Source of the DNA: Salinispira pacifica | Lineage (GTDB): Bacteria; Spirochaetota; Spirochaetia; DSM-27196; Salinispiraceae | DNA: 64,000 nucleotides | Direction: 5' to 3' | Assembly: GCF_000507245.1 (NCBI RefSeq) | Contig: NC_023035.1 | Span: 1,279,501 to 1,343,500, forward strand | Part shown: positions 1 through 64,000 of the stretch, in pieces | Numbering within the stretch: the stretch's first letter is position 1 | How the letters are laid out: each line of letters opens with the position of its first letter | Program-made: the position numbers and the translations under genes | Notes under the pieces: model-generated | What the model was told of the DNA's origin: nothing | Seen by the model: the letters and a program-made list of their open reading frames with translations, nothing else | Databases searched by the model: none

Positions 1-1
1 C

Positions 2-229
2 TCCTATCAATCCCTGATTCGGGCTGCAGATCAGCTGCACATGTTTCTCTATGACAGTTCACATGATATTGAACACAATTATCTCCAAGGCAACGATTCG
101 GAACATGCCCCCCTGAAAACTCTGAAAAATCCGGGAGCGCTGGCAAAGAACTTCGGCGCCTCCTGCAGGAATTCAAAACAACCTGGAAAACCCAGTCCGG
201 AAAAATGGAAGACAGCGAAAACCGTATGA
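2..229 (+). CDS. 3' fragment of a CheA-like kinase (P1/Hpt end), cut by window edge
   Basis: The frame is open from the window edge to a stop at 227-229. Its first residues (SLIRAADQLHMFLYD) resemble the last helix of a CheA P1 phosphotransfer domain. From about residue 35 the reading looks less protein-like. The other frame, open from about position 73, gives a more convincing helical stretch (ELRRLLQEFKTTWKT) that runs straight into the CheA-like gene. I infer that this fragment and the next gene were one cheA-like gene split by a one-base loss, possibly in the C6 run at 108-113 or the A5 run at 125-129. Alternatively it is the end of a separate Hpt protein overlapping the next gene. The phospho-accepting histidine, if present, lies outside the window. 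Confidence 0.45.
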   Translation, partial: SYQSLIRAADQLHMFLYDSSHDIEHNYLQGNDSEHAPLKTLKNPGALAKNFGASCRNSKQPGKPSPEKWKTAKTV

Positions 230-1716
230 TGCCGGAAAAACAATCCAAGCCGTCAGTACTCCATCCGGTTTCAACCGATAATCCTGTATCAATCCATAAT
301 CCTGTGTCAGCCGATATTTCAGTGTCAGCCGAAAATCCTGTGTCCGTCAACAGCCAGACGGTGCGTATGCCGGATTACACACTGTTTGAAAAACCATTTG
401 AACCAGGCCCCGCAAATGGATCCCGCTCTTTTCTACTTGGCATAGAATTCCAGAGCCGTGAAACACTCCCCAGCGCAAGAATATTCGTTGCCCTGAATGC
501 TTTGAAACATCATGGAACTGTTGAAGCTCTACAACCTGATTTGCAGAAAATCAGAGAACTGGAAGCTGCCGGGCAATCTCCCCAAGTGGTTTTCCTGCTC
601 TGTAAAAGTCCTAAGCCCGGCTTTGATCCCGAAGCGGCTATTAAAGATGCAGGGCTTAAGGTGTTTTTAATACTGCGGGTAGACTCAACATCCGGAGTCA
701 GTCCTTCAGGCCATGAATGTGAATTGGACGAATACAACTCCGAGTCTTTCGGCATCAAGCTAGAGAAACAGGACATTCTATCAGTTTTCCGCTTCGCGTA
801 TAGCCGTCATGGGGAAGAAGAGCTGCCCCATCTTCTAAACCATTTGGATTCCGGTCAGCAATCTCCCGCAGCTCTTTTTCACTTCATAACTGTACACACA
901 CTCACTCAGCTAACACGATTCCCGGACAGAATGCTGAAGCTGAATCTTCAATGCAGGGTATCCTGTATTCACCCTCAAATCCAAATGCGGCTTAAGGAAA
1001 TCTGCGCATTGGCGCTGAATAACAGTATCCGCCATGGAGAAAAGAACCTGGACATACACATTTCCCTTCTCCCCGATCAGGAAAAAACAATGGTTTTCCA
1101 GTATCGAGAGAATACCCCCCTCAGTACCGCACAAACTGAAGCTCACAACAGGGAACCCCGGCAAGCCTCTTCCCGAGAAACAAATCCGGCAGCCGGGATG
1201 GATGTAACGGATTCAATATCCGGCGCAGGACTTGGAATGGATGGAATCCGGCGCCTGGCCTTGAGCATCAGTCCAAAATCCAGCATGCCGGCAAAGGGCT
1301 CTTCAACAATAAACATCACCTTTTCCCGGGAGCTGAGCTATCAACCGTTGATCTACATAGAAGATTTGGGAGGAGAAATACGGGCTGTCCCCCTATACAG
1401 AGTTGCCGCAAGAGAACCGTTCGCCAAGGCCCGTCTAATCTACTCGGGAGAAAACTCCTGCCATTACAACACCAGAATGATGGGCCCCCAACCCCTTCAC
1501 TTCGGGTACGAACTTTTGGAACAGTACAGTCTGGAAACTGAGGGCACGGGAGAGAAATCAAGGAATGAACCGCAAATCCTGCTGCTATATTGTCCCGGCG
1601 GCGGCTACGGTACATTTCTTATAAAGCGGGTAGTGGGGGCTGGAAGGGAGTTTGTATCTGTGGATGCTGATACTGTCTGGAGTGATCAGAAAGGATGCAG
1701 AGTTATCCTTTTATAA
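205..1716 (+). CDS. divergent CheA-like histidine kinase, P2 to P5 part
   Basis: Domains in order: a linker with the short repeat PVS (residues 20-50); a P2-like response-regulator-binding region (70-155, with LPSARIFVALNALKHHG); a P3/P4 region with a recognisable N box (LALNNSIRHG, near 275); a G2-like GAGLGMDGIRRL near 345; and a C-terminal CheW/P5-like domain (385-503, EIRAVPLYRV). In chemotaxis CheA autophosphorylates and passes phosphate to CheY. Here the DxGxG (G1) ATP-box is not visible; a long low-similarity insert sits in its place, so catalytic activity is doubtful. The ATG at 205 has only a weak Shine-Dalgarno and the frame is open to about 73, so the true start is uncertain and the gene may be broken. 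An IS begins two bases after the stop. A decaying or regulatory CheA paralogue is likely. Confidence 0.6.
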   Translation: MEDSENRMMPEKQSKPSVLHPVSTDNPVSIHNPVSADISVSAENPVSVNSQTVRMPDYTLFEKPFEPGPANGSRSFLLGIEFQSRETLPSARIFVALNALKHHGTVEALQPDLQKIRELEAAGQSPQVVFLLCKSPKPGFDPEAAIKDAGLKVFLILRVDSTSGVSPSGHECELDEYNSESFGIKLEKQDILSVFRFAYSRHGEEELPHLLNHLDSGQQSPAALFHFITVHTLTQLTRFPDRMLKLNLQCRVSCIHPQIQMRLKEICALALNNSIRHGEKNLDIHISLLPDQEKTMVFQYRENTPLSTAQTEAHNREPRQASSRETNPAAGMDVTDSISGAGLGMDGIRRLALSISPKSSMPAKGSSTINITFSRELSYQPLIYIEDLGGEIRAVPLYRVAAREPFAKARLIYSGENSCHYNTRMMGPQPLHFGYELLEQYSLETEGTGEKSRNEPQILLLYCPGGGYGTFLIKRVVGAGREFVSVDADTVWSDQKGCRVILL

Positions 1717-1717
1717 C

Positions 1718-1735
1718 GCCCCAAACAATGTGGAA
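1718..1735 (+). repeat. IS left terminal inverted repeat
   Basis: 18 bp, GCCCCAAACAATGTGGAA, matching 3037-3054 in inverted orientation without mismatch. Confidence 0.9.
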
Positions 1736-1755
1736 GTCAATCAAAATGCTGAATT

Positions 1756-1789
1756 CTCCGGTTAGCTAGGAAACACCACCTAACCGGAG
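1756..1789 (+). promoter_or_regulatory. hairpin that would bury the transposase ribosome-binding site
   Basis: CTCCGGTTAG (1756-1765) pairs perfectly with CTAACCGGAG (1780-1789), with a 14-nt loop. The right arm contains most of the GGAGG that serves the ATG at 1796. In an mRNA reading in from outside, the ribosome-binding site would be closed. This is a known way for insertion sequences to avoid being expressed by host transcripts. The role is inferred; the inverted repeat is directly visible. Confidence 0.7.
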
Positions 1790-1795
1790 GACTCA

Positions 1796-2926
1796 ATGAA
1801 TCCACTTCTTCCCCATTGCCCCAATCCCAGCTGCATCTACTTTGATGAAAGCGAGCTGATCCCCAACTGGTATTACATCCATGGCCGCTACTCCAGCAAA
1901 ATCAATTATGGTATGCCCCGTTTCCGCTGCCGGGAATGCGGAAAAACCTTCGGTCACACCACCTTCTCCATCGATTACTACGTGAAAAAGCGGGTCGATT
2001 ACAGCCGCCTCATCGCCGGACTGTGCAGCGGTTCCGGTCTCTGGGATATCACCCGTTTCACCGGCCATTCGGTGGATGTAATTCTCAACCGATTCGAGCG
2101 CCTGGCCCGGGCCGCCATCGCCGTACACTCAGATATCATGGCGGATCTGAATTTCGGCGAAAATCTGGTCATGGACGGCTTTGAATCGTTTTCAGTTTCC
2201 CAGTTCTACCCCAATAATATCAACATTGTGGCCGGAAGCAAGTCAGAATTTCTATATTCTCTTGGATATTCAGGGTTACGTCGAAAAGGAGCCAAGACGG
2301 AAAAGCAGAAACTCCGCCAGATTGAGCTGGAGAAAACGGCAAAAGCCCACCCGGAGGAGACAAAATGGAGCGTACAACACATTCTTGAGCATCTTTTTAC
2401 CTGCCTGAAACAGAAATTGGGAGAAAAAGACTGGAACAGGACCCTCTTTACCGACAAGCATCGGGATTATCCCCGGGCGATGGAAGAGATTGAGGGGTTT
2501 GCCGGCAAGATCCTCCATGTGGCAATTTCCTCCAAGTTGACAAGAAATCATGCCAACCCGCTGTTCCCGGTGAATTATGCCGACCGGCAGTTTCGAAAAG
2601 ATCTTTCGGATCATGTGAGAGAAACGGTGAAGTTCGCCCACTGCCCCAGTGCCATGATGAGCAGGATGAGCGTGTACCAGCTGTTTCACAACTGTCTGGT
2701 GTCCAGGCGGTTGACGGCGTACCGCAGAATGGATGACTCGACACATGCCGAGGCGGCCGGCTTGGAACCTGACAGGCTGTCACAGATTCTTGAGAACAGA
2801 ATGTCCAGCCGGCCGTTTTTGAGCAAGCTGAATATCGACAGCGAAATGGAGAAAACCTGGAGGATGGGCTGGAAGATTCCCGGAGGGAAGCTTGGCAGAT
2901 ATGTTCCAAAGTTTATTGCAGCATGA
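1796..2926 (+). CDS. IS transposase with N-terminal zinc ribbon
   Basis: 376 aa, start at ATG 1796 with GGAGG five bases upstream. The N-terminus holds a four-cysteine zinc ribbon (CPNPSC near residues 7-12 and CREC near 44-47). Candidate DDE acidic residues are D in VMDGFES (about 123), D in FTDKHRDYP (about 220) and E in HVRETVKFA (about 280). It sits between perfect terminal inverted repeats and appears intact, so the element could still move. Similar zinc-ribbon plus DDE proteins occur in IS1-like and IS1595-like groups, but I cannot fix the family by eye. Confidence 0.8.
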   Translation: MNPLLPHCPNPSCIYFDESELIPNWYYIHGRYSSKINYGMPRFRCRECGKTFGHTTFSIDYYVKKRVDYSRLIAGLCSGSGLWDITRFTGHSVDVILNRFERLARAAIAVHSDIMADLNFGENLVMDGFESFSVSQFYPNNINIVAGSKSEFLYSLGYSGLRRKGAKTEKQKLRQIELEKTAKAHPEETKWSVQHILEHLFTCLKQKLGEKDWNRTLFTDKHRDYPRAMEEIEGFAGKILHVAISSKLTRNHANPLFPVNYADRQFRKDLSDHVRETVKFAHCPSAMMSRMSVYQLFHNCLVSRRLTAYRRMDDSTHAEAAGLEPDRLSQILENRMSSRPFLSKLNIDSEMEKTWRMGWKIPGGKLGRYVPKFIAA

Positions 2927-3036
2927 GTTTATGGCAACATGAGATGGCCTCGGCGAGTTGGGCCTGACTGGTTCAGGGAAACGGGCTGCCTGGGTATGAG
3001 ACAGAGAATACGCAGGGATTTCGGCTCTGGGGCTGT

Positions 3037-3054
3037 TTCCACATTGTTTGGGGC
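3037..3054 (-). repeat. IS right terminal inverted repeat
   Basis: 18 bp, TTCCACATTGTTTGGGGC on the plus strand, the exact reverse complement of 1718-1735. Confidence 0.9.
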
Positions 3055-3056
3055 AT

Positions 3057-3096
3057 AAAAAAAACGGTATGCCTGGACGTCGGAAAGCATACCGTT
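3057..3096 (-). terminator. intrinsic terminator of the MAF-family gene
   Basis: Read on the minus strand, AACGGTATGC (3096-3087) pairs with GCATACCGTT (3072-3063) and is followed by a U8 tract (3064-3057). It lies 19 bases after the stop of the MAF gene. The IS right end is two bases beyond the U tract. Confidence 0.9.
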
Positions 3097-3114
3097 CAAC
3101 GAGAGTCATCCTCT

Positions 3115-4926
3115 CTATTTATCATCTTCGGTGCGCTCCCGGAAATTCTTGACCCGTTTTTTGCTCTTGCGGATTAATTCCATGGTTTGTTGAGCTCCGG
3201 AGCCCAGTCTGGAATAGAGCGTTCTGCTGCGGCGCAGCGCTTCTTCAATATCCGGTGCATCGGGCAGCTTTGCAAGGCTTTCCATTACATCATTGATCAG
3301 AAAACCTGCTATCCGTCTGTTATCATCCCCAAGAAGCTGTGTGTCCAGATGATCCAGCAGCTGAAGCAGTTGTTCGAGGTTTGAATTGCCGGATTCATAT
3401 TCTCTCATCTGGTCCAGAGCTTTTTCACACATCATGGAGATGCCGTTCAGCGATTCTGTCAGCGATTCAAGAATAAAAGTTGCATCGGATATCCTGATGT
3501 TTTGTCGAGGGTTGTCCTGGTGGGGGGCCATTCTTTCATGGATGTCGGTTCTCCTTTTCTCGCTATGAGGTATCTTTCCGGGATCAATATATTGAAAACC
3601 CGGAATGCGTCGGCTGAAAGGCGTGAGAGAATAGGTTTCGGGAGCGTCTGGCTTTCTCAGCTGATACTCAAACCAGTCGCAGAAAATATCCATCCGGGAA
3701 TCACTGAGTATGGGGGTCCCTTCATAGCTTTCTCGTTCCACCGGATTTCCTGAGATGAGATATGAAAAACTCTGCTGTTCGCAGGGTTTGAATCGGCTGC
3801 CCCTGATTGCAAGGGTTTCCTCGATATATGAACCTTTGAAATGGGTTTGGTGTCCTGGAAAACCCATATCCAGACCCGCAGTGTATATGGGGCTGCAGCC
3901 CAGAAACCTCAGGAAATCCCATGCGGTGGTTGCAACAGATCCCCCTGATCCCAGGGAGGGCCGGGGAGGATACTGTTTTTCAAAGTATTCTCCAAGGGGA
4001 AACATGGATTTGCAAAACCGGGGCGTTCCGCCAAGGAGTCTGAATGTCCGGGGGTGAGCGGATGTCTCGCTGATGAGAATGGGCTGTATGGAATTACCGG
4101 GAAGGGAAAGCTCAGAAATACGTTCAAAGTGTTTGGTGTTCCAGTATTGGGGGTCTACAGCCAGTACAAAATCCGGATTAACACCATGTCGAAGGCAGAA
4201 CGGATATGCCGTGTCCACTGCGCATACGGGCATTTTCCCTGCCAGGTTTTTTAATTCATGAGCCACTGATTCAATGCCCGGTCCTCCCGCTAAAAGGAGC
4301 GCCGGGCTGCCGGAAAATATCCCCTGGAGGGATGCAATATCCCCGCTCTGGTCGGTGAGAAAAAAGTTCTGGATGAGATTTTCCATCCATCGTTGCCCGA
4401 AGCGTTTCAGGGTGTTTCGGTTGATGGTATCCCGGTTGCTGAATCGCGCGCTGAGTTCCCGGATTCGATTGTACCAATCCCGATAAATTCTCTTATGCGC
4501 ATCCAGGGAGAACAGGATGTAGCCTGCGTGAAACAATGCACTGAGCTCTTTTTCCCATGTGCCGCTGCTTTCTTCGTTCCAGGGTTCGGGGCAGATAATT
4601 CTGCATTCAGGTAAATCGGGTTCCCCCTGGTGAATCAGTTCAAGCCATTCAGCATGGGGTTCAAAGCAGACCACCTCGGCGTTGGGAAGGAGCTTCTGTA
4701 TTGCATGGATATGATACCCTAAACCCAGGCCGAAAACCACGATTCCCGGGAGTTCCGGCTGCTTCCCGTCCAGAGCTTTTGCAGTGATTTTTTCCGCTTC
4801 CTTCACCGGGTTGCGCCTGCTGTGAAGGTGAATGGTTCCCAGTTCTGCACAGAGAATGCCCCGTTCATTCCGGTATATTTTTCCTCCGGGAAATTCAGGA
4901 GAGGGAGGGGTGGGATGATTACTCAT
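3115..4926 (-). CDS. MAF/DUF115 (6-hydroxymethylpterin pyrophosphokinase MptE-like fold) family protein
   Basis: 603 aa from the ATG at 4926, preceded by AGGAGA about 8 bases upstream; the ATG overlaps the upstream PBP stop (ATGAGTAA). The central region carries the DUF115 signatures LLLAGGPGIES (about 205-215), DTAYPFCLRHGVNPDFVLAVDP (about 237) and YTAGLDMGFPG (about 345). In polar-flagellated bacteria, motility accessory factors of this family are linked to sugar (pseudaminic or legionaminic acid) modification of flagellins. Whether this protein does that is inference; its partner here is a cell-wall PBP, not a flagellar gene. The C-terminal 150 residues are charged and partly helical. Confidence 0.8.
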   Translation of the reverse strand: MSNHPTPPSPEFPGGKIYRNERGILCAELGTIHLHSRRNPVKEAEKITAKALDGKQPELPGIVVFGLGLGYHIHAIQKLLPNAEVVCFEPHAEWLELIHQGEPDLPECRIICPEPWNEESSGTWEKELSALFHAGYILFSLDAHKRIYRDWYNRIRELSARFSNRDTINRNTLKRFGQRWMENLIQNFFLTDQSGDIASLQGIFSGSPALLLAGGPGIESVAHELKNLAGKMPVCAVDTAYPFCLRHGVNPDFVLAVDPQYWNTKHFERISELSLPGNSIQPILISETSAHPRTFRLLGGTPRFCKSMFPLGEYFEKQYPPRPSLGSGGSVATTAWDFLRFLGCSPIYTAGLDMGFPGHQTHFKGSYIEETLAIRGSRFKPCEQQSFSYLISGNPVERESYEGTPILSDSRMDIFCDWFEYQLRKPDAPETYSLTPFSRRIPGFQYIDPGKIPHSEKRRTDIHERMAPHQDNPRQNIRISDATFILESLTESLNGISMMCEKALDQMREYESGNSNLEQLLQLLDHLDTQLLGDDNRRIAGFLINDVMESLAKLPDAPDIEEALRRSRTLYSRLGSGAQQTMELIRKSKKRVKNFRERTEDDK

Positions 4927-6823
4927 TTTCCGACTCTCCTGAATCCGGGGGGGTGTCATCAAGATACAGGTTCAGTTCCATCCCTTCCTGGAAGGGAGTT
5001 CCCGGAGGAGGTGTCTGACGCTGTACCCAGCCGTTCCCGTGAATTCGCAAGGATAGATCTTCCCGTTCATAGAGCGCAAGCAGGGTTTTCAGGGGCAGCC
5101 CGCTGTAATCCGGTATCTGCGAGCTGATGGGCGGAAGCAGGGGTTCAGCAATTTCCAGAGATGAAGGAAGACCGGGAATTCTTTCACCACCGGCATCCAG
5201 CTGAAGATACGGGATAATAAACTCTCCCAGGTCTTTGATTACCGGAGCTGCGATTCTACCTCCCAGAAAACTGTCCCCCCTGGGATGCTGAATTACCACA
5301 TACATGATCAGTTCCGGATTATCGCTTGGAAGTATGGCCAGTGTGCTGGCAATGAAGAGTTCATCGGAATACCGGCCGGTTTCCGGATCGATAACCTCTG
5401 CGGTGCCGGTTTTTACTGATATTTCCATTCCGTCGATAGCAGCTCTCCGACCGGTTCCTCCGCTGCCGCTGGCGGCATTCATGTATTCAAGAATTGCATC
5501 TGCCACCTCAGGCTCTAAAACCTCCCGTACCGGTGTTCGTCCGTATTCCCGGATAAGCTCTCCTGAGGGGCTCACAATGCGTTTGATGATGTGAGGCTTC
5601 AAGAGAACTCCCTCATTGGCGAGGGCGCTGGCCGCCTGCATCATCTGGATGGCGGTTACCCCGATTTCCTGACCGATGGCAATGGTGGGTTTACTTCTTC
5701 CTGACCAGCGCTCCACATCTGCGAGCAGTCCGGATTCTTCTCCGTTCAATTCGATTCCCGTGGGCTGACCGAATCCGAATCGACGGAGCAGATGGTAGAA
5801 GCTTTCCCGGTTCACCGTATCCGAGGCATAAGCGGCTCCCACATTGGAGCTGTACTGAATAATCCCCCTCGGGCCGATAACACCGTAATTACCCAGATCG
5901 GTGATGGGGATTGAGATACGGGGGTTGGTGTAGCCTCCGGATGTATTGAATCGGGAGCTGTCGGTTACTCCTCCCAGATGCATGAAGGAGGCCAGAGAGA
6001 ATACTTTAAAAACCGACCCGGGTTCATAGCTCATTTGGATGGGACGGTTTCGCCGAACATCTTCATCAAACTCGTTGAAACGGTTGAGATCATAATCCGG
6101 TTTGCTTACATAGCTGAGCATATCTCCGTTTTTGGCATCCATCACCATGATCATCACCGAATCCGGTGAGTGCTGTTCCATCAGGTCTTCGGCGATCTGC
6201 TCAACGGCATTCTGAATAACGATATCGATGGTAAGAAAAATCTGACTGCCGTAGACTCTCTTCCGTGGATTGTCAGGAGCAGGACTCAAAAGCTCGTCCT
6301 GAGTGAACTCGATCCCTTCAAGGCCCGAATTATCGGTGCCGGTGAATCCGATAACATGGGAGGCTGAGTTGCCTTCAGGATACACCCTGCCCACATCTCT
6401 GCGCAGTGTTACCCCCGGCAGTTCACCCTGCTGTTTCAGGAGCTCAAGCACCTCGGCTTCCCCTGGAGTGATGGTTCGTTTTATCACCACGTCGCGGTTG
6501 GGAATGCTCAAGCGCTGAAGGATATCTTCCCGGGGGATATTCAGCACCCGGGAAAGCTGCTGGGCCGTAGCCTGAGAATCTTCAACATAGGGGGTCCACA
6601 CGGTAACTGTGGGAAGTTCGCTTTGTATTGCCAGAAGTCTGCCATTACGGTCAAGGATCGGTCCTCTCTCTACATCAAGAACGCTGCCCGGCGGGTCGTA
6701 CGTTTCTCCGGCGCTGAGCATGATTCGTCCATAATGAATGAGAAGGGTCACTGCAAAGAGCAGCAATGCTCCCCCCACAACGGCGATTCTCCGGTTTGAC
6801 AACGATGTATTCACTGGAACCAT
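4919..6823 (-). CDS. class B penicillin-binding protein, FtsI/PBP2-like with PASTA domain
   Basis: 634 aa from the ATG at 6823; a longer frame to 6964 would overlap the divergent gene. One membrane segment lies near residues 10-30, then a dimerisation domain with RGPILDRNG (about 53). The transpeptidase domain has the catalytic SVFK (Ser about 270), SSN (about 325) and KTG (about 471). A PASTA domain ends the protein (about 576-625). The family cross-links peptidoglycan at the septum or side wall, and a terminal PASTA favours an FtsI-type role. It is translationally coupled to the MAF gene downstream and divergent from an M23 peptidase gene. Confidence 0.88.
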   Translation of the reverse strand: MVPVNTSLSNRRIAVVGGALLLFAVTLLIHYGRIMLSAGETYDPPGSVLDVERGPILDRNGRLLAIQSELPTVTVWTPYVEDSQATAQQLSRVLNIPREDILQRLSIPNRDVVIKRTITPGEAEVLELLKQQGELPGVTLRRDVGRVYPEGNSASHVIGFTGTDNSGLEGIEFTQDELLSPAPDNPRKRVYGSQIFLTIDIVIQNAVEQIAEDLMEQHSPDSVMIMVMDAKNGDMLSYVSKPDYDLNRFNEFDEDVRRNRPIQMSYEPGSVFKVFSLASFMHLGGVTDSSRFNTSGGYTNPRISIPITDLGNYGVIGPRGIIQYSSNVGAAYASDTVNRESFYHLLRRFGFGQPTGIELNGEESGLLADVERWSGRSKPTIAIGQEIGVTAIQMMQAASALANEGVLLKPHIIKRIVSPSGELIREYGRTPVREVLEPEVADAILEYMNAASGSGGTGRRAAIDGMEISVKTGTAEVIDPETGRYSDELFIASTLAILPSDNPELIMYVVIQHPRGDSFLGGRIAAPVIKDLGEFIIPYLQLDAGGERIPGLPSSLEIAEPLLPPISSQIPDYSGLPLKTLLALYEREDLSLRIHGNGWVQRQTPPPGTPFQEGMELNLYLDDTPPDSGESENE

Positions 6824-6919
6824 ATTACCGGGTATTCGGCTGCATTGGAAGATCCTGCGGAGGATGAGCGGTGGTGAAAATATCTTATTCTCCGGAACTC
6901 TCCGGTCGATAAGAACTAT

Positions 6920-8164
6920 ATGACCAGTATTATCAAACGTCAGATTGTTGAAGAGCGCTCCCATACCCGTCCGGAAAAAAACAGCCGCCGGAACGAACCG
7001 ATGCGGCCTCTTGAAGTTATTTCCACTGATCCAGCTCGTCTCTGGAGCCAGGATAATAAACCGGGAAGAAAGAAGCTGTTCTCACGGGAAAAGCGGCAGA
7101 GCCTATCATCCAGCTCTCCGGCGATTATCAACTTCCCCGAAACAAGGCGGAAACCCTGGCCCGCAGGCGGAGGACCGGGAAAAGAGGGTAATGACCTTCA
7201 GATAAACTGGATCGATCTGCTGTTCATGTCCAATATGATAATGGTGCTGGTGCTGCTGGCACTCTTTCTCGGCCCCGCCCGGGGTTCCCTGAGCATGTAT
7301 ATCGACAGCCGCAGTCTGTATCTGCCTCCGGGGCTTTACAGCGGGGCGTTTGCCGTTCCCCATGATTCGGGAATACAGCTTTCTTCGGCTGCACCTGCCG
7401 TGGAAGATCTGCCTGATGTGGATCATAGCCAGTTTGACGCTCTTGAGGTGAGTGAATATCAAATCCAAAATGGAGATACCCTGGGGCAGATAGCTCTGGA
7501 TTTTGATTTGAATATGGATACGCTCATCAGCTTCAATCAGATACGTGATGTACGGCGTATGCAGGTAGGTCAGTCGCTGCAAATACCCAATCGTGACGGC
7601 CTTTTGCATCATGTTGAGCAAGGGGATTCACTCAGCGCATTATCCGATGAATACGGAAGCAGCCTCAATGCAATATTGGATGCCAACTCCCTGGATTCGG
7701 AAACTATTTCTCCGGGAGATACAATCTTCATTCCGGGTGTAAAGATGAACCAGACCGATCTGAAGCTGGTCCTGGGAGAACTGTTCATATATCCGGCCAG
7801 TGGAAGATTCACAAGCGGATTCGGCTACCGGGCAGACCCGTTCACCGGAGCCCGCCGCTTTCACAATGGAGTTGACTGGGCGAACAGGGTGGGAACCCCA
7901 ATAAAGGCATCAATGGCGGGTACAGTGGTACATGTTGAGTCCCAGATCGGAAACTACGGCCGTTTCGTGATCATACAGCATCCCCGCGGCTTTCAAACCC
8001 TCTATGCTCATATGGACAGCATAGCCGTATCCCGGGGAGAATATGTGTCCCAGGGGGAAATGATAGGCAGAATGGGAAATACCGGACGGTCCACCGGGCC
8101 ACACCTTCATTTTTCATTGATTCGTAACGGTAATTTTGTAGACCCGTTGGCGTATTTACATTAG
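6920..8164 (+). CDS. LysM domain M23 metallopeptidase (murein hydrolase or its activator)
   Basis: 414 aa, with a possible later start at 7001. It has a charged cytoplasmic N-terminus, one membrane segment (about 100-118, LLFMSNMIMVLVLLALFLG), two LysM repeats (about 178-221 and 226-270) and a C-terminal M23 domain (about 305-405). The zinc ligands are visible: HNGVD and HLHF. It would bind peptidoglycan from the outer face of the cytoplasmic membrane and cut or regulate cutting of cross-bridges. The location, divergent from a PBP gene, suggests coordinated wall remodelling. Confidence 0.88.
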   Translation: MTSIIKRQIVEERSHTRPEKNSRRNEPMRPLEVISTDPARLWSQDNKPGRKKLFSREKRQSLSSSSPAIINFPETRRKPWPAGGGPGKEGNDLQINWIDLLFMSNMIMVLVLLALFLGPARGSLSMYIDSRSLYLPPGLYSGAFAVPHDSGIQLSSAAPAVEDLPDVDHSQFDALEVSEYQIQNGDTLGQIALDFDLNMDTLISFNQIRDVRRMQVGQSLQIPNRDGLLHHVEQGDSLSALSDEYGSSLNAILDANSLDSETISPGDTIFIPGVKMNQTDLKLVLGELFIYPASGRFTSGFGYRADPFTGARRFHNGVDWANRVGTPIKASMAGTVVHVESQIGNYGRFVIIQHPRGFQTLYAHMDSIAVSRGEYVSQGEMIGRMGNTGRSTGPHLHFSLIRNGNFVDPLAYLH

Positions 8165-8225
8165 AATGGCCCTATCATTAAACAGCTATTCAAATAATCG
8201 CCAAAATACACGAGGGAGTTCAGCT

Positions 8226-8351
8226 ATGCGGCGTATCGCAATATTCATTATCATTCTGCTGGCAGTATTTACATTTATTAATGCATACACTGTGGAGCGG
8301 AATAATGGAGTGGAACAGGCGCAGTTCTCCGTCATCTCTGACGGAGAATAA
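8226..8351 (+). CDS. small single-span membrane protein, unknown
   Basis: 41 aa from ATG 8226 with GAGGGA upstream; the frame extends to 8166 but that start lacks a ribosome-binding site. The N-terminus (RRIAIFIIILLAVFTFI) is a membrane anchor or uncleaved signal. The short tail is polar. It follows the M23 gene closely and may share its transcript. No function recognised. Confidence 0.45.
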   Translation: MRRIAIFIIILLAVFTFINAYTVERNNGVEQAQFSVISDGE

Positions 8352-8542
8352 GCCTGACCGGCCCGGCAACTAAATCAGAACCCTGCATCAACATCCTAAT
8401 TAATCAAAAAATTAATCAAAAATCCGACATACTGACAGACTCCTGAAAATCCTTCCGAAGATATCCCGGCGCAACGTAATAGGTCCGGGAAGAACGAGGT
8501 CAGGGACTCCGCTCCGAAATCGACAGGCCGTGGGGGCCGTTT
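8352..8542. other. non-coding gap between the small ORF and secA 3' end
   Basis: It holds a direct repeat of AATTAATCAAAAA around 8398-8424. A hairpin with GGGGCC/GGCCCC arms spans the secA stop (about 8534-8557) without a U tract. No gene or clear terminator is visible. Confidence 0.4.
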
Positions 8543-11317
8543 TCAGGCCCCGTGACAATGCTTGTATTTTTTTCCGCTTCCGCAGGGGCAGGGGTCATTC
8601 CTTCCCACTTTCGGCTGGGAGCGGACAACTGTTGCGGCTTTCTGGCCGGGCAGGGGACCTTTGCGGGAGCCTGAGCCGGATCCGCCGGAGGCTGCCCTGG
8701 CACCCTGGGAAGGTGCAGCTCCCCCGGAACGGCTGAGAAGATTCAATTCCTGATGCTTCACTTCACCCCTGGGCATCTGTACCGCAGCGGGCTGCTCAAG
8801 GCCTTTGGTGCGTACCAGAATCAGCTTCCGGGCAACCGCCAGGCGGATTCGCTGTATCATCTCATCGAAGATCTGAAACCCTTCCAGTTTGTACTCAAGC
8901 AGAGGATTTTTCTGGGCGTAGCTTCTCAGGTAGACGGCTTCCCGGAGGGCTTCCAGGTTCTCAAGGTGATCCTGCCAGCCGTTATCAATATTCATCAGAT
9001 ATTCTCGGCGGAGAGCCAGGTTCAGAACATCCTTGCCGATATCCTGTTCCTTGGAGCTGAGTTCGTCTCTGATCAGGGCGCGAATGTGTTCACCCGCCTG
9101 CTCTGCGGTAAAATGGGCGTAATCTGATGTTTTACCCGGCAGGCTGTACAGCAGTTCCTCTTTCAAATGGTCTGCAAGCTCTGCCACACCGGCTTCTCCC
9201 AGTACCTTCCGGCTGCCGTATGCTTCGCTGAAGCCTTCCAGACTGTTTTCCACACTGGCCAGTACTCTCTGGATCAGTTCATCATCCTGAAGAATGCTGT
9301 CTCTCTGATCGTAAATAAACTTGCGCTGTTCGTTCAGTACATCATCAAATTTCAACAGATGTTTCCGGATTTCGAAGTTTCTTTCTTCAACCTTGTTTTG
9401 CGCCCGCTCGATGGCCCGGTTCAGAAGAGGGTGGTTCATGGCTACTTCACCCTGCAGTCCGGCCCTGGCCATCAGCGATTTCATATTTGCCGCTCCCCCT
9501 CCGAAGAGGCGCATCAGCTCATCATCCATGGATAAAAAGAATTTACTCCGACCGGGATCACCCTGACGGCCGCTTCGTCCCCTGAGCTGGTTATCTATCC
9601 GCCGGCTTTCATGCCGCTCGGTACCCAGAATATAGAGTCCTCCCAGCTCCTTCACCCGCCGGTTCTGGGGAATCCATTTTTCCCGTTCCTTTGCGAATGA
9701 AGCTTCCAGGGCGGCATCGTCCGCATCGCTTCCGGCGGCCCGCCGGGCTCTGAAATCGGGATTTCCTCCCAGTTTGATGTCGGTACCACGGCCGGCCATG
9801 TTGGTGGCGATGGTCACCGAACCTTCAGCTCCCGCCTCAGCCACAATCAGCGCTTCTCTGGCGTGGTTTTTTGCATTCAAAACCTCATGGCGAACACCGC
9901 GCTTGGTAAGAAGCTGTGAGAGCCGCTCGGATTTATCGATTGAAACGGTACCCACCAGAATAGGTTGACCCTTCCGGGATACTTCCTGGATCTCGTCGCA
10001 GATAGCGTTAAATTTTGCTTTCTCGTCCAGAAATATTACATCATCCTGGTCGTTTCGAATCACCGGACGGTTGGTGGGGATCACGGCCACATCAAGACCG
10101 TAAATTTTCTGAAATTCCTTTTCCTCTGTAGCAGCAGTACCGGTCATACCGCTGATCTTGTTGTACATTCTGAAAAAGTTCTGAAACGTAATGCTGGCAA
10201 GGGTACGGCTTCGCTGCTGGATTTTTATGCCTTCTTTGGCTTCGATAGCCTGATGAAGGCCTTCGCTGTAGCGTCTTCCGTGAAGAATACGGCCGGTGAA
10301 CTCATCCACGATTTCCACCATGCCGTCTTTCACCACATAATGGGTGTCTTTGTGAAACAGCAGCTTCGCCCTCAAGGCCTGGGTTGCATAGTGAATATAC
10401 TCAAAGTTTTCACTGTCATATAAGCTGCCGCTGAAGGTTTTCTGCTGCTGAAAAGCCGATTCAAGGCTGGTGAGACCGTCATCGGTGAAGCTGATCTTTT
10501 TGTTCTTTTCCTCCACCTTGTAATCACCCACCGGTTCTTCCGGATAATCATCTGTGGCCGGATCCTTGGCGCACTCCTGAAGATACTGAACCGCTTTTTT
10601 GGCTTCCACGTATTTTCGGGTGTCTTCCTGGGTGGGGCCTGAAATAATCAGGGGTGTTCTGGCGCCGTCTATGAGGATGGAGTCGATTTCATCGATGATG
10701 CAGTAGTGATGTCCCCGCTGCATCTTTTCCCGCCGGGAATAGCGCATATTATCCCGGAGGTAATCAAAGGCAATTTCGTTGTTGGTTCCGTAGGTGATAT
10801 CTTTGTCGTAGGCATCCTTTCTCTGATCAAGGGGAAGCTGACCGATCACGTAACCCACACTGAGACCAAGATATTCAAAAACCGGACCCATCCATTCGGC
10901 GTCCCGCTTGGCAAGGTAGTCATTCACCGTCACCATGTGCACGCCCCTGCCTTCAAGGGCGTTCAGGTATGCGGGGGCAACACTTGAGAGGGTCTTCCCT
11001 TCACCGGTCTTCAGCTCCATGATTCTTCCCTGATGCAGGGCAATTCCCCCGAGGATCTGCACATCATAGGGCCGTTCACCCAGCGTTCGTCTGGCAGCTT
11101 CCCGCACCATGGCAAAGGCTTTGGGGAGAATTTCCGACATATCTCCCTGATCCGCAAGATGAGCTTTCATTTCACGGGTCCGGCTGAGAAAGTCTTCCGC
11201 TTCCAGTTTTCGTGCCCAGCTTTCCAAGGCGTTTATCTCATGAAGGATGGGCAGGAGATCCTTCAGATCCTGTTCATGTTTATTGCCGAATAACGATTCA
11301 AATAGTCCTTGTAACAT
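8543..11317 (-). CDS. secA: SecA, preprotein translocase ATPase
   Basis: 924 aa, full length for the family. It drives export of Sec substrates through SecYEG. Visible hallmarks: the N-terminal helix and [20 protein letters not shown] Walker A (about 90-108), the DEIDSIL Walker B (about 208-214), the preprotein cross-linking region, the second RecA domain ([15 protein letters not shown]), and a C-terminal SEC-C zinc motif ([16 protein letters not shown]) binding zinc for SecB or ribosome contact. The ATG at 11317 has no close Shine-Dalgarno, and a TATAGA box lies 8-13 bases upstream on the minus strand, so its mRNA may have a very short leader. It is divergent from a lipoprotein gene. Confidence 0.97.
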
Positions 11318-11354
11318 GACATGAGTCTATACTCAGCTCCTTTGCCGGTCAAGA

Positions 11355-11383
11355 TTGACAGAGAGTACCAGCCTCATTACTAT
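11355..11383 (+). promoter_or_regulatory. sigma-70 type promoter placed for a leaderless mRNA
   Basis: TTGACA (11355-11360), a 17-base spacer and TACTAT (11378-11383). The expected start of transcription, about seven bases further, falls on the A of the ATG at 11390. No Shine-Dalgarno is seen before that ATG. Confidence 0.65.
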
Positions 11384-11389
11384 CGTGGC

Positions 11390-12598
11390 ATGTATACAGC
11401 TCTTGAGACCAGATCCGGAAAGCGGTGGCTGATCGCGAGTTTCGTTATCCCGGGTATTCTTCTGCTGATCAGTCTTTTCTCCTCCTGCGGAAGCGGAGGA
11501 GGGGGAGAAATTCTTGAGGCTGAAAAGCTTTTTGACCTTCCCGTGGGAATTCTCGAGGATGAGGTTGATATTTTTCACCGGGGCAACACTCTTCCGAATC
11601 GGAAAAATTCTCTCTATATGTATCAGGGCCTGATTTTTATCGGCAACTCCCTTGGATCCAAGGTGATGGAATTCTCCTCCTACGGTGACCTCATTTCTCT
11701 GATCTATAATGAAAATGAAAATCCCCGGCCGGTACTCCTCTCATCCCGTCAGGATGAGCAGATGGTGGTGAACCGCAGCGCCACCGCCTTTCCGTTCCGG
11801 GACATTGGTAATATTGCAGTAACGGAGGACCATGTCCTTCTGGTTGAGGATCACGTTGCCCCGGAGCGCAGACTTCTGGATCAGGAAACGGGAACCGCCC
11901 TGCAGCATGTGATTCACCGCTTTGGACCTTCGGGCAATTATCTGGATTATATCGGCCAGGAAGGTGTGGGCGGCACGCCATTTCCTTTTATTGTGTCCAT
12001 GAATCTTACCGCCCGTGATGATCTGGTGGTTACCACCCGGAGCCTGAACGCCTACGAAATATTCTGGTACAACAGAGACGGCGATATTCTGTACACCCTT
12101 CGTATTGACGAAGATCATCTGCCTGCCGGCGACCAGGGCACCTTCCCGTCTCTGGAGACGATTTATCCCGATATGGAGGCATACCGCCTATACCTGCACG
12201 TGAATTTCGAGCAGGAGAACGGAGAGAATGTCACATCGGCGGTGTACACCCTTGATCTCCCCGAAAGCGTCTATAGCGGATCATTTGAGCTGCCGGAGAA
12301 TCTCCAGCCCCTTCCGGGGCAGGAGGGGCTGGAATACATCCAGTATCTTTTCGAATTCATCGGGACCGCAGCTGACGGGCATTTATTTTTTATCAGCAGA
12401 AACAACAGTTTTGAACACACACTGATTATCATGGATAATGAGGGCAGGCTGGTTGCACGGAGAATTCTCCGGATCGAAAATCCCGATATTTTCTTCAATG
12501 ATTACACGGTATCACGGGAAGGAATCATCACCGCCCTGCTGGGCGACCCCGGCGGAGTAGCCCTGTATTGGTGGAGGGCCGACGAACTGCTTCCCTGA
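11390..12598 (+). CDS. spirochaetal lipoprotein, possibly beta-propeller-like
   Basis: 402 aa from ATG 11390. The signal sequence (LIASFVIPGILLLISLF) is followed by a lipobox with Cys (LFSSCG, about residue 33), so the mature protein should be lipid-anchored in the periplasm or outer membrane. The body has repeating strand-rich blocks such as NIAVTEDHVLLVEDH and SRNNSFEHTLIIMDNEGRLVAR, as in 6-bladed or 7-bladed propellers. It resembles uncharacterised spirochaetal lipoproteins (LIC_12708 type) by my recollection. A longer frame begins at 11321 but that ATG lies upstream of the predicted promoter. Confidence 0.7.
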   Translation: MYTALETRSGKRWLIASFVIPGILLLISLFSSCGSGGGGEILEAEKLFDLPVGILEDEVDIFHRGNTLPNRKNSLYMYQGLIFIGNSLGSKVMEFSSYGDLISLIYNENENPRPVLLSSRQDEQMVVNRSATAFPFRDIGNIAVTEDHVLLVEDHVAPERRLLDQETGTALQHVIHRFGPSGNYLDYIGQEGVGGTPFPFIVSMNLTARDDLVVTTRSLNAYEIFWYNRDGDILYTLRIDEDHLPAGDQGTFPSLETIYPDMEAYRLYLHVNFEQENGENVTSAVYTLDLPESVYSGSFELPENLQPLPGQEGLEYIQYLFEFIGTAADGHLFFISRNNSFEHTLIIMDNEGRLVARRILRIENPDIFFNDYTVSREGIITALLGDPGGVALYWWRADELLP

Positions 12599-12708
12599 TT
12601 TCTTACGTGGATGCGGTTTCCGGAAATATTCCAGGGGAAGATCCCTGGAAATGGGGCCATGCAGGGAAACGCCCGTGCAGTGAAGCAGCGGAGAGAAAGG
12701 AAGATGTG

Positions 12709-14442
12709 ATGGCAGAAGACAGTATTCAGAAACAGATCCGGGCCGGAGGATCAGCGGGACGGCCGGACGGTATCGGGGGTACTTTCGGATTTATTGCCGA
12801 CACGGATCGTATGAGGGCTTTTGACCGTGAGTCGGCGGCCATTGTACCCGAAATGATTCTCATGGAGCAGGCAGGCGGTGCCATGGCCCGGGAGATGCTC
12901 AGGGATATTCAGAGCATTCCCGGACGACCTGGTTTCTGTATTCTCGCCGGCCCCGGCCATAACGGCGGAGACGCTCTGGTTGCTGCCCGTCATATTATCC
13001 GCGACGGCTATCCGGTGGAAGTTTTTTATCTGCACCCTTCAAAGGAAGATCAGCTACTCTCTGACATGCTGACAGCGTTGGACAGGGATCGGTCCAGGGT
13101 ACACGCTCTCCGAAAGGATTCCCGGGATCAGGGCTGGGTCCGGTTGTGTGAATTTCTTGAAGCCCGGGAGCCGGAGGCTTCTTCGTGGGTTCTGGTTGAC
13201 GGATTCCTGGGATCGGGTATAAGCCGTCCGCTGTTTCCTGCTCAATCCGAGACCGGCCCGAAAGCCGCCCATTCCGGCCCGGAGTTGAATCACGGAATGG
13301 AACGGCTGGTGAAGATCTGGAATTCATGGCCCGGCCGGCGCTATGCCCTGGATGTACCCAGTGGCAGCAGTGAAAAGGCTTCCCCCCGGTGGCCGGTGCT
13401 CCAGGCTGATGTAACCCTGGCTGTACAGTTTCCCCGGCGCTATCTCTACCGGCCCCAAATCCGGAAGTTCGCCGGAGATATCCGCACAATCACCATAGGT
13501 TTTCCTCCTTCCAGGCAGGAAGCCCTGATTGCTTCATACCCCGGCAAGGAAGCAGCCCTGACAGATACGGGACTCAGCGAACTGCTCACTCCCCGTATGC
13601 TCCGGCAGCTTGTTCCTCCCCTGCCTGCAGACGCCCACAAGGGTGTACGGGGAAAAGTGGAGGTGTACGCTGGCAGTCAGGGGATGACCGGTGCAGCCCG
13701 GCTCTCCGCCTCCGCCTCCCTCCATGCCTCAGCCGGACTGGTAAAACTGTACAATGCCGACCCCAGTGTCCTGGATGCTGCATCTGCAGGGGATCCCTCC
13801 CTCATGACAGGCATCCTTTCTCCCGACGGATTTCAGCCCGGAACCTGGGGCACCGCCGCACTGGCAGGACCGGGCTGGGGCCAAAAAAAGGACCAGAGAA
13901 AGGACCAGAGCGGTATTCTTGCGTCCCTCGGGGCTTCCAGCCTTCCTCTGCTTCTGGATGCCGATGCCCTGCAATTGGCGGCGGCGGATGCAGAATTGAA
14001 AATACTCCTTGCCCGCCGTGAACCGGCATTGATCATGACGCCTCATCCCGGGGAAGCCGCAGCTCTCCTGAACACTGATACCCAGGAAATTCTTCAGGAT
14101 CCCCTGACCGCTGCAGGAAAAATTGCACAAAGCTTTCAGGCTGCTGTGGTGATCACGTCTTCCCTCAGCTATCTGGCGGATGAGAAGGGTCACAGCGCCG
14201 TGCTGGATGCCTCAAATCCGGCACTTGGAACTGCCGGCAGCGGGGACTGTCTCGGGGGTATCATTTCAGCCCTTTTGGGAAGGGGGCTGAATGCCTGGGA
14301 CGCTTTGAGAGCCGGGGTGCTCATTCACAGTGAGGCAGGCAGAAGATGTTTTGCAGCTCTCGGGTTTTTTACATCTGCTGAACTGCTTCCCCGGGTTGGA
14401 CAGATTATCGGGGAACTGCAGTTTGGAGGGGTGGACCAATGA
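12709..14442 (+). CDS. nnr: bifunctional NAD(P)H-hydrate epimerase / ADP-dependent dehydratase
   Basis: 577 aa from ATG 12709, which has AAGGAAG upstream; the frame is open to 12568 but overlaps the lipoprotein. The N-terminal YjeF_N domain (about 20-270) has GPGHNGGDALVAARH and epimerises damaged NAD(P)HX. The C-terminal carbohydrate-kinase-like domain (about 305-570) has MTPHPGE and GTAGSGD, the phosphate-binding loop, and dehydrates (S)-NAD(P)HX back to NAD(P)H. The fused form is usual in bacteria. In many genomes tsaE lies next to it; here tsaE is 17 kb away. Confidence 0.93.
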   Translation: MAEDSIQKQIRAGGSAGRPDGIGGTFGFIADTDRMRAFDRESAAIVPEMILMEQAGGAMAREMLRDIQSIPGRPGFCILAGPGHNGGDALVAARHIIRDGYPVEVFYLHPSKEDQLLSDMLTALDRDRSRVHALRKDSRDQGWVRLCEFLEAREPEASSWVLVDGFLGSGISRPLFPAQSETGPKAAHSGPELNHGMERLVKIWNSWPGRRYALDVPSGSSEKASPRWPVLQADVTLAVQFPRRYLYRPQIRKFAGDIRTITIGFPPSRQEALIASYPGKEAALTDTGLSELLTPRMLRQLVPPLPADAHKGVRGKVEVYAGSQGMTGAARLSASASLHASAGLVKLYNADPSVLDAASAGDPSLMTGILSPDGFQPGTWGTAALAGPGWGQKKDQRKDQSGILASLGASSLPLLLDADALQLAAADAELKILLARREPALIMTPHPGEAAALLNTDTQEILQDPLTAAGKIAQSFQAAVVITSSLSYLADEKGHSAVLDASNPALGTAGSGDCLGGIISALLGRGLNAWDALRAGVLIHSEAGRRCFAALGFFTSAELLPRVGQIIGELQFGGVDQ

Positions 14443-15011
14443 GAGAACCGAAATCACCGGAGACCCGTATCCCCGGCAGCGATCAGTATCATTTTCACTA
14501 CAGCCGGGAGGACCGGATGAATCTTGCAGGCGATACCCTGGGAAGGGTGGATAATCGCTCATGGTTCAGGAAAAACCGGGGAAATGTGCTGCTGATCATC
14601 GATATCCTGCTGATCATTATTATCTTCATCATATTCAATACCCTTCTGAAACCCGATCCCAGCACAGCCGAGAGCGGGAACCATCAATTCCAGCTCAGAG
14701 CAATGCAGTTCGGGGATGAAATTCTGGCCACAGTGAAGATCACGGCCCTGGAGGATCTGGTATCCGGAAGTCCGGGTACCGTTGAGGTGAGTCTTGAAAC
14801 TGCCTCCGGCCGGGAAAATTCCGATGACTTTTCCCCCGAAGAATGGGTAATCCGGGATCTCCTGCCGGATCGAAGTGACAGAGAGCGGATAATCCGTTTT
14901 CGGCTACCCGGTGAACTGCTAGACCAGGACCGCAGCATTCCGGTAATTGTCGCCAGGCTGCGAACCGGAAACCGGGAGATTATTCTCCGCCGTCAGGTGA
15001 AACTTGAATAA
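14439..15011 (+). CDS. membrane-anchored protein, unknown
   Basis: 190 aa; the ATG overlaps the nnr stop (ATGA) and has GGAGGGG upstream, so it is translationally coupled. A strongly hydrophobic segment (VLLIIDILLIIIIFIIF, about 51-67) anchors it. The C-terminal 110 residues are strand-rich and should be outside the membrane (VEVSLETASG, IVARLRTGNREIILRRQV), suggesting an immunoglobulin-like fold. No family recognised. Confidence 0.7.
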   Translation: MREPKSPETRIPGSDQYHFHYSREDRMNLAGDTLGRVDNRSWFRKNRGNVLLIIDILLIIIIFIIFNTLLKPDPSTAESGNHQFQLRAMQFGDEILATVKITALEDLVSGSPGTVEVSLETASGRENSDDFSPEEWVIRDLLPDRSDRERIIRFRLPGELLDQDRSIPVIVARLRTGNREIILRRQVKLE

Positions 15012-15110
15012 ACTGGAATAACGCAGTGAGAATCAGTACACTTATACCAAGGAGATACTGGAAATTCCCCAATTACGGATGTTTTCCGGATCTCTCAAAG
15101 GAGGAACAGA

Positions 15111-15524
15111 ATGTTTCAAATATTCAGCTTATTTGTACTTGCATTAGGATTCTCAGGATTCATTCTCTCATTCGGATGGTTTGATCAGCGGTTGAAGTGC
15201 GGTGAAGTTTTCAGTGCAGAAAAAGTCCTTTCACCCAGGTTTGTACTGATGTTGGGGGTGGTAATGGCGATCCTCACCCTCTTGCGTCTCTTTTTCCCTC
15301 ATCCGGGAAACCTTGCAGTCCTTGGGGATATTCTTCCGGTTCTCAGCGGGGCACTTGCCTCCCTTATGCTGATCAGCGACTATTTTGTCCAGAAATCCGA
15401 GGCGCCTGCAGCACTGTTCATCACTTTTGAACGCCTTTTTCTTCGACACAGAAATATCATCGGCGTTCTCATTGTTTTCATTGCCCTTGTGCACTTCATT
15501 TTTCCCGGAATACAGGTGCTGTGA
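15111..15524 (+). CDS. four-span small membrane protein, unknown
   Basis: 137 aa with a strong Shine-Dalgarno (AAAGGAGGAACAG) before ATG 15111. Four hydrophobic segments are visible (about 3-23, 44-62, 70-88, 113-132). No motif that I recognise. Its last codons overlap the GTG of the Nudix gene. Confidence 0.7.
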   Translation: MFQIFSLFVLALGFSGFILSFGWFDQRLKCGEVFSAEKVLSPRFVLMLGVVMAILTLLRLFFPHPGNLAVLGDILPVLSGALASLMLISDYFVQKSEAPAALFITFERLFLRHRNIIGVLIVFIALVHFIFPGIQVL

Positions 15525-15970
15525 CAGCAGAAACATCTTCCTTCCCGTCAACGGTAATATCTGTTGCCGGTTTGTACTTCCTGGGCGGCCGGCTGTTGCT
15601 GGCCCTCCGGAAAGATGAAGGGGGAAGCATGGACGGCCGCTGGGAACTGCCCGGGGGAAAATGTGAAAATGGAGAATCACCGGAAACCGCCCTGGTGCGT
15701 GAATGGAAGGAGGAACTTCTGATCACTGTCCGGGTACTTGGTTTTTCCGGAAGCTCCGAATTTACCCATCGGGGAGTTCATCACCGGCTGTTGGGATACC
15801 GTGTTCAATCCCGGGAAGTCCCGGAAAATTCTCTTCTTCATGATAAAATTGAGTGGTTTTCCCGCCCTTCACTTGAAAAGCTTCTCAAAAATACGCCGGA
15901 TCTCCTTGTTGATTCGGACCGGAAGCTCCTCAAAGCCCTCTTGACCCAAAACCTTCCGGATCTTCGTTAG
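15521..15970 (+). CDS. Nudix hydrolase, MutT-like
   Basis: 149 aa, GTG start at 15521 overlapping the previous stop. The Nudix box is intact (GGKCENGESPETALVREWKEEL, about 47-68, pattern GX5EX7REUXEE). The surrounding DGRWELPGGK is typical of MutT/8-oxo-dGTPase relatives that sanitise nucleotide pools. The exact substrate cannot be read from sequence. Confidence 0.88.
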   Translation: MTAETSSFPSTVISVAGLYFLGGRLLLALRKDEGGSMDGRWELPGGKCENGESPETALVREWKEELLITVRVLGFSGSSEFTHRGVHHRLLGYRVQSREVPENSLLHDKIEWFSRPSLEKLLKNTPDLLVDSDRKLLKALLTQNLPDLR

Positions 15971-16084
15971 TCAGACAGGTTTTGCTGCTCTCCCACCCAC
16001 AGAAGAAATCTGACACAAATCCGTGACGACAGATGGAGGCCGGAGGAATCGGCAAATTACTGCCGGCATTCGGAAAAGCTGCGC

Positions 16085-17365
16085 TTAAATAACCGTCCCG
16101 TCGGGAATGATGGTGTTCTTCGGCACTACAATAATACCGTCCCGAACATAGTAAAATCCGTTGTCACCCTCTTTTCGGTCAATGTTATCGATTCCGATGC
16201 GGCATCCCTGGCCGATTCGGGCATTCTTGTCGATGATGGCGTTTTTGATCATGGTTTTTCCGCCTATTCCGATATCGGGAATGCCGCTCTCACGGTTTTC
16301 CTGTCTCTCAACAGGTGTTTCGTAATAGTCGGCTCCCATGCAAATTGCTCCGTCCAGGTTCGCACCGGATTCAATAAAGGTACGGATGCCCACAATGGAA
16401 TTGGTGATATTCGCGTTGGTGATGATGCAGCCGTCGGCGGTCAGGCTCTGGCTGATTGAGCTGAAGTTGAATTTACTGGCGGGCAGGTCCCGTTTATGGG
16501 TGTAGATAGGCATGGCCTCGTCATAAAAATTAAACGAGGGGTAAATGCCCGCCAGACTGAGATTCGTTTCATAGAAGTTCCGGATGGTACCGATATCTTC
16601 CCAGAATCCTGTGTATATATAGGACTGAACCTTGTGCTTTTTTATCAGTCCCGGAATGATTTCATGACCGAAATCGGTGAGGGCATTGTCCAAAGCCTTT
16701 TCCATTACGTCTGCCTTGAAAAGGTATATACCCATGGAGCCCAGATAATCCCGGCCTTCCTTGCGCATCTCTGTGTCGGGATGAAGGCGGTCGGGAATGC
16801 GCATTTCTTCAATGTTCTGCCCGGGTTCGGGTTTCTCCAGAAAGCCCTTCACCGTACCTTTGCTGTTCAGTTCCAGAATTCCGAACCCCCCGGCGGCGTC
16901 CCTGCTTACCGGGGTGGCTGCAATTGTGGCGTCTGCGCCGCTTTCGATATGCTTGAGAAAGAAATCCGCCAGATCCATTCTGTAGAGCTGATCGCCTGAA
17001 AGAATGAGATAGTGGCTGGGTCGCTGGGTTTTAAAATGATGCATGTTTTTCCGTACGGCGTCGGCGGTTCCTTCATACCAGCCCGCCTGATCAAAACTCT
17101 GCTCGGCGGCCAGAATTTCAACAAAACCTTTGGTGAAGGAATCGAAGATATAGGTGTTTGCCAGGTGGAGATGCAGGGAAGCTGAGTTGAACTGGGTCAG
17201 CACATAGATGTTTTTAAAACCTGCATTTATCGAATTGCTGATGGGAATATCCACCAGCCGGTATTTTGCGCCGAAGGGAACGGCGGGTTTGGCCCGGTTC
17301 TTAGTAAGGGGATAGAGTCTTGTCCCTTTTCCTCCGCCGAGAATAATTGTAAGAACCTGGGGCAT
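16085..17365 (-). CDS. glgC: glucose-1-phosphate adenylyltransferase
   Basis: 426 aa, start at ATG 17365 with AAGGAG upstream. It makes ADP-glucose for glycogen. The N-terminal nucleotidyltransferase motif GGGKGTRLYPLT and the substrate loops (AKPAVPFGAKYRLVDIPISNS, YLILSGDQLYRMD) are present. A C-terminal left-handed beta-helix follows (IGQGCRIGIDN). It pairs functionally with glgA at 21.4-22.8 kb; the two are separated by the oppositely oriented mrfAB genes. Confidence 0.95.
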   Translation of the reverse strand: MPQVLTIILGGGKGTRLYPLTKNRAKPAVPFGAKYRLVDIPISNSINAGFKNIYVLTQFNSASLHLHLANTYIFDSFTKGFVEILAAEQSFDQAGWYEGTADAVRKNMHHFKTQRPSHYLILSGDQLYRMDLADFFLKHIESGADATIAATPVSRDAAGGFGILELNSKGTVKGFLEKPEPGQNIEEMRIPDRLHPDTEMRKEGRDYLGSMGIYLFKADVMEKALDNALTDFGHEIIPGLIKKHKVQSYIYTGFWEDIGTIRNFYETNLSLAGIYPSFNFYDEAMPIYTHKRDLPASKFNFSSISQSLTADGCIITNANITNSIVGIRTFIESGANLDGAICMGADYYETPVERQENRESGIPDIGIGGKTMIKNAIIDKNARIGQGCRIGIDNIDRKEGDNGFYYVRDGIIVVPKNTIIPDGTVI

Positions 17366-17493
17366 ATGAATCTCCTTAACTTACTGTGTCCTATATCATC
17401 TTGAGAAAAATTGTCCCGATCTGCAAGGGGGAAAAGGCCGAACTAAACCGGTTAATTCTTCTTTTTTTTCGGAAAACCGGGTAGGATAGTGCA

Positions 17494-19824
17494 ATGCCCG
17501 AAAACGGAAAAACGATGAACGCCCAGGATGAGGATATTATCCAGCAGCTCCGGAATGATCCGGATTTTATGAAACACGTCACCCACTGGGAGGTGATCCC
17601 CCCCAGGGAAGGTGTGTATTCGGAATTTCCCCCGGAGCTTAATCCCAAAATAGCTGACGGCCTCAGGAACAGAGGGATAGACCGGCTCTACAGCCATCAG
17701 GCTGAAGCATTCACCAGCTCACATGCGGGAAAGCACATGGTAATCGTCACCCCCACGGCTTCCGGAAAAACCTTGAGCTACAATCTGCCCGTACTCCAGA
17801 CCATTCTCAACGAGCCGGACAGCAGAGCGCTGTATCTTTTTCCCACCAAGGCTCTGTCTCAGGATCAGCAGTCAGCGCTGAATGAACTCACCCTGAACTC
17901 CGAACTGGGGGTGAATATCGCCACCTATGACGGCGACACTCCTGCAAGTCTCAGAAGCAGCGCCCGGGAGAAAGGACAGATTATCATCAGCAATCCGGAT
18001 ATGATGCACGCGGGAATTCTTCCCAACCATCCCAAGTGGATCAAGTTTCTGAAGAACCTCCGCTACATCGTGATCGATGAGCTTCATGCCTACAGGGGGA
18101 TTCACGGCAGTCATCTGGCCAACCTGATCCGGAGAATTCAGAGAATATGCCGGTTTTACGGCAGCAGTCCCCGGTTCATCTGCTGCTCCGCCACCATCGG
18201 AAACCCTGCAGAACTGGCAGCCAGAGTGATTAATTCTGATGTGGAACTCATAGATACCAACGGAGCCCCTTCCGGGGAGAAGCATCTGGTGCTTTACAAT
18301 CCTCCGCTGGTTGACCGGGTACAGGGCATCCGCCGGGGAACGGTAAAAGAGAGCCAGAGGATCGCCCTGAGACTGCTCAGGGGCGGGGTGAAGACCATCG
18401 TCTTTGCCCGGAGCAGAGTCCGGGTTGAGCTTATTGCCGGCTACATCAGAAAAAGCCTTGAAAATCTCTACAGCGACAATGAACGGATCCGGGTGGAAGC
18501 CTACCGGGGCGGATATCTTCCGAATGAGCGACGGGAAATTGAGAAGGGTCTGCGTGAAGGTCTCATACAGGGGGTGGTTTCTACCAATGCACTGGAATTG
18601 GGTATTGATATCGGTGGGCTTGATGCGGCGGTAATGGCAGGGTTCCCTGGTTCCATCGCATCGGTATGGCAGCAGGCAGGAAGGGCAGGGCGAAGCGCCA
18701 GCCGGAGCATTGCAATCCTCGTGGCCTCCGCTTCTCCTTTGGATCAGTACATGGTCAAAAACAACGGATACTTTCTGGGCTCCAGTCCCGAGGCGGGGTT
18801 TATTAATCCGGAAAACTTTTATGTCCGAATGGATCATATTAAATGCGCAGCCTTCGAGCTTCCCTTTCCCGAAAACGGGGACCGGGAGTTTCCCGACGCC
18901 CCCATGTTTCTCCGGATTCTGGAGGAGGATGGCACGGTACGATTGAGCCGGGGAAGATACTACTGGTCCGACCGGGGCTATCCCGCCGAGGGAATCAGCC
19001 TGCGCTCGGCAACCACCGACAATGTGGTGATTATCGATACAACCGCCGGAAAAAATACCGTCATCGGGGAAATGGACCGACCCAGCGCCAAGGAGCTGAT
19101 TTATCCCAAAGCCGTGTACATTCATCGGGGGGAGCAGTATGTGGTACATCAGCTCGATCTTGAAGAGCGCCGCTGCTATGTGGAGCAGAAAGAGCTGAAC
19201 TACTACACTGATGCAGTGGTGAAACGGGACATCAAGGTGCTTGAAGAAGATGAGCAGCATCGAGTTCTGGGGGCAACTGTGGTGTTCGGGGATATTCTGG
19301 TGCGTACCCAGGTCGCCAAATTCAAGAAGCTTCGATTCAACAGTCATGAAAATATCGGTTTCGGCGAAATTCACCTTCCCGAAGAGGAAATGCACACCAA
19401 TTCGGCGGTAATCCTCCTGGAGAAGGATTCTCCTCCCGGAAAAATATTTCTCTCCAGGGAACCCGGTGAACAGACAGCAGTGATCAGCCGGCTGGGTAAC
19501 CTCATCCAGGCCACCGCACCCGCCTTCCTGCTCTGTGATCCCAGGGATCTGGGCATCGCCGAGCGGATACGGGATCCCCATTTTGCTTCTCCTGCACTAT
19601 ACGTATACGATAAATATCCCGGAGGATCAGGACTCAGTGCGACTCTGGTGGGAAAACTCCCGGAAATACTTCGGGCATCCCTTGAGCTTGTGGAAAACTG
19701 TCCCTGTGAGGAAGGCTGTCCTTCCTGCATCGGCCCCCGGCTGAAAGATGAAGAGATCGGAGAGAACCCCAAGCCCATGGTAATTCAGTTTATCTCCCGC
19801 TGGATGGAAGCCACCGGCAGCTGA
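17494..19824 (+). CDS. mrfA: MrfA/YprA-type DEAD/DEAH helicase with DUF1998 zinc-binding tail
   Basis: 776 aa; ATG 17494 has AGGA seven bases upstream. Helicase motifs: SHQAEAF Q-like motif, TPTASGKT Walker A (about 88-95), DELH box (about 197-200), SATIGN motif III, and STNALELGIDIGGLDA and QQAGRAGR in the second domain. The C-terminal region carries cysteines (CPCEEGCPSC, about 735-744), the DUF1998/MZB zinc site. In Bacillus subtilis MrfA works with MrfB in excision of mitomycin C-type crosslinks independent of UvrABC. The next gene is the MrfB homologue, which supports the same role here. Confidence 0.88.
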   Translation: MPENGKTMNAQDEDIIQQLRNDPDFMKHVTHWEVIPPREGVYSEFPPELNPKIADGLRNRGIDRLYSHQAEAFTSSHAGKHMVIVTPTASGKTLSYNLPVLQTILNEPDSRALYLFPTKALSQDQQSALNELTLNSELGVNIATYDGDTPASLRSSAREKGQIIISNPDMMHAGILPNHPKWIKFLKNLRYIVIDELHAYRGIHGSHLANLIRRIQRICRFYGSSPRFICCSATIGNPAELAARVINSDVELIDTNGAPSGEKHLVLYNPPLVDRVQGIRRGTVKESQRIALRLLRGGVKTIVFARSRVRVELIAGYIRKSLENLYSDNERIRVEAYRGGYLPNERREIEKGLREGLIQGVVSTNALELGIDIGGLDAAVMAGFPGSIASVWQQAGRAGRSASRSIAILVASASPLDQYMVKNNGYFLGSSPEAGFINPENFYVRMDHIKCAAFELPFPENGDREFPDAPMFLRILEEDGTVRLSRGRYYWSDRGYPAEGISLRSATTDNVVIIDTTAGKNTVIGEMDRPSAKELIYPKAVYIHRGEQYVVHQLDLEERRCYVEQKELNYYTDAVVKRDIKVLEEDEQHRVLGATVVFGDILVRTQVAKFKKLRFNSHENIGFGEIHLPEEEMHTNSAVILLEKDSPPGKIFLSREPGEQTAVISRLGNLIQATAPAFLLCDPRDLGIAERIRDPHFASPALYVYDKYPGGSGLSATLVGKLPEILRASLELVENCPCEEGCPSCIGPRLKDEEIGENPKPMVIQFISRWMEATGS

Positions 19825-19931
19825 TCAGCCCGCCGGCAGCTGATCAGTCCACAGATCGGCCAAGTGCGGGAAAATCGGAACGTGCCGGCGACGGCTGAAA
19901 TTTATACACACAGGAGAAAGAGGCAGCCCGG

Positions 19932-21341
19932 ATGGATCTGTACGAACGAATAAAAAAGATCAAGGAGCAGCAGTCTCAAAAGCCCTCTCCGGCCGCAAAA
20001 TCTTCTCCGGCCCATACGCCCTCTCCGACCCGTAAGCCCTCTCCGCCGCCGGAGACCGCCGGCAGCCGTCATGAAACCCGGCGGGAAATTCCCCCGGCAC
20101 CGGCCCCATCAGATGGGGCAGCCCGGGCCCGTTCAGATGGATCAGACGGGTTGGATGAATCCGCCCCCGCTGAATCACGAGGGTGGATATCCCTTTATCC
20201 TATGGTCTGGACCAGGGTCCTAAACTATGAGCTTTCTCCACCCTCATCTTCCCCTCACCCCGGGCTTGGGTGGAACGGCAGCGGCTGGGATGAGTACCGT
20301 TATTACGATACCGAGACCACAGGGCTCTCATCAGGTGCGGGCACCTATGTGTTTCTGTTCGGTTCGGGCCGTTTTACGGATCAGGGTTTCCAGGTTCAGC
20401 AGTGGTTTCTGGGGGATTTTCCCTGGGAGCCGGAGTTCCTCACGGCTATGGGGGAATCAATGGAAGAAGAAGCTGTGTATGTAAGCTATAACGGAAGAAG
20501 TTTCGATTATCCCCTTTTGACCAGCCGCTATGTGATGAACGGTCTGGTCTGCCCCATGTACCGTCAGCTGGATCTTCTCTATATTGCCCGGCGTCTTTTC
20601 GGCCAGGGGCTTGAGCGATGCAGACTTTCGGATATGGAGGACCACGTTTTGAATATCCGGCGGGAGCTGGACATTCCCGGCAGCGAAATCCCCGATCTCT
20701 ATTTCAGGGTCCAGAGGGAAGCCGATCTAGAGATAGAAGGGAAGATGCCCTCCGCCTACCGGGATCTTGAACCGGTTTTCGCCCATCACGCCCAGGATAT
20801 CGTGAGCCTTGCCAGGCTCCATATCCGGATGCACCGGGAGTTGGAAAATCTGCAGCAGGGTGTCCTGACGCCTGCAGTCTCTGTGAAAGGTGCTGCCAGG
20901 CAGCTTCTTTCGGCGGGCATGGAAAAAGAAGCCCTGGATATCCTGAGAGAACATGCAGCAGGGCAGAGGGAGCTTCTCATGCTGGCGGGGCTGCTGAAAC
21001 GGCGCAGGGAGTACGAAGCTGCCTTTCCCGTATGGCAGAAACTCTTTGAAACGTACCGGGATCATGATGCGCTTACCAATATCCTCATTGAATTCGAGCA
21101 CCGGCGAAAAGATTATTCTTCAGCCCTCCGGCTGATAGACAGGGTTCTGCAGGAAGAACGCTCCGGATTGAAAGAAGAGCTGCCGGGACTTACCCCGGAT
21201 GCGGGCCGGGATCCGGCTTCGGCAGATCCCGGGGGCTCAGGAAATCGGGCAGCTCAGGAGCACGGGGCTGAGGATATCCGGATACGCCGGCTGGAATACC
21301 GGAGGGAACGGATCCGCCGGAAGATCTCCAGAAGGGGGTGA
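19932..21341 (+). CDS. mrfB: MrfB/YprB-type DEDDh exonuclease with TPR-like tail
   Basis: 469 aa. The N-terminal 75 residues are a low-complexity linker of Pro/Ser/Lys repeats (KPSP, HTPSP, RKPSP). The RNase H-fold exonuclease core follows: YDTETTGL (motif I, about 119-126), SYNGRSFDYPLL (motif II) and HHAQDIVSL (motif III). The C-terminal 150 residues are helical repeats (AGLLKRRREYEAAFPVWQKL). Known MrfB proteins pair with MrfA in crosslink repair. The gene starts 107 bases after mrfA on the same strand. Confidence 0.85.
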   Translation: MDLYERIKKIKEQQSQKPSPAAKSSPAHTPSPTRKPSPPPETAGSRHETRREIPPAPAPSDGAARARSDGSDGLDESAPAESRGWISLYPMVWTRVLNYELSPPSSSPHPGLGWNGSGWDEYRYYDTETTGLSSGAGTYVFLFGSGRFTDQGFQVQQWFLGDFPWEPEFLTAMGESMEEEAVYVSYNGRSFDYPLLTSRYVMNGLVCPMYRQLDLLYIARRLFGQGLERCRLSDMEDHVLNIRRELDIPGSEIPDLYFRVQREADLEIEGKMPSAYRDLEPVFAHHAQDIVSLARLHIRMHRELENLQQGVLTPAVSVKGAARQLLSAGMEKEALDILREHAAGQRELLMLAGLLKRRREYEAAFPVWQKLFETYRDHDALTNILIEFEHRRKDYSSALRLIDRVLQEERSGLKEELPGLTPDAGRDPASADPGGSGNRAAQEHGAEDIRIRRLEYRRERIRRKISRRG

Positions 21342-21354
21342 GCCCCGGCGGATG

Positions 21355-22809
21355 TCAGTCCTGAGCGTACATTTCCCCGTAGGCGTCGGCGGAGTGCTTC
21401 CAGTCAAAGCGCAGGTGCATACCCCGTCGCTGGGCCGCCTCGTAGATGCTGCGCTGCTGCTGCCACAGCTGCACCGAGCGTTTCAGAGCCCCATAGAGCG
21501 CATCTTCGCTCATGGGGCTTTCCAGAATGATCCCTGTGCCTTCTGAAGGGTTCTCGTCGATGTCCACCACCGTATCTGCCAAACCCCCTGTCCTGCTTAC
21601 CACAGGGAGGCTGCCGTACCGCAGGGCGTACATCTGGGTAAGTCCGCAGGGCTCGTAGCGGGAGGGCATGAGAAAAAAATCGCTTGCCCCCTGTATGATG
21701 TGGCTCATCTTCTCATTGTAGCGGATATACACCCTCAGGTTATTGTAGCGGTCACCGGCCTGTCGAAGGCTTTTCTCGATGGCCGGGTCGCCGGTTCCGA
21801 GAATGATCAGCTGTAAATCCAGTTCACGGCAAATTCGATCCAGGTTGCTGCCGTCGGGTCCCAGGAGGATATCAAAACCTTTTTGATCCACCAGCCGGGA
21901 TACCATCCCCACAAGGGGCGGCCGGGCGCTGATCTCCATGCCCGCTTCCTGCTGAACAAAGTTTTTATTCAGCGCCTTATTGGCCAGCTCTGCCACATCA
22001 TAGGGGTAGGGCAGGTTCTGGTCTGCGGCGGGATTCCAGGTATCATAATCCATCCCGTTGAGAATTCCCCTTACATCTTTTCCGCGGCTGTTGAGAATAT
22101 CTTCCATGCCGAAACCTGCTCCGGGAGAAAGAATCTCCTGGGCGTAGTGGGGAGAGACTGTGGAAATTTTGTGGGCGTTCACCAATGCGGAGCGGAGGAA
22201 ATTCAGTTCCCCCTGAAATATCAGCCCCAGATGTTCCGCTTCTTCCGTGCCGAATCCCAGCCCGTGGATCAGCTCTTCCGGGAATCGTCCCTGATAGCCG
22301 ATATTGTGAATTGTAAACACCGATCGGGTGTGAAGAAACTCGCCGCTGTGCTCCTGCCGGGCAAGATAGGTTGCGGTGAGGGCACTGGGCCAGTCATGAC
22401 TGTGAATAATATCCGGATACCATCCCAGAAGTCTGCACACTTGGAATGCCGCTTTGGAAAGGAGGGCGAAGCGGATGGGATTGTCGGAGAAGTCACCGCC
22501 CGAAGGGGGGCCGTAAATCCCCTCCCTGCCGTAAAGCTGTTCATGTTCCAGGAAGTAAACCTCAACATGGCTGTCGGTCATTGTCTGATGATACAGACCG
22601 GTCCAGTATTCCTCCTCCCCCAGATGTACGGAAAGGGGAGCAGGATGACGTTCAAGCAGAAGTCTATCTATCTGATAATATCTGGGCATGAGAATGATAA
22701 CTTCGTGACCTTGCCGGTACAGTTCCCTGCTGAGGTTGGGGACAACATCCGCCAGCCCGCCCACCTTGGCATAGGGGTACACTTCGCTGCTCACCATAAG
22801 TATCTTCAT
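21355..22809 (-). CDS. glgA: glycogen synthase (ADP-glucose, GT5)
   Basis: 484 aa. It extends alpha-1,4-glucan from ADP-glucose. The N-terminal KVGGLADVVPNLSREL loop and the C-terminal GTB-fold signatures (GMVSRLVDQKGFDIL, PSRYEPCGLTQMYALRYGSLPVV) are intact. The ATG at 22809 lacks a visible Shine-Dalgarno; TATTAT sits 8-13 bases upstream on the minus strand, so a very short leader is possible. The product and GlgC together give the core of glycogen synthesis; branching enzyme is not in the window. Confidence 0.95.
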   Translation of the reverse strand: MKILMVSSEVYPYAKVGGLADVVPNLSRELYRQGHEVIILMPRYYQIDRLLLERHPAPLSVHLGEEEYWTGLYHQTMTDSHVEVYFLEHEQLYGREGIYGPPSGGDFSDNPIRFALLSKAAFQVCRLLGWYPDIIHSHDWPSALTATYLARQEHSGEFLHTRSVFTIHNIGYQGRFPEELIHGLGFGTEEAEHLGLIFQGELNFLRSALVNAHKISTVSPHYAQEILSPGAGFGMEDILNSRGKDVRGILNGMDYDTWNPAADQNLPYPYDVAELANKALNKNFVQQEAGMEISARPPLVGMVSRLVDQKGFDILLGPDGSNLDRICRELDLQLIILGTGDPAIEKSLRQAGDRYNNLRVYIRYNEKMSHIIQGASDFFLMPSRYEPCGLTQMYALRYGSLPVVSRTGGLADTVVDIDENPSEGTGIILESPMSEDALYGALKRSVQLWQQQRSIYEAAQRRGMHLRFDWKHSADAYGEMYAQD

Positions 22810-22854
22810 GTATCGTATAATACCATAAAAGGCCCCGGTATACAGGGGTGGGCT

Positions 22855-22990
22855 TGTGCCAGACGAAATTCGACCGGCGGCATATGGACCGGGCAGCGCG
22901 GCATAAGGGCTGGGCGGAACGGAGGCTCGGCGGCATACGGATCGGGCAGGTTAGAGGCTCGGCGGCACAAGGGCTCGGCCGCACGGAGGT
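22855..22990. repeat. GC-rich degenerate tandem repeat
   Basis: Between glgA and the GNAT gene the sequence repeats variants of CGGCGGCATA, GGGCTCGGC and CGGAGGCTCGGCGG about every 15-25 bases (for example 22877, 22927, 22961). It is not part of a convincing reading frame. It may be an expanded intergenic repeat. Confidence 0.55.
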
Positions 22991-23905
22991 TCAGGAAAAA
23001 TAGAAGATGCCGAAGCTGCAGCAGGGTAAAAAGCCGCATTTTTCGTAAAGCCGTCGTGCGGGAAGATTGGAGGTTTTCACAAAGAGGCTCACGCCTTTTC
23101 CTTCCCGGATTATTTCCCGGCTCAGACGTTCCACAAGCTGGGCGCCTACTCCCCTGCTTCTCCAGGCCGGGGCGGTATAGACCCCTCCGATCTGCTCAAC
23201 AGTAATTCCTCTGGCGTTGGTCTGGGCCTTCCCTGCAGGGATTCCTCCGGATATTACATATATGAGCCGCTGATCTTCCAGGGATTTCATCAGGGTATGA
23301 AATGCCACCCTGGGGTTGACCCGTTTACCGGGAATTACCACTTCCTCCTCCTCGTATCCCAGTTGAAGAGGCATGAGAATCTTTCCGTCCCGGGGGCTTC
23401 CCCGCTGTATGCTCCAATCCCGCCGGTACTCCAGATGATGTCCCTGGCGGGAAGCATCCCGGTACATCATGGTGTAGGTTTCCCGGTGCATGGGTTTCAG
23501 CCGGGTAAGCTCCAGAAATTCCTTTAGATCGGACTGCATCCCCATGGCAGAAAAGATCCCCGGCAGGTAGTCCCGGAAAAAAACAGAGGGAAGAGGGTCA
23601 ACCGGGATTCGGGAATCCTGGAAATATTCCTGGCTGAACAGGGGAAAGGCCATTCCGCCTTTTTCAATGTAGATACAGGCACGCACCTGTGACCCGGGAT
23701 CGTCGGGATCCGGGGTTTCCAGAAAGACCGCCCGGCCGCCTTTGGGGATGGTAATTCTGCTGCCGGGCTTTCCCCCCAGCATGCGGAGGAGTGCGTTGGG
23801 GTCGGTTTTCAGACGGGATGTCAGGCTTGCGGAATACATTTCTCTGGGGATGAGAAAATCTTCCAATGCAGCCTCATGGGCCGGTTGAGCTTGAAACCAT
23901 GGCAT
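22991..23905 (-). CDS. GNAT-family N-acetyltransferase
   Basis: 304 aa; ATG 23905 overlaps the stop of the GH3 gene (TAATG) and has GGAGAG upstream. The acetyl-CoA motif A is at the C-terminus (GGVYTAPAWRSRGVGAQLVERL, about 243-264), followed by NLPARRLYEKCGF. The N-terminal 170 residues are not recognisable to me. Substrate unknown. Coupling to a GH3 beta-N-acetylhexosaminidase-type enzyme may hint at amino-sugar metabolism, but this is inference. Confidence 0.8.
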   Translation of the reverse strand: MPWFQAQPAHEAALEDFLIPREMYSASLTSRLKTDPNALLRMLGGKPGSRITIPKGGRAVFLETPDPDDPGSQVRACIYIEKGGMAFPLFSQEYFQDSRIPVDPLPSVFFRDYLPGIFSAMGMQSDLKEFLELTRLKPMHRETYTMMYRDASRQGHHLEYRRDWSIQRGSPRDGKILMPLQLGYEEEEVVIPGKRVNPRVAFHTLMKSLEDQRLIYVISGGIPAGKAQTNARGITVEQIGGVYTAPAWRSRGVGAQLVERLSREIIREGKGVSLFVKTSNLPARRLYEKCGFLPCCSFGIFYFS

Positions 23906-25791
23906 TAATCTCTCCGGCTCAGGTGAACCGGGAGATTGCCCTTGAAGGGAATATCTCCCACCAGGGCTGCAAAGCCCGCGGAAAAGGATTCTATGCCCCA
24001 GCCGTACACTGCCAGCGCAGATTTGACCCAGGGAACCTCTTCAAGATATACCGGTGTGAGGGTGGAAAATACGATGATCCGGTCCCCCAGGTCACTGAGA
24101 CTCTGGAGTACCTGGAGGCTGTTGGGGTTTGCCAGGTTGAAGATCACCACATCATAGGCGTCCGCCAGATTTCCGATTTCACGGATCACCTCACTGTCGG
24201 CACTGTAGAACGGGGTGTAATTAAAATAGTACTGGTCCGCATCCGGGTAGCGTCTCAGGCCCTCCCGGAGAAAATCCATATCCTGTCCTGCAAGAAGGAT
24301 TCGCTCGCCGTCCGCCGGCGTGTAGGGCACATTTTTATCCCGGATCAGGGTAACACCTCTGGCCGCCTGTTCCTGGAAGAAATTTCTTCCGCTGTCCGAT
24401 GCCATCTGCTCATAAACGTTTTCCGCATTCACTTCAAGAGGAACCCTCCACCCAGGCTTCAGGTACCGGAGTTTGATTTCCAGAATTCTTCTCACAGCTT
24501 CCTGAATCCGGCGGCGGAACTGATCATCTTCAAGGTACGTTTCATATACCAGGTTCCAGATTGCATCGTTTATTTCCGGTGTCTTGGATAACATCACCAT
24601 ATCGTTTCCGGCTTTCAGGGCTTCCAGTACTATTCTGGGCATGTCCCAGCCCTGGCTCTCGCCGTATTCAATCGCCCCGCCCATGTAGAGGTCATCGGTG
24701 ATTACAATTCCCTGGAAATCCAGCTGCTTGCGCAGTATCTCTTCCTTGAAATAGGGATTCAGGGAGGCCGGGCGCAGACTGCCGGAAATATTCGGGAAGC
24801 TGAGGTGCCCGGAAAGCACCGCCGGAAGCCCTTCGGGAATCATCATGCGATAGGGGAGAAGGTCCCGTTCCCATACGGTTTCGAAATCATCCTCTATTAC
24901 CGGCATGTAGCCGTGGCTGTCGCCCAGAGCATTACCGTGACCGGGAAAATGTTTGGCCGTGGAAATTACTCCGGTTTCCTCCATGCCACGGTAGAAGGCT
25001 ATTCCCAGCAGACCGGTTTTCCGGGGGTCTGAAGAAAAGGCCCGGGGCCCGATCACATGGGCCTGGTTGTTCACATACACGTCCACCGTGGGAGCGAAGT
25101 TCATGTTTACTCCCAGGGCTCTCAGTTCTCTTCCGATATAGTATCCGCTGTAGTAGCTGTCCAGAGGAACGGAGGATGCGCCGATCGCCATGTTCCCCGG
25201 TGTGATGCTGGTGCGGTCTTTAATGTGGCGCACCCAGCCGCCCTCCTGATCTGTGGCGGTGAACAGGGGGATACCGTGGGGGCCGGAAAGTGCCAGATCC
25301 TGCATCTCATTCAGGGCCTCTGCAAGCTTCTGCAGGTCGTTCCCGTTCCAGCCGAATATTTTAACCCCGCCGATGTTTCGCCGCTCAATCCATTCCATTA
25401 TGGGGCCTTCCGCGTACTCGCTCTGCCACCCCAGGAGAAAAACCTGTCCCACCAGCTCCTCTGCGCTCATATCGCCGATCAGCCTGTCAACCAGGGCGTC
25501 CCGGGGCATATCCTGCCAGAACATTCTGTCACCGGGAATCTCCTGGAGATCGCTGACCAGATCCCCCTGAGCAATGCCCCGGAGACTCTGTGCAGCCCCT
25601 CCCCCCGACCGGGACATGGACGGAGCGGTCCGGGTTCCTCCCAGAGTTCCCGCGTCAAGGATGCCTGAGGGTGAAATAAAGCTCAGGGAAAAAATGACTG
25701 CGGAGAGCAATACCGCCAGGTGCACGGGAGTGTAATGGCGCAGGCTGCTGCGCTGTTGTTCGCTCTGTTTATAGAGGTCTATCGGGGCCAT
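23905..25791 (-). CDS. glycoside hydrolase family 3, NagZ-like beta-N-acetylhexosaminidase
   Basis: 628 aa from ATG 25791 (a GTG at 25818 is also possible). An N-terminal signal anchor (VHLAVLLSAVIFSLSFI) points to export. The GH3 barrel shows ATDQEGGWVRHI, the KHFPGHGNALGDSHG loop with the catalytic Asp-His pair of the NagZ clade, and VITDDLYMGG with the nucleophile Asp. A C-terminal region like the second GH3 domain follows (about 400-628). Cytoplasmic NagZ is about 340 aa, so this exported two-domain form is closer to surface or periplasmic peptidoglycan or chitin-fragment enzymes. Confidence 0.88.
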   Translation of the reverse strand: MAPIDLYKQSEQQRSSLRHYTPVHLAVLLSAVIFSLSFISPSGILDAGTLGGTRTAPSMSRSGGGAAQSLRGIAQGDLVSDLQEIPGDRMFWQDMPRDALVDRLIGDMSAEELVGQVFLLGWQSEYAEGPIMEWIERRNIGGVKIFGWNGNDLQKLAEALNEMQDLALSGPHGIPLFTATDQEGGWVRHIKDRTSITPGNMAIGASSVPLDSYYSGYYIGRELRALGVNMNFAPTVDVYVNNQAHVIGPRAFSSDPRKTGLLGIAFYRGMEETGVISTAKHFPGHGNALGDSHGYMPVIEDDFETVWERDLLPYRMMIPEGLPAVLSGHLSFPNISGSLRPASLNPYFKEEILRKQLDFQGIVITDDLYMGGAIEYGESQGWDMPRIVLEALKAGNDMVMLSKTPEINDAIWNLVYETYLEDDQFRRRIQEAVRRILEIKLRYLKPGWRVPLEVNAENVYEQMASDSGRNFFQEQAARGVTLIRDKNVPYTPADGERILLAGQDMDFLREGLRRYPDADQYYFNYTPFYSADSEVIREIGNLADAYDVVIFNLANPNSLQVLQSLSDLGDRIIVFSTLTPVYLEEVPWVKSALAVYGWGIESFSAGFAALVGDIPFKGNLPVHLSRRD

Positions 25792-25903
25792 CGTATCTGG
25801 GAATGTAGCCCGGTTCACGGGAAAATTTCAAGTAAAACCACTGGAAGAAGTCCTTATCTTTCTCCCCCTTACGCCGATGATGAGAAAGAAGAAGGAGCAT
25901 GTC

Positions 25904-26389
25904 ATGACTGTTCAGGAATTTCAAAGCATACTCGAAACCCAGACCGTACTGTTCCAGCAGCTGTCGGAGCATCAGGTAAACCTCCAGGAAGCGGTAATCG
26001 AAAAGGATTATCCCGGGGCGGAGAAGAGTATTTCAGCCATGAAGGAATTATCCGAAGGCATCCGGGACTGCGAAACCCGGCGGCAGCTGGCGTTCGAGGA
26101 ACTTCTGAATCAAATGAATATATCTCCGGAATTCGGGCTGACCATGCTGTTTGCCACTTTGGAAGACGGGCAACGGGAAAAGCTTGCCTCGGCATTCCGG
26201 GAGCTGAAAATTGCGGTGCTTCAGGTTCGAACGGTAAATGAAGGAATTATGGCCTATTCCGGCAGCCAGCTGGAGACCATGGAAGGCATTGTGGATGAGT
26301 TGTACCCCCAGAGACGGGACGGAACCTACACTTCCCGGGGAATGCACAGCACAAGCGCTCAGCCGGTGGTGCTGGATCACAGTTTGTGA
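25904..26389 (+). CDS. flgN: FlgN-like flagellar export chaperone
   Basis: 161 aa from ATG 25904, chosen because AGGAG lies six bases upstream; the frame opens at 25877. The product is almost all helical (LETQTVLFQQLSEHQVNLQEAV), as in FlgN, which escorts FlgK and FlgL to the export gate. Sequence similarity is weak, as usual for FlgN. The position directly before flgK and flgL is the main support. Confidence 0.72.
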   Translation: MTVQEFQSILETQTVLFQQLSEHQVNLQEAVIEKDYPGAEKSISAMKELSEGIRDCETRRQLAFEELLNQMNISPEFGLTMLFATLEDGQREKLASAFRELKIAVLQVRTVNEGIMAYSGSQLETMEGIVDELYPQRRDGTYTSRGMHSTSAQPVVLDHSL

Positions 26390-26470
26390 GGCAAAGAGCA
26401 TGGCGGAAGCAGAGGCGGTCCGGGCAGGATCCCCGAAGATTTGTATGAAAGGTATACATGGAGGTAGATA

Positions 26471-28348
26471 ATGCAGAGTACATTTTCCGGAATTGAACTG
26501 GGCAAACGCTCACTGTTCGCCCACTCACGGGCATTGTCCACCGTTGGACATAATATGAGCAATGCCTCCACCGAGGGATACAGCAGACAGCGGGTACATT
26601 TTACCGCAACAGACCCCCTCTACCGGCCCCAGCTGAACCGGGCGGAAACTCCCGGGCAGATCGGGCAGGGTGTGGACATCGCCAGAATTGAACGGGTCCG
26701 GGATGAACTGCTGGAAGGCCGAATCGTGGCAAACGCCAACGGCGAAGGCTACTGGGAAACCCGGGACAGCTACATCCTTCAAATGGAGCAGATCTACAAT
26801 GAACCCGGCGACCTTTCCATCCGGGGACAGATGGACCGCTTCTGGGACAGCTGGGAGGAACTCTCCATATATCCGGATCAGATGGCGTCCCGCCAGGCGG
26901 TTCTGGAGAACGGTAAAGCCCTTGCGGAGGGCATTCAGCTGCGGAACCAGGGCCTTGAACAGATCCGTTCCATGCTCAATGACGATATCAACGTGACGGT
27001 GAACCAGGTGAATGATCTCAGCCGGGAAATCGCCTCCCTGAACCATGAGATTGTGAAGGTGAAGGCAGCCGGCGATGAACCCAATGACCTCATGGACCGC
27101 CGGGACCTTCTCATCGAAGAGCTGGGACAATTGATCGATGTGACCGTGGATTACCGGGATTCGGATGAGATCAACGTACACACTGCTGGTTTTCAGCTGG
27201 TTCAGGGCGATAAATTCAAGGAATTTGAACTCCAGTCCAATCCTCAGAATGAGGGAAATCCTGATGTGATCTGGGAGTACAACCAGGAACAGGCCCATTT
27301 CCGGGGAGGAAAGCTTGCCGCCCTGATTGAACTCAGAGACGTGGATGTCCGGGAGGAAATTCAGGGCCTGGACAACATGGCGGTGAATTTTGTGGATCTG
27401 GTGAATGAGGTTCACCGTGACGCCTACGGCATGAACGGCCGCACCGGTCTGAACTTTTTCGATCAACATCCCTTTGTAAACAATGTGAACGGCAATTTCG
27501 ATGCCGACGGCGACGGAGCTTTCGACTCAACCTATCTGTTCCGTGTAACCGGGAACAACAGCCTGGATCCCGAGCAGGAAATCGGTCTTGCCGGAACCAT
27601 CACCCTGAACGGCGCCCAGGGGCCCGTACAGGTCGATTATCAGTCTGAAGATACCGTCCGGGATGTGATCCTCCGGATTAACAACTCCGGGGCGGAGGTG
27701 GTTGCCAGACTTGACCGTGAGGGACGACTGAGTATGAAGGCCACACCTTCGGCCCAGATGAGCAATCCGGACTTTGTAATCCGTCAGATGGAGGATTCCG
27801 GCCAGTTTCTGGTGGGATATTCGGGAATTCTGCTGGAAAGCGGTGCCGACGGCGGGTATTCATCCGCCCAGGCAGATGCAGTTGCAGCCCTCCGGGGAGG
27901 AGCCTTGAGTTATGAGGTTTCCCCCCTTGGACATCCTTCGGCATGGATCGGGGTAAGTGACGAGGTTTCCAACGATCCTGCCAGCATCGCAACGGGATTC
28001 GGTGCCCAGGGCAGGCCCGGAGAAGTAGGTGACGGCCGTGCGGCGCTTGAAATTGCATCCATTCGGAACCAGCCGGTAATGGTTGGTCAGATCGACAGTT
28101 TTGACGACTATTTCGCAGATACCGCCGCATATATCGGACTCAAGGGGCAGGAGGCGGAAATCGCCCTGGAAACCCAGGAGCTGATCATGAAGGATCTGCG
28201 GGATACCCGGGCATCAATATCCGGAGTGAATATTGATGAAGAGTTGGCACAGATGATGAAATTTCAGCACGGATACAATGCCACTTCCAGGTTTATCAGC
28301 ACCTTCAACAGCATGCTGGATACAATTATCAACCGGATGGGAGTATAA
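26471..28348 (+). CDS. flgK: flagellar hook-associated protein 1
   Basis: 625 aa. The N-terminal flagellar rod-like motif (LFAHSRALSTVGHNMSNASTEGYSRQRV) and the C-terminal helix (QMMKFQHGYNATSRFISTFNSMLDTII) are typical of FlgK. It forms the first junction zone between hook and filament in the periplasmic flagellum. Leading member, after flgN, of the flgN-flgK-flgL-fliW-csrA series, all on the plus strand with short gaps. Confidence 0.95.
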   Translation: MQSTFSGIELGKRSLFAHSRALSTVGHNMSNASTEGYSRQRVHFTATDPLYRPQLNRAETPGQIGQGVDIARIERVRDELLEGRIVANANGEGYWETRDSYILQMEQIYNEPGDLSIRGQMDRFWDSWEELSIYPDQMASRQAVLENGKALAEGIQLRNQGLEQIRSMLNDDINVTVNQVNDLSREIASLNHEIVKVKAAGDEPNDLMDRRDLLIEELGQLIDVTVDYRDSDEINVHTAGFQLVQGDKFKEFELQSNPQNEGNPDVIWEYNQEQAHFRGGKLAALIELRDVDVREEIQGLDNMAVNFVDLVNEVHRDAYGMNGRTGLNFFDQHPFVNNVNGNFDADGDGAFDSTYLFRVTGNNSLDPEQEIGLAGTITLNGAQGPVQVDYQSEDTVRDVILRINNSGAEVVARLDREGRLSMKATPSAQMSNPDFVIRQMEDSGQFLVGYSGILLESGADGGYSSAQADAVAALRGGALSYEVSPLGHPSAWIGVSDEVSNDPASIATGFGAQGRPGEVGDGRAALEIASIRNQPVMVGQIDSFDDYFADTAAYIGLKGQEAEIALETQELIMKDLRDTRASISGVNIDEELAQMMKFQHGYNATSRFISTFNSMLDTIINRMGV

Positions 28349-28378
28349 CTCCTCCGGTACTAGCACAAGGATGTGAAT

Positions 28379-29623
28379 ATGCATAGAATCAGCACGAATT
28401 TACCCAACGATAATCTTCAGTTTCATACACGAAACCGACAGGTTCGAATGAATGAGGCGCAAAACCGCATGGCTGCCCAGACCCGCATTCTCAACCTTCG
28501 GGACGATCCAGCAGCCGCAGCTCACGCCACGCGGCAGCAGAGCTATCTTACCCGTCTTGAACGCTTCAGCGATAATATCGAAAACAGCATGGAGCATTAC
28601 CGTACTGCAGAAGGGCATATCCGCCACGGCGTGGATATTCTGCAGGAGATCCGGCAGATCGCGGTGATGGGCGGGAACGGCACCTATTCCAAGGACGATC
28701 TGTCCGCCATGGGACGTCAGGTGGATGAGCTTCTTCAGGAGTTTATCAGCAGTGCCAATGCACGTGACGGTGAGGGCAACAGCATCTTCTCGGGGGACCG
28801 GACCCAGAATCTGCCCTACCGGGTGGTGGAAGGCCGAATTCCCGGAATGGGAGGCACGGTGGTCACCGATGTGGAGTACATCGGAAATATCGGGCAGAGG
28901 AAAACCGAAGTTGCCGACGGTAAGTACATAGAACTGAACTTTCCGGGAAATCAGGTGTTCTGGGCGGAAAACCAGCAGCTCTATGCCGAGACAGATGCGC
29001 AGAACTATGTGGTTCAGGCGGACAGCGCCATCAATGTTAACGGTACAGAAATATCGCTTCGGGAAGGGGATAATGTTTATCAGGTGATATCCAAAATCAA
29101 CGATTCCGGAGCTGAGGTGAAGGCCCGGCTGGATCCGGTAAGCAATTCACTGGTAATGGAGACCACCACTCCCCGACAACTGTGGCTGGCTGATGAGAAC
29201 GGCAGCGTCCTCCAGGATCTGGGGATTCTCCAGGATGGAGACAGCCGGCCTCCCCAGAATATCTCCAGGGACGCCCGGCAGTTCGGCGGAAGCGCTTTTG
29301 ATGCCATTATCCGCCTCCGGGATAACCTGTACCAGGGCGATACCATCGATATCGGCGGCGACGGCTTGAGAAGCATCGATTCGGCTCTCAACAATATGCT
29401 CTCCAATCTGGGCAGCGTTGGGGCGAAGACCAGCAGAATGGAACTGGCCTTTAAACGCACCGAGAAGGAGATAGTTGACGTGAGTGACCGGGCCAGCCGT
29501 CTCACAGATATCGATCTCACCCAGGCAATCACCGAATTTGCAATGCTGGAACAGACCCACCAGGCCGCACTGTCAGTTGCGGCGGATGTAATGCAAACCA
29601 CATTATTGGATTTTCTGAGGTAG
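28379..29623 (+). CDS. flgL: flagellar hook-associated protein 3
   Basis: 414 aa from ATG 28379 (AAGGA seven bases upstream; a GTG lies at 28373). The N-terminal flagellin-like segment (RISTNLPNDNLQFHTRNRQVRMNEAQNRMA) and C-terminal coiled coil (AITEFAMLEQTHQAALSVAADVMQTTLLDFL) form the junction with FlaB. The middle region is an inserted variable domain. Four bases separate it from fliW. Confidence 0.93.
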   Translation: MHRISTNLPNDNLQFHTRNRQVRMNEAQNRMAAQTRILNLRDDPAAAAHATRQQSYLTRLERFSDNIENSMEHYRTAEGHIRHGVDILQEIRQIAVMGGNGTYSKDDLSAMGRQVDELLQEFISSANARDGEGNSIFSGDRTQNLPYRVVEGRIPGMGGTVVTDVEYIGNIGQRKTEVADGKYIELNFPGNQVFWAENQQLYAETDAQNYVVQADSAINVNGTEISLREGDNVYQVISKINDSGAEVKARLDPVSNSLVMETTTPRQLWLADENGSVLQDLGILQDGDSRPPQNISRDARQFGGSAFDAIIRLRDNLYQGDTIDIGGDGLRSIDSALNNMLSNLGSVGAKTSRMELAFKRTEKEIVDVSDRASRLTDIDLTQAITEFAMLEQTHQAALSVAADVMQTTLLDFLR

Positions 29624-29626
29624 TAT

Positions 29627-30109
29627 ATGACCATTGATTCACGGGCATTCGGCAGCATCGATGTGGACGACAAACAAATTATCAGTTTCCCCAAGGGAAT
29701 TCTCGGTTTTGAAGATCATCACGATTTTGCCCTTCTGGATGCTTCACAGGCTCCGTTTTACTGGCTCCAGTCACTGAGCAACGCCCAGACTGCGTTTGTG
29801 CTGATCTCTCCCGATGTGTTCCGGAAGGATTATGAACTGAGTGTGGTGAGTGCGGAGCTGGAGCTTCTGGAAATTGTGCAGAAGGATGACGGAGATCTGG
29901 TGTACCGGGGGAGCGACGAATCCGCCGAACTTCTGGTTCTCTCCATTGTAACCGTCACTGCGGATAAAAATCAGATGACTGCCAACCTCCAGGGGCCCAT
30001 AATCATCAATCCCCGGGACCGTTTGGGAATGCAGGGCATCCAGACCGATGCGAAGTGGAAAACCAAACACTTCATCCTCCAGGAGATGTCCCAAGGGGAG
30101 GGCGGCTGA
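29627..30109 (+). CDS. fliW: flagellar assembly factor FliW
   Basis: 160 aa. Signatures include [18 protein letters not shown] and [15 protein letters not shown]. FliW binds free flagellin or CsrA; when flagellin is used up, FliW is released and blocks CsrA, relieving translational repression of flagellin. The stop overlaps the csrA start (TGATG), so the two antagonists are translationally coupled. See the flaB leader elements at 38.3 and 39.7 kb. Confidence 0.95.
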
Positions 30110-30339
30110 TGCTTGTACTCACCAGAAAAATCAACGAAGCGATCATGATCGGCGACGATATAGAAATTGCCGTGGTGGATATTAAAGGCGACCAGGTGAA
30201 ACTGGGGATCCGGGCACCCAGGTCGGTGAAGGTGTTCAGACACGAAGTGTACGAAGCGATCCAGGACGAAAACCGCAGAGCCGCCGAATCCTCCGGGGAC
30301 CTGCCATCTCTGGGGGACTTTCCTCCCAAGAAGGACTGA
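30109..30339 (+). CDS. csrA: CsrA, RNA-binding translational regulator
   Basis: 76 aa from ATG 30109; the longer frame reads into fliW. The core [20 protein letters not shown] and the RNA-contact strand [17 protein letters not shown] are intact. The dimer binds GGA motifs in hairpin loops and at Shine-Dalgarno sites. In B. subtilis and Borrelia CsrA controls flagellin translation. An 18-residue polar tail extends beyond the core. Candidate targets and a candidate sponge RNA are in this window. Confidence 0.97.
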
Positions 30340-30453
30340 GCACAGCCGGGCCGGGGTCCGGGAACGGAACGGCGGGCATCCTGATCAGCGGCGCCGGCCA
30401 CGTGCCCGATGTATGCAGCCGGACCATTCAGCCGGGCCTGGCGCCCGGAGCTG

Positions 30454-31311
30454 TCATCTGTGAATTTCCGCCTCGCTGGAGCGCAGATATTCCGGCCCCA
30501 GGGATTCAGGATCCCGAATCCCCGAAGCGAGGGCCAGACGCCCAAGCTCATCCATGCTGCTCACCCATTCATCAAAGGGAAGAACATGGAGAATAGCCCC
30601 GGAAGATCCCACCTCCGGGCTGTTCAGCGCTGCGGCCAGTGAGGCCCCGTGGGGGCCCCCAAGAATGATCGGCACAGATACCGGTTCCGGTGATGACTCA
30701 CGCTTCCCGCCTGTATTCAGAGAAGGTTCGTTGTGCCGCAGCTCATTCAGCCGGATGCCCACTTCCCCCGGCAGCAGGTCCGCTGCCTTCACCACTGTCC
30801 GATCTTTCAGATAATCCAGAATCTCCCGGTAGTTGTTCCCGTGGGGTTCGGGAATCGGTTGAGAGCTGTGAAAGTTCCATGCAGCGCAATAATATCGGGA
30901 TTTTCGGGCATCAATTGCAGCGGTGAGCATGGCTCGGCTGTGCCGGTACTTCCAGGCGATGGCATCCAAAGCGGAGATGCTTATGAGGGGGATGTTCAGG
31001 GCGGATGACAGGCCTTTCATTGCCGCCATGGCAATTCTCAGGCCGGTAAAACTTCCCGGTCCCCGGCCGGTGATCAGACCGTCCAGCTCTCCAGGGGATA
31101 TTCCTCCGAGGGAGAGCAGCTTTTCAATTTCCGGCATCATCCCTTCAACATGCCGCAGCCCCGCATCCAGAACCCGTATGTGCCTGATGCGTCCGCGGCT
31201 GCCGGGCATGCTCAGGCAGAGCTGGAGATATTCGGTTCCTGCATCCAGGCTGAGAAAGGCTCCGCCGTCTTCAGTTTCGGATGAAATGGATTGGTTGTTC
31301 TTCCTGGCCAT
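30454..31311 (-). CDS. tsaB: TsaB, tRNA t6A biosynthesis subunit
   Basis: 285 aa from ATG 31311 with AAGGAAGG upstream. The ASKHA-fold motifs are visible (FLSLDAGTEYLQLCL, ITGRGPGSFTGLRIA). TsaB supports TsaD in making threonylcarbamoyladenosine at tRNA position 37. It follows tsaE on the same strand. The C-terminal part after residue 200 is longer than in short homologues. Confidence 0.93.
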   Translation of the reverse strand: MARKNNQSISSETEDGGAFLSLDAGTEYLQLCLSMPGSRGRIRHIRVLDAGLRHVEGMMPEIEKLLSLGGISPGELDGLITGRGPGSFTGLRIAMAAMKGLSSALNIPLISISALDAIAWKYRHSRAMLTAAIDARKSRYYCAAWNFHSSQPIPEPHGNNYREILDYLKDRTVVKAADLLPGEVGIRLNELRHNEPSLNTGGKRESSPEPVSVPIILGGPHGASLAAALNSPEVGSSGAILHVLPFDEWVSSMDELGRLALASGIRDPESLGPEYLRSSEAEIHR

Positions 31312-31352
31312 GGTTCCTTCCTTGCTCTTTGAGTCCACCGGGAGTTCCTGTT

Positions 31353-31937
31353 TCAGTCCGCAGAGGTTCCGGGATTTTCACCCCCGGGTTTCCGGCTCAG
31401 CTGCTTTTCCAGCAGCTCCATGCGCTGCGTTGATGCTGATATTCGGATTGTTCTGCGTTCCGGGCCGTCGATTTGGATACGAATCCGAATGCAATCCGGC
31501 GGGAGAATGTCCTCGGCCCGGTCCGGCCATTCGATGAGAGTTACCCCGGATCCGGACCACAGTTCCTCGGCACCTGTTTCGATTACATCATCGCTGTCGC
31601 TGAGACGATAAAGATCCATATGATACAACGGCGGCTCATGGTCATATTCCTGAATGATCGGAAAGGTCGGGCTGGTCACCGGCTGCTGAATGCCCAGTCC
31701 TTCTGCAAAACCTCTGCTGAAGAGGGTTTTTCCTGCACCAAGACCGCCTTCCAGGGCATATATATCTCCGGGGAGAGCCCGGGAGCCCATGAAGGACGCC
31801 AGCTCCAGACTCTCTTCCGGTGAATTGCTGGAGAATTCCCATGCAGAACGGGAGATACGTTTGAACTTCTGTTCCCATGGATCTGACGTGAGCCCTTCAT
31901 TCTGTAATTCTGATCTGTTATTCATGTTACGCTGCAC
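31353..31937 (-). CDS. tsaE: TsaE, tRNA t6A biosynthesis ATPase
   Basis: 194 aa (GTG at 31937; ATG at 31925 is an alternative). The P-loop GGLGAGKT and the family motif SPTFPIIQEYD, then YHMDLYRL, are clear. It hydrolyses ATP to cycle the TsaBDE complex. The N-terminus is about 30 residues longer than in short homologues. It lies 41 bases upstream of tsaB. Confidence 0.94.
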   Translation of the reverse strand: MQRNMNNRSELQNEGLTSDPWEQKFKRISRSAWEFSSNSPEESLELASFMGSRALPGDIYALEGGLGAGKTLFSRGFAEGLGIQQPVTSPTFPIIQEYDHEPPLYHMDLYRLSDSDDVIETGAEELWSGSGVTLIEWPDRAEDILPPDCIRIRIQIDGPERRTIRISASTQRMELLEKQLSRKPGGENPGTSAD

Positions 31938-31963
31938 GGCCGCATTGTATCCCAGGGATGGAA

Positions 31964-32326
31964 TCAGGGCAATCTGCCGCTCTTGTCCAACGTTGTGATA
32001 TGGTTTTTTAATTCCCGGATAACCGGTATGAGAGGGTACTCGATGTTGTCAAGAAACTGAACGCGAATGTTCTTGCTGCCAAGGGGGGTGAGTTCCAGGG
32101 AGAACTCAATTTTACAGCTCATGGTACTGCCGTTTTTCCTCAGATCCAGCACCGCATCCCCATGATATTCCTGCCGATAGGATATCAACATATGTTTCTT
32201 GGTAATATTTTGAATTGCATTCACCATGTAAGTACCCGCTTCATATACGTATTCAATACTAAAACATTCAGTTGCCGGGGTAAAGCTACTCTTCGAAAAA
32301 TCCGTACACATAGCTCTGGATTTCAT
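31964..32326 (-). CDS. small conserved-looking protein, unknown
   Basis: Up to 120 aa; it overlaps the end of the PilZ gene by about 40 bases, and an ATG at 32314 is an alternative start. The sequence reads as a compact alpha/beta domain (AVLDLRKNGSTMSCKIEFSLELTP, NIEYPLIPVIRELKNHI), loosely like small SRPBCC or YbaY-type folds, but I cannot assign it. It lies between the PilZ gene and tsaE on one strand. Confidence 0.55.
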   Translation of the reverse strand: MKSRAMCTDFSKSSFTPATECFSIEYVYEAGTYMVNAIQNITKKHMLISYRQEYHGDAVLDLRKNGSTMSCKIEFSLELTPLGSKNIRVQFLDNIEYPLIPVIRELKNHITTLDKSGRLP

Positions 32327-33362
32327 TCAGATGCTGCATACTTACCCGGGTAAATGCCACATGCATGAGACCGCCGAAGGGTTTGGTGGGTTCAACACTC
32401 CGCACCTTGCCGAATACGGAGATATCCTCACCGCTGGCGAAATCGAAGCGGATCTTCAGCAGCGCACCTTTCCGCATGGGATTCCGGCTGTACAGAGCGC
32501 ACCCGCCCCGGCTGATATCTTCAATCTGTCCCAGGAACCTGCGGTTCTTGTTCACAACTGCACGGCGGCGGGCTTTTTTGCCCTTCCCCTCGGTGATTAC
32601 TTCAACAGGCTGAAAATAGGCCGGCCGGTTAAACTCCCGTCTGGGAGATTTTCTCAGCTGGTTCTGTTCAACCTTGTCGCTGTGATCCACAAGCATATTA
32701 TCGATGCCGTCAACTTTCCGGTACTCCCTGAGCTTGGTGAGAAATACATACACCTTCCCGCTGTCCCGGATGAAGCGCACCTTGAGGGTTGCACCGGGGC
32801 GGTACTTCATGGGAGATCCGTCTGCGCTTACGGGGGTTTCGATGGCCAGATGATTTTCCAGGTTACCGGTTACCTGAGACTGGGCGGGAGGCAGGGTTTT
32901 GGAATAAACGGTCACATCCTGCCCGAGTTTCAGGTTCTTGGTATGTCCGTATCGTTTTACCTGATCCGCACCCCGGGAAATTCTTCTCTTAATTTCAAAA
33001 ATTTCGTTGATGACACGGTTCCGTTCCCCCCGGGACATGTTCGCATCTTCCACGTCGGAGATGACGTTCTGAAGGATTTTATTCAGATAGCCGGGGCTTT
33101 GGTACAGACGTTGGGGGTTGGCGATATTATTGTCTTTCACCGCCTTTTGCAGGAGCTGAATATGATGACTTTCCAGTCCCAGGTTTTTCCCGGTTTTTTT
33201 AAAACTCCCTTTATTATAGCTGCTGCGTCTGCTGCCGCCTCCGCCTCCGCCCCTGCGTGCACTCAATATCATCAGCAGGACGAGAGCTCCGAATATAATC
33301 GCCGAAATGATCGCCGAGGTGTTATCGGCCTTTGCAATAAACTGCAGCAGCATGGGATTCAT
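32286..33362 (-). CDS. PilZ-domain c-di-GMP receptor, membrane-anchored
   Basis: 358 aa; the ATG overlaps the stop of the upstream gene (TGATG). An N-terminal membrane segment (AIISAIIFGALVLLMILSA) is followed by a Gly/Arg/Ser linker. The middle holds a flagellar-brake-like N domain. The C-terminal PilZ domain (about 235-350) has RREFNR (RxxxR) and DISRGGC (DxSxxG), the two c-di-GMP-binding motifs. It is the second of three genes between fliD and tsaE and may tie c-di-GMP to motility; the link is inferred from position. Confidence 0.85.
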   Translation of the reverse strand: MNPMLLQFIAKADNTSAIISAIIFGALVLLMILSARRGGGGGGSRRSSYNKGSFKKTGKNLGLESHHIQLLQKAVKDNNIANPQRLYQSPGYLNKILQNVISDVEDANMSRGERNRVINEIFEIKRRISRGADQVKRYGHTKNLKLGQDVTVYSKTLPPAQSQVTGNLENHLAIETPVSADGSPMKYRPGATLKVRFIRDSGKVYVFLTKLREYRKVDGIDNMLVDHSDKVEQNQLRKSPRREFNRPAYFQPVEVITEGKGKKARRRAVVNKNRRFLGQIEDISRGGCALYSRNPMRKGALLKIRFDFASGEDISVFGKVRSVEPTKPFGGLMHVAFTRVSMQHLNEIQSYVYGFFEE

Positions 33363-34261
33363 CAGGCCTCCGCGTGTACGCCCTGTGCAGCGTCGATTAA
33401 AGATTCCAGAAGTTCCTGCAGGTCATATTCCAGCAGGTCCGCCAGCATCACCGTATCCTCCGCGGATATTGCCTGGTTCATCTCCCCGATAATCTCGCTG
33501 AGCTTCTGCAGATCCCGGTGAACTTCATCATGCCGGATTTCAGGTTCATCAATGCTGAGAATATTCATTATTCTGATAAATTTGGCGGCGGTCTCGGAGA
33601 TTCTGAACATCAAGCCGTAGGCTTCCCGTTCCCGTCCGGTCTGCAGGGCCACTCCTGCTTCTTCCAGGCCGGGCACAATGTTTTTCAGCAGGGTGATGGC
33701 GGTGTTCAGTTCCTTACCCGGCTTATTCAGTTCCTGCAGTCTGTCAAGGAGGATAATGCGCAAATCCTTCAACCGGTTATGGAATTCATTCAGGGCTGCT
33801 TCATCGCCGGGTGCGGACTCAACCGCAGCTTTGGCATTTTCAAGACGTTTAAAATCGTTGACAAAACTTTCTTCTTCAAGGCGGAGGACCGATGGCAATG
33901 CGCTTCGAACATGGGTGTATTCGGAAAAGGCCTTTGTGAACATCCCGCTGTCTCCGCCGTTCTGAAGGCTGTTAAGGGTTTGGATAAGCAGATTGATATA
34001 ATCCAGAATGACCATCAGCTGCTGCTGTCTCAGCTGGTTCAAATTGCCTGCACGAAGATGAAACTCGCCGATGCTTTCAAGTCCCCTTCCTGACCAGCCG
34101 GACTGATCCACAATGTCCGCAGTTTCATCGTCCAGTTCCAGTGAAAGAGGGTAGAGTCCTCCCTGGGACAGCCATTCCTGAAGAGACGTGAAGATTTCGC
34201 CCAGGGTTGATTCCTTTTCCAGAGTAATATCCATTTCTTCATTGTTGATAATAATCTTCAC
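33362..34261 (-). CDS. helical cytoplasmic protein of the fliD-PilZ interval, unknown
   Basis: 299 aa, ATG 34261 with CTGGAGGAAT upstream. The first 60 residues look like a small ubiquitin/YukD-like strand domain (MKIIINNEEMDITLEKESTL); the rest is helical (LNTAITLLKNIVPGLEEAG, VHRDLQKLSEIIGEMNQAIS). I do not recognise a named family. It is translationally coupled to the PilZ gene downstream and follows fliD, so a flagellar or c-di-GMP role is plausible. Confidence 0.7.
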   Translation of the reverse strand: MKIIINNEEMDITLEKESTLGEIFTSLQEWLSQGGLYPLSLELDDETADIVDQSGWSGRGLESIGEFHLRAGNLNQLRQQQLMVILDYINLLIQTLNSLQNGGDSGMFTKAFSEYTHVRSALPSVLRLEEESFVNDFKRLENAKAAVESAPGDEAALNEFHNRLKDLRIILLDRLQELNKPGKELNTAITLLKNIVPGLEEAGVALQTGREREAYGLMFRISETAAKFIRIMNILSIDEPEIRHDEVHRDLQKLSEIIGEMNQAISAEDTVMLADLLEYDLQELLESLIDAAQGVHAEA

Positions 34262-34482
34262 GATTCCTCCAGTTTACTCTGATTATCGGAGTATTATGCC
34301 ATGTATTGAGGTAAAATGGAACGCCGGAGTACGTGCTTTTCCAGCCGTGTGATGAAAGGGGTGGTTGAAAGAAATAAAATGAGCAGTTCAATGGGACCCG
34401 CCGCCCATGAACAATGGAAAGCGGCAGCTTCTTCAGGCATGAATATGCCCGGATCGTTGTTCAGCCCTGTTACTATGCCATG

Positions 34483-36501
34483 CTATTCAGACCTGTTGTT
34501 CAGATTTTCCAGCCCCTGGCGCTGGCTTTCAAGGCTGTTGATGGCCGACTCCATGGTTCCGAACTGGCGGCGCATTTCAGCCTCGTAATCCTCCAGGTAT
34601 TCTTCGTAGTCTCTGATTTCATCGTTGGTGGAACTGATGAGGGTGTCGTAGCGGGAAGTCCGGTTGGCGATAATTCCGCCGATCTCAACAAAGGGTCTCA
34701 CCAGGGTATCCATTTCGTAGGCAACCCCCTGGTCGGTGAGCAGATCTCCGTCACTGTCCCGTCCGAACAGTTCCTTGGCTGCCTGAAAATGGCTTGCCAG
34801 CGCCTGATCCAAAACATCTTCGTTAATCTCAAGGTATCCCCGCAGTCTGCTGGCGTTCACTCCGCCCCCGCCACCCCGGGATGCGTTGGTGCTGATCCCC
34901 ATTTGAGCCAGCAGGGCGAGATCCCGTCCCGCCCGGGTGTCGTAGCTGCTCATGGTAATGGACTGGAGCCTGCTTTTCAGGGTATTCAGGGTGCTGTCGC
35001 CCTGAAACATTCCCAGGCGCTCGGTGTACTTCTCCCGTTCCTCCTCGGTGAAATATTCGATCTCATCAATGATTTCGGGAGTGTTCCGGGTAAGGATGTT
35101 TACGTCCCGGATAATCTGGTTATAACTGGCAACCCATTCTATGAGGCCTTCCTTGACCAGCTCTCTGTCCGGTTCCACTCTCAGTTCCACTTCCTCCGGC
35201 GAATCCCGCCGCAGTTCCATGGTGACCCCGGGAATAACATCGTCAATGGTATTGCTCTGACGCTCAATGGTGATCCCGTCCACTTCCAGGATGGCATCCC
35301 TGGCATTTGCAACTGAGTTTTTCGGACGCAGATCTCCCCGGGCAGAGGGATCTATCACCTGGATATTCCTGATGGAAAGGTCCTTCAGTGTGTTCGGATT
35401 GCTGATGTTTAAAGCGTCCAGCCGGGAGGTGTAGTCGGATAAGGGCACTTCCACGGTGATAAATTCCGCGCTTTCACGCACCTCAGGGAGGGGTATGGTC
35501 TGATTTCTGTTCCGGGCGAATATGAGCTGATTATCTTCCACTATCTCCTGGGGTTTGGGATCCGGAGGTTCGGGCAGATCGATGCTGCTGGGCAGATCCG
35601 GCAGGCTGGCATCCCTCAGACTCACCGATCCGGTTTCCGGGCTTCCGGGGCCTGAGGGTGCTGTGGGCTCGGATTGGCGGTATGATTCATTGGTTGCCAG
35701 CTTTACCTCGTATTGGAGAATCATTCCCGATTTCACGTTCACCGCTTCGGGGAAGGGGAGGGACAGGTCCGCTCCCGGACCGATCTGGAGTACTTCACCG
35801 TTTCTGCTCAGGGGGAGGTTGTCCAGATCTTTGGTCCACTGTTCAACCCTGGTTTCACTCATATCGATGGATGCGCTGGTATCCCGGGCACGTTCAACCC
35901 ATCCCAGCTCGAGCGCCAGTTCCCGGGCATCATCTTCGAATCCCAGGGGATTCTCGCTTCCTTCTTTCAGGGCTTCAATAAGAATTACCTGGCTTCCGGG
36001 GCGGTTGTTTACCACCGAACTGCGCAGCAATTCAGGGTCGCGGCGATTCAGAGCATCTGAAAATTCCCGCAGACTGCCCCCCCGGAACCGCAGGCGTACC
36101 GAATCATCGCCTACGGTAAAATTATATATTCCCTGATCCACTTCCAGCTCACGACTCAGATCATCTGAAATAAAGCGATCCGACCTGGCCACCTGAATCA
36201 CCTTTACATCGGTGGTTCCCTCCACTGCTTCACGGGTGGCCTGGGCTGTAAGTACAGACTCGTTGCTGGAAACGGCGTTCCGTTCGTTAAAGGGGTTTTC
36301 AAAACTGAAGAGACTCCGGGCGCTTTCACGAAGGTTGTTCAGACCCAGGTTTACTTCCTGCCAGACCTTCTTTTCGGTCTGATACGTTTGCAGTTCGGAT
36401 TCCATCCGGTCCAGACGGGTGCTTTCCGCCTCTACCAGTTCCTTCACCATGCTTTCTGTATTAAACCGGCTGGAAACACCGGGAATTGAAATATCAGACA
36501 T
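34483..36501 (-). CDS. fliD: flagellar filament cap protein
   Basis: 672 aa. N-terminal FliD_N (ISIPGVSSRFNTESMVKELVEAE) and C-terminal coiled coil (LISSTNDEIRDYEEYLEDYEAEMRRQFGTMESAINSL) are typical. It caps the filament and folds exported FlaB subunits. A proline-rich segment near residues 280-325 (PSGPGSPETG, LPEPPDPKPQ) looks like an insert. The Shine-Dalgarno (ACAGGAAATAAG) itself carries a GGA that CsrA could contact. A FliA-like promoter lies 128 bases upstream of the ATG. Confidence 0.95.
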   Translation of the reverse strand: MSDISIPGVSSRFNTESMVKELVEAESTRLDRMESELQTYQTEKKVWQEVNLGLNNLRESARSLFSFENPFNERNAVSSNESVLTAQATREAVEGTTDVKVIQVARSDRFISDDLSRELEVDQGIYNFTVGDDSVRLRFRGGSLREFSDALNRRDPELLRSSVVNNRPGSQVILIEALKEGSENPLGFEDDARELALELGWVERARDTSASIDMSETRVEQWTKDLDNLPLSRNGEVLQIGPGADLSLPFPEAVNVKSGMILQYEVKLATNESYRQSEPTAPSGPGSPETGSVSLRDASLPDLPSSIDLPEPPDPKPQEIVEDNQLIFARNRNQTIPLPEVRESAEFITVEVPLSDYTSRLDALNISNPNTLKDLSIRNIQVIDPSARGDLRPKNSVANARDAILEVDGITIERQSNTIDDVIPGVTMELRRDSPEEVELRVEPDRELVKEGLIEWVASYNQIIRDVNILTRNTPEIIDEIEYFTEEEREKYTERLGMFQGDSTLNTLKSRLQSITMSSYDTRAGRDLALLAQMGISTNASRGGGGGVNASRLRGYLEINEDVLDQALASHFQAAKELFGRDSDGDLLTDQGVAYEMDTLVRPFVEIGGIIANRTSRYDTLISSTNDEIRDYEEYLEDYEAEMRRQFGTMESAINSLESQRQGLENLNNRSE

Positions 36502-36628
36502 CTTCTTATTTCCTGTATACAGCCCGAAAAAGGGACTGCAGATTCTTTTTAAATTTCGTCATAAACCGCTCCGGGGTAAAGGTGCTTTTCACATCCTCTC
36601 AAAAGCAGTATATCGTTTATCCGGGAAA

Positions 36629-36656
36629 ATATCGGGGAATACATAATCAAAAGTTA
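36629..36656 (-). promoter_or_regulatory. candidate FliA (sigma-28) promoter of fliD
   Basis: Minus strand TAACTTTT (36656-36649), 12 bases, CCCGATAT (36636-36629). The consensus is TAAAGTTT-N11-GCCGATAA, so six of eight bases match in each half with one base longer spacing. The 36502-36819 gap otherwise holds only the leader and a 28-codon plus-strand frame (36764-36850). Confidence 0.5.
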
Positions 36657-36819
36657 ACAGCCGTCATTCGGACGATGCAGCTCTGTTGTGGAGACCGAGG
36701 AACGATTCAGTAGGCGTATGTGCGGGTGCTGTAGTTTATACAGTACAACAAAGAGGTGTTTACAATGGAAAATATGTCGTATAAGCCGGGACGAAGTTTC
36801 CGCCGCCGAGCCCGGGGTG

Positions 36820-37308
36820 TCAAGCTTCTTCGTCCACCAGCAGTCCGATAAATTCCTGAATCCGATCGTGCAGTCTCTGCAGGGCTACCGGAGGCAGTTC
36901 TTTAATCACCTCGTCGGTTTCCGGGTCGATCACTTTCACCAGAATTTCATGGTCTTCGTGGTCGATGCTGTATTTCAGCTTGTGTGCGAAGGAGAGGTTC
37001 ACCTGCTCCAGCTCCTTGAGAGCCTGTTGAACTTCCCGTTCCACCTCTTCCTGGCTTGCCTGCTGTACTGCCTCAGCTTCTTCCGAGCGCCGCCGGGCGT
37101 CTATCTGCTGCTGTTGCCTGGCTTCTGCCTGGAGTTGTCGGGTTTTTTGCTGCTGATCGTTTCTGCTGCTGCCGGGGATGGAATAGTCCCTCTGTTCACT
37201 GCCTGCTGTGGGACTGTTTACCGGTGATGACGGATCCCTTCGGGTATCCTGGTTTGTCGCGGGGCGGGAACTTCCCTGGCCGACCACGCCGTGTATTTCA
37301 AATGACAT
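36820..37308 (-). CDS. flaG: FlaG-like flagellar protein with long Gln/Arg-rich N-terminus
   Basis: 162 aa, SD AGGGAGG six bases before ATG 37308. The C-terminal 70 residues are the FlaG domain (LKYSIDHEDHEILVKVIDPETDEVIKELPP). The N-terminal 90 residues are disordered and rich in Gln, Arg and Glu (QAEARQQQQIDARRRSEEAE), more than in most FlaG proteins. FlaG influences filament length in other bacteria. It lies between flaB1 and fliD on one strand. Confidence 0.85.
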   Translation of the reverse strand: MSFEIHGVVGQGSSRPATNQDTRRDPSSPVNSPTAGSEQRDYSIPGSSRNDQQQKTRQLQAEARQQQQIDARRRSEEAEAVQQASQEEVEREVQQALKELEQVNLSFAHKLKYSIDHEDHEILVKVIDPETDEVIKELPPVALQRLHDRIQEFIGLLVDEEA

Positions 37309-37330
37309 ATCTAACCTCCCTGTTAGAAAG

Positions 37331-37358
37331 TCTCCGCCCTCCCGAAAGAGGGCGGAGA
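37331..37358 (-). terminator. stem-loop between flaB1 and flaG, partial terminator
   Basis: Eleven-bp perfect stem (TCTCCGCCCTC with GAGGGCGGAGA, six-base loop) followed on the minus strand only by CTTTCT. The weak U tract suggests incomplete termination or a stem that stabilises the flaB1 mRNA 3' end, setting a high flaB to flaG ratio. Confidence 0.65.
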
Positions 37359-37430
37359 TGGCAATTCGGAAAAGAAGAGACGTCCAGATCCTTCTTCCCC
37401 TAAGGTTTGAACGGAGTGTTCTGCCTGAAA

Positions 37431-38285
37431 TTAGCCAAGAAGCTGAAGTACTGACTGGCTCTGTACATTTGCCTGTGCCAGCATGGCGGTATTTGCCTGA
37501 GTGAGAATCTGATTCTTGGTGAATTCCACCATTTCAGATGCCATGTCGGCATCACGGATTCTCGATTCAGCTGCCTGTAAGTTCTCTGCAGCAATATCCA
37601 CACCTTTCTGTGCCATTTCAAAACGATTCTGATAGGCACCAAGGTCGGCTCGCTGCTTGTTAATCACACTGAGAGCGGTATCTACCTGACCGATGGCCGC
37701 ATTTGCAGATTCAGGGGAAGAAATGTTGATAATTTCTCCGTTGCCCTGTGCATTTGTCAGACCAAGAGATTCGGCAGTCATGGTACCGATGAACACCTGT
37801 TCATTCTGGTCCATGTTTGCACCCACGTGGAACTGCATGATCTGTCCGGTTGCACTGTCAGATGCAAATGCACCGGTGAGCATGTTCATTCCGTTGAACT
37901 GTGCATGGCTTGCGATTCGGTTAACCTCGTCTACAAGCTGGGAAACTTCTACCTGAATCTGCATACGGTCTTCAGCTGTGTAAATACCGTTGGCAGATTG
38001 AACGGAGAGTTCCCGAATACGACCGAGAATATCGCCGGTGTTCTGCAGATACCCTTCAGTAGTCTGAATAAAGGATACTGCGTTACCGATATTCCTGCTT
38101 GCCTGGTTCAATCCTCGAACCTGAGAGCGAAGCTTCTCGGAAACCGCGAGACCAGATGCGTCGTCCGCTGCGCGGGTGATGCGTTCTCCGGAGCTCAGTT
38201 TCTCGATGGAACTCTGAGTTTCCTGTGTCCGCTCACCTAATGTACGGTTTGCGTACATTGCGCTCATGTTGTGGTTAATAATCAT
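37431..38285 (-). CDS. flaB: FlaB-type core flagellin (first copy)
   Basis: 284 aa. D0/D1 domains are conserved at both ends ([17 protein letters not shown]; the C-terminus ends SQSVLQLLG), with no large variable centre, as in spirochaetal periplasmic flagellins. It differs from the second copy in the middle third. SD AAGGAGG lies six bases before the ATG. The leader carries two hairpins with GGA loops, read here as CsrA sites. A promoter with TATAAT lies about 345 bases upstream. Confidence 0.96.
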
Positions 38286-38291
38286 ATAACC

Positions 38292-38329
38292 CCTCCTTGA
38301 TATCTTCTCGAAGGCTATCCTTGCCTTCG
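38292..38329 (-). promoter_or_regulatory. flaB1 leader: CsrA-type hairpin H2 plus Shine-Dalgarno
   Basis: On the minus strand arms CGAAGGC and GCCTTCG (38329-38309) form a perfect 7-bp stem with loop AAGGATA, which contains the ANGGA motif. Ten bases later comes AAGGAGG (38298-38292), the ribosome-binding site, also ANGGA. This two-site layout matches the CsrA-controlled hag leader of Bacillus. Binding is inferred. Confidence 0.65.
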
Positions 38330-38349
38330 GACCCGCTGTCTCGGCACAT

Positions 38350-38373
38350 CAAAGCGCAATCCTTTGCACTTTG
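38350..38373 (-). promoter_or_regulatory. flaB1 leader: CsrA-type hairpin H1
   Basis: Arms CAAAGTGCAA and TTGCGCTTTG pair over 10 bp (one G-U) with a loop of exactly AGGA. It lies 20 bases upstream of H2. The stem shares nothing with H2, only the GGA loop is common. Confidence 0.6.
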
Positions 38374-38629
38374 CTCCGTTCAGGCCGTTATCCAGCGGAG
38401 TGATCTTACCTGACTTCTAAGTCAACTGATGTGTTACGTGACAAAGAGCATGACTGTGTACTCGGGAGCCAGAAGGTCGCTCCGCTCACAGCGGGAGGTT
38501 TTTCATCAGGCAGATCAAAGAGGGGACTTTGTCAAAGATCATTGCGCATGAAACAGAAGCAAAAACCGAAAATTCCTCAAGGTTTCCCCGGTATCCTGCC
38601 GATAATTCTGTCCCATCAGCATTAATAAG

Positions 38630-38656
38630 ATTATATCATCTTGCCTCACATATCAA
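38630..38656 (-). promoter_or_regulatory. candidate promoter of flaB1
   Basis: Minus-strand TATAAT (38635-38630) with TTGATA (38656-38651) at a short 15-base spacing, just after the flaB2 terminator. It implies a leader of about 340 bases (38286-38623), most of the 514-base gap between the flagellin genes. No FliA-type box was found here. Confidence 0.45.
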
Positions 38657-38689
38657 GCAAAGCCTTTGAAAAGCAGACGATATTCCAAC

Positions 38690-38731
38690 AAAAACGGGCC
38701 TGAGACCCCCTCCGGGGGCCTGCAGGCCGTT
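38690..38731 (-). terminator. terminator of flaB2
   Basis: A GC-rich imperfect stem (AACGGCCTG..., apical CCCCC-GGA-GGGGG, ...CAGGCCCGTT) ends in U5 (38694-38690) on the minus strand, about 70 bases after the flaB2 stop. Confidence 0.8.
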
Positions 38732-38799
38732 GGATACTGCAGCTGTAAAGCTATTGTTGTCGCAAAGTTCAGCAGTTTCCGTATCAGGTCAAACCGGGA

Positions 38800-39660
38800 T
38801 TAACCCAGGAGCTGAAGAACTGACTGGTTCTTCATGTTGGCCTGAGCAAGCATGGCGTTGGAGGCCTGAACCAGGATCTGGTTTTTGGTGAAATCAACCA
38901 TTTCCTTGGCCATATCAACGTCTCTGATCCGGCTTTCCGCTGCCTGCAGGTTTTCAGCACCGATGTCGATACCCTGAATGGCCATTTCCAGACGATTCTG
39001 GTAGGCACCCAGATCCGCACGCTGTTTGTTCACAGTCTTCAGTGCGGTATCAACAACACCGATATTGGCGTTGGCCTGCTCGGGAGTTGAGATTGAGATA
39101 ATCTCGTTGGTTCCCAGGTTTTTTACACCCAGGGCAGCTGCAGTCATGGTTCCGATGAACGCACGTTCTTTCTGGTCCATGTTTGCACCGATGTGGAATG
39201 CCATTTCCTGTACGGGAGTACCGGCTGCATCGGGGCGTGCGAAACGTCCGGTGAGCAGGTTCATACCGTTGAACTGTGCATGGCTTGCAACACGGTCGAT
39301 TTCGTCAACCAGCTGGCTTACCTCAACCTGAATCTGCATACGGTCTTCTGCGGAGTAGATACCGTTGGAAGACTGTACTGACAGTTCACGGATACGCTGA
39401 AGAATGTCCTGAGTTTCCTGCAGGTACCCTTCAGTGGTCTGGATAAGGCTGATACCGTTGGATGCGTTCCGGCTGGCCTGCTGCAGACCGCGGATCTGGC
39501 TTCGCAGTTTTTCAGAAACTGCAAGACCTGAGGCATCGTCACCGGCCCGGTTGATTCTCAAACCGGAACTCAGCTTTTCCATGTTCTTGGTAACGGCTTC
39601 GTTGTTCACGCCGTTCTGACGCTGTGCAAACATTGCACTAAGATTGTGATTAATAATCAT
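38800..39660 (-). CDS. flaB: FlaB-type core flagellin (second copy)
   Basis: 286 aa from ATG 39660: AAGGAGG ends five bases upstream, while the ATG at 39663 would be too close. Start [17 protein letters not shown] and end NQSVLQLLG are typical of FlaB. It has the short central part of periplasmic flagellins. It is preceded by a FliA-like promoter and a leader of about 268 bases with a CsrA-consensus site and a GGA hairpin, followed by its own terminator, so it is probably transcribed separately from flaB1. Confidence 0.96.
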
Positions 39661-39665
39661 CATTT

Positions 39666-39710
39666 CCTCCTTGAAGATGATTAGCGGATTCACGGGCATC
39701 CGTGCCCGTG
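39666..39710 (-). promoter_or_regulatory. flaB2 leader: CsrA-type hairpin plus Shine-Dalgarno
   Basis: Arms CACGGGCA and TGCCCGTG (39710-39691) form a perfect 8-bp stem with loop CGGA, giving ACGGAT at the tip (ANGGA). Eighteen bases later AAGGAGG (39672-39666) is the ribosome-binding site. Same layout as flaB1 with an unrelated stem. Confidence 0.65.
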
Positions 39711-39734
39711 ATTCTTTCGCAAGATCCAGGATCC

Positions 39735-39788
39735 GATTTCAGGCAGCGGGCGAGTACATCCTTTTACAGATATCCGCATCCTGAAATC
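39735..39788 (-). promoter_or_regulatory. flaB2 leader: near-consensus CsrA site inside a long-range stem
   Basis: GTAAAAGGATGT (minus, 39767-39756) matches the CsrA SELEX consensus RUACARGGAUGU at 11 of 12 positions. It sits in the loop of a 9-bp perfect stem GATTTCAGG (39788-39780) with CCTGAAATC (39743-39735). Confidence 0.6.
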
Positions 39789-39805
39789 ATCACCCGGACC
39801 TTGGG

Positions 39806-39832
39806 AAAAAATTGTGGATTCCACAATTTTTT
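39806..39832 (-). repeat. 27-bp perfect palindrome in the flaB2 leader
   Basis: Arms of 13 bases (AAAAAATTGTGGA and its complement) around one central base. It could be a protein operator, a weak AT-rich terminator or attenuator, or another hairpin with GGA near its tip. It lies about 100 bases downstream of the predicted transcription start. Confidence 0.7.
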
Positions 39833-39934
39833 TTCGAAATTTCACTAAAGGGTTTTATTCAGAACCCGATAGTATGAATAGGGAGAGTTATGCTTCCGAA
39901 GATTATTCAATCGCCGAACCTCTCCCGTATTAGA

Positions 39935-39962
39935 ACATCGGTACTATCCGGGGAAAACTTTA
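39935..39962 (-). promoter_or_regulatory. candidate FliA (sigma-28) promoter of flaB2
   Basis: Minus strand TAAAGTTT (39962-39955, a perfect -35), 12 bases, ACCGATGT (39942-39935, five of eight). Predicted start near 39928. Spacing is one base longer than consensus, as in the fliD candidate. Confidence 0.6.
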
Positions 39963-39994
39963 AAAAAAAAGATGAAAAAAGTTGTTAAGCTTTG

Positions 39995-40027
39995 AAAAAA
40001 AATGCCGAGGGCCTGTGCTGAGGCGGC
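39995..40027 (-). terminator. terminator of the TPR gene
   Basis: GCCG...CGGC stem with inner CCT/AGG pairs, followed by a U8 tract (40002-39995) on the minus strand. It isolates the TPR gene from flaB2. The 40028-40163 stretch holds a GATAGCC/GGCTATC hairpin and a 14-base direct repeat (CTTAGAGCTGTTCC) overlapping the end of the TPR gene. Confidence 0.75.
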
Positions 40028-40163
40028 TGCAGGAACATATCCGGACAGGATAATCGGGCCTATAGGACACAGCGGCGAACGCTGGAGGGGAGGGCAGATA
40101 GCCGGGCGGCTATCAAGCGGCCCGTATCTGTTGCTCAATGAGCTTAGAGCTGTTCCTTTATAC

Positions 40164-41279
40164 TTAGAGCTGTTCCTCGATATAAGAAAGATACTGCTGG
40201 GCGATCTTGTCTTCCGGATCACCGTGGAGCACCCGGAGAAACTGCTCCTGGGCTTCTTCAAGCTCCCCCAGCTTAATGAGGCAGATGCCGAGATTTGAAA
40301 GGATTTTCACGTCTTCGGGGTTCAGCTGGAGAGCTTCCTCCAGCAATGAGCGGCTTTCATCCAGTCTGTCAATTTCCATGGCGCAAATTGCCATCTCATT
40401 CAGCAGATCTGCGCTGTTGCCGCCCCTGCTTCTTGCAATGGTGAAAGCGTTGTACCCTTCCTGATAGCGTTTGAGCCGTCTGAGAGCCCATCCTTTCAGA
40501 AACCAGGCGTTCCAGATTTCCGGTTGAAGCTTCAGGAACTCCTCGATTTTTTCAAGACCTTCTTCCTCTTTTCCAAGCCGGATGAAATCGAAAGCTTCAT
40601 TGAACAGGGCGTCCCGGTTGGAGCTGCCTTTCAGCTGGGAAAGAATCTGTTCAATCTCCGCCTTTTTGTCCGAATCGGAGCTGATCTCCATGAAGCGGGT
40701 GAACTCTTTTTTGGCTCTGCCGAAGGACTGCTGCCGGAGGAAAAAATATCCGGCGTAGAGATGGGCTTCGGGCAACTCGGGTTTCTGCTGGAGTGCGCTG
40801 ATGTACGCGCTGAAGGCGTATTCTTCAAAGCGTTTCTGTTCTGTCTCATTGCCAAGTTTTTCATAGCCTTCGGAACGCTGATCATACATCAGTGCCAGAT
40901 TCAGGGTTGAGCGGGGATTATCGGGCTGCAGCCCCCTGAGGGCCAGAAAGAGTTCCTCTGCAAGGTCCCAGTCGTTGTTCTGAGCTTTGAGAATGGCCGT
41001 CTGGGTGAGTTCATCCAGAATGCCCGGCTTCACTGCCAGAACAAACTGACGGAAATAATCGGAATTTTCGTTGCTCTGGTCGTAGGCCAGAACCTTCAGC
41101 ATTCCTGTGACGATCATCTCCCAGCTGAGATTAGCAATGTCCCAGTCCTCTTCGCTGCTTCCGGTTTCCACCGGCAGCATGATATCCGGACGAAGCTGGA
41201 ATCCTCCGATCTCTTTCTGCATGGCCTCGGGGAGGGAAATGTATATTAGATGCTCAAGTTTTTTATGGGAATGTTTCAT
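40164..41279 (-). CDS. TPR-repeat protein
   Basis: 371 aa, SD AAGGA six bases before ATG 41279. At least six tetratricopeptide repeats are visible from residue 90 on (for example DLAEELFLALRGLQPDNPRSTLNLALMY and WNAWFLKGWALRRLKRYQEGYNAF). No signal peptide, so cytoplasmic. TPR proteins of this kind act as scaffolds. The location between a PlzA-like protein and flagellin genes suggests a motility link, unproven. Confidence 0.85.
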   Translation of the reverse strand: MKHSHKKLEHLIYISLPEAMQKEIGGFQLRPDIMLPVETGSSEEDWDIANLSWEMIVTGMLKVLAYDQSNENSDYFRQFVLAVKPGILDELTQTAILKAQNNDWDLAEELFLALRGLQPDNPRSTLNLALMYDQRSEGYEKLGNETEQKRFEEYAFSAYISALQQKPELPEAHLYAGYFFLRQQSFGRAKKEFTRFMEISSDSDKKAEIEQILSQLKGSSNRDALFNEAFDFIRLGKEEEGLEKIEEFLKLQPEIWNAWFLKGWALRRLKRYQEGYNAFTIARSRGGNSADLLNEMAICAMEIDRLDESRSLLEEALQLNPEDVKILSNLGICLIKLGELEEAQEQFLRVLHGDPEDKIAQQYLSYIEEQL

Positions 41280-41373
41280 ATTCGATCCTTTCCGGGGATG
41301 GGGTTCGGGAGCCCGGGTGCTCTGCCGGCGGCGGCTTCTCTGCGCGGAGCTGCCACAGCGTTTCCTGGTTTGA

Positions 41374-42183
41374 CTATTTGCGTTTTGCCTGTTTCAGATA
41401 TTGATTCAGGCGCAGTTTATATTCCGTGGGGATTGCTTTTTCATCAAACTGGATGGCAAAGGCCGCCAGATCTTTTCGGCCTTGCACTTCTTCAAAGCGC
41501 AGAACCTTGCCGGCAATCTGAACCTGAAGATCGGGATCCTCAAATTTCAAAGTAAGAAGTGACGGTTTATTCACCAGAAACGTGGGAACACCGAAGATGA
41601 TCACCTTGGCTCCCCCGAAGGAAATATCCCGGAGGATGCACTTTCTGGGGATATTGTCGATGCTTATGGCCACGCCTTCTTTGGGATGCAGCCTCATATC
41701 CTGCTGCACCGAGGGATTCATCACAATCCTCTCGTCCTTCCTCTCGTTTGAATTGGTTTGGGCTTCAAGCAGTTCTCCCAGCCGGAAGATCAGTTCATCC
41801 GGGGGTCGGTGAGCGAACTCCAGGTTCAGGAAGTTCAAGTCGGGCTTCTCCGGGTGATAGGGGGCGTAACTTACCACCTTTGCTTTCATGAAGAAGCTTA
41901 TGGGGTTGGCCTTGTCCTTCTGGAGGAAACTGTAGTTCAGGCTGACCATCCGGTTTGCCTGTTCAATCACTTTTTTGATAGGTGTCTTCACGTTAACAAC
42001 CAGCTTTGCGGAAGTCATGGAACTTGAGTAGAGGATGCACGGCCACTGGTATCCCAGGCAGCGCAGATGAATACCCTTGGTATTCAGAAGCAGCGCTCTG
42101 TTGATATCCTTGTTGAACAGAACATCCTGCTCACTGTAGCGGTCATATAATTTTGAGATTTGCTGGCTCGTAACAACAGACAT
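41374..42183 (-). CDS. PlzA-like c-di-GMP receptor (PilZ domain)
   Basis: 269 aa, close to Borrelia PlzA (261 aa). The N-terminal half looks like the PilZN-type domain of spirochaetal proteins. The C-terminal PilZ domain carries RKDER (RxxxR, about residue 150) and DISFGGAKV (DxSxxG, about 187). PlzA proteins bind c-di-GMP and affect motility and host adaptation. A second PilZ protein is encoded at 32.3-33.4 kb. Confidence 0.82.
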   Translation of the reverse strand: MSVVTSQQISKLYDRYSEQDVLFNKDINRALLLNTKGIHLRCLGYQWPCILYSSSMTSAKLVVNVKTPIKKVIEQANRMVSLNYSFLQKDKANPISFFMKAKVVSYAPYHPEKPDLNFLNLEFAHRPPDELIFRLGELLEAQTNSNERKDERIVMNPSVQQDMRLHPKEGVAISIDNIPRKCILRDISFGGAKVIIFGVPTFLVNKPSLLTLKFEDPDLQVQIAGKVLRFEEVQGRKDLAAFAIQFDEKAIPTEYKLRLNQYLKQAKRK

Positions 42184-42287
42184 TTGGGCTGATAATAGCG
42201 AAAGCGTGAGTGACAGTCAATTCAATCGGAAGAAAAAATGAGTACCGGGAACAGCTCAGGAGGGCAGCAGCGGAATAACGCGTATCG

Positions 42288-42695
42288 TTAATCTTCCATC
42301 GTACCGGGGATTGAGAGAGGCTCGTCAATGGCGGCCTCCTCCAGAGTGCTGCTGATGCGATGGATCAGATTCATGGTGATTCGTTCAGCCTCTTCGAGTT
42401 CACTGTTGTCCACCGGCTCATCTGCTGGAACTGTTGGCTCATTCCCTGCAGATTCCCGGGCAATTTCCCCGGCGGATGAGGGCTGCAGTCGGGGCTGCCC
42501 GGCAGCCCCTGATTTGAAAAGATCATCCACCACCAGAATTCCTGCCAAAATGGCCAGCTTAACCGGATCTCTGGTTTCCACGCTGTCCCGTATCTCCTCA
42601 ATTTTGGATTCATAGAACCTGGTCACCTGTTCCAGGTATACAGGATCCTCATCCGATTGGAGAGTAAAGCTTGTTCCCAGCATTTCCACCTTCAT
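42288..42695 (-). CDS. zapA: ZapA-like cell-division protein
   Basis: 135 aa. The N-terminal ZapA signature is clear: VEMLGTSFTLQSDEDPVYLEQVTRFYESKIEE and then DPVKLAILAGILVVDDLFK. The C-terminal half is a variable acidic linker and a helix. ZapA bundles FtsZ at midcell. It lies 51 bases downstream of the coiled-coil gene, a common ZapA/ZapB-type pair in spirochaetes. Confidence 0.82.
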   Translation of the reverse strand: MKVEMLGTSFTLQSDEDPVYLEQVTRFYESKIEEIRDSVETRDPVKLAILAGILVVDDLFKSGAAGQPRLQPSSAGEIARESAGNEPTVPADEPVDNSELEEAERITMNLIHRISSTLEEAAIDEPLSIPGTMED

Positions 42696-42746
42696 GCGTA
42701 TCCTCGCTGACCTGAGTTTTGTGTTCGGGCGATTACCTGAGGGAAT

Positions 42747-43364
42747 TCAGAAAATATCCAGCTGTCCTTCCCGGGTATCATCCGAGGAATCCTCTTCAGA
42801 ATCATCATCATAGCCGTCATCTTCGTTCAGGGCGTCATCGATGTTCGATTCATCCAGCATATCGTCCCCGTCAATTCCGGATTCTTCTTCCTCAGTATCT
42901 TCGGAGAGGCTGCTGTCCGGATCTCCAAGATCAACTTCCTCTTCGGTATCCGCCTCTTCGGTTTCGTCATCGGAAGAGGAGGATATTTCGCTATCCCGGT
43001 CTTCCGCATCGCTGCTTCCGTCTGCGATATCCGGAACCTTTACACCCGCCTCACGGGCTTCAATTTCCCTCTGTACTGCGTCCGCTTCCTGCTCAGCCAG
43101 TACGCTGGCTTCCGGATCCTCTTTCATGGTACCCACAACCTGTTCCAGGCTGTCAAGATGCTCCAGGGCGTTGATGATCCCCTGTTCGATTTCACCCTGT
43201 TCATCACGGTACTGATCAATCAGATTCTCCAACTCGGCAATTCTGCCTTCGTAGTTGCTGAGACGGTTTTTCAGCAGGCGGTTTTCTTCCTTATACTGGC
43301 CGATAAGCTCAACTGCTTCCTGAATTTTGCTTTCCAGCTTTTTAATCTGGTCAATGCTGATCAT
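42747..43364 (-). CDS. ZapB-like coiled coil with very acidic tail
   Basis: 205 aa from ATG 43364 (GGAGGGG upstream). Residues 1-75 are a regular coiled coil (KLESKIQEAVELIGQYKEENRLLKNRL). The last 110 residues are almost entirely Asp, Glu and Ser and end in TREGQLDIF; an acidic tail with a terminal QLDIF-like peptide may be a partner-binding tag. It lies directly before zapA. ZapB function is inferred from context and length. Confidence 0.7.
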   Translation of the reverse strand: MISIDQIKKLESKIQEAVELIGQYKEENRLLKNRLSNYEGRIAELENLIDQYRDEQGEIEQGIINALEHLDSLEQVVGTMKEDPEASVLAEQEADAVQREIEAREAGVKVPDIADGSSDAEDRDSEISSSSDDETEEADTEEEVDLGDPDSSLSEDTEEEESGIDGDDMLDESNIDDALNEDDGYDDDSEEDSSDDTREGQLDIF

Positions 43365-43386
43365 GGTTAACCCCTCCGCTGTGATC

Positions 43387-43392
43387 AATTAT
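43387..43392 (-). promoter_or_regulatory. -10 element before the ZapB-like gene
   Basis: TATAAT on the minus strand (43392-43387), about 22 bases before the ATG. No good -35 hexamer is visible at 16-18 bases, so activator dependence or readthrough is possible. Confidence 0.4.
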
Positions 43393-43434
43393 ACAGTATA
43401 CGAAGCACATCCTTATCTGTCCATGTTGAATCCG

Positions 43435-43519
43435 AAAAAAACGGGGGCGGCGAAAAAACACACGCACCTTCATGCCCGCTTTCAGCATGCTGCAGTACCG
43501 TGTTTCTTTGCCGCCCCCG
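43435..43519 (-). terminator. terminator of infC-rpmI-rplT
   Basis: CGGGGGCGGC (43519-43510) pairs perfectly with GCCGCCCCCG (43451-43442), with a structured loop containing CAGCATGCTG, and is followed by U7 (43441-43435) on the minus strand, after rplT. Confidence 0.88.
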
Positions 43520-43542
43520 CCGGGGATGCACTTCACATAACC

Positions 43543-43896
43543 CTAGAGGTGTTTTTTGGCAGTTTCTACAACCGCCTTGAACGCCTTGGGGTCTTCAATT
43601 GCAAGATTGGATAATACTTTTCTATTAATTTCTACATTTGCCTTATTCAGACCGTTGATAAAACGGGAATAGGACAGACCTTCTTCCCGGACTGCTGCAG
43701 AAATACGGGCAATCCACAATCGGCGGAATTCCCGCTTCTTGTTCTTTCTGTCCCGATAAGCGTACTGAAGACTCTTCTTCAGGGCATCTTTTGCCGTAGT
43801 GTGAAGAGTGCTTCGCCGTCCGTAGAAACCTTTCGTTTCTTTAAGAATCTTTTTCCGGCGGCTTTTGCGCCGGGTACCGTCAACTGCTCTTGGCAT
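43543..43896 (-). CDS. rplT: 50S ribosomal protein L20
   Basis: 117 aa, MPRAVDGTRRKSRRKKILKETKGFYGRR... is typical of L20, with the usual KAFKAVVETAKKHL end. It binds 23S rRNA early in assembly and in many bacteria represses its own operon. A hairpin (CCGTA with TACGG) in the 109-base gap upstream of its SD could take part in such control. Confidence 0.98.
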   Translation of the reverse strand: MPRAVDGTRRKSRRKKILKETKGFYGRRSTLHTTAKDALKKSLQYAYRDRKNKKREFRRLWIARISAAVREEGLSYSRFINGLNKANVEINRKVLSNLAIEDPKAFKAVVETAKKHL

Positions 43897-44005
43897 TTTG
43901 ATCTCCTTGATGAACTCCGTACTTCAATACGGGTTCCGTTATTCCTTGTGTGCCGGTTCTTCGGTAGCCAACCACCTCGAACCTGGCCTGTTCTCCCCGG
44001 GCGTA

Positions 44006-44203
44006 TTAGCCGTAGGGGAGGATCTTCCGGATACGGTCGTTCTCAGCAGGGCTGAGAATTCCGGCTTTCCGGAGTTTTCTTTTCCGCTTGGTGCTTTTCT
44101 TGGTGAGAATGTGGCGAAGCCCTTGCTTCTTGTACCGCACCTTACCGCTGCCGGTCACCTTATAGCGTTTTGCCGCAGATCTGCGGGTTTTCATTTTCGG
44201 CAT
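44006..44203 (-). CDS. rpmI: 50S ribosomal protein L35
   Basis: 65 aa, with [20 protein letters not shown] at the start, the classical L35 pattern. It is the second gene of infC-rpmI-rplT, the order found in most bacteria. Confidence 0.98.
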
Positions 44204-44213
44204 GATACCCTCT

Positions 44214-44738
44214 CTATTTTTTCTTGGCTTTCGGACTGAGAATCATACTCATGAAACGGCCTTCCATCTGGGGGGCGCGATCCAGGTTGTAGTTTTCTTC
44301 ACCCAAAAGCTCCAGTACTTTATGAAGTACATCCTTTCCTAAGTGTGTGTGGGCAAGCTCTCGTCCGCGGAATCGCACGGTAACCTTACATTTGTTGCCT
44401 TCCTGCAGAAATTCAAGCACGTGCTTGGATTTGAACTGCAGATCGTGGCCTTCAATTTTCGGCTGCATACGGATTTCTTTCAGTTTTACCTGAGTCTGGT
44501 TTTTCTTGGACTCGCGGTTTTTCTTATCCATCTCGTATTTGTACTTACCGTAGTCAATGAGCTTACATACCGGGGGTTTGGCGTTGGGCGCGACTTCGAC
44601 CAGGTCGAGATCACGTTCCCGGGCCATTTCCAGGGCCTTGTCTGTGGCTACTACACCCAGCTGTTCCCCGTCATCTGCGATGAGACGAACCTCTTTGATC
44701 CGGATTTGCTCGTTAATTCGATGGTTCTTTGCGGACAA
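44214..44738 (-). CDS. infC: translation initiation factor IF-3
   Basis: About 174 aa. Motifs: [32 protein letters not shown], and the C-terminal [13 protein letters not shown]-3 keeps the 30S subunit free and checks the start codon. I place the start at TTG 44738 because GGGAGG ends four bases upstream and the family begins near NHRIN; the frame extends to TTG 44786, inside the promoter -10. No ATG is available, in keeping with the rare start codons (AUU in E. coli) through which IF-3 controls its own synthesis. Confidence 0.95.
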
Positions 44739-44784
44739 TATGCCTCCCTTGTTTAACCATGATGTTGGAATTTCACGGATTGTC

Positions 44785-44813
44785 AATGTAGCATTGTCTC
44801 ATAAAAAGGTCAA
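44785..44813 (-). promoter_or_regulatory. promoter of infC-rpmI-rplT
   Basis: Minus strand TTGACC (44813-44808), 17-base spacer, TACATT (44790-44785). Transcription should begin near 44778, giving a leader of about 40 bases to the TTG start. Confidence 0.7.
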
Positions 44814-44857
44814 ACCACCGGGCATGAATTCATCATATTCTCAGGGAGTGTAAGTAC

Positions 44858-45460
44858 TTATTTCTCTTCCAGAAGCATGCAGACCTGCGTGGCCAGGAGA
44901 TCCCGGCCAATATGCAGAGGTTTTCCCTGTTCATTCAGGCAAATTTCGTCTGCAATTCTCAGTCCCAGTTCACCGCAGAGCTGGCGAAAATCTTTGCGTG
45001 TGCAGAAATGGATGTTCGGGGTGTTATGCCAGCTGTAGGGAAGGTTTTTGTTCCTGGGCATAATTCCCCGGAACATCAGCTGACTCCGGTTTCGTAAATG
45101 GCCGAAATTCGGGAAATTCACAATGAGATGTCTTCCGACTCTGAGCATTTCTTTAAGGAGGAACACAGGATCCTGAAGCATCTGCAGGGTCTGGTTGAGG
45201 ATCACATAGTCATAGCTCTTGCTGGGGAAGTCCTTTAATCCCTCATCCAGGTTGCCCTGAAAAACGGATAATCCCTTCCGGATGCAGCCGAGAACCATAT
45301 CTTCCTCAATATCCACTCCTCTTCCTTTACATTGACGCTCCTGCTGAAGCATGAGCAGCAGTTCGCCGCTGCCGCAGCCCAGATCAAGAACCCTGCTGCC
45401 AGGGCGAACCAGTTTGGCAATTTCTTCATAGCTGAACCGTGTGGGATCATTATTTTGCAT
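44858..45460 (-). CDS. metW: MetW, methionine-synthesis-associated methyltransferase-like protein
   Basis: 200 aa. The SAM-binding motif VLDLGCGSGELLLML and the MetW signatures (YDYVILNQTLQML, NFPNFGHLRNR, HNTPNIHFCT) are clear. MetW acts with MetX in acylated-homoserine formation in several bacteria. The ATG overlaps the metX stop (TGATG). Confidence 0.93.
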   Translation of the reverse strand: MQNNDPTRFSYEEIAKLVRPGSRVLDLGCGSGELLLMLQQERQCKGRGVDIEEDMVLGCIRKGLSVFQGNLDEGLKDFPSKSYDYVILNQTLQMLQDPVFLLKEMLRVGRHLIVNFPNFGHLRNRSQLMFRGIMPRNKNLPYSWHNTPNIHFCTRKDFRQLCGELGLRIADEICLNEQGKPLHIGRDLLATQVCMLLEEK

Positions 45461-46611
45461 CAGCGCCGCCCCTCCATGGCAGATTTCAGAAAGGATGAAA
45501 CAATGATTTCCTGCCGTCCGGTTTCCAGAAGAAAGGCATCATGACCATAGGGACTGTCAAGCTCGGTGTACGACACATCCTTTCCTCTCCGCATCATGGC
45601 GTAGACCAGTTCCTTGGACTGGTAGCTGGGGAACAGCCAGTCGCTTGAGTAGGAAATTACCAGGAAAGATGCAGTGGAGCGGTCGATGGTACTGTCCATA
45701 GTGCCGTATCGGCTGGAGAAGTCGTAATAATCCATGGCTTTGCTCAGGTAGATATATGAGTTGGCGTCAAAGCGCTCAACAAACTGATCCCCCTGGTACT
45801 CAAGGTAGCTTTCCACCTGGAACTGGTCGGAAAAATCAAAGTTGAAATCATCCCGTGTCTGAAGGCGTCTTCCGAATTTCACCCGCATGGATTCTTCAGA
45901 TAAATAAGTGATATGCCCCACCATTCTGGCAATGGACAATCCCTGGCGGGGGATCTGATCCTTTCCGTAGTATTGCCCTCCGTTCCAATGTGGATCGGAC
46001 ATGATTGCGTTGCGTCCGACGGCGTTGAATGCAATACCCTGGGCGCTGAGCCGGCCCGTGGATGCGATGACGATGGCGGTTCTCAGACGCTCCGGATAGC
46101 GGATGCTCCATTCCAGAACCTGCATCCCTCCCATGGAACCCCCTGCGATGGCAAGCAGCTGATCAATGCCCAGATGATCAATCAGTATTCTCTGGGTTTC
46201 CACCATGTCCTGGATGGTAATTACCGGAAAATCCAGGGCGTAGGGCTCCCCGCTGGCAGGATTAATAGATCCCGGACCGCTGGTGCCGGTGCAGCCCCCC
46301 AGCGTGTTGGAGCAGATAATAAAGTAACGGTCCGTGTCAAAAGCTTTTCCGGGGCCGATCATGGAATCCCACCATCCCGGTTTGCGGTCATCACTGCTAT
46401 GGTAGCCCGCAGCATGGGCGTCGCCGGAAAATGCATGCACAATGAGCACTGCATTGGACTTATCGGCATTCAGTGTTCCATAACATTCATACCTGATGTT
46501 CAAGGGGCCGAATGCCACGCCGCTTTCAAGAGTCAGTGCATTTTTGTCATCAATATAGAGATCATGCTGCCTCACCAGTCCGATGCCTGGCAGCTCTGCT
46601 CCTTCTGTCAT
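45460..46611 (-). CDS. metX: homoserine O-acetyltransferase (or succinyl-) MetX
   Basis: 383 aa from ATG 46611 (AGGAG five bases upstream). An alpha/beta-hydrolase: nucleophile elbow GGSMGGMQ, acid and base near SDWLFPS and SPYGHDAF. It acylates homoserine as the first step towards methionine. Specificity for acetyl or succinyl cannot be told by eye. Translationally coupled to metW. Confidence 0.94.
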   Translation of the reverse strand: MTEGAELPGIGLVRQHDLYIDDKNALTLESGVAFGPLNIRYECYGTLNADKSNAVLIVHAFSGDAHAAGYHSSDDRKPGWWDSMIGPGKAFDTDRYFIICSNTLGGCTGTSGPGSINPASGEPYALDFPVITIQDMVETQRILIDHLGIDQLLAIAGGSMGGMQVLEWSIRYPERLRTAIVIASTGRLSAQGIAFNAVGRNAIMSDPHWNGGQYYGKDQIPRQGLSIARMVGHITYLSEESMRVKFGRRLQTRDDFNFDFSDQFQVESYLEYQGDQFVERFDANSYIYLSKAMDYYDFSSRYGTMDSTIDRSTASFLVISYSSDWLFPSYQSKELVYAMMRRGKDVSYTELDSPYGHDAFLLETGRQEIIVSSFLKSAMEGRR

Positions 46612-46704
46612 CACTTCTCCTTGGGGTGTCACATACTTGCACCCTCAAAGTGCCGCTGTCAATACTTGCTCTGAAACATGCTGTTGTGGTAGGTTCTTTT
46701 CACT

Positions 46705-47406
46705 ATGCAGCTGTTTATATTGTTTTCCATGCCCCTGTATCTGGGTCAGCTCATCCATTGGCACAGGGATGATATTCAGGATCTCTCACAAATCCGGTCG
46801 TCGGCAATACGCGGGGTGGTGTATGGTGCCCTCAGTGCAGCTGTATTCTTCACGCTGTATATGCTGGTGACTCTTTCGATCAGACCCTTACCCCTCTACG
46901 TGTATAACTCAACCCTCTATTTTCTGGTTCCTGTCCTTTTCCTCATTATCATGGGGCGGGGCCAGCTGAAGAAAAACGGAGTTGACGGGAATGCTGCCTC
47001 TCTGCTGATTCGTGTTCAGTTTACCGGGTTTTTCCTGTTTTTCAATGCAGGGCTGTATTTCATTCACTCGGGAAATTACGGCCAGTTTGTGATTCTTGTT
47101 CTGCCTCTGCTGTATCTTTTTCTCATTCCTGTTCTGGCACGAATCATGATCAGATCCCGTCGTTTTGAAAAACACTGGAATTTCATTATGTATGTAAGCT
47201 TCTTTCTTATACTTATCGCTGCTCCCATAACTGCAGTGCTGTTTTCTTTCCTGATGTATTTCTGGGGATGGACGGCGTTGCTGATAATCCTGTTTTTCCT
47301 GATTCTGTCCGACAGATTTTTCAGCCGGCTGGAACACGACATTCAATACCGCCTGGAGCTGGAGGGGAAAATGAAACCTCTGGTGCGGCTTTTTTCCGGA
47401 CGATGA
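46705..47406 (+). CDS. multi-span membrane protein, unknown
   Basis: 233 aa with about six hydrophobic segments (ALSAAVFFTLYMLVTLSI, LYFLVPVLFLIIM, FVILVLPLLYLFLIPVL, WNFIMYVSFFLILIAAPI, LFSFLMYFWGWTALLIILFFLI). No motif that names a family. Four bases separate it from the next gene, so the two form a pair divergent from metX. Confidence 0.75.
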   Translation: MQLFILFSMPLYLGQLIHWHRDDIQDLSQIRSSAIRGVVYGALSAAVFFTLYMLVTLSIRPLPLYVYNSTLYFLVPVLFLIIMGRGQLKKNGVDGNAASLLIRVQFTGFFLFFNAGLYFIHSGNYGQFVILVLPLLYLFLIPVLARIMIRSRRFEKHWNFIMYVSFFLILIAAPITAVLFSFLMYFWGWTALLIILFFLILSDRFFSRLEHDIQYRLELEGKMKPLVRLFSGR

Positions 47407-47410
47407 CGGC

Positions 47411-48412
47411 ATGCTGAGGCAGGGGCGGAATAGTTCACCGGGAACATCCCATGCGGTTTTGATCATATTAGCGCTGATCCATCTTCTTTTTGCATCCTGC
47501 AGTCCGGAGTCTGAAATCCTGCTGATACTGGATCCTCCCCTTGAACGTCAAATGACGTATGAGCTTCAACAGCAGCAGGATCAGGGAATATCTCCCTTCG
47601 AGGGTACCCGGGCCGACCCGGCATCTCTGCAAAAGGCGCTAGCGGCATTCTACCGTCAAAACGGATATGTTCTGGAAGTCATCACCATATCTCCTGAGGA
47701 TGCTGAAGAAGGATCGCTTGAACTCGGCTTTTCTCAGCTGGAATCTCTTGCATCCCGTCCGCTGGATGAATACGAGGCGTTGATTGTGGCGCCGTGGCAG
47801 CGGAGGCTCGGGGAAGAAATATCCAGGATGGATGTTCACCCCCGGCGTATCTATCTTCTTGGACAAATATCGCCTGAGTATTCCCGGATGACCGGCTTTT
47901 ATGTAGTGCCGGATTTCGGAGATCCTGGTCTGCTTAATCATATTCGGCAGAGGAGAGGGGAGAGTGTCCTGTTTTACAATCCCGGCTATATAGAATCTTC
48001 CATGGAAGCAGTGGAACGTTTCTCCTCCGGCACAGCGGAAGCCGAAGGGAGTTCTCCTGATGCACCGGCCCTGCTGCAGGCGCTCAGGGCTGAGGTTTCT
48101 CCCTCGGACATATTCAGCACAGCGGAGCTTACAGCGACGGATCTGGAGAACCGGCTGAAAGATGCAGCCGGGGAGGAGGATCAGCCAGAAACCCTGTATC
48201 TGCTTTTATCTCCCGGAGAACTGGACTCGGTGAAGATTCCCATGAAAAGCTTCGGAGAAGTGATCGCTCCTCTGTATCAGCCTGATATCACAATCCGGGG
48301 AGGCTTCCCGTTCAGTTTTCTGCAGATGGCAAGCCGGATACCTTCCCATCTTGAGGCCGGAGATGGGGTAAATATCTTTATTTCTGTGCCCTTTTTCACC
48401 TATAATAAGTAA
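47411..48412 (+). CDS. putative lipoprotein, substrate-binding-like
   Basis: 333 aa. A signal segment (AVLIILALIHLLFASC, about 15-30) ends in a lipobox-like LFASC. The body alternates helices and strands in the way of type I periplasmic binding proteins (YEALIVAPWQRRL, RRIYLLGQI, GFYVVPDFGDPGLLNHI, GESVLFYNPGYIESS) and resembles the BMP/LacI fold loosely. The function is unknown. Confidence 0.68.
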   Translation: MLRQGRNSSPGTSHAVLIILALIHLLFASCSPESEILLILDPPLERQMTYELQQQQDQGISPFEGTRADPASLQKALAAFYRQNGYVLEVITISPEDAEEGSLELGFSQLESLASRPLDEYEALIVAPWQRRLGEEISRMDVHPRRIYLLGQISPEYSRMTGFYVVPDFGDPGLLNHIRQRRGESVLFYNPGYIESSMEAVERFSSGTAEAEGSSPDAPALLQALRAEVSPSDIFSTAELTATDLENRLKDAAGEEDQPETLYLLLSPGELDSVKIPMKSFGEVIAPLYQPDITIRGGFPFSFLQMASRIPSHLEAGDGVNIFISVPFFTYNK

Positions 48413-48490
48413 TAAAGAAATTCAGCCGATACTTGCTATTGCATTTGTCGTTAAAAAGATTAATATAGAAAAGGGTGACTGTAATCCTGT

Positions 48491-48519
48491 TTGACAGGGG
48501 ACTTCTGACCACCTATAAT
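48491..48519 (+). promoter_or_regulatory. perfect sigma-70 consensus promoter of flaA1-flaA2
   Basis: TTGACA (48491-48496), 17 bases, TATAAT (48514-48519): both hexamers and the spacing are exact consensus. Predicted start near 48526. It indicates strong, FliA-independent expression of the FlaA pair. Confidence 0.85.
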
Positions 48520-48568
48520 TTCGACGTAGACTAAGAGGGTTTACGATTAGCATTCAAAGGAGTGGAGA

Positions 48569-49351
48569 ATGAGACGAGGCAGCGTGCTTACATTATGCCT
48601 GATGGCTCTGATATTTCTACTTGCTTCAAACCTTTTCGCACAAAATGATACAGAGAATCTCCAGTCTCGTATAATTGAGCGATTTGATGATCCCGCAGGT
48701 ACGGATCTTTACGGTACCCGCCAGAACTTCCGTTGGATTGTCAGGGGGAGCAAGTTTATCAGTGAAGGATTTCCCCAGTTTGCATGGGTGGAAACCTATC
48801 CTGAGGCTCTATACAACCGAAACAATCCCATCCCTCCGGGAGTGACTCCCAGAGCCCTGGGTGCTCAGGCTGCATTTGACAGACAGGGGTATAACTACCT
48901 TGAGTTTATTCCGGTTGAAGATGAAGACGGCGAAGATGGACCTGTTCCCACCGGTATTGAGATACCCGGAATTGTGAAAAACCTGGACTTCTGGGTCTGG
49001 GGATCCAATTACAATTTCTACATGGAAATTCATCTTCAGGACTACCGGGGTATCAGTCATGTGCTCAGAGTTGATGATATCAATTACCGGGGATGGCAGA
49101 ATCTCAGGGTTAACATTCCCACATCAATACCTCAGAATGTTACCTATGTACCCCAGCGCAAGGGTCTTGAACTCGTGAAGATCGTGCTCTGGACAACACC
49201 AGATGAGAATGTCAGCGGCTTCTATGTGTATCTTGACCAGATTAAAGTGTTCACCGATGTATTCCAGCAGCCCTTCGACGGGGAAATCCTCTCGGATCCC
49301 GAAGAAGTTGACCAGTTGTGGAATCAGGGAACTCAGGGAGGAGCCAACTAA
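48569..49351 (+). CDS. flaA: flagellar filament outer-layer (sheath) protein FlaA, first copy
   Basis: 260 aa, SD AAAGGAG. A cleavable signal peptide (LTLCLMALIFLLASNLFAQ) exports it by Sec, unlike FlaB. The mature part has the FlaA pattern (RIIERFDDP, GIVKNLDFWVWGSNYNFYMEIHLQDYRG, GWQNLRVNIP, YVYLDQIKVFTDVF). FlaA coats the FlaB core of the periplasmic flagellum. Its stop overlaps the ATG of the second copy. Confidence 0.93.
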   Translation: MRRGSVLTLCLMALIFLLASNLFAQNDTENLQSRIIERFDDPAGTDLYGTRQNFRWIVRGSKFISEGFPQFAWVETYPEALYNRNNPIPPGVTPRALGAQAAFDRQGYNYLEFIPVEDEDGEDGPVPTGIEIPGIVKNLDFWVWGSNYNFYMEIHLQDYRGISHVLRVDDINYRGWQNLRVNIPTSIPQNVTYVPQRKGLELVKIVLWTTPDENVSGFYVYLDQIKVFTDVFQQPFDGEILSDPEEVDQLWNQGTQGGAN

Positions 49352-50052
49352 TGAAGAAACTCATACTGATTTCCATAATGTTTTTACTGGCCGCTGTTGC
49401 GGTATCTGCCCAGGCCACCGAGGCAGACCCCACACAAATTGGTGTGGACACCGCCCAACAGGCACTTCAGGAAGTTTCCATATCCAAGTTTGAAGATCCC
49501 GGCTTCTGGTCCGTACATATCCCTCTGGATGACGGGGTGGTGGCTCATCGCCGTTTTGAAGGCGGACCGCTGGAAAAGGAACCCATCGAGGCTGAAGAAA
49601 GCGCAAATATTGAAGAACCGGACGAGTATGTTCTGGGTGTACGGGTGGATTATTTCCGAAGAGGAAACACCACCATTTCAATAGCGCCCGTTCGTCCGAT
49701 TCAGGTTCCCGGAATTACAAAGACCATATCAATGTGGGTTGTAGGCCGGAATTTCAATCACGTTCTCAATGTGGTTGTGGAAGACTTCTTCGGCCGCAGG
49801 TCTACCCTGCCCATGGGTACCTTGAACTTTTCCGGATGGAAGCGTCTTACTGTTGCGGTTCCACCTACAGTGGCACAGAAAAACGCCCACTATAATAACC
49901 AGCAGGGATTGAAGATCGTAGGATTTACTATCGAGCCTGCAATGCTTGAAGCTTACGGTACATATTATGTGTACTTCGATGATCTTCGGGTGTGGACAGA
50001 CCTCTTCAGTGAAGATAATCGGGATCCCGATGATATGGTGGATGGCTGGTAA
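49351..50052 (+). CDS. flaA: flagellar filament outer-layer (sheath) protein FlaA, second copy
   Basis: 233 aa from ATG 49351 (TAATG overlap with flaA1; GGAGG upstream). Signal peptide KKLILISIMFLLAAVAVSAQ. The mature protein keeps the FlaA blocks (ISKFEDPGFW, GITKTISMWVVGRNFNHVLNVVVEDFFG, GWKRLTVAVP, YVYFDDLRVWTDLF). It diverges strongly from flaA1, as FlaA paralogues commonly do. Translational coupling should keep the two near equal in amount. Confidence 0.93.
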   Translation: MKKLILISIMFLLAAVAVSAQATEADPTQIGVDTAQQALQEVSISKFEDPGFWSVHIPLDDGVVAHRRFEGGPLEKEPIEAEESANIEEPDEYVLGVRVDYFRRGNTTISIAPVRPIQVPGITKTISMWVVGRNFNHVLNVVVEDFFGRRSTLPMGTLNFSGWKRLTVAVPPTVAQKNAHYNNQQGLKIVGFTIEPAMLEAYGTYYVYFDDLRVWTDLFSEDNRDPDDMVDGW

Positions 50053-50120
50053 ACCATTCTACCGCTATTCAGTACTGAGCAGTCAGACTGAAAGCAATTA
50101 TCTTGTGTAAAAACCAAAAA

Positions 50121-50153
50121 CCGCCTGGGCTGAAACTCAGGCGGCTTTTTTTT
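50121..50153 (+). terminator. terminator of flaA1-flaA2
   Basis: CCGCCTG (50121-50127) pairs with CAGGCGG (50138-50144) followed by U8 (50146-50153). Confidence 0.92.
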
Positions 50154-50272
50154 GATCCCGGAACAAAGTTGATTTGACGGGCAGTATCTCCACCTCCCGG
50201 CAACCGCCGCCGGAAAGAAAATGCATCACTGCGTTGCGTACTTCGAAAGTCGATAGTACAATCATATTCATC

Positions 50273-51454
50273 ATGAAAGCCACAGAGAATTTGCTCAGAC
50301 GATCTGATTTTTTCTCAATCCTCAGTGACGAGGATCTGCAGAAAATCGCTCCGCATTTCGAAAGCGTAGAATACTCCAAAGATACGGTGATTTTGAAAGA
50401 GAACACCGTGGCGGATCGGCTGTTCGTAATTCAGGCCGGTTCTGTTGAGATCTGGAAAAATTACGGCACCGATAAGGCCGCCCGTCTGGCGATACAGACT
50501 ACGGGTCACATATTCGGTGAGATGGCGCTGATTGATGATGAACCCAGAAGCGCCACCGTCCTTGCTGCAGAAGACAGCAGTTTTCTCTACATGCATAAAC
50601 AGACATTTATCGACCTCAGCGAAGAGTACCCGTCAATCATGCTGGCGGTGCTCCGGGCTCTCAGTCGAATGATCAGAACCAGCAATGACAGTTTTATAAA
50701 GAGCCTGAGCAGGCAGAATACCGAGCTTCAGCATGCCCTGGATGATCTTCGTACCACCCAGAAAGAGCTTATCCGCTCAGAGCGCTTCTCAAACCTTGGT
50801 AAGTTATCCAGTTTGATCATTCACGACCTGAGAAATCCCCTTTCTGTAATTAAAGGCTACGGTGAAATGCTTCAGGTGCTGAACGATCAGCCGGAACAGG
50901 TTCAGGATTATTCCCGAAAAATTGTACAGGAAGCGGAACGATTAAATCAGTTTGCCGAAGAACTGCTGGATTACAGCAGAGGGGAACTCAGGCTTCGCTG
51001 GGTGTTCACCTCCCTGCCGATGATTTTTCAGAAGGTACAGCAGTATCTGGAAAAAAGTCTCCAGAACAAGAATATAGAATTCTCCATCAGCCATGAAGGC
51101 AATGAACCCTTCTATGTGGATGAAGGACGGCTGATCAGAGCCATTGTAAACCTGTGCGACAATGCCCGGAAAGCCATGCCCCGGGGCGGTACACTGTCCA
51201 TCCACGGTCAGGTGGATGAAGAGAATATCAGTATCAGCATTGAGGATAATGGACTGGGAATGGATAAGGATGTATTGGCTCACATCTTCGAACCCTTTTA
51301 TTCCTCCTCACAGGGCGGAGGAACAGGTCTGGGGATGGTGAGCGTCAAAACAATTATTGAGGCCCACAGAGGCGTCGTACAGATCAACAGCCGGGTGAAT
51401 AAAGGGACTACTGTGAGCCTGGTTATCCCCCGTACCCAGGTACTGCCCGAGTGA
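50273..51454 (+). CDS. cNMP-binding-domain sensor histidine kinase
   Basis: 393 aa from ATG 50273 (a longer frame reaches 50174 with no ribosome-binding site). Residues 10-130 form a cyclic-nucleotide-binding-like domain (GEMALIDDEPRSATVLAAEDS). A coiled coil follows, then HisKA with phospho-accepting His in LIIHDLRNPLSVIKGY and an HATPase domain (NLCDNARKAMP N box, DNGLGMD G1, GGGTGLGMVSV G2). No membrane segment, so a cytoplasmic sensor. No response regulator is adjacent. The ATG has no Shine-Dalgarno; TACAAT lies 11-16 bases upstream. Confidence 0.88.
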   Translation: MKATENLLRRSDFFSILSDEDLQKIAPHFESVEYSKDTVILKENTVADRLFVIQAGSVEIWKNYGTDKAARLAIQTTGHIFGEMALIDDEPRSATVLAAEDSSFLYMHKQTFIDLSEEYPSIMLAVLRALSRMIRTSNDSFIKSLSRQNTELQHALDDLRTTQKELIRSERFSNLGKLSSLIIHDLRNPLSVIKGYGEMLQVLNDQPEQVQDYSRKIVQEAERLNQFAEELLDYSRGELRLRWVFTSLPMIFQKVQQYLEKSLQNKNIEFSISHEGNEPFYVDEGRLIRAIVNLCDNARKAMPRGGTLSIHGQVDEENISISIEDNGLGMDKDVLAHIFEPFYSSSQGGGTGLGMVSVKTIIEAHRGVVQINSRVNKGTTVSLVIPRTQVLPE

Positions 51455-52208
51455 AATTTTCCCTCACCTGATCACACAGCTGTGCTACAGGCACTCCTCT
51501 CAACCGTGAAAAGAACTCATACACATGCTGAACATTCGCCGGCCGGTTGGGTTTCCCGCGATGGGGCACCGGAGTCAGAAAGGGCGAATCAGTTTCAAAT
51601 AAAACCCGATCCAACGGTACCATGGAGGCTGCCTCCTGGATTTCCTTGGCCTTTTTAAAGGTAAGATTCCCCGCAAAGCTGATATACATGCCCAAATCGA
51701 GAAATTTCTTCATTGTGTGCTGATCTGAAGAAAAGCAATGCATAATTCCTTCTGTTGGACGGGACTTCAAAACTCTGAGAATGGCATCGTCTGCTTCCCT
51801 GTTGTGAATTACCACCGGCAGTTCTGCCTTCCCTGCCAGCTCCAGTTGGGCATGGAAAAGCTCCGCTTGCATTTCTTCCGATCCATAATCCCAGTGAAAA
51901 TCCATGCCGATTTCCCCAAGGGCCCAAAGCAGGGGATCATTTTTCCTGCTGTGAAGCTCCTCCTCCAGGCGCTTGAGAAGAACAGATCGATCTGGATCCG
52001 TTGAAAAGCTGGGGTACAATCCGATGCTGTATCCGAACCCCGGCTGCTCCGCGCAGTAATTCCGCCTCCGGTCGATCTGCTCAAGATCCACTGCAATATC
52101 CATTCCGCCCCGTAGACCCGAATCAAAAGCATCTGGCACCACGGTGGAAGGATCAAAACCCCGGTTCTCAGACTGTAGAATATGAAAATGGCTGTCTATA
52201 AAATGCAA
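51423..52208 (-). CDS. tatD: TatD-family metal-dependent DNase
   Basis: About 261 aa with a TTG start at 52208, chosen because AAGGGG lies nine bases upstream and the family begins IDSHFH; the frame opens at GTG 52241. Motifs: FIDSHFHI metal site, GEIGMDFHWD, VVIHNREAD, MHCFSSD and FETDSPFL. TatD enzymes act as 3'-5' DNases in DNA repair and quality control. The last 32 bases overlap the convergent histidine kinase gene. Confidence 0.9.
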   Translation of the reverse strand: MHFIDSHFHILQSENRGFDPSTVVPDAFDSGLRGGMDIAVDLEQIDRRRNYCAEQPGFGYSIGLYPSFSTDPDRSVLLKRLEEELHSRKNDPLLWALGEIGMDFHWDYGSEEMQAELFHAQLELAGKAELPVVIHNREADDAILRVLKSRPTEGIMHCFSSDQHTMKKFLDLGMYISFAGNLTFKKAKEIQEAASMVPLDRVLFETDSPFLTPVPHRGKPNRPANVQHVYEFFSRLRGVPVAQLCDQVRENFTRAVPGYGG

Positions 52209-52262
52209 TAATGTACGCCCCTTTGTGCCTGTTTCCTGCACAGGCGCCAGTATATCAAATGC

Positions 52263-52292
52263 TTGACCACTTATGAAATGCTATAGTACTAT
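52263..52292 (+). promoter_or_regulatory. promoter of tRNA-Leu and the downstream repeat RNA
   Basis: TTGACC (52263-52268), 18-base spacer, TACTAT (52287-52292). The expected start is a few bases before the tRNA 5' end at 52305. No other promoter is evident before the terminator at 52787. Confidence 0.65.
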
Positions 52293-52304
52293 CTGCCAGA
52301 TCTC

Positions 52305-52391
52305 GCCGGAGTGGTGGAATTGGTAGACACAGGGGACTTAAAATCCCCCGGCTATAACATAGCTGTACGGGTTCAAGTCCCGTCTCCGGTA
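52305..52391 (+). tRNA. tRNA-Leu (UAA anticodon)
   Basis: 87 bases with long variable arm (class II). Acceptor GCCGGAG pairs with CTCCGGT (one G-U), anticodon stem GGGGA/TCCCC around CTTAAAA with anticodon TAA at 52339-52341, T arm GGGTTCAAGTCCC. The CCA end is not encoded. Confidence 0.97.
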
Positions 52392-52752
52392 TATAAGAAG
52401 GCTGAGCAACGAAGTTGTTCAGCCTTCTTATAATTTAAAGGGGACTTGAACCGGAAGAGCGGCCCGACCGGAAAGGGAGGGAAAATCGTCAGGAAGACGA
52501 TTTAGCGATGGAGGCGGCTGAGAAGGAGGCCACAGGAAGTGGCCGACTGAGGAGAAGTCCCGTCTCCGGTATAAAAGAAGGCTGAGCAACGAAGTTGTTC
52601 AGCCTTCTTATAATTTAAAGGGGACTTGAACCGGAAGAGCGGCCCGACCGGAAAGGGAGGGAAAATCGTCAGGAAGACGATTTAGCGATGGAGGCGGCTG
52701 AGAAGGAGGCCACAGGAAGTGGCCGACTGAGGAGAAGTCCCGTCTCCGGTAT
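52375..52752 (+). repeat. two tandem 180-bp repeats built on the tRNA-Leu 3' end
   Basis: Positions 52381-52560 and 52561-52740 are the same 180 bases with a single difference (T at 52394, A at 52574). An 18-base block, AAGTCCCGTCTCCGGTAT, that is the tRNA 3' end plus one base recurs at 52375, 52555 and 52735. Each unit contains a 16-bp near-perfect hairpin (AAGAAGGCTGAGCAAC arm) and two smaller hairpins with AGGAA loops. Confidence 0.95.
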
Positions 52753-52787
52753 GCATGAAAAAAGATCCCGCAGGGGTCTTTTTTTAT
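52393..52787 (+). ncRNA. candidate CsrA-sequestering (CsrB-like) structured RNA, co-transcribed with tRNA-Leu
   Basis: No reading frame fits this stretch. In each 180-base unit one hairpin has arms AAATCGTC/GACGATTT (52483-52503, 52663-52683) and a second has arms GGCCAC/GTGGCC (52528-52544, 52708-52724). The stems are unrelated, but both loops are AGGAA closed by C-G, i.e. CAGGAAG, the repeat motif CAGGA(U/C/A)G of CsrB. The stretch 52441-52560 contains ten GGA triplets. GGGACTT (52441) can pair with AAGTCCC (52555) to close the whole domain. Promoter upstream of the tRNA and terminator at 52757-52787 bound the unit. The RNA and its function are inferred, not observed. Confidence 0.5.
52757..52787 (+). 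terminator. terminator of the tRNA-Leu transcript
   Basis: AAAAAAGATCCC, loop GCA, GGGGTCTTTTTTT: a short stem with a long U tract directly after the second repeat. It fits plus-strand transcription from the tRNA side. Confidence 0.85.
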
Positions 52788-52877
52788 GCAATTGTGGAGA
52801 AGCGACGGGACTTGAACCGAAGGCCGAGGGAAATTGAACGAAGAGAAATTTTGCGGAGTCCTGCGAAGCAGGAGAAT

Positions 52878-53504
52878 TTACCGACTTCTTCCGGCGGCTT
52901 TCTCTGCAAGATTGCGGCATTCGCTGTGACGGAAACAGGTGGTGAGGTGATCGTTTACCATGCCCACCGCCTGCATGAATGCGTACACTATGGTGGGGCC
53001 CACAAAACTGAAGCCCCGTTTTTTCAAATCTTTTGAGATTTCTCTGCTCAATGGGGTCTCGGTGGGAATTTCACGTATCACACTGAAATGATTCTGGATG
53101 GGCGAGTAGTTGATCCGACCCCAAAGAAAATCGGAGAGCGATTCTCCATCATCCTCCATCTTCACAAATGCTTTGGAGTTGGCTATGATCGATCGTATTT
53201 TCAGCTTATTTCTGATGATGCCCGGATTGCTGAGCAATCGGGTGAAATCCTTTTCCCCGTAGTTGATGATTTTTTCCGGATTGAAGTTATCATACGCCCG
53301 GTAATAATTCTGCATTTTTTTCAGAATTGTGAGCCAGCTAAGGCCTGCCTGCTGGCCGTCAAGACAGAGCTTGGCGAATAATTCCCTGTCATCGAAGTTG
53401 GGTACACCCCAGACAGTATCATGATAGTTCTCATATATTTCTGATCCGGCACACCAGGGACAGCGGTTCGGATCTGGACTGCCTTTTAAAATGCTGGGGT
53501 TCAT
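52878..53504 (-). CDS. tag: DNA-3-methyladenine glycosylase I
   Basis: 208 aa. Tag signatures: CPWCAGSEIYENYHDTVWG with the zinc-binding Cys, LCLDGQQAGLSWLTILKK, FSFVGPTIVYAFMQAVGMVNDH and terminal HSEC with the His/Cys zinc ligands. It removes 3-methyladenine from alkylated DNA. The 70 bases after the stop (52801-52877) contain a degenerate third copy of the tRNA-linked repeat and a TCCTGC/GCAGGA hairpin. Confidence 0.95.
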   Translation of the reverse strand: MNPSILKGSPDPNRCPWCAGSEIYENYHDTVWGVPNFDDRELFAKLCLDGQQAGLSWLTILKKMQNYYRAYDNFNPEKIINYGEKDFTRLLSNPGIIRNKLKIRSIIANSKAFVKMEDDGESLSDFLWGRINYSPIQNHFSVIREIPTETPLSREISKDLKKRGFSFVGPTIVYAFMQAVGMVNDHLTTCFRHSECRNLAEKAAGRSR

Positions 53505-53533
53505 TCGTATCCTTCTCTATGCTGCCAAAGCAG

Positions 53534-54211
53534 CTATTCCTGCTCCTGTATAAAGGGTACAAAACGGAACCCTTCATACCGCTCGGTGTGCGCCTTACCT
53601 GATGGCGAATGGATGATTTTCACTATGGCATTACCAACCGGTATTACCATGATACCAGGAGATGCCAGCTGATTAAGCAACTCATCGGGAATTTGTCCGG
53701 CGGAGGCTGATACAAGAATTCTATCGAATTTATTGCCTGGAAGCCCCGGGTTGAAACCGGCTATCTTCATTTTTATTTCTGAAAGGATAGAAGCTGATAC
53801 ACTTGTCTGTCCGCCCAGCTGCTCACTCCATTCCCGGAGATTGGCTCGGGCAAATTCCAGCAGCAGTGCCACCCGGTCCATCCCGAGCACATGCCCGGAG
53901 GGCCCGCACAGAAGGCTGAGCAAAGCCGTGGTCCAGCCCGATCCCGATCCCAGGTCAAGAATCCGGTTCCCTTCCTCCACAGCCAGGAGCTGCAGCATGA
54001 AAGCTACGGTAAAAGGCTGGCTGTTGGTTTGACCCTGGCCGATTGGGATGGGATGATCGGAGTAAATTTCTCCGGGGCTCAGGCTGCGGGGTACAAAGTA
54101 CCTTCTGTCCGCCAGCTCAAAGGCCCGGATCAGCCTGGCTGAGAGAGGCCGGTTTTCCGATTCAAGTCTGGCGTAAATCTGCCTGATCAGTTGCCGGTTC
54201 GTTCGGGACAT
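53534..54211 (-). CDS. pcm: protein-L-isoaspartate O-methyltransferase
   Basis: 225 aa. FVP, GQGQTNSQPFTVAFML (substrate loop) and the SAM site ILDLGSGSGWTTALLSLL are present. It repairs isoaspartyl damage in proteins. It follows the helicase gene by 18 bases and precedes tag by 29 bases, suggesting a damage-repair operon uvrD-pcm-tag. Confidence 0.92.
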   Translation of the reverse strand: MSRTNRQLIRQIYARLESENRPLSARLIRAFELADRRYFVPRSLSPGEIYSDHPIPIGQGQTNSQPFTVAFMLQLLAVEEGNRILDLGSGSGWTTALLSLLCGPSGHVLGMDRVALLLEFARANLREWSEQLGGQTSVSASILSEIKMKIAGFNPGLPGNKFDRILVSASAGQIPDELLNQLASPGIMVIPVGNAIVKIIHSPSGKAHTERYEGFRFVPFIQEQE

Positions 54212-54229
54212 ATTCCCTCCTTCGGACTT

Positions 54230-56257
54230 TTACTCCTCCACTGCGGCGAATTTCTTCTTCATCAGTTCGAAGTAGTTGTGGGCTTCCTCTTCACTGATTT
54301 CTGTGTCAGGTTCCTTAATATCTATGAGCTTTTCGGGTATTTCCTCGATAAAAGGACTCATGGTCATGCTCATCAGATCCCGCATCACTTTTCGTTGCTG
54401 GCAGGATGTAAGATACAGCTTCATTTTCGCACGGGTCAGGGCAACATAAAAGAGCCGCCGCTCTTCCTCCATGTTTTCCTCATAACTTCCGGCATCATTT
54501 TCCTCAAGGCTTCTTTGGTGGGGGATGATATTTTCCTCCACCCCGGCAATGAACACTACATCAAATTCCAGACCTTTGGCGGAGTGAATAGTCATGAGGT
54601 TCACCTTGCCTTCCTCGCTGTCGTCATCATCCTTTCCCGCCAGGGTAATCCTGTTCAGGTAATTAAAAACGCTGGGACTGAGATTATCCGGATCTTTCTC
54701 CCATTGCTCCAGGCTGGAGGTGAACAACTCCACGTTCCTGAGCTTGAACTTGGCAACCCGTTCATTATTAGGGTGTTCACCCACCAGATGTCCCCAGTAG
54801 TCAATTTTGGCAATCAGTGCTCTCAGTGATTGAGCAAGATCTTTGCCGCTGAGAAGTTTGGGGCGGAATTCGCTGATCAGTTCAAGAAAGTCCTCGATGT
54901 CGGCTCTGGCCCTTTTGCCGATTGGACTGTCGTTGGCCAGCACCAGGGCCTGCATCGCTCCGTAGAGGCTCATGCCCTGACTCTGGGCAAGTTCGGTCAT
55001 GTGCTCCAGGGTTTTCTTCCCGATTCCCCTTCTGGGAGTGTTCATAATGCGGAGAAGGCTGATGTCGTCATCGGGATTGGCCAGACAACGGAGATAGCTG
55101 ATCATATCTTTCACTTCCGGCCGCTCGAAAAAGCTGGTTCCTCCGGTGATCCGGTACGGAAGGTTCCGGGCCATGAGCTCTTCTTCTATTCCCCTGGCAA
55201 GGGCATTGGTTCGTATAAGAATGGAAATATCATGGTAATGGATCTGTTCTTTGAGATTAAGGGTCTGAATCATGTCACAGATAAACCGGGCTTCAGCGCG
55301 TTCGTCCTGGGGCTGGTAGAGTTCAATGGGTTTTCCCCCGTCGCCTCCGGTCCAGAGGGCTTTGATTTTCCGGTTTTTATTGTTTTTAATCAGATGATTG
55401 GCGGCATCAAGAATGGTGCCCGTGGAGCGGTAGTTCTGCTCCAGCTTTATCTCCCTGAGTTCGGGGAAATCCCGTTCAAAATTTCTGATATTGTCGAAGT
55501 TCGCCCCTCTCCAGGAATAGATTGACTGATCATCGTCGCCCACAACACAGATGTTTCTGCTGCCGTCGGCGAGGAGCTTCATCATTTCATACTGCTGGAT
55601 GGATGTGTCCTGAAACTCATCAACCATAATGTATTTATACCGTTTCCGGTATTCTTCAAGCACCTGAGGATGCTGCTGGAACAGGTCGATGGGAAGCCGG
55701 ATGAGGTCGTCGAAATCCAGGGCATTATAGAGTTTTCTGTGACTCTGATATTCCTCATACAGGGGCTGAAGGCTGTCATCAATTTCAGGATCACTCCATT
55801 TGGAACGGCGCGTTTTGATCCGGGAGAAGGTGCTCATGCAATGGCCGAAGTCAAGGTACTCCAGACTCCATTTCAGTTCCCGGGCACATTCCTTGATGAG
55901 ACTTCGCTGATCGTTTGTATCGTAAATACTGAAATTTTCTCTCCACCCCAGCAAAGTGATATGCTTTTTCAGAATCTGCACACCGAAGCTGTGAAAGGTG
56001 GATACGGTGAGCTGGGGAAGTTTACGGCCAACCAGTTCCTTGACCCTGCCGGCCATCTCCCTGGCCGCTTTGTTGGTGAAGGTGAGGGCAAGGATTGAAC
56101 TTTGATTTATGCCCTGATTCAGCATTTCCGTAATTCGGTATGTGATAACCCGGGTCTTGCCTGATCCGGCGCCGGCGATGATGAGCAGAGGGCCTTCCAG
56201 ATTGGTGGCCGCCTCATACTGCTCGGGGTTGAGCAGAGATTTTAACTGTGTTGACAT
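54230..56257 (-). CDS. UvrD/PcrA/Rep-family DNA helicase
   Basis: 675 aa, SF1A helicase. Motifs: Q (LNPEQYEAA), Walker A GAGSGKTRVITYR, MVDEFQDTSIQQYEM, GDDDQSIYSWRGA, EQNYRST, TIHSAKGLEFDVVFI, RRLFYVALTRAKMKLYL. It unwinds DNA in repair or replication restart. The short C-terminus lacks the Tudor-like tail of PcrA, which favours a Rep-like enzyme; I do not assign a symbol. Confidence 0.95.
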   Translation of the reverse strand: MSTQLKSLLNPEQYEAATNLEGPLLIIAGAGSGKTRVITYRITEMLNQGINQSSILALTFTNKAAREMAGRVKELVGRKLPQLTVSTFHSFGVQILKKHITLLGWRENFSIYDTNDQRSLIKECARELKWSLEYLDFGHCMSTFSRIKTRRSKWSDPEIDDSLQPLYEEYQSHRKLYNALDFDDLIRLPIDLFQQHPQVLEEYRKRYKYIMVDEFQDTSIQQYEMMKLLADGSRNICVVGDDDQSIYSWRGANFDNIRNFERDFPELREIKLEQNYRSTGTILDAANHLIKNNKNRKIKALWTGGDGGKPIELYQPQDERAEARFICDMIQTLNLKEQIHYHDISILIRTNALARGIEEELMARNLPYRITGGTSFFERPEVKDMISYLRCLANPDDDISLLRIMNTPRRGIGKKTLEHMTELAQSQGMSLYGAMQALVLANDSPIGKRARADIEDFLELISEFRPKLLSGKDLAQSLRALIAKIDYWGHLVGEHPNNERVAKFKLRNVELFTSSLEQWEKDPDNLSPSVFNYLNRITLAGKDDDDSEEGKVNLMTIHSAKGLEFDVVFIAGVEENIIPHQRSLEENDAGSYEENMEEERRLFYVALTRAKMKLYLTSCQQRKVMRDLMSMTMSPFIEEIPEKLIDIKEPDTEISEEEAHNYFELMKKKFAAVEE

Positions 56258-56300
56258 ATGGCTCTTTCTATCACACTGAGGCCTGATCGGGAAGCGTTAT

Positions 56301-57170
56301 TCAGGTCAGTCGTTTAATTCTGCTGAAATAGATTGGACCCCGTCCTTCGGCCCTGTCCGGCAGAATGATGTGGCCGAGTGCGCTGTCCTCCACCCATTCC
56401 GGGAGATGCCGGGGTTCAGCAGATGATTGGCTGCGGTATGTTCTGTCGTTCCGGGTTATCAGGGTCATCTCCTGTTTCTTGAGCATTCTCATAAAGACAC
56501 GGTCAATTACTTCGTCATTTTCCAGCCGGGAAAGGGCACAGGTGGAGTACACCACTGTTCCGCCGGGCTTCAGGGTCTTCAGGGCTGAGAGCAGAAAACT
56601 GTATGCCTGTTGAGCCAGCCGCTCACTCCTGGATGGACTCCACTCGTCAAGATATTTGGGGTCATTCACCAGATGCCGTTCGCTTGAACAGGGAACATCC
56701 AGAAGAACTTTGTCGTATGCATTCTGCTGGTAGAGCCCCCATTTTCCAGCATCATGCCCGGTGATGCTGAGACGGCTTTGAACATGTTCCGGAATAAACC
56801 GGCTTATCACCTGCTTCAGTCTGCCTCTTCTGGTCGCCGAACGTTCATTCAGTACAAGGCGGAATGCCTCCCCGGGCAGTAACCCGTTGGATAGAAGATT
56901 CGAGAGAATCACCAGACTTTTCCCTCCCGGGGCGGCACAGAGATCGAGAATTTCATCCTGATGTTCCGCTTCAAGATACCTGGCAGGAAACAGGGATGCC
57001 TCATCCAGAAAATAGGAGTCAAGCAGTCCGTCTTTCAGTTCATGATGTGTTGGGTCTTCCAGGAGGGCCTGTCTCAGTTCCGGCCATCTGCCCTGAAACA
57101 TATCCTCATAAAATCGGGAGAACATCTGCTGCCTTGCCGCCCTGTCGATCTTTTTCCGCTTTTTTGCCAT
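56301..57170 (-). CDS. RsmB/NSUN-type RNA m5C methyltransferase
   Basis: 289 aa. SAM motif LDLCAAPGGKSL (about 76-87), motif IV VLLDVPCSSERHLV with the release Cys, and motif VI VYSTCALSRLENDEVI with the catalytic Cys. It is a single-domain enzyme without NusB or PUA additions, closer to NSUN4-type proteins. The target (16S rRNA or tRNA) cannot be read from sequence. Confidence 0.9.
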   Translation of the reverse strand: MAKKRKKIDRAARQQMFSRFYEDMFQGRWPELRQALLEDPTHHELKDGLLDSYFLDEASLFPARYLEAEHQDEILDLCAAPGGKSLVILSNLLSNGLLPGEAFRLVLNERSATRRGRLKQVISRFIPEHVQSRLSITGHDAGKWGLYQQNAYDKVLLDVPCSSERHLVNDPKYLDEWSPSRSERLAQQAYSFLLSALKTLKPGGTVVYSTCALSRLENDEVIDRVFMRMLKKQEMTLITRNDRTYRSQSSAEPRHLPEWVEDSALGHIILPDRAEGRGPIYFSRIKRLT

Positions 57171-57262
57171 CTCTGAAGGAGGGTATCATATAATTGAATG
57201 TGAAGAATAGTTGACAGAGCACTTGACGACTTCGTAGTATTTGCAGCAGTACAGGAGGAATA

Positions 57263-59032
57263 ATGGATAGTAAAGCCATACGCGCGCGGGCTCAGGAATA
57301 TGTTGAACAGGAACAGAATGAGTCATTTCGCAGTGAAGTTGAAGCTCTTCTGAAACAAAACAATGATGATGAACTTTTTGAACGATTTTATACCGATCTG
57401 AGCTTCGGAACCGGAGGAATCCGGGGAGTAATGGGCGGAGGATTCAACCGAATGAATCCGCTGGTCATTCAGCGCACAACCCAGGGATTGGCCAATTATC
57501 TCCTTGAGCATGGCATTAAGGATCAGCAGGGACGCCTTTCAGTGGCTATTGCCTACGACAGCAGGAACAATTCGCCCCTGTTTTCATCCACTGCGGCTCA
57601 GGTTCTGGCTGCCAACGGTATTCATGTCTATCTGTTCAGCTCCCTCCGCCCCACGCCGGAGCTGAGTTTCACCATCCGTGAACTGGGCTGCACCAGCGGT
57701 ATCGTGTGTACCGCCAGCCACAATCCCAAGAAATACAACGGGTACAAGGTGTATTGGCAGGACGGAGCCCAGATTACGCCCCCCCACGACGCCGGTATTA
57801 TCTCACAGGTGAAGGCGGTTAACGGCCCTGTCAAATCCATGGATTTCCAGGAAGCGTTGGATAAGGGACTGGTGGAGTATATCGATGCGGATATGGACAA
57901 CAAGTTTGTGGAGATGGTAAAGCGCCAGGTGGTGCGGCCAGATATGCTCATGAAAGGCCCTCACGATCTGAAGGTGGTGTACACGCCCCTCCACGGCACA
58001 GGAACCATGATGATTGAACGGGTAATGAATGAGCTGGGTATATCGGTAAGCATTGTCCCCGAACAGCGGGATCCCGACGGCGATTTTCCCACCGTTGAAT
58101 TTCCCAATCCCGAAGAGGCAAGTGCGATGAAGCTTGCCCTGGATCTGGCGCGGAAAGAAGATGCCGATCTGGTGATCGGAACGGATCCGGATGCAGACAG
58201 GGTTGGAATCGCAGTTAAGTCCGGAAACGATTATGTGCTTCTCAACGGTAACCAGCATGGGGTTCTTCTCACAGATTATATGTACGGGTCCATGAAGGAA
58301 CTGGGAACTCTTCCTCAGCGTCCTGCCTTCATAAATACCATTGTGAGCACCGATCTTCAGAGGAAAATCGCCGCAAAATACGGCGCCGAGGTGTTCGAAA
58401 CCCTTACCGGGTTTAAATGGATTGCCTCCAAAATCCGGGAGCTGGAGGAGAATAACGGTCCCCGCTATGTCATGGGCGGCGAGGAAAGCTACGGTTTCAT
58501 GATCGGTAACGAGGTGCGGGATAAAGATTCGATCTCCGCCACCGTGGTAACCATCGAGATGGCCCTCTATTACCAGCAGAAGGGCAAGAGTCTTCTGGAT
58601 CGCCTTGATGAGATTCATGGAGAATTCGGGCTGTATCAGGAAACACTGATCAGTAAATATTTCGAAGGTGCAAACGGCGTGGGAATCATGAACGGCATGA
58701 TGGCCGGCCTCCGGGAGAATCCTCCTGCTGAAATTGCCGGTATAGCCGTGTCGTCTGTACGGGATATTCAGGACGGTACAACCCTGGATATTCAAACCGG
58801 CTCCAAAAAGAAGGATATCGATTTACCCTCGTCAAACGTACTTCAGTTTATCCTCTCAGACGGAAGCATCATTTCCGCCAGACCCTCGGGCACCGAACCG
58901 AAAATCAAGTTCTATGCGTCGGTGAAGGATGAACCGGGTAAAGATCTGGATGAATCCAGAAAACGGGTTCAGGAAAAAATCGACGGAATTGAATCTTTTA
59001 TTGAGTCGGTAATAGCAGCGGCAAAAAATTAA
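57263..59032 (+). CDS. phosphoglucomutase/phosphomannomutase
   Basis: 589 aa with SD AGGAGGAAT. Alpha-D-phosphohexomutase signatures: catalytic phosphoserine in CTASHNPKKYNGYKVYW, metal loop GTDPDADRVGIA, sugar loop GGEESYGFMIGN, phosphate loop RPSGTEPKIKFY. It interconverts hexose 1- and 6-phosphates and would supply glucose-1-phosphate to GlgC. The length and motifs fit the PgcA/ManB group. Confidence 0.94.
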   Translation: MDSKAIRARAQEYVEQEQNESFRSEVEALLKQNNDDELFERFYTDLSFGTGGIRGVMGGGFNRMNPLVIQRTTQGLANYLLEHGIKDQQGRLSVAIAYDSRNNSPLFSSTAAQVLAANGIHVYLFSSLRPTPELSFTIRELGCTSGIVCTASHNPKKYNGYKVYWQDGAQITPPHDAGIISQVKAVNGPVKSMDFQEALDKGLVEYIDADMDNKFVEMVKRQVVRPDMLMKGPHDLKVVYTPLHGTGTMMIERVMNELGISVSIVPEQRDPDGDFPTVEFPNPEEASAMKLALDLARKEDADLVIGTDPDADRVGIAVKSGNDYVLLNGNQHGVLLTDYMYGSMKELGTLPQRPAFINTIVSTDLQRKIAAKYGAEVFETLTGFKWIASKIRELEENNGPRYVMGGEESYGFMIGNEVRDKDSISATVVTIEMALYYQQKGKSLLDRLDEIHGEFGLYQETLISKYFEGANGVGIMNGMMAGLRENPPAEIAGIAVSSVRDIQDGTTLDIQTGSKKKDIDLPSSNVLQFILSDGSIISARPSGTEPKIKFYASVKDEPGKDLDESRKRVQEKIDGIESFIESVIAAAKN

Positions 59033-59078
59033 AGCAGGGAACGGATGGGGGAGGAGACGGTTTTGGGCTGATCCTCCC

Positions 59079-59366
59079 TCAACGTCCCTTCCTTCTCCGT
59101 TTTGCGGCCTTCATCTCCGTGAAGATCTGGCGGATTTTTACCTCATCCGTGCTGCCCTGTTCCATGGCTTCGTCAAGTCCTTCCAAGTACCGCTCTTCCA
59201 TATTGTACAGTTCATCTTCAAGGCTCTTGTCCCAGATCCTGTGAATCAGCTTCCTGGGTTCTTCATACAGGGACAGCAGATCCTCGGCTAGCTGGACCGA
59301 AAGATACCAGCGCACGTCGTCGATTTCCAGATCATATTCTTTCATCAGTTTTTCACTGTTCAGCAT
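59079..59366 (-). CDS. small helical protein, unknown
   Basis: 95 aa from ATG 59366 (TGGAGG upstream; the frame is open to 59459 without a site). It is charged and helical (EIDDVRWYLSVQLAEDLLSLYEEPRKLIHRIWDKSLEDELYNM) with a basic end KAAKRRRKGR. Divergent from the exonuclease gene. No family recognised. Confidence 0.6.
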   Translation of the reverse strand: MLNSEKLMKEYDLEIDDVRWYLSVQLAEDLLSLYEEPRKLIHRIWDKSLEDELYNMEERYLEGLDEAMEQGSTDEVKIRQIFTEMKAAKRRRKGR

Positions 59367-59457
59367 GCAAACCTCCAGTGGCCAAGTATGGTCCAGGGAA
59401 GATGAATTTACAAGCCGGCACTTTACCTTCCAATCCGGATATGATAGGTACTTATGC

Positions 59458-60024
59458 ATGGATATGAACGCATCTGTATACGATCTGACATTTGTAGCAT
59501 TCGATTTTGAAACAACCGGTCTTTATTCCGGAAGCGACAGAATAGTGGAATTCGGAGCGGTGAAATTCAAAGGCAACAGCATTCTCGGCGAGTTCGGTGA
59601 ACTGGTGAATCCGGGTATTCCAATTCCTGAAGATGCCGCAAAAATATCCGGCATCACCGATGAGATGGTTGCTGCGAAACCCGCCGTTGAGAAGATGCTT
59701 GATCCATTTATTGAATTCATCGGGGACAGTATACTTGTGGCTCACAATGCCAGCTTCGATATGGGTTTTCTCAGGGCCGCCTTGGCAGGAAGCGGCAGGA
59801 GCGATATCAAGAACTTACTCATAGATACCCAACAGCTGGCAAAACGTGCATATCCCGGCCAAAAGAGTTACTCCCTGCAGAATCTTGCCGGGTTTTTGAA
59901 CTTTCCCCTGAATACCGCCCATCGCGCAGTTGATGATTCCATCCAGTGCATGAAGCTGTTTAATGCATGCGCCCAGGAGCTGAGCTTTATGGGGGAGATC
60001 ACCCTCAAAGAGGTGCTGGCCTGA
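59458..60024 (+). CDS. DEDDh exonuclease, DNA polymerase III epsilon-like
   Basis: 188 aa from ATG 59458. Motifs: VAFDFETTGLYSGSDRIVEFGAV (ExoI), VAHNASFDMGFLRAAL (ExoII) and HRAVDDSIQCMKLF (ExoIIIepsilon). A 3'-5' exonuclease for proofreading or repair. Without a polymerase-binding tail it may be a stand-alone DnaQ relative rather than the replicative epsilon. Confidence 0.9.
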   Translation: MDMNASVYDLTFVAFDFETTGLYSGSDRIVEFGAVKFKGNSILGEFGELVNPGIPIPEDAAKISGITDEMVAAKPAVEKMLDPFIEFIGDSILVAHNASFDMGFLRAALAGSGRSDIKNLLIDTQQLAKRAYPGQKSYSLQNLAGFLNFPLNTAHRAVDDSIQCMKLFNACAQELSFMGEITLKEVLA

Positions 60025-60051
60025 GGCAAAACTGTGCCTGCCCTGACATTC

Positions 60052-62106
60052 TCAGCGCCCGAGGATTTTCAGAAAATAAAGCTGAATATACTGTTCAAGG
60101 TAATTTCGGTCCCTGATGCGGTCGAAGGTTGAGTTACCCGCCAGCCGGTGAGCCATCTCTTTGATGGTGTCCGCGTCCGGAGGAGTGGAGCGGTAGGTAA
60201 TTCGCAGTCCCCGGATAAAATCCCGGCACATGGAGTTTACATCTTCCACCAGATCCTTTCGCTTCGCCTGATCCAGTATGGGGTTCCACTTATCCACAAG
60301 TTCTCTCAGACTCATTTCCAGGCTTTTTCCCCGGTCAAGAAATTCAGGCTCCAGCCGTTGAATTTGCTGCTTGAAGGCCGCTTTCTGGGCTTTTGCGGTC
60401 TGGGGTGTGGAACTGCTGCCCGAGTCGGCCGGTGTGCTGCCGGGGGCATCATCTCTGCGGACAGACCCCGTATCATTCTGGCCTCCGGACGGGCGTGCGG
60501 TTCCGAATTGTTTGGTGATGGTTTCAACCTTCTGGCTGCTTTTTTTCTTTTTCAGACTCTTCTGCTGTTCGTGGTCGAAGCGTTCTGAATGATACCGGTC
60601 CACAAAGTCCCTGCCGAGAAATATTCTCCGGAACAGATGCACAATTCCCCGTAGAATAGGGATTGACATCCAGAATGGGAGGAGAATGCGGGCGTCGGAA
60701 AGGATTTTTCTACGGTCCAGCTCCAGGATCTCGTCTATATCCTTGATGGTTTCATTGTGCATATCCAGGAATCCAATACATTGATTTTTCAATGCATCCG
60801 GGGTGCTCCGTTCCTGGCTGAGCAAATACAGCAGTTCGAATCGAAGAAGTGTGAAAAGCAGAGGGTACCGTTCCCTCAGTCTGTTGGTCACATGAATCCG
60901 GAATTTCTCATCATCATCCATGGTATCCAGCCGGTCATTTTCCATCATTGCCGAATACCAGCTGTTTTTATAAAAGTCTCTGAATTGCTTGCTGGCCCGG
61001 ACCCGCTGATTTTCCAGCACTTTACCCACCGAACTGGCGAACATATACACCTGGCTGTCATCTGGAAGCTGAAGCCGCAGTAATTCGGGCAGAGCGGCCT
61101 TTTCCGGAGTCGTGGTCTTGGCTTCCAGAAATTCATTCAGACTCTCCCGGCTGTACTTTTTCAAAAGAGGAATGCCCTTATCATCTTTCATGCCTTTGAT
61201 TTCTGTGAGGGTGAAGGCATATGGCGGCTTTTTCATGTTCTGTTCAAGATATTTGAGAGCTCCCGCCTCATCCTTCTTTTTCTGTTCCTTCCCTTTGTGG
61301 AAAACACAGTAATATCCGATCATATATGCGGCCTGACAGAAATTGTGTTCCTCTTCCATCTTATCCGATTTGCTCTCGTATTCCTTGATAATAAAGGTTG
61401 ATAATTGAGTCCAGACCTGAAAGGAAAACTCCGATGCCTCAACCACGGTACGGGCCGCCGCCTCCGGTGACTGGGTGATGATTCTCATCAAATCCTTCAC
61501 CGCCACCTCTCTGCCTTTGAAGATGGGGACCAATTTCTGTGAGATGTAGGAGTGGTTGCGCTGCTGCTGCAGATATTGACGGATCTTCTGAATGGATGCG
61601 CTGATCATCTCCTTCTTCAGCAGGGCGGAGGTCGTTACCAGACTCTTCAGTCCCGCGGGAAACAGAATCCGGATGATTCTGGGTTTCTCCAGGTCCTTGC
61701 TGAGCCATTCCACAAATTCTTTTTTTATGTCAATGGCCTGAATTCGTTCTTCAGGAATTTCAAGGGAAAGGTTTTCTTCGGTGGCAAGGGGCAGGCCGAA
61801 GTCCTCCATAATTTTCTTATAATAATTCCGGATTTTTTCGTGGAAGTACAGTTCATAAAAGATGGAAACAGGTTGATCCTGGCTTTTCTGAATCTCGATT
61901 TTTCCGTTCTGTTCAAGGCTTCGCAGATGATGGGAAAGGGTTCTATGAGCATCCTGCCTGAGATCCTGCATGTGGGGATTCTCAAGCTCATTCTGCTGAA
62001 GATACCGTTCGGTGAATGTCAGCAGCTGACTATAGCTGATTGAGGGGTTCTTGTACTGTTTAAGATATTGCGTGATAAGACGTTGAACATCAATTGGGGA
62101 TGACAT
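60052..62106 (-). CDS. large lineage-specific protein, unknown
   Basis: 684 aa from ATG 62106 (GAGGAG upstream, long spacing). The N-terminus (about 3-80) may be a winged helix (SYSQLLTFTERYLQQNELE, LSHHLRSLEQNGKIEI). The middle is helical without motif. An amphipathic region (LLPFWMSIPILRGIVHLFRRIFLG, about 505-530) is followed by a Lys-rich and then Ser/Pro-rich linker (560-620). A final helical domain ends at ILGR. No signal peptide. I do not recognise it; it reads like a spirochaete-restricted family. Confidence 0.75.
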   Translation of the reverse strand: MSSPIDVQRLITQYLKQYKNPSISYSQLLTFTERYLQQNELENPHMQDLRQDAHRTLSHHLRSLEQNGKIEIQKSQDQPVSIFYELYFHEKIRNYYKKIMEDFGLPLATEENLSLEIPEERIQAIDIKKEFVEWLSKDLEKPRIIRILFPAGLKSLVTTSALLKKEMISASIQKIRQYLQQQRNHSYISQKLVPIFKGREVAVKDLMRIITQSPEAAARTVVEASEFSFQVWTQLSTFIIKEYESKSDKMEEEHNFCQAAYMIGYYCVFHKGKEQKKKDEAGALKYLEQNMKKPPYAFTLTEIKGMKDDKGIPLLKKYSRESLNEFLEAKTTTPEKAALPELLRLQLPDDSQVYMFASSVGKVLENQRVRASKQFRDFYKNSWYSAMMENDRLDTMDDDEKFRIHVTNRLRERYPLLFTLLRFELLYLLSQERSTPDALKNQCIGFLDMHNETIKDIDEILELDRRKILSDARILLPFWMSIPILRGIVHLFRRIFLGRDFVDRYHSERFDHEQQKSLKKKKSSQKVETITKQFGTARPSGGQNDTGSVRRDDAPGSTPADSGSSSTPQTAKAQKAAFKQQIQRLEPEFLDRGKSLEMSLRELVDKWNPILDQAKRKDLVEDVNSMCRDFIRGLRITYRSTPPDADTIKEMAHRLAGNSTFDRIRDRNYLEQYIQLYFLKILGR

Positions 62107-62232
62107 GGCTCTGTACACTCCTCATATATCAGTTATAACACACTATGTGTTCTGGTAACAGTCCATTTATCTCCACAAATATCTCCTTTCGATTTGACAA
62201 AACTGAAAAAAAGTCGCTATCATCCTAAAGAT

Positions 62233-62814
62233 ATGAAGAAAACATATAACGTACCAGGAACACCTATTCTTCTGCTTTTGGTCCTTCCTCTCTTTTCCGC
62301 ATGTACCAGCATCGATCCTGTTGATACACAAAGTGAAGAAGCGAAGATCCAGGCTGAGGAACAGCAACAGGAAGAACAAAGCGAACCGGCCGTGGAAGAA
62401 CCCGAAACAGCTCAGGAAGATTCTCAAAAAGATTTTGAAGTGAGCGAAGAGGTCTTTGATCAGACCTTCATTGAGGTTGAAGCGGTGATTGCGGAGCTGA
62501 ACAGTCTGATCCGTCAGGAAAAGTACCAGGAATGGCTCAGCTATCTGACGGAGGATTACCGGAAATACTACTCCTCTCCGGAACAGCTTGAACGCTATTC
62601 CCAGAGCGAACGCCTGCAGTCCGCCGGGATTGAGTTGGAAACGCTGGAAGACTTCTTCCTTCATGTGGTGGTGCCAAGCCGGGCCAATCTCCGTCTTGAT
62701 GATCTGGTTTTTCTGGACGAAAAGAGCGTTGAAGCCATTATGATTGTGCGGGATCAGCGCATCAGCGTCTATCGTCTCCGATTAGTGGACAATGAGTGGA
62801 AAATTGAACGATAG
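62233..62814 (+). CDS. putative lipoprotein with acidic linker
   Basis: 193 aa from ATG 62233. Signal LLLLVLPLFSAC gives a lipobox Cys near residue 20. A Gln/Glu-rich linker (AEEQQQEEQSEPAVEEPETAQED) leads to a C-terminal domain of about 115 residues (SYLTEDYRKYYSSPEQLERYSQ, SVEAIMIVRDQRISVYRLRLVDNEWKIE) like NTF2-type or DUF4878-like folds. It likely sits in the periplasm attached to a membrane. Confidence 0.7.
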   Translation: MKKTYNVPGTPILLLLVLPLFSACTSIDPVDTQSEEAKIQAEEQQQEEQSEPAVEEPETAQEDSQKDFEVSEEVFDQTFIEVEAVIAELNSLIRQEKYQEWLSYLTEDYRKYYSSPEQLERYSQSERLQSAGIELETLEDFFLHVVVPSRANLRLDDLVFLDEKSVEAIMIVRDQRISVYRLRLVDNEWKIER

Positions 62815-62879
62815 TAATATACAATAGAAGTGATTTGAATAATTCTGTATGTAAGGATTTACCACACAAGGAGCGTGCT

Positions 62880-63596
62880 ATGAAGGTATTGAAGGGATTG
62901 CTTCCTCTCGTCCTGATCTTCCTTTTTGTTGTTTCCGGGCTGAGTGCCCAGGAAGAGGACAGCGGTTCTCTTACCATTGAGGAATTGTATTTAAGTTCAG
63001 ATATTGAGATTCAGCTGATTCGCAGTCAGGCCGTCTCCGAAAACCGGGATAACAAGATTCTGGCTCTCCAGACCATCCGCCAAATGCTGGATGACGGCAG
63101 AGTCACCCAAAACGACCAGGCAGTTGTTGTGGTTCTTGAGTCCCTGGCCGGCGAAGGAGTTACAAAAACCGTTCGCTCCGGAGGGCGGGTAGTGAATAAC
63201 TATCCTGAAGTGCGTCGTCAGGCCGTACAGCTGCTTGGGCAGATCGGCGGTGAACGGGCGCAGGAGATTCTGTTCGATGTTGTTGATGATGATCCCGAGC
63301 CCATGGTTCTTTCCGAAGCGGTATATGCTCTGGGTGTTATCGGAAGCAATGAAAATATGCGTACTACCCTGTATCTTGCAGATGTACTGGACAGGAACAC
63401 CGCACGGGTGAATCCCGACAATAATCTGGCGTTCGCCAGCCTTCTGTCTCTGGAAAAGCTTATGCGGTCAGAGGAAGGCATCGCCGATCCGGATGTTCTG
63501 GCATCTCTTCTGGACGTGGTTGGAGGGAACTACATTCAGACTGTTCGTCTGAAAGCCCTGGATGTTATTGAACAGCTGCGGGAGATGGGCCGCTGA
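62880..63596 (+). CDS. secreted HEAT-repeat protein
   Basis: 238 aa from ATG 62880 (AAGGAG upstream). Signal peptide LLPLVLIFLFVVSGLSAQ. About five HEAT-like helix pairs follow (VRRQAVQLLGQIGGERAQEIL, VLSEAVYALGVIGSNENM, IQTVRLKALDVIEQL). Likely a periplasmic scaffold. It is followed by a terminator. Confidence 0.8.
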   Translation: MKVLKGLLPLVLIFLFVVSGLSAQEEDSGSLTIEELYLSSDIEIQLIRSQAVSENRDNKILALQTIRQMLDDGRVTQNDQAVVVVLESLAGEGVTKTVRSGGRVVNNYPEVRRQAVQLLGQIGGERAQEILFDVVDDDPEPMVLSEAVYALGVIGSNENMRTTLYLADVLDRNTARVNPDNNLAFASLLSLEKLMRSEEGIADPDVLASLLDVVGGNYIQTVRLKALDVIEQLREMGR

Positions 63597-63657
63597 GCGA
63601 TTCCGGGCAGTCAGCCCGAATCCGTACAATTTCAGAAATACCACACAAAACCCGAAG

Positions 63658-63686
63658 CACCCGGTGTATCTTTCCGGGTGTTTTTT
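63658..63686 (+). terminator. terminator after the HEAT-repeat gene
   Basis: CACCCGG (63658-63664) pairs with CCGGGTG (63674-63680), followed by U6. Confidence 0.88.
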
Positions 63687-63741
63687 CTTTTCAGCTGGGG
63701 GCAATGTATGAACAAAGGTTTTGAAATTACCTGCAGTTGTG

Positions 63742-63747
63742 TATAAT
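63742..63747 (+). promoter_or_regulatory. -10 element of the last gene
   Basis: TATAAT at 63742-63747, 15 bases before the ATG, with a loose TTTTGA at 17-base spacing. A second TATAT box lies nearer the ATG. Confidence 0.4.
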
Positions 63748-63762
63748 CCCGGCTGATATATC

Positions 63763-64000
63763 ATGAATAAAGTGCGAATAATTACACGGATCATAGCCTT
63801 CTCAATTCCCCTCTTCCTCCTGTCTCTCATTCTATCCTACAGTGTGATCACCCAGCAGGCTGGGGATAATCTCTACGATACATTGAAGGATCTGCCATCC
63901 CGGGAGGTGGGGCTGCTGCTGGGTACAAGCCCAAGAACCCGCAAGGGTACAGCCAGCGAGTTTTTTCAAAACCGGATTGAAGCAGCAGTTCTTCTGTACC
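63763..64000 (+). CDS. SanA/YdcF-like DUF218 protein, 5' part only
   Basis: 79 residues before the window ends. An N-terminal membrane anchor (IIAFSIPLFLLSLILSYSVI) and the DUF218 start (AGDNLYDTLKDLPSREVGLLLGTSPRT, then FFQNRIEAAVLLY) resemble SanA, linked in E. coli to envelope barrier function and vancomycin exclusion. The catalytic-like region lies outside. Confidence 0.75.
   Translation, partial: MNKVRIITRIIAFSIPLFLLSLILSYSVITQQAGDNLYDTLKDLPSREVGLLLGTSPRTRKGTASEFFQNRIEAAVLLY

Follow-up and report, generated by a model that had tools for sequence, protein, structure and literature searches.

What is the array of two 180-base units that follows the tRNA-Leu(UAA) gene of Salinispira pacifica, and does its RNA act on the regulator CsrA? 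The first-pass annotation of this DNA had proposed a CsrB-like CsrA sponge transcribed as the tail of the tRNA. We examined this proposal in the window of 64,000 nucleotides that was analysed (GCF_000507245.1, NC_023035.1, forward strand 1,279,501-1,343,500; window coordinates are used below) and in related genomes; the S. pacifica genome itself is a single contig of 3.78 Mb. We interpret the array as a pair of spirochaetal tRNA-linked repeats (TLRs) whose RNAs bind, and probably titrate, CsrA, a reading that we consider, from sequence comparison, reasonably probable as a whole.

Anatomy of the array

Each unit is composed of a strong hairpin, a 119-nt element and, as its last part, a duplicate of the 3' tail of tRNA-Leu (17/17 identical; Table 1). 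As described originally, both units lie 3' of tRNA-Leu(UAA) and carry the same two hairpins, hp1 and hp2, with unrelated stems and identical C[AGGAA]G loops, and the reported ten GGA triplets in 120 bases correspond to exactly ten in each 119-nt element. The GGA-GGA spacing in the window element is 43 nt. Hairpins with a stem of at least 6 bp and a GGA-containing loop of 5-6 nt occur four times per 360 bases, compared with 0.0045 in shuffled sequences, and the folding check that had been suggested gave a unit 4.8 sd better than dinucleotide shuffles (z -4.8). The listed open reading frames across the array are all short. A promoter and one terminator had been thought to bound the stretch; the closing terminator is substantiated by its fold and T-run (a terminator scanner was silent there because the T-run forms part of the stem), the promoter amounts to a consensus match, and the picture is amended in that each unit also opens with a strong hairpin. 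What had been missed is that both ends of each unit copy tRNA sequence, and that copies of the element are found 3' of many other tRNA genes. The element opens with the tRNA T-arm in reverse complement, and this strand and the tail copy together make up the stem that closes it. A degenerate third unit runs, at its end, into the 3' portion of an ORF on the minus strand (52878-53504), which we take to resemble a DNA-3-methyladenine glycosylase.

Table 1. Features of the tRNA-Leu(UAA) array and of the fliW-csrA region in window coordinates (hairpin loops in square brackets)
Feature	Position	Strand	Remarks
fliW	29627-30109	+	PF02623, E 1.7e-36
csrA	30109-30339	+	PF02599, E 4.5e-27; L4, R6 and R44 conserved in alignment with E. 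coli CsrA
Promoter-like site upstream of tRNA-Leu	52263-52292	+	TTGACC-18-TACTAT; 9/12 consensus match only, not functional evidence
tRNA-Leu(UAA)	52305-52391	+	ARAGORN, Rfam RF00005
3' tail of tRNA-Leu(UAA)	52375-52391	+	AAGTCCCGTCTCCGGTA
Unit 1, terminator-like hairpin	52392-52432	+	without clean T-run; fold -28.6 kcal/mol
Unit 1, T-arm reverse complement	52441-52452	+	GGGACTTGAACC; 5' strand of closing stem P1; from sequence
Unit 1, structured element	52442-52560	+	P1, P2, P2a, hp1, P3, hp2; R1 112 bits, R2 104 bits
Unit 1, hp1	52483-52503	+	AAATCGTC[AGGAA]GACGATTT; CsrA-type loop 52491-52495
Unit 1, hp2	52528-52544	+	GGCCAC[AGGAA]GTGGCC; CsrA-type loop 52534-52538
Unit 1, tRNA 3' tail copy	52555-52571	+	17/17 identical
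Unit 2, terminator-like hairpin	52575-52609	+	without clean T-run; fold -25.1 kcal/mol
Unit 2, structured element	52622-52740	+	R1 112 bits
Unit 2, hp1	52663-52683	+	AAATCGTC[AGGAA]GACGATTT
Unit 2, hp2	52708-52724	+	GGCCAC[AGGAA]GTGGCC
Unit 2, second tRNA 3' tail copy	52735-52751	+	17/17
Intrinsic terminator closing the array	52753-52789	+	GAAAAAAGATCCC..GGGTCTTTTTTT; fold -25.5 kcal/mol, T-run
Degenerate third unit	52807-52900	+	T-arm reverse complement GGGACTTGAACC at 52807-52818

A family of elements at tRNA and tmRNA genes of Spirochaetia

The structured element, about 120 nt in length, is located behind eight tRNA loci in the S. pacifica genome. Inspection of the DNA behind 42 tRNA genes revealed the same anatomy, each time with the ends of the respective tRNA, at tRNA-Asn, Pro, Arg, Met and three Leu genes; the arrays at tRNA-Asn and at tRNA-Pro have grown to five tandem units. 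A covariance model built from four units (R1) matched 29 places in this genome, one locus among them without a recognised tRNA, and by our own count the elements contain about 50 GGA loops. As the MAFFT alignment of all units misplaced P2a, it was replaced by a small hand-structured alignment; the elements on which the refined model (R2) was trained are GGA-bearing. Matches to R1 were obtained in 30 of 46 genomes of the order. Searched with R2, 393 genomes sampled from the phylum gave 80 positives in 37 of 168 genera, a single class accounting for all except two. A conserved-motif pattern run over 84,980 species returned 26 matches, all from spirochaetes, including the cultured Breznakiella homolactica. 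Across Spirochaetia the family is associated with tRNA and tmRNA genes; its anatomy, structure, loops and distribution are shown by the sequence comparison.

One hundred distinct elements are situated not more than 130 nt 3' of a tRNA or tmRNA gene, usually at a distance of 50-70 nt, and the host genes fall into 26 types (25 tRNA types and tmRNA). Among 130 elements with an upstream tRNA, 90 end in a sequence at least 80% identical to the 3' tail of that tRNA over about 17 nt; in 113, at least 8 of 9 positions agree with the T-loop/stem of the same tRNA in reverse complement. The core is common to many tRNA species, yet the ends match the local tRNA; at one locus (L182:1090-1632), a tmRNA gene is followed by a full element with ends copying the tmRNA 3' end. 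At 91 of 100 loci the spacer between gene and element can form a hairpin with 6 bp or more, and at 75 of the 100 a terminator with T-run separates the two, so that expression of the element needs read-through. Also seen between array units and upstream of tRNA-Met is a second small repeat, CGAGCAG-hairpin-CGACCAG (L148, the L027 Arg array and L012).

Two alternatives to titration concern this linkage. Instead of being titrated, CsrA might act in cis: bound to the element, it would govern read-through, or how the attached tRNA precursor is processed at its 3' end, or how stable that precursor is. The strict association with tRNA genes, the complementarity of the closing stem to the cognate T-arm in the 113 elements above and the position about 50 nt 3' of the tRNA agree with that. 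We regard it as quite improbable: expansion to five tandem units is better explained by extra binding capacity, the hosts are many unrelated tRNA species, and most loci have a terminator ahead of the element. Alternatively, the units may be selfish or recombination-born tRNA-tail repeats for which tRNA 3' ends are safe insertion or recombination targets, their hairpins being structural or bound by some mobility factor and any CsrA binding incidental. Direct repeats of the host tRNA tail, the use of tRNA and tmRNA targets of 26 types, tandem expansion to five units at tRNA-Asn and at tRNA-Pro, truncated and decayed copies, and a patchy distribution all speak for such an origin; against it, the ends are nearly always cognate, so that recent transfer between tRNA genes is not visible, and neither the pattern nor the blastn test gave any match to the element in viral, phage and plasmid collections, for which reason a phage or plasmid mobile element was dropped as a candidate.

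The fold is supported by covariation. In a set of 91 distinct elements, both partners change in a compensatory manner at 30 of 34 pairs, and the covariation score is 0.465, versus 0.134 for shuffled and at most 0.09 for slid alignments, the pairing being inflated since the alignment was fitted to the structure. An independent RNAalifold consensus recovered hp1, hp2 and P3, with compensatory changes in 14 of 14 predicted pairs.

No Rfam family scored above threshold on the units. Besides tRNA, the only plausible matches were sub-threshold ones to models of the CsrB clan, namely CsrB (21.1 bits, E 0.001, gathering score 71) and PrrB_RsmZ (28.8 bits, E 0.002, gathering score 44). 'CsrB-like' is an apt term for a mode of working and, on the CsrB score just given, fails as a family assignment. 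Matches to Thr_leader, ylbH and Plastid-ycf2 were dismissed as low-complexity, hairpin or tRNA cross-hits, and identity with Termite-leu RNA was rejected, as Rfam gave no such match on the unit.

Hairpin loops and the presence of csrA

The hp1 loop contains GGA in 133 of 150 distinct elements, and in 116 of these 133 the loop is of the CsrA type A(N)GGAN and is closed by a C-G pair. Pentaloops (CAGGAUG in 43 elements, CAGGACG in 14, CAGGAAG and CAGGAGG in 9 each) alternate with hexaloops that have one extra base (CAUGGAUG in 13, CAGGGAUG in 11). In hp2, GGA is found in 74 and ACGAN in 62 of the 150; nine elements have ACGAN in both hairpins. The SELEX consensus of CsrA is RUACARGGAUGU, with GGA within a hairpin loop, and the repeats of CsrB read CAGGA(U/A/C)G (PMC7652899). 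Judged by their letters, the hp1 loops, penta- and hexaloops alike, fit known CsrA sites, and ACGAN is no CsrA motif; the window array has four hairpin GGA loops of the CA(N)GGANG consensus, multiple copies of which characterise CsrB and RsmZ. The long stems of the family (6-9 bp) count against a CsrA reading when compared with SELEX ligands, which mostly have four or fewer contiguous pairs (PMC7652899).

The first-pass annotation had also placed FliW in the same bacterium, and fliW is indeed encoded in the window, next to csrA (Table 1); L4, R6 and R44, conserved in the latter, are presumably its RNA-binding residues. Among the 393 phylum genomes, 333 have csrA, as do 76 of the 80 that bear the element. 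Most csrA-positive spirochaetes sampled are without the element, which is therefore not essential to CsrA control. Of the four element-bearing genomes without csrA, three (G256, G392 and G395) keep their flagellins and are devoid of the adjacent flgL-fliW-csrA block; the absence of csrA is likely to be an assembly gap because flgL, fliW and csrA are missing together while the flagellins are kept, and these genomes were accordingly not treated as cases of genuine csrA loss.

Two families do not have csrA, their tested genomes being flagellin-less as well, and nine element places were found in four of their genomes; in the remaining csrA-less genomes, the search for the element yielded nothing convincing. 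The eight elements examined are reduced, yet have kept the T-arm complement, the scaffold and the tail copy. GGA in a loop of hp1 or hp2 type occurs in none of these eight, as opposed to 133 of 150 (Fisher p 1e-7, with relatedness ignored). In several, hp1 is gone entirely, and one 72-nt form has a GGA triloop inside GGCC-GGA-GGCC, which is no CsrA-type loop. By comparison, the short elements of the csrA-positive genome G364, which are without hp1, still have CAGGATG in hp2. The contrast comprises two families and eight elements, retrieved by a model built from GGA-bearing elements, and is weakened by the few lineages, their relatedness and the model bias, although R2 would find a GGA-bearing element in a csrA-less genome more easily, not less.

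The near-equal frequency of AGGAN and ACGAN in hp2 might mean that the protein reading the loops is not CsrA, or that the loops make a tertiary contact, the true consensus being S-G-A (GGA or CGA). That is highly improbable in our view, as hp1 favours GGA (133/150) and accepts the extra N of A(N)GGA, GGA is absent from the hp1 and hp2 loops of the eight csrA-less elements, and the short elements examined in csrA-positive G364 retain CAGGATG. The comparison bears on the selfish-repeat explanation from both sides: survival of the scaffold without csrA suits it, and so does the near-absence of G-U pairs from the stems of hp1 and hp2 (about 0.4-0.5% in hp1), which could stem from palindrome repair at the DNA level and therefore keeps a DNA-element reading alive; however, fixed A(N)GGAN loops on stems that turn over, and the absence of CsrA-type loops from elements of csrA-less lineages, are at odds with it, and we hold it to be unlikely.

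These same two observations argue for selection for CsrA binding. The annotation had named a want of loop conservation in related genomes as evidence against its proposal; in about 150 relatives the loops are conserved and the stems covary, with A(N)GGAN penta- and hexaloops alternating, and this, together with the elements of csrA-less lineages devoid of any CsrA-type loop, strengthens the case for CsrA. Binding of CsrA by the elements we consider likely, and titration of CsrA as their selected function moderately probable.

Comparison with known systems and a possible CsrA sink

The closest counterparts are the TLRs of E. coli, traced to Egan & Landy 1978 and Rudd 1999 and including rttR/rtT behind tyrV (PMC8144298). 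They are defined by the identity of their last 18-19 bp with the 3' end of the tRNA or rRNA gene that precedes them, and are present in 1-5 copies per locus (PMC8144298). Like the spirochaetal units, they are tandem repeats behind a stable-RNA gene with a 3' end copying that of the gene, and the tyrV TLR likewise begins with the tRNA tail in reverse complement, which gives it the same two-ended anatomy. With this shared anatomy, and three E. coli TLRs binding CsrA in vitro (PMC8144298), the 'new architecture' originally suggested was too strong; the novelty lies in the existence of a family in spirochaetes, in the regular occurrence of CsrA loops within it and in its coexistence with FliW. On E. 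coli TLRs, R2 scored 13.9 (tyrV) and 12.8 bits (rrnB), on the correct strand and with E 0.015-0.027 over 2.6 kb, and at such scores homology is unproven. Of the 22 TLRs in E. coli, 19 are predicted to be non-binders of CsrA, whereas most spirochaetal TLRs have a CsrA-type loop in one or both hairpins and a fold in common.

The three binders, RrA, RrB and RrF, stem from rRNA operons, where they are positioned between two terminators and produced by read-through; in vitro their GGA loops mediate binding to CsrA at about 100 nM, and phenotypes were weak (PMC8144298). The RrB hairpin GGGC[AGGAC]GCCC has a loop identical to that of many spirochaetal elements, and R2 aligned hp1 at this C[AGGAC]G loop (12.8 bits), which is suggestive and no proof of homology. 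Stable-RNA linkage is common to both groups, but RrA, RrB and RrF are three near-identical copies in rRNA operons of Enterobacteriales, which have no FliW. The CsrB/RsmB and RsmZ/PrrB sRNAs (Rfam clan CL00106) have CAGGANG hairpin repeats as well; the spirochaetal elements differ in scoring below the gathering thresholds, in having no dedicated gene and no gammaproteobacterial host, and in being spread as one to five short units over several tRNA loci. In E. coli, 3'ETS-leuZ is a regulatory RNA from the 3' part of a tRNA-Leu transcript (cited in PMC8144298); it sponges the sRNAs RyhB and RybB via base pairing, whereas the target proposed here is the protein CsrA.

In the mechanism that we propose, leaky read-through of the tRNA terminator would give a tRNA-element RNA, from which tRNA 3' end processing would free the element, each presenting one or two hairpins to a CsrA dimer. 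The approximately 50 loops of the genome would jointly keep CsrA off the mRNAs that it controls, to an extent proportional to tRNA synthesis and alongside control by FliW. That such distributed hairpins form a collective, growth-rate-linked sink beside FliW, and that titration was the ancestral role of TLRs, is a tentative proposal. If true, spirochaetes tie global post-transcriptional control to stable-RNA synthesis, CsrA-binding RNAs gain a broad home beyond Gammaproteobacteria, and tRNA-linked repeats, for which no function has been known since 1978, acquire a candidate role; it also bears on whether FliW and sRNAs jointly modulate CsrA in any species, a question raised in PMC7652899. The comparison of csrA-positive and csrA-less lineages adds evolutionary support of a kind absent from the work on RrA, RrB and RrF, because clear phenotypes were not found in E. 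coli.

A group II intron fragment (RF02001, 62 bits) was detected at L024:1719-1886, immediately 3' of a tRNA terminator, and its sequence also occurs 3' of a second tRNA gene (the L033/L048 tRNA).
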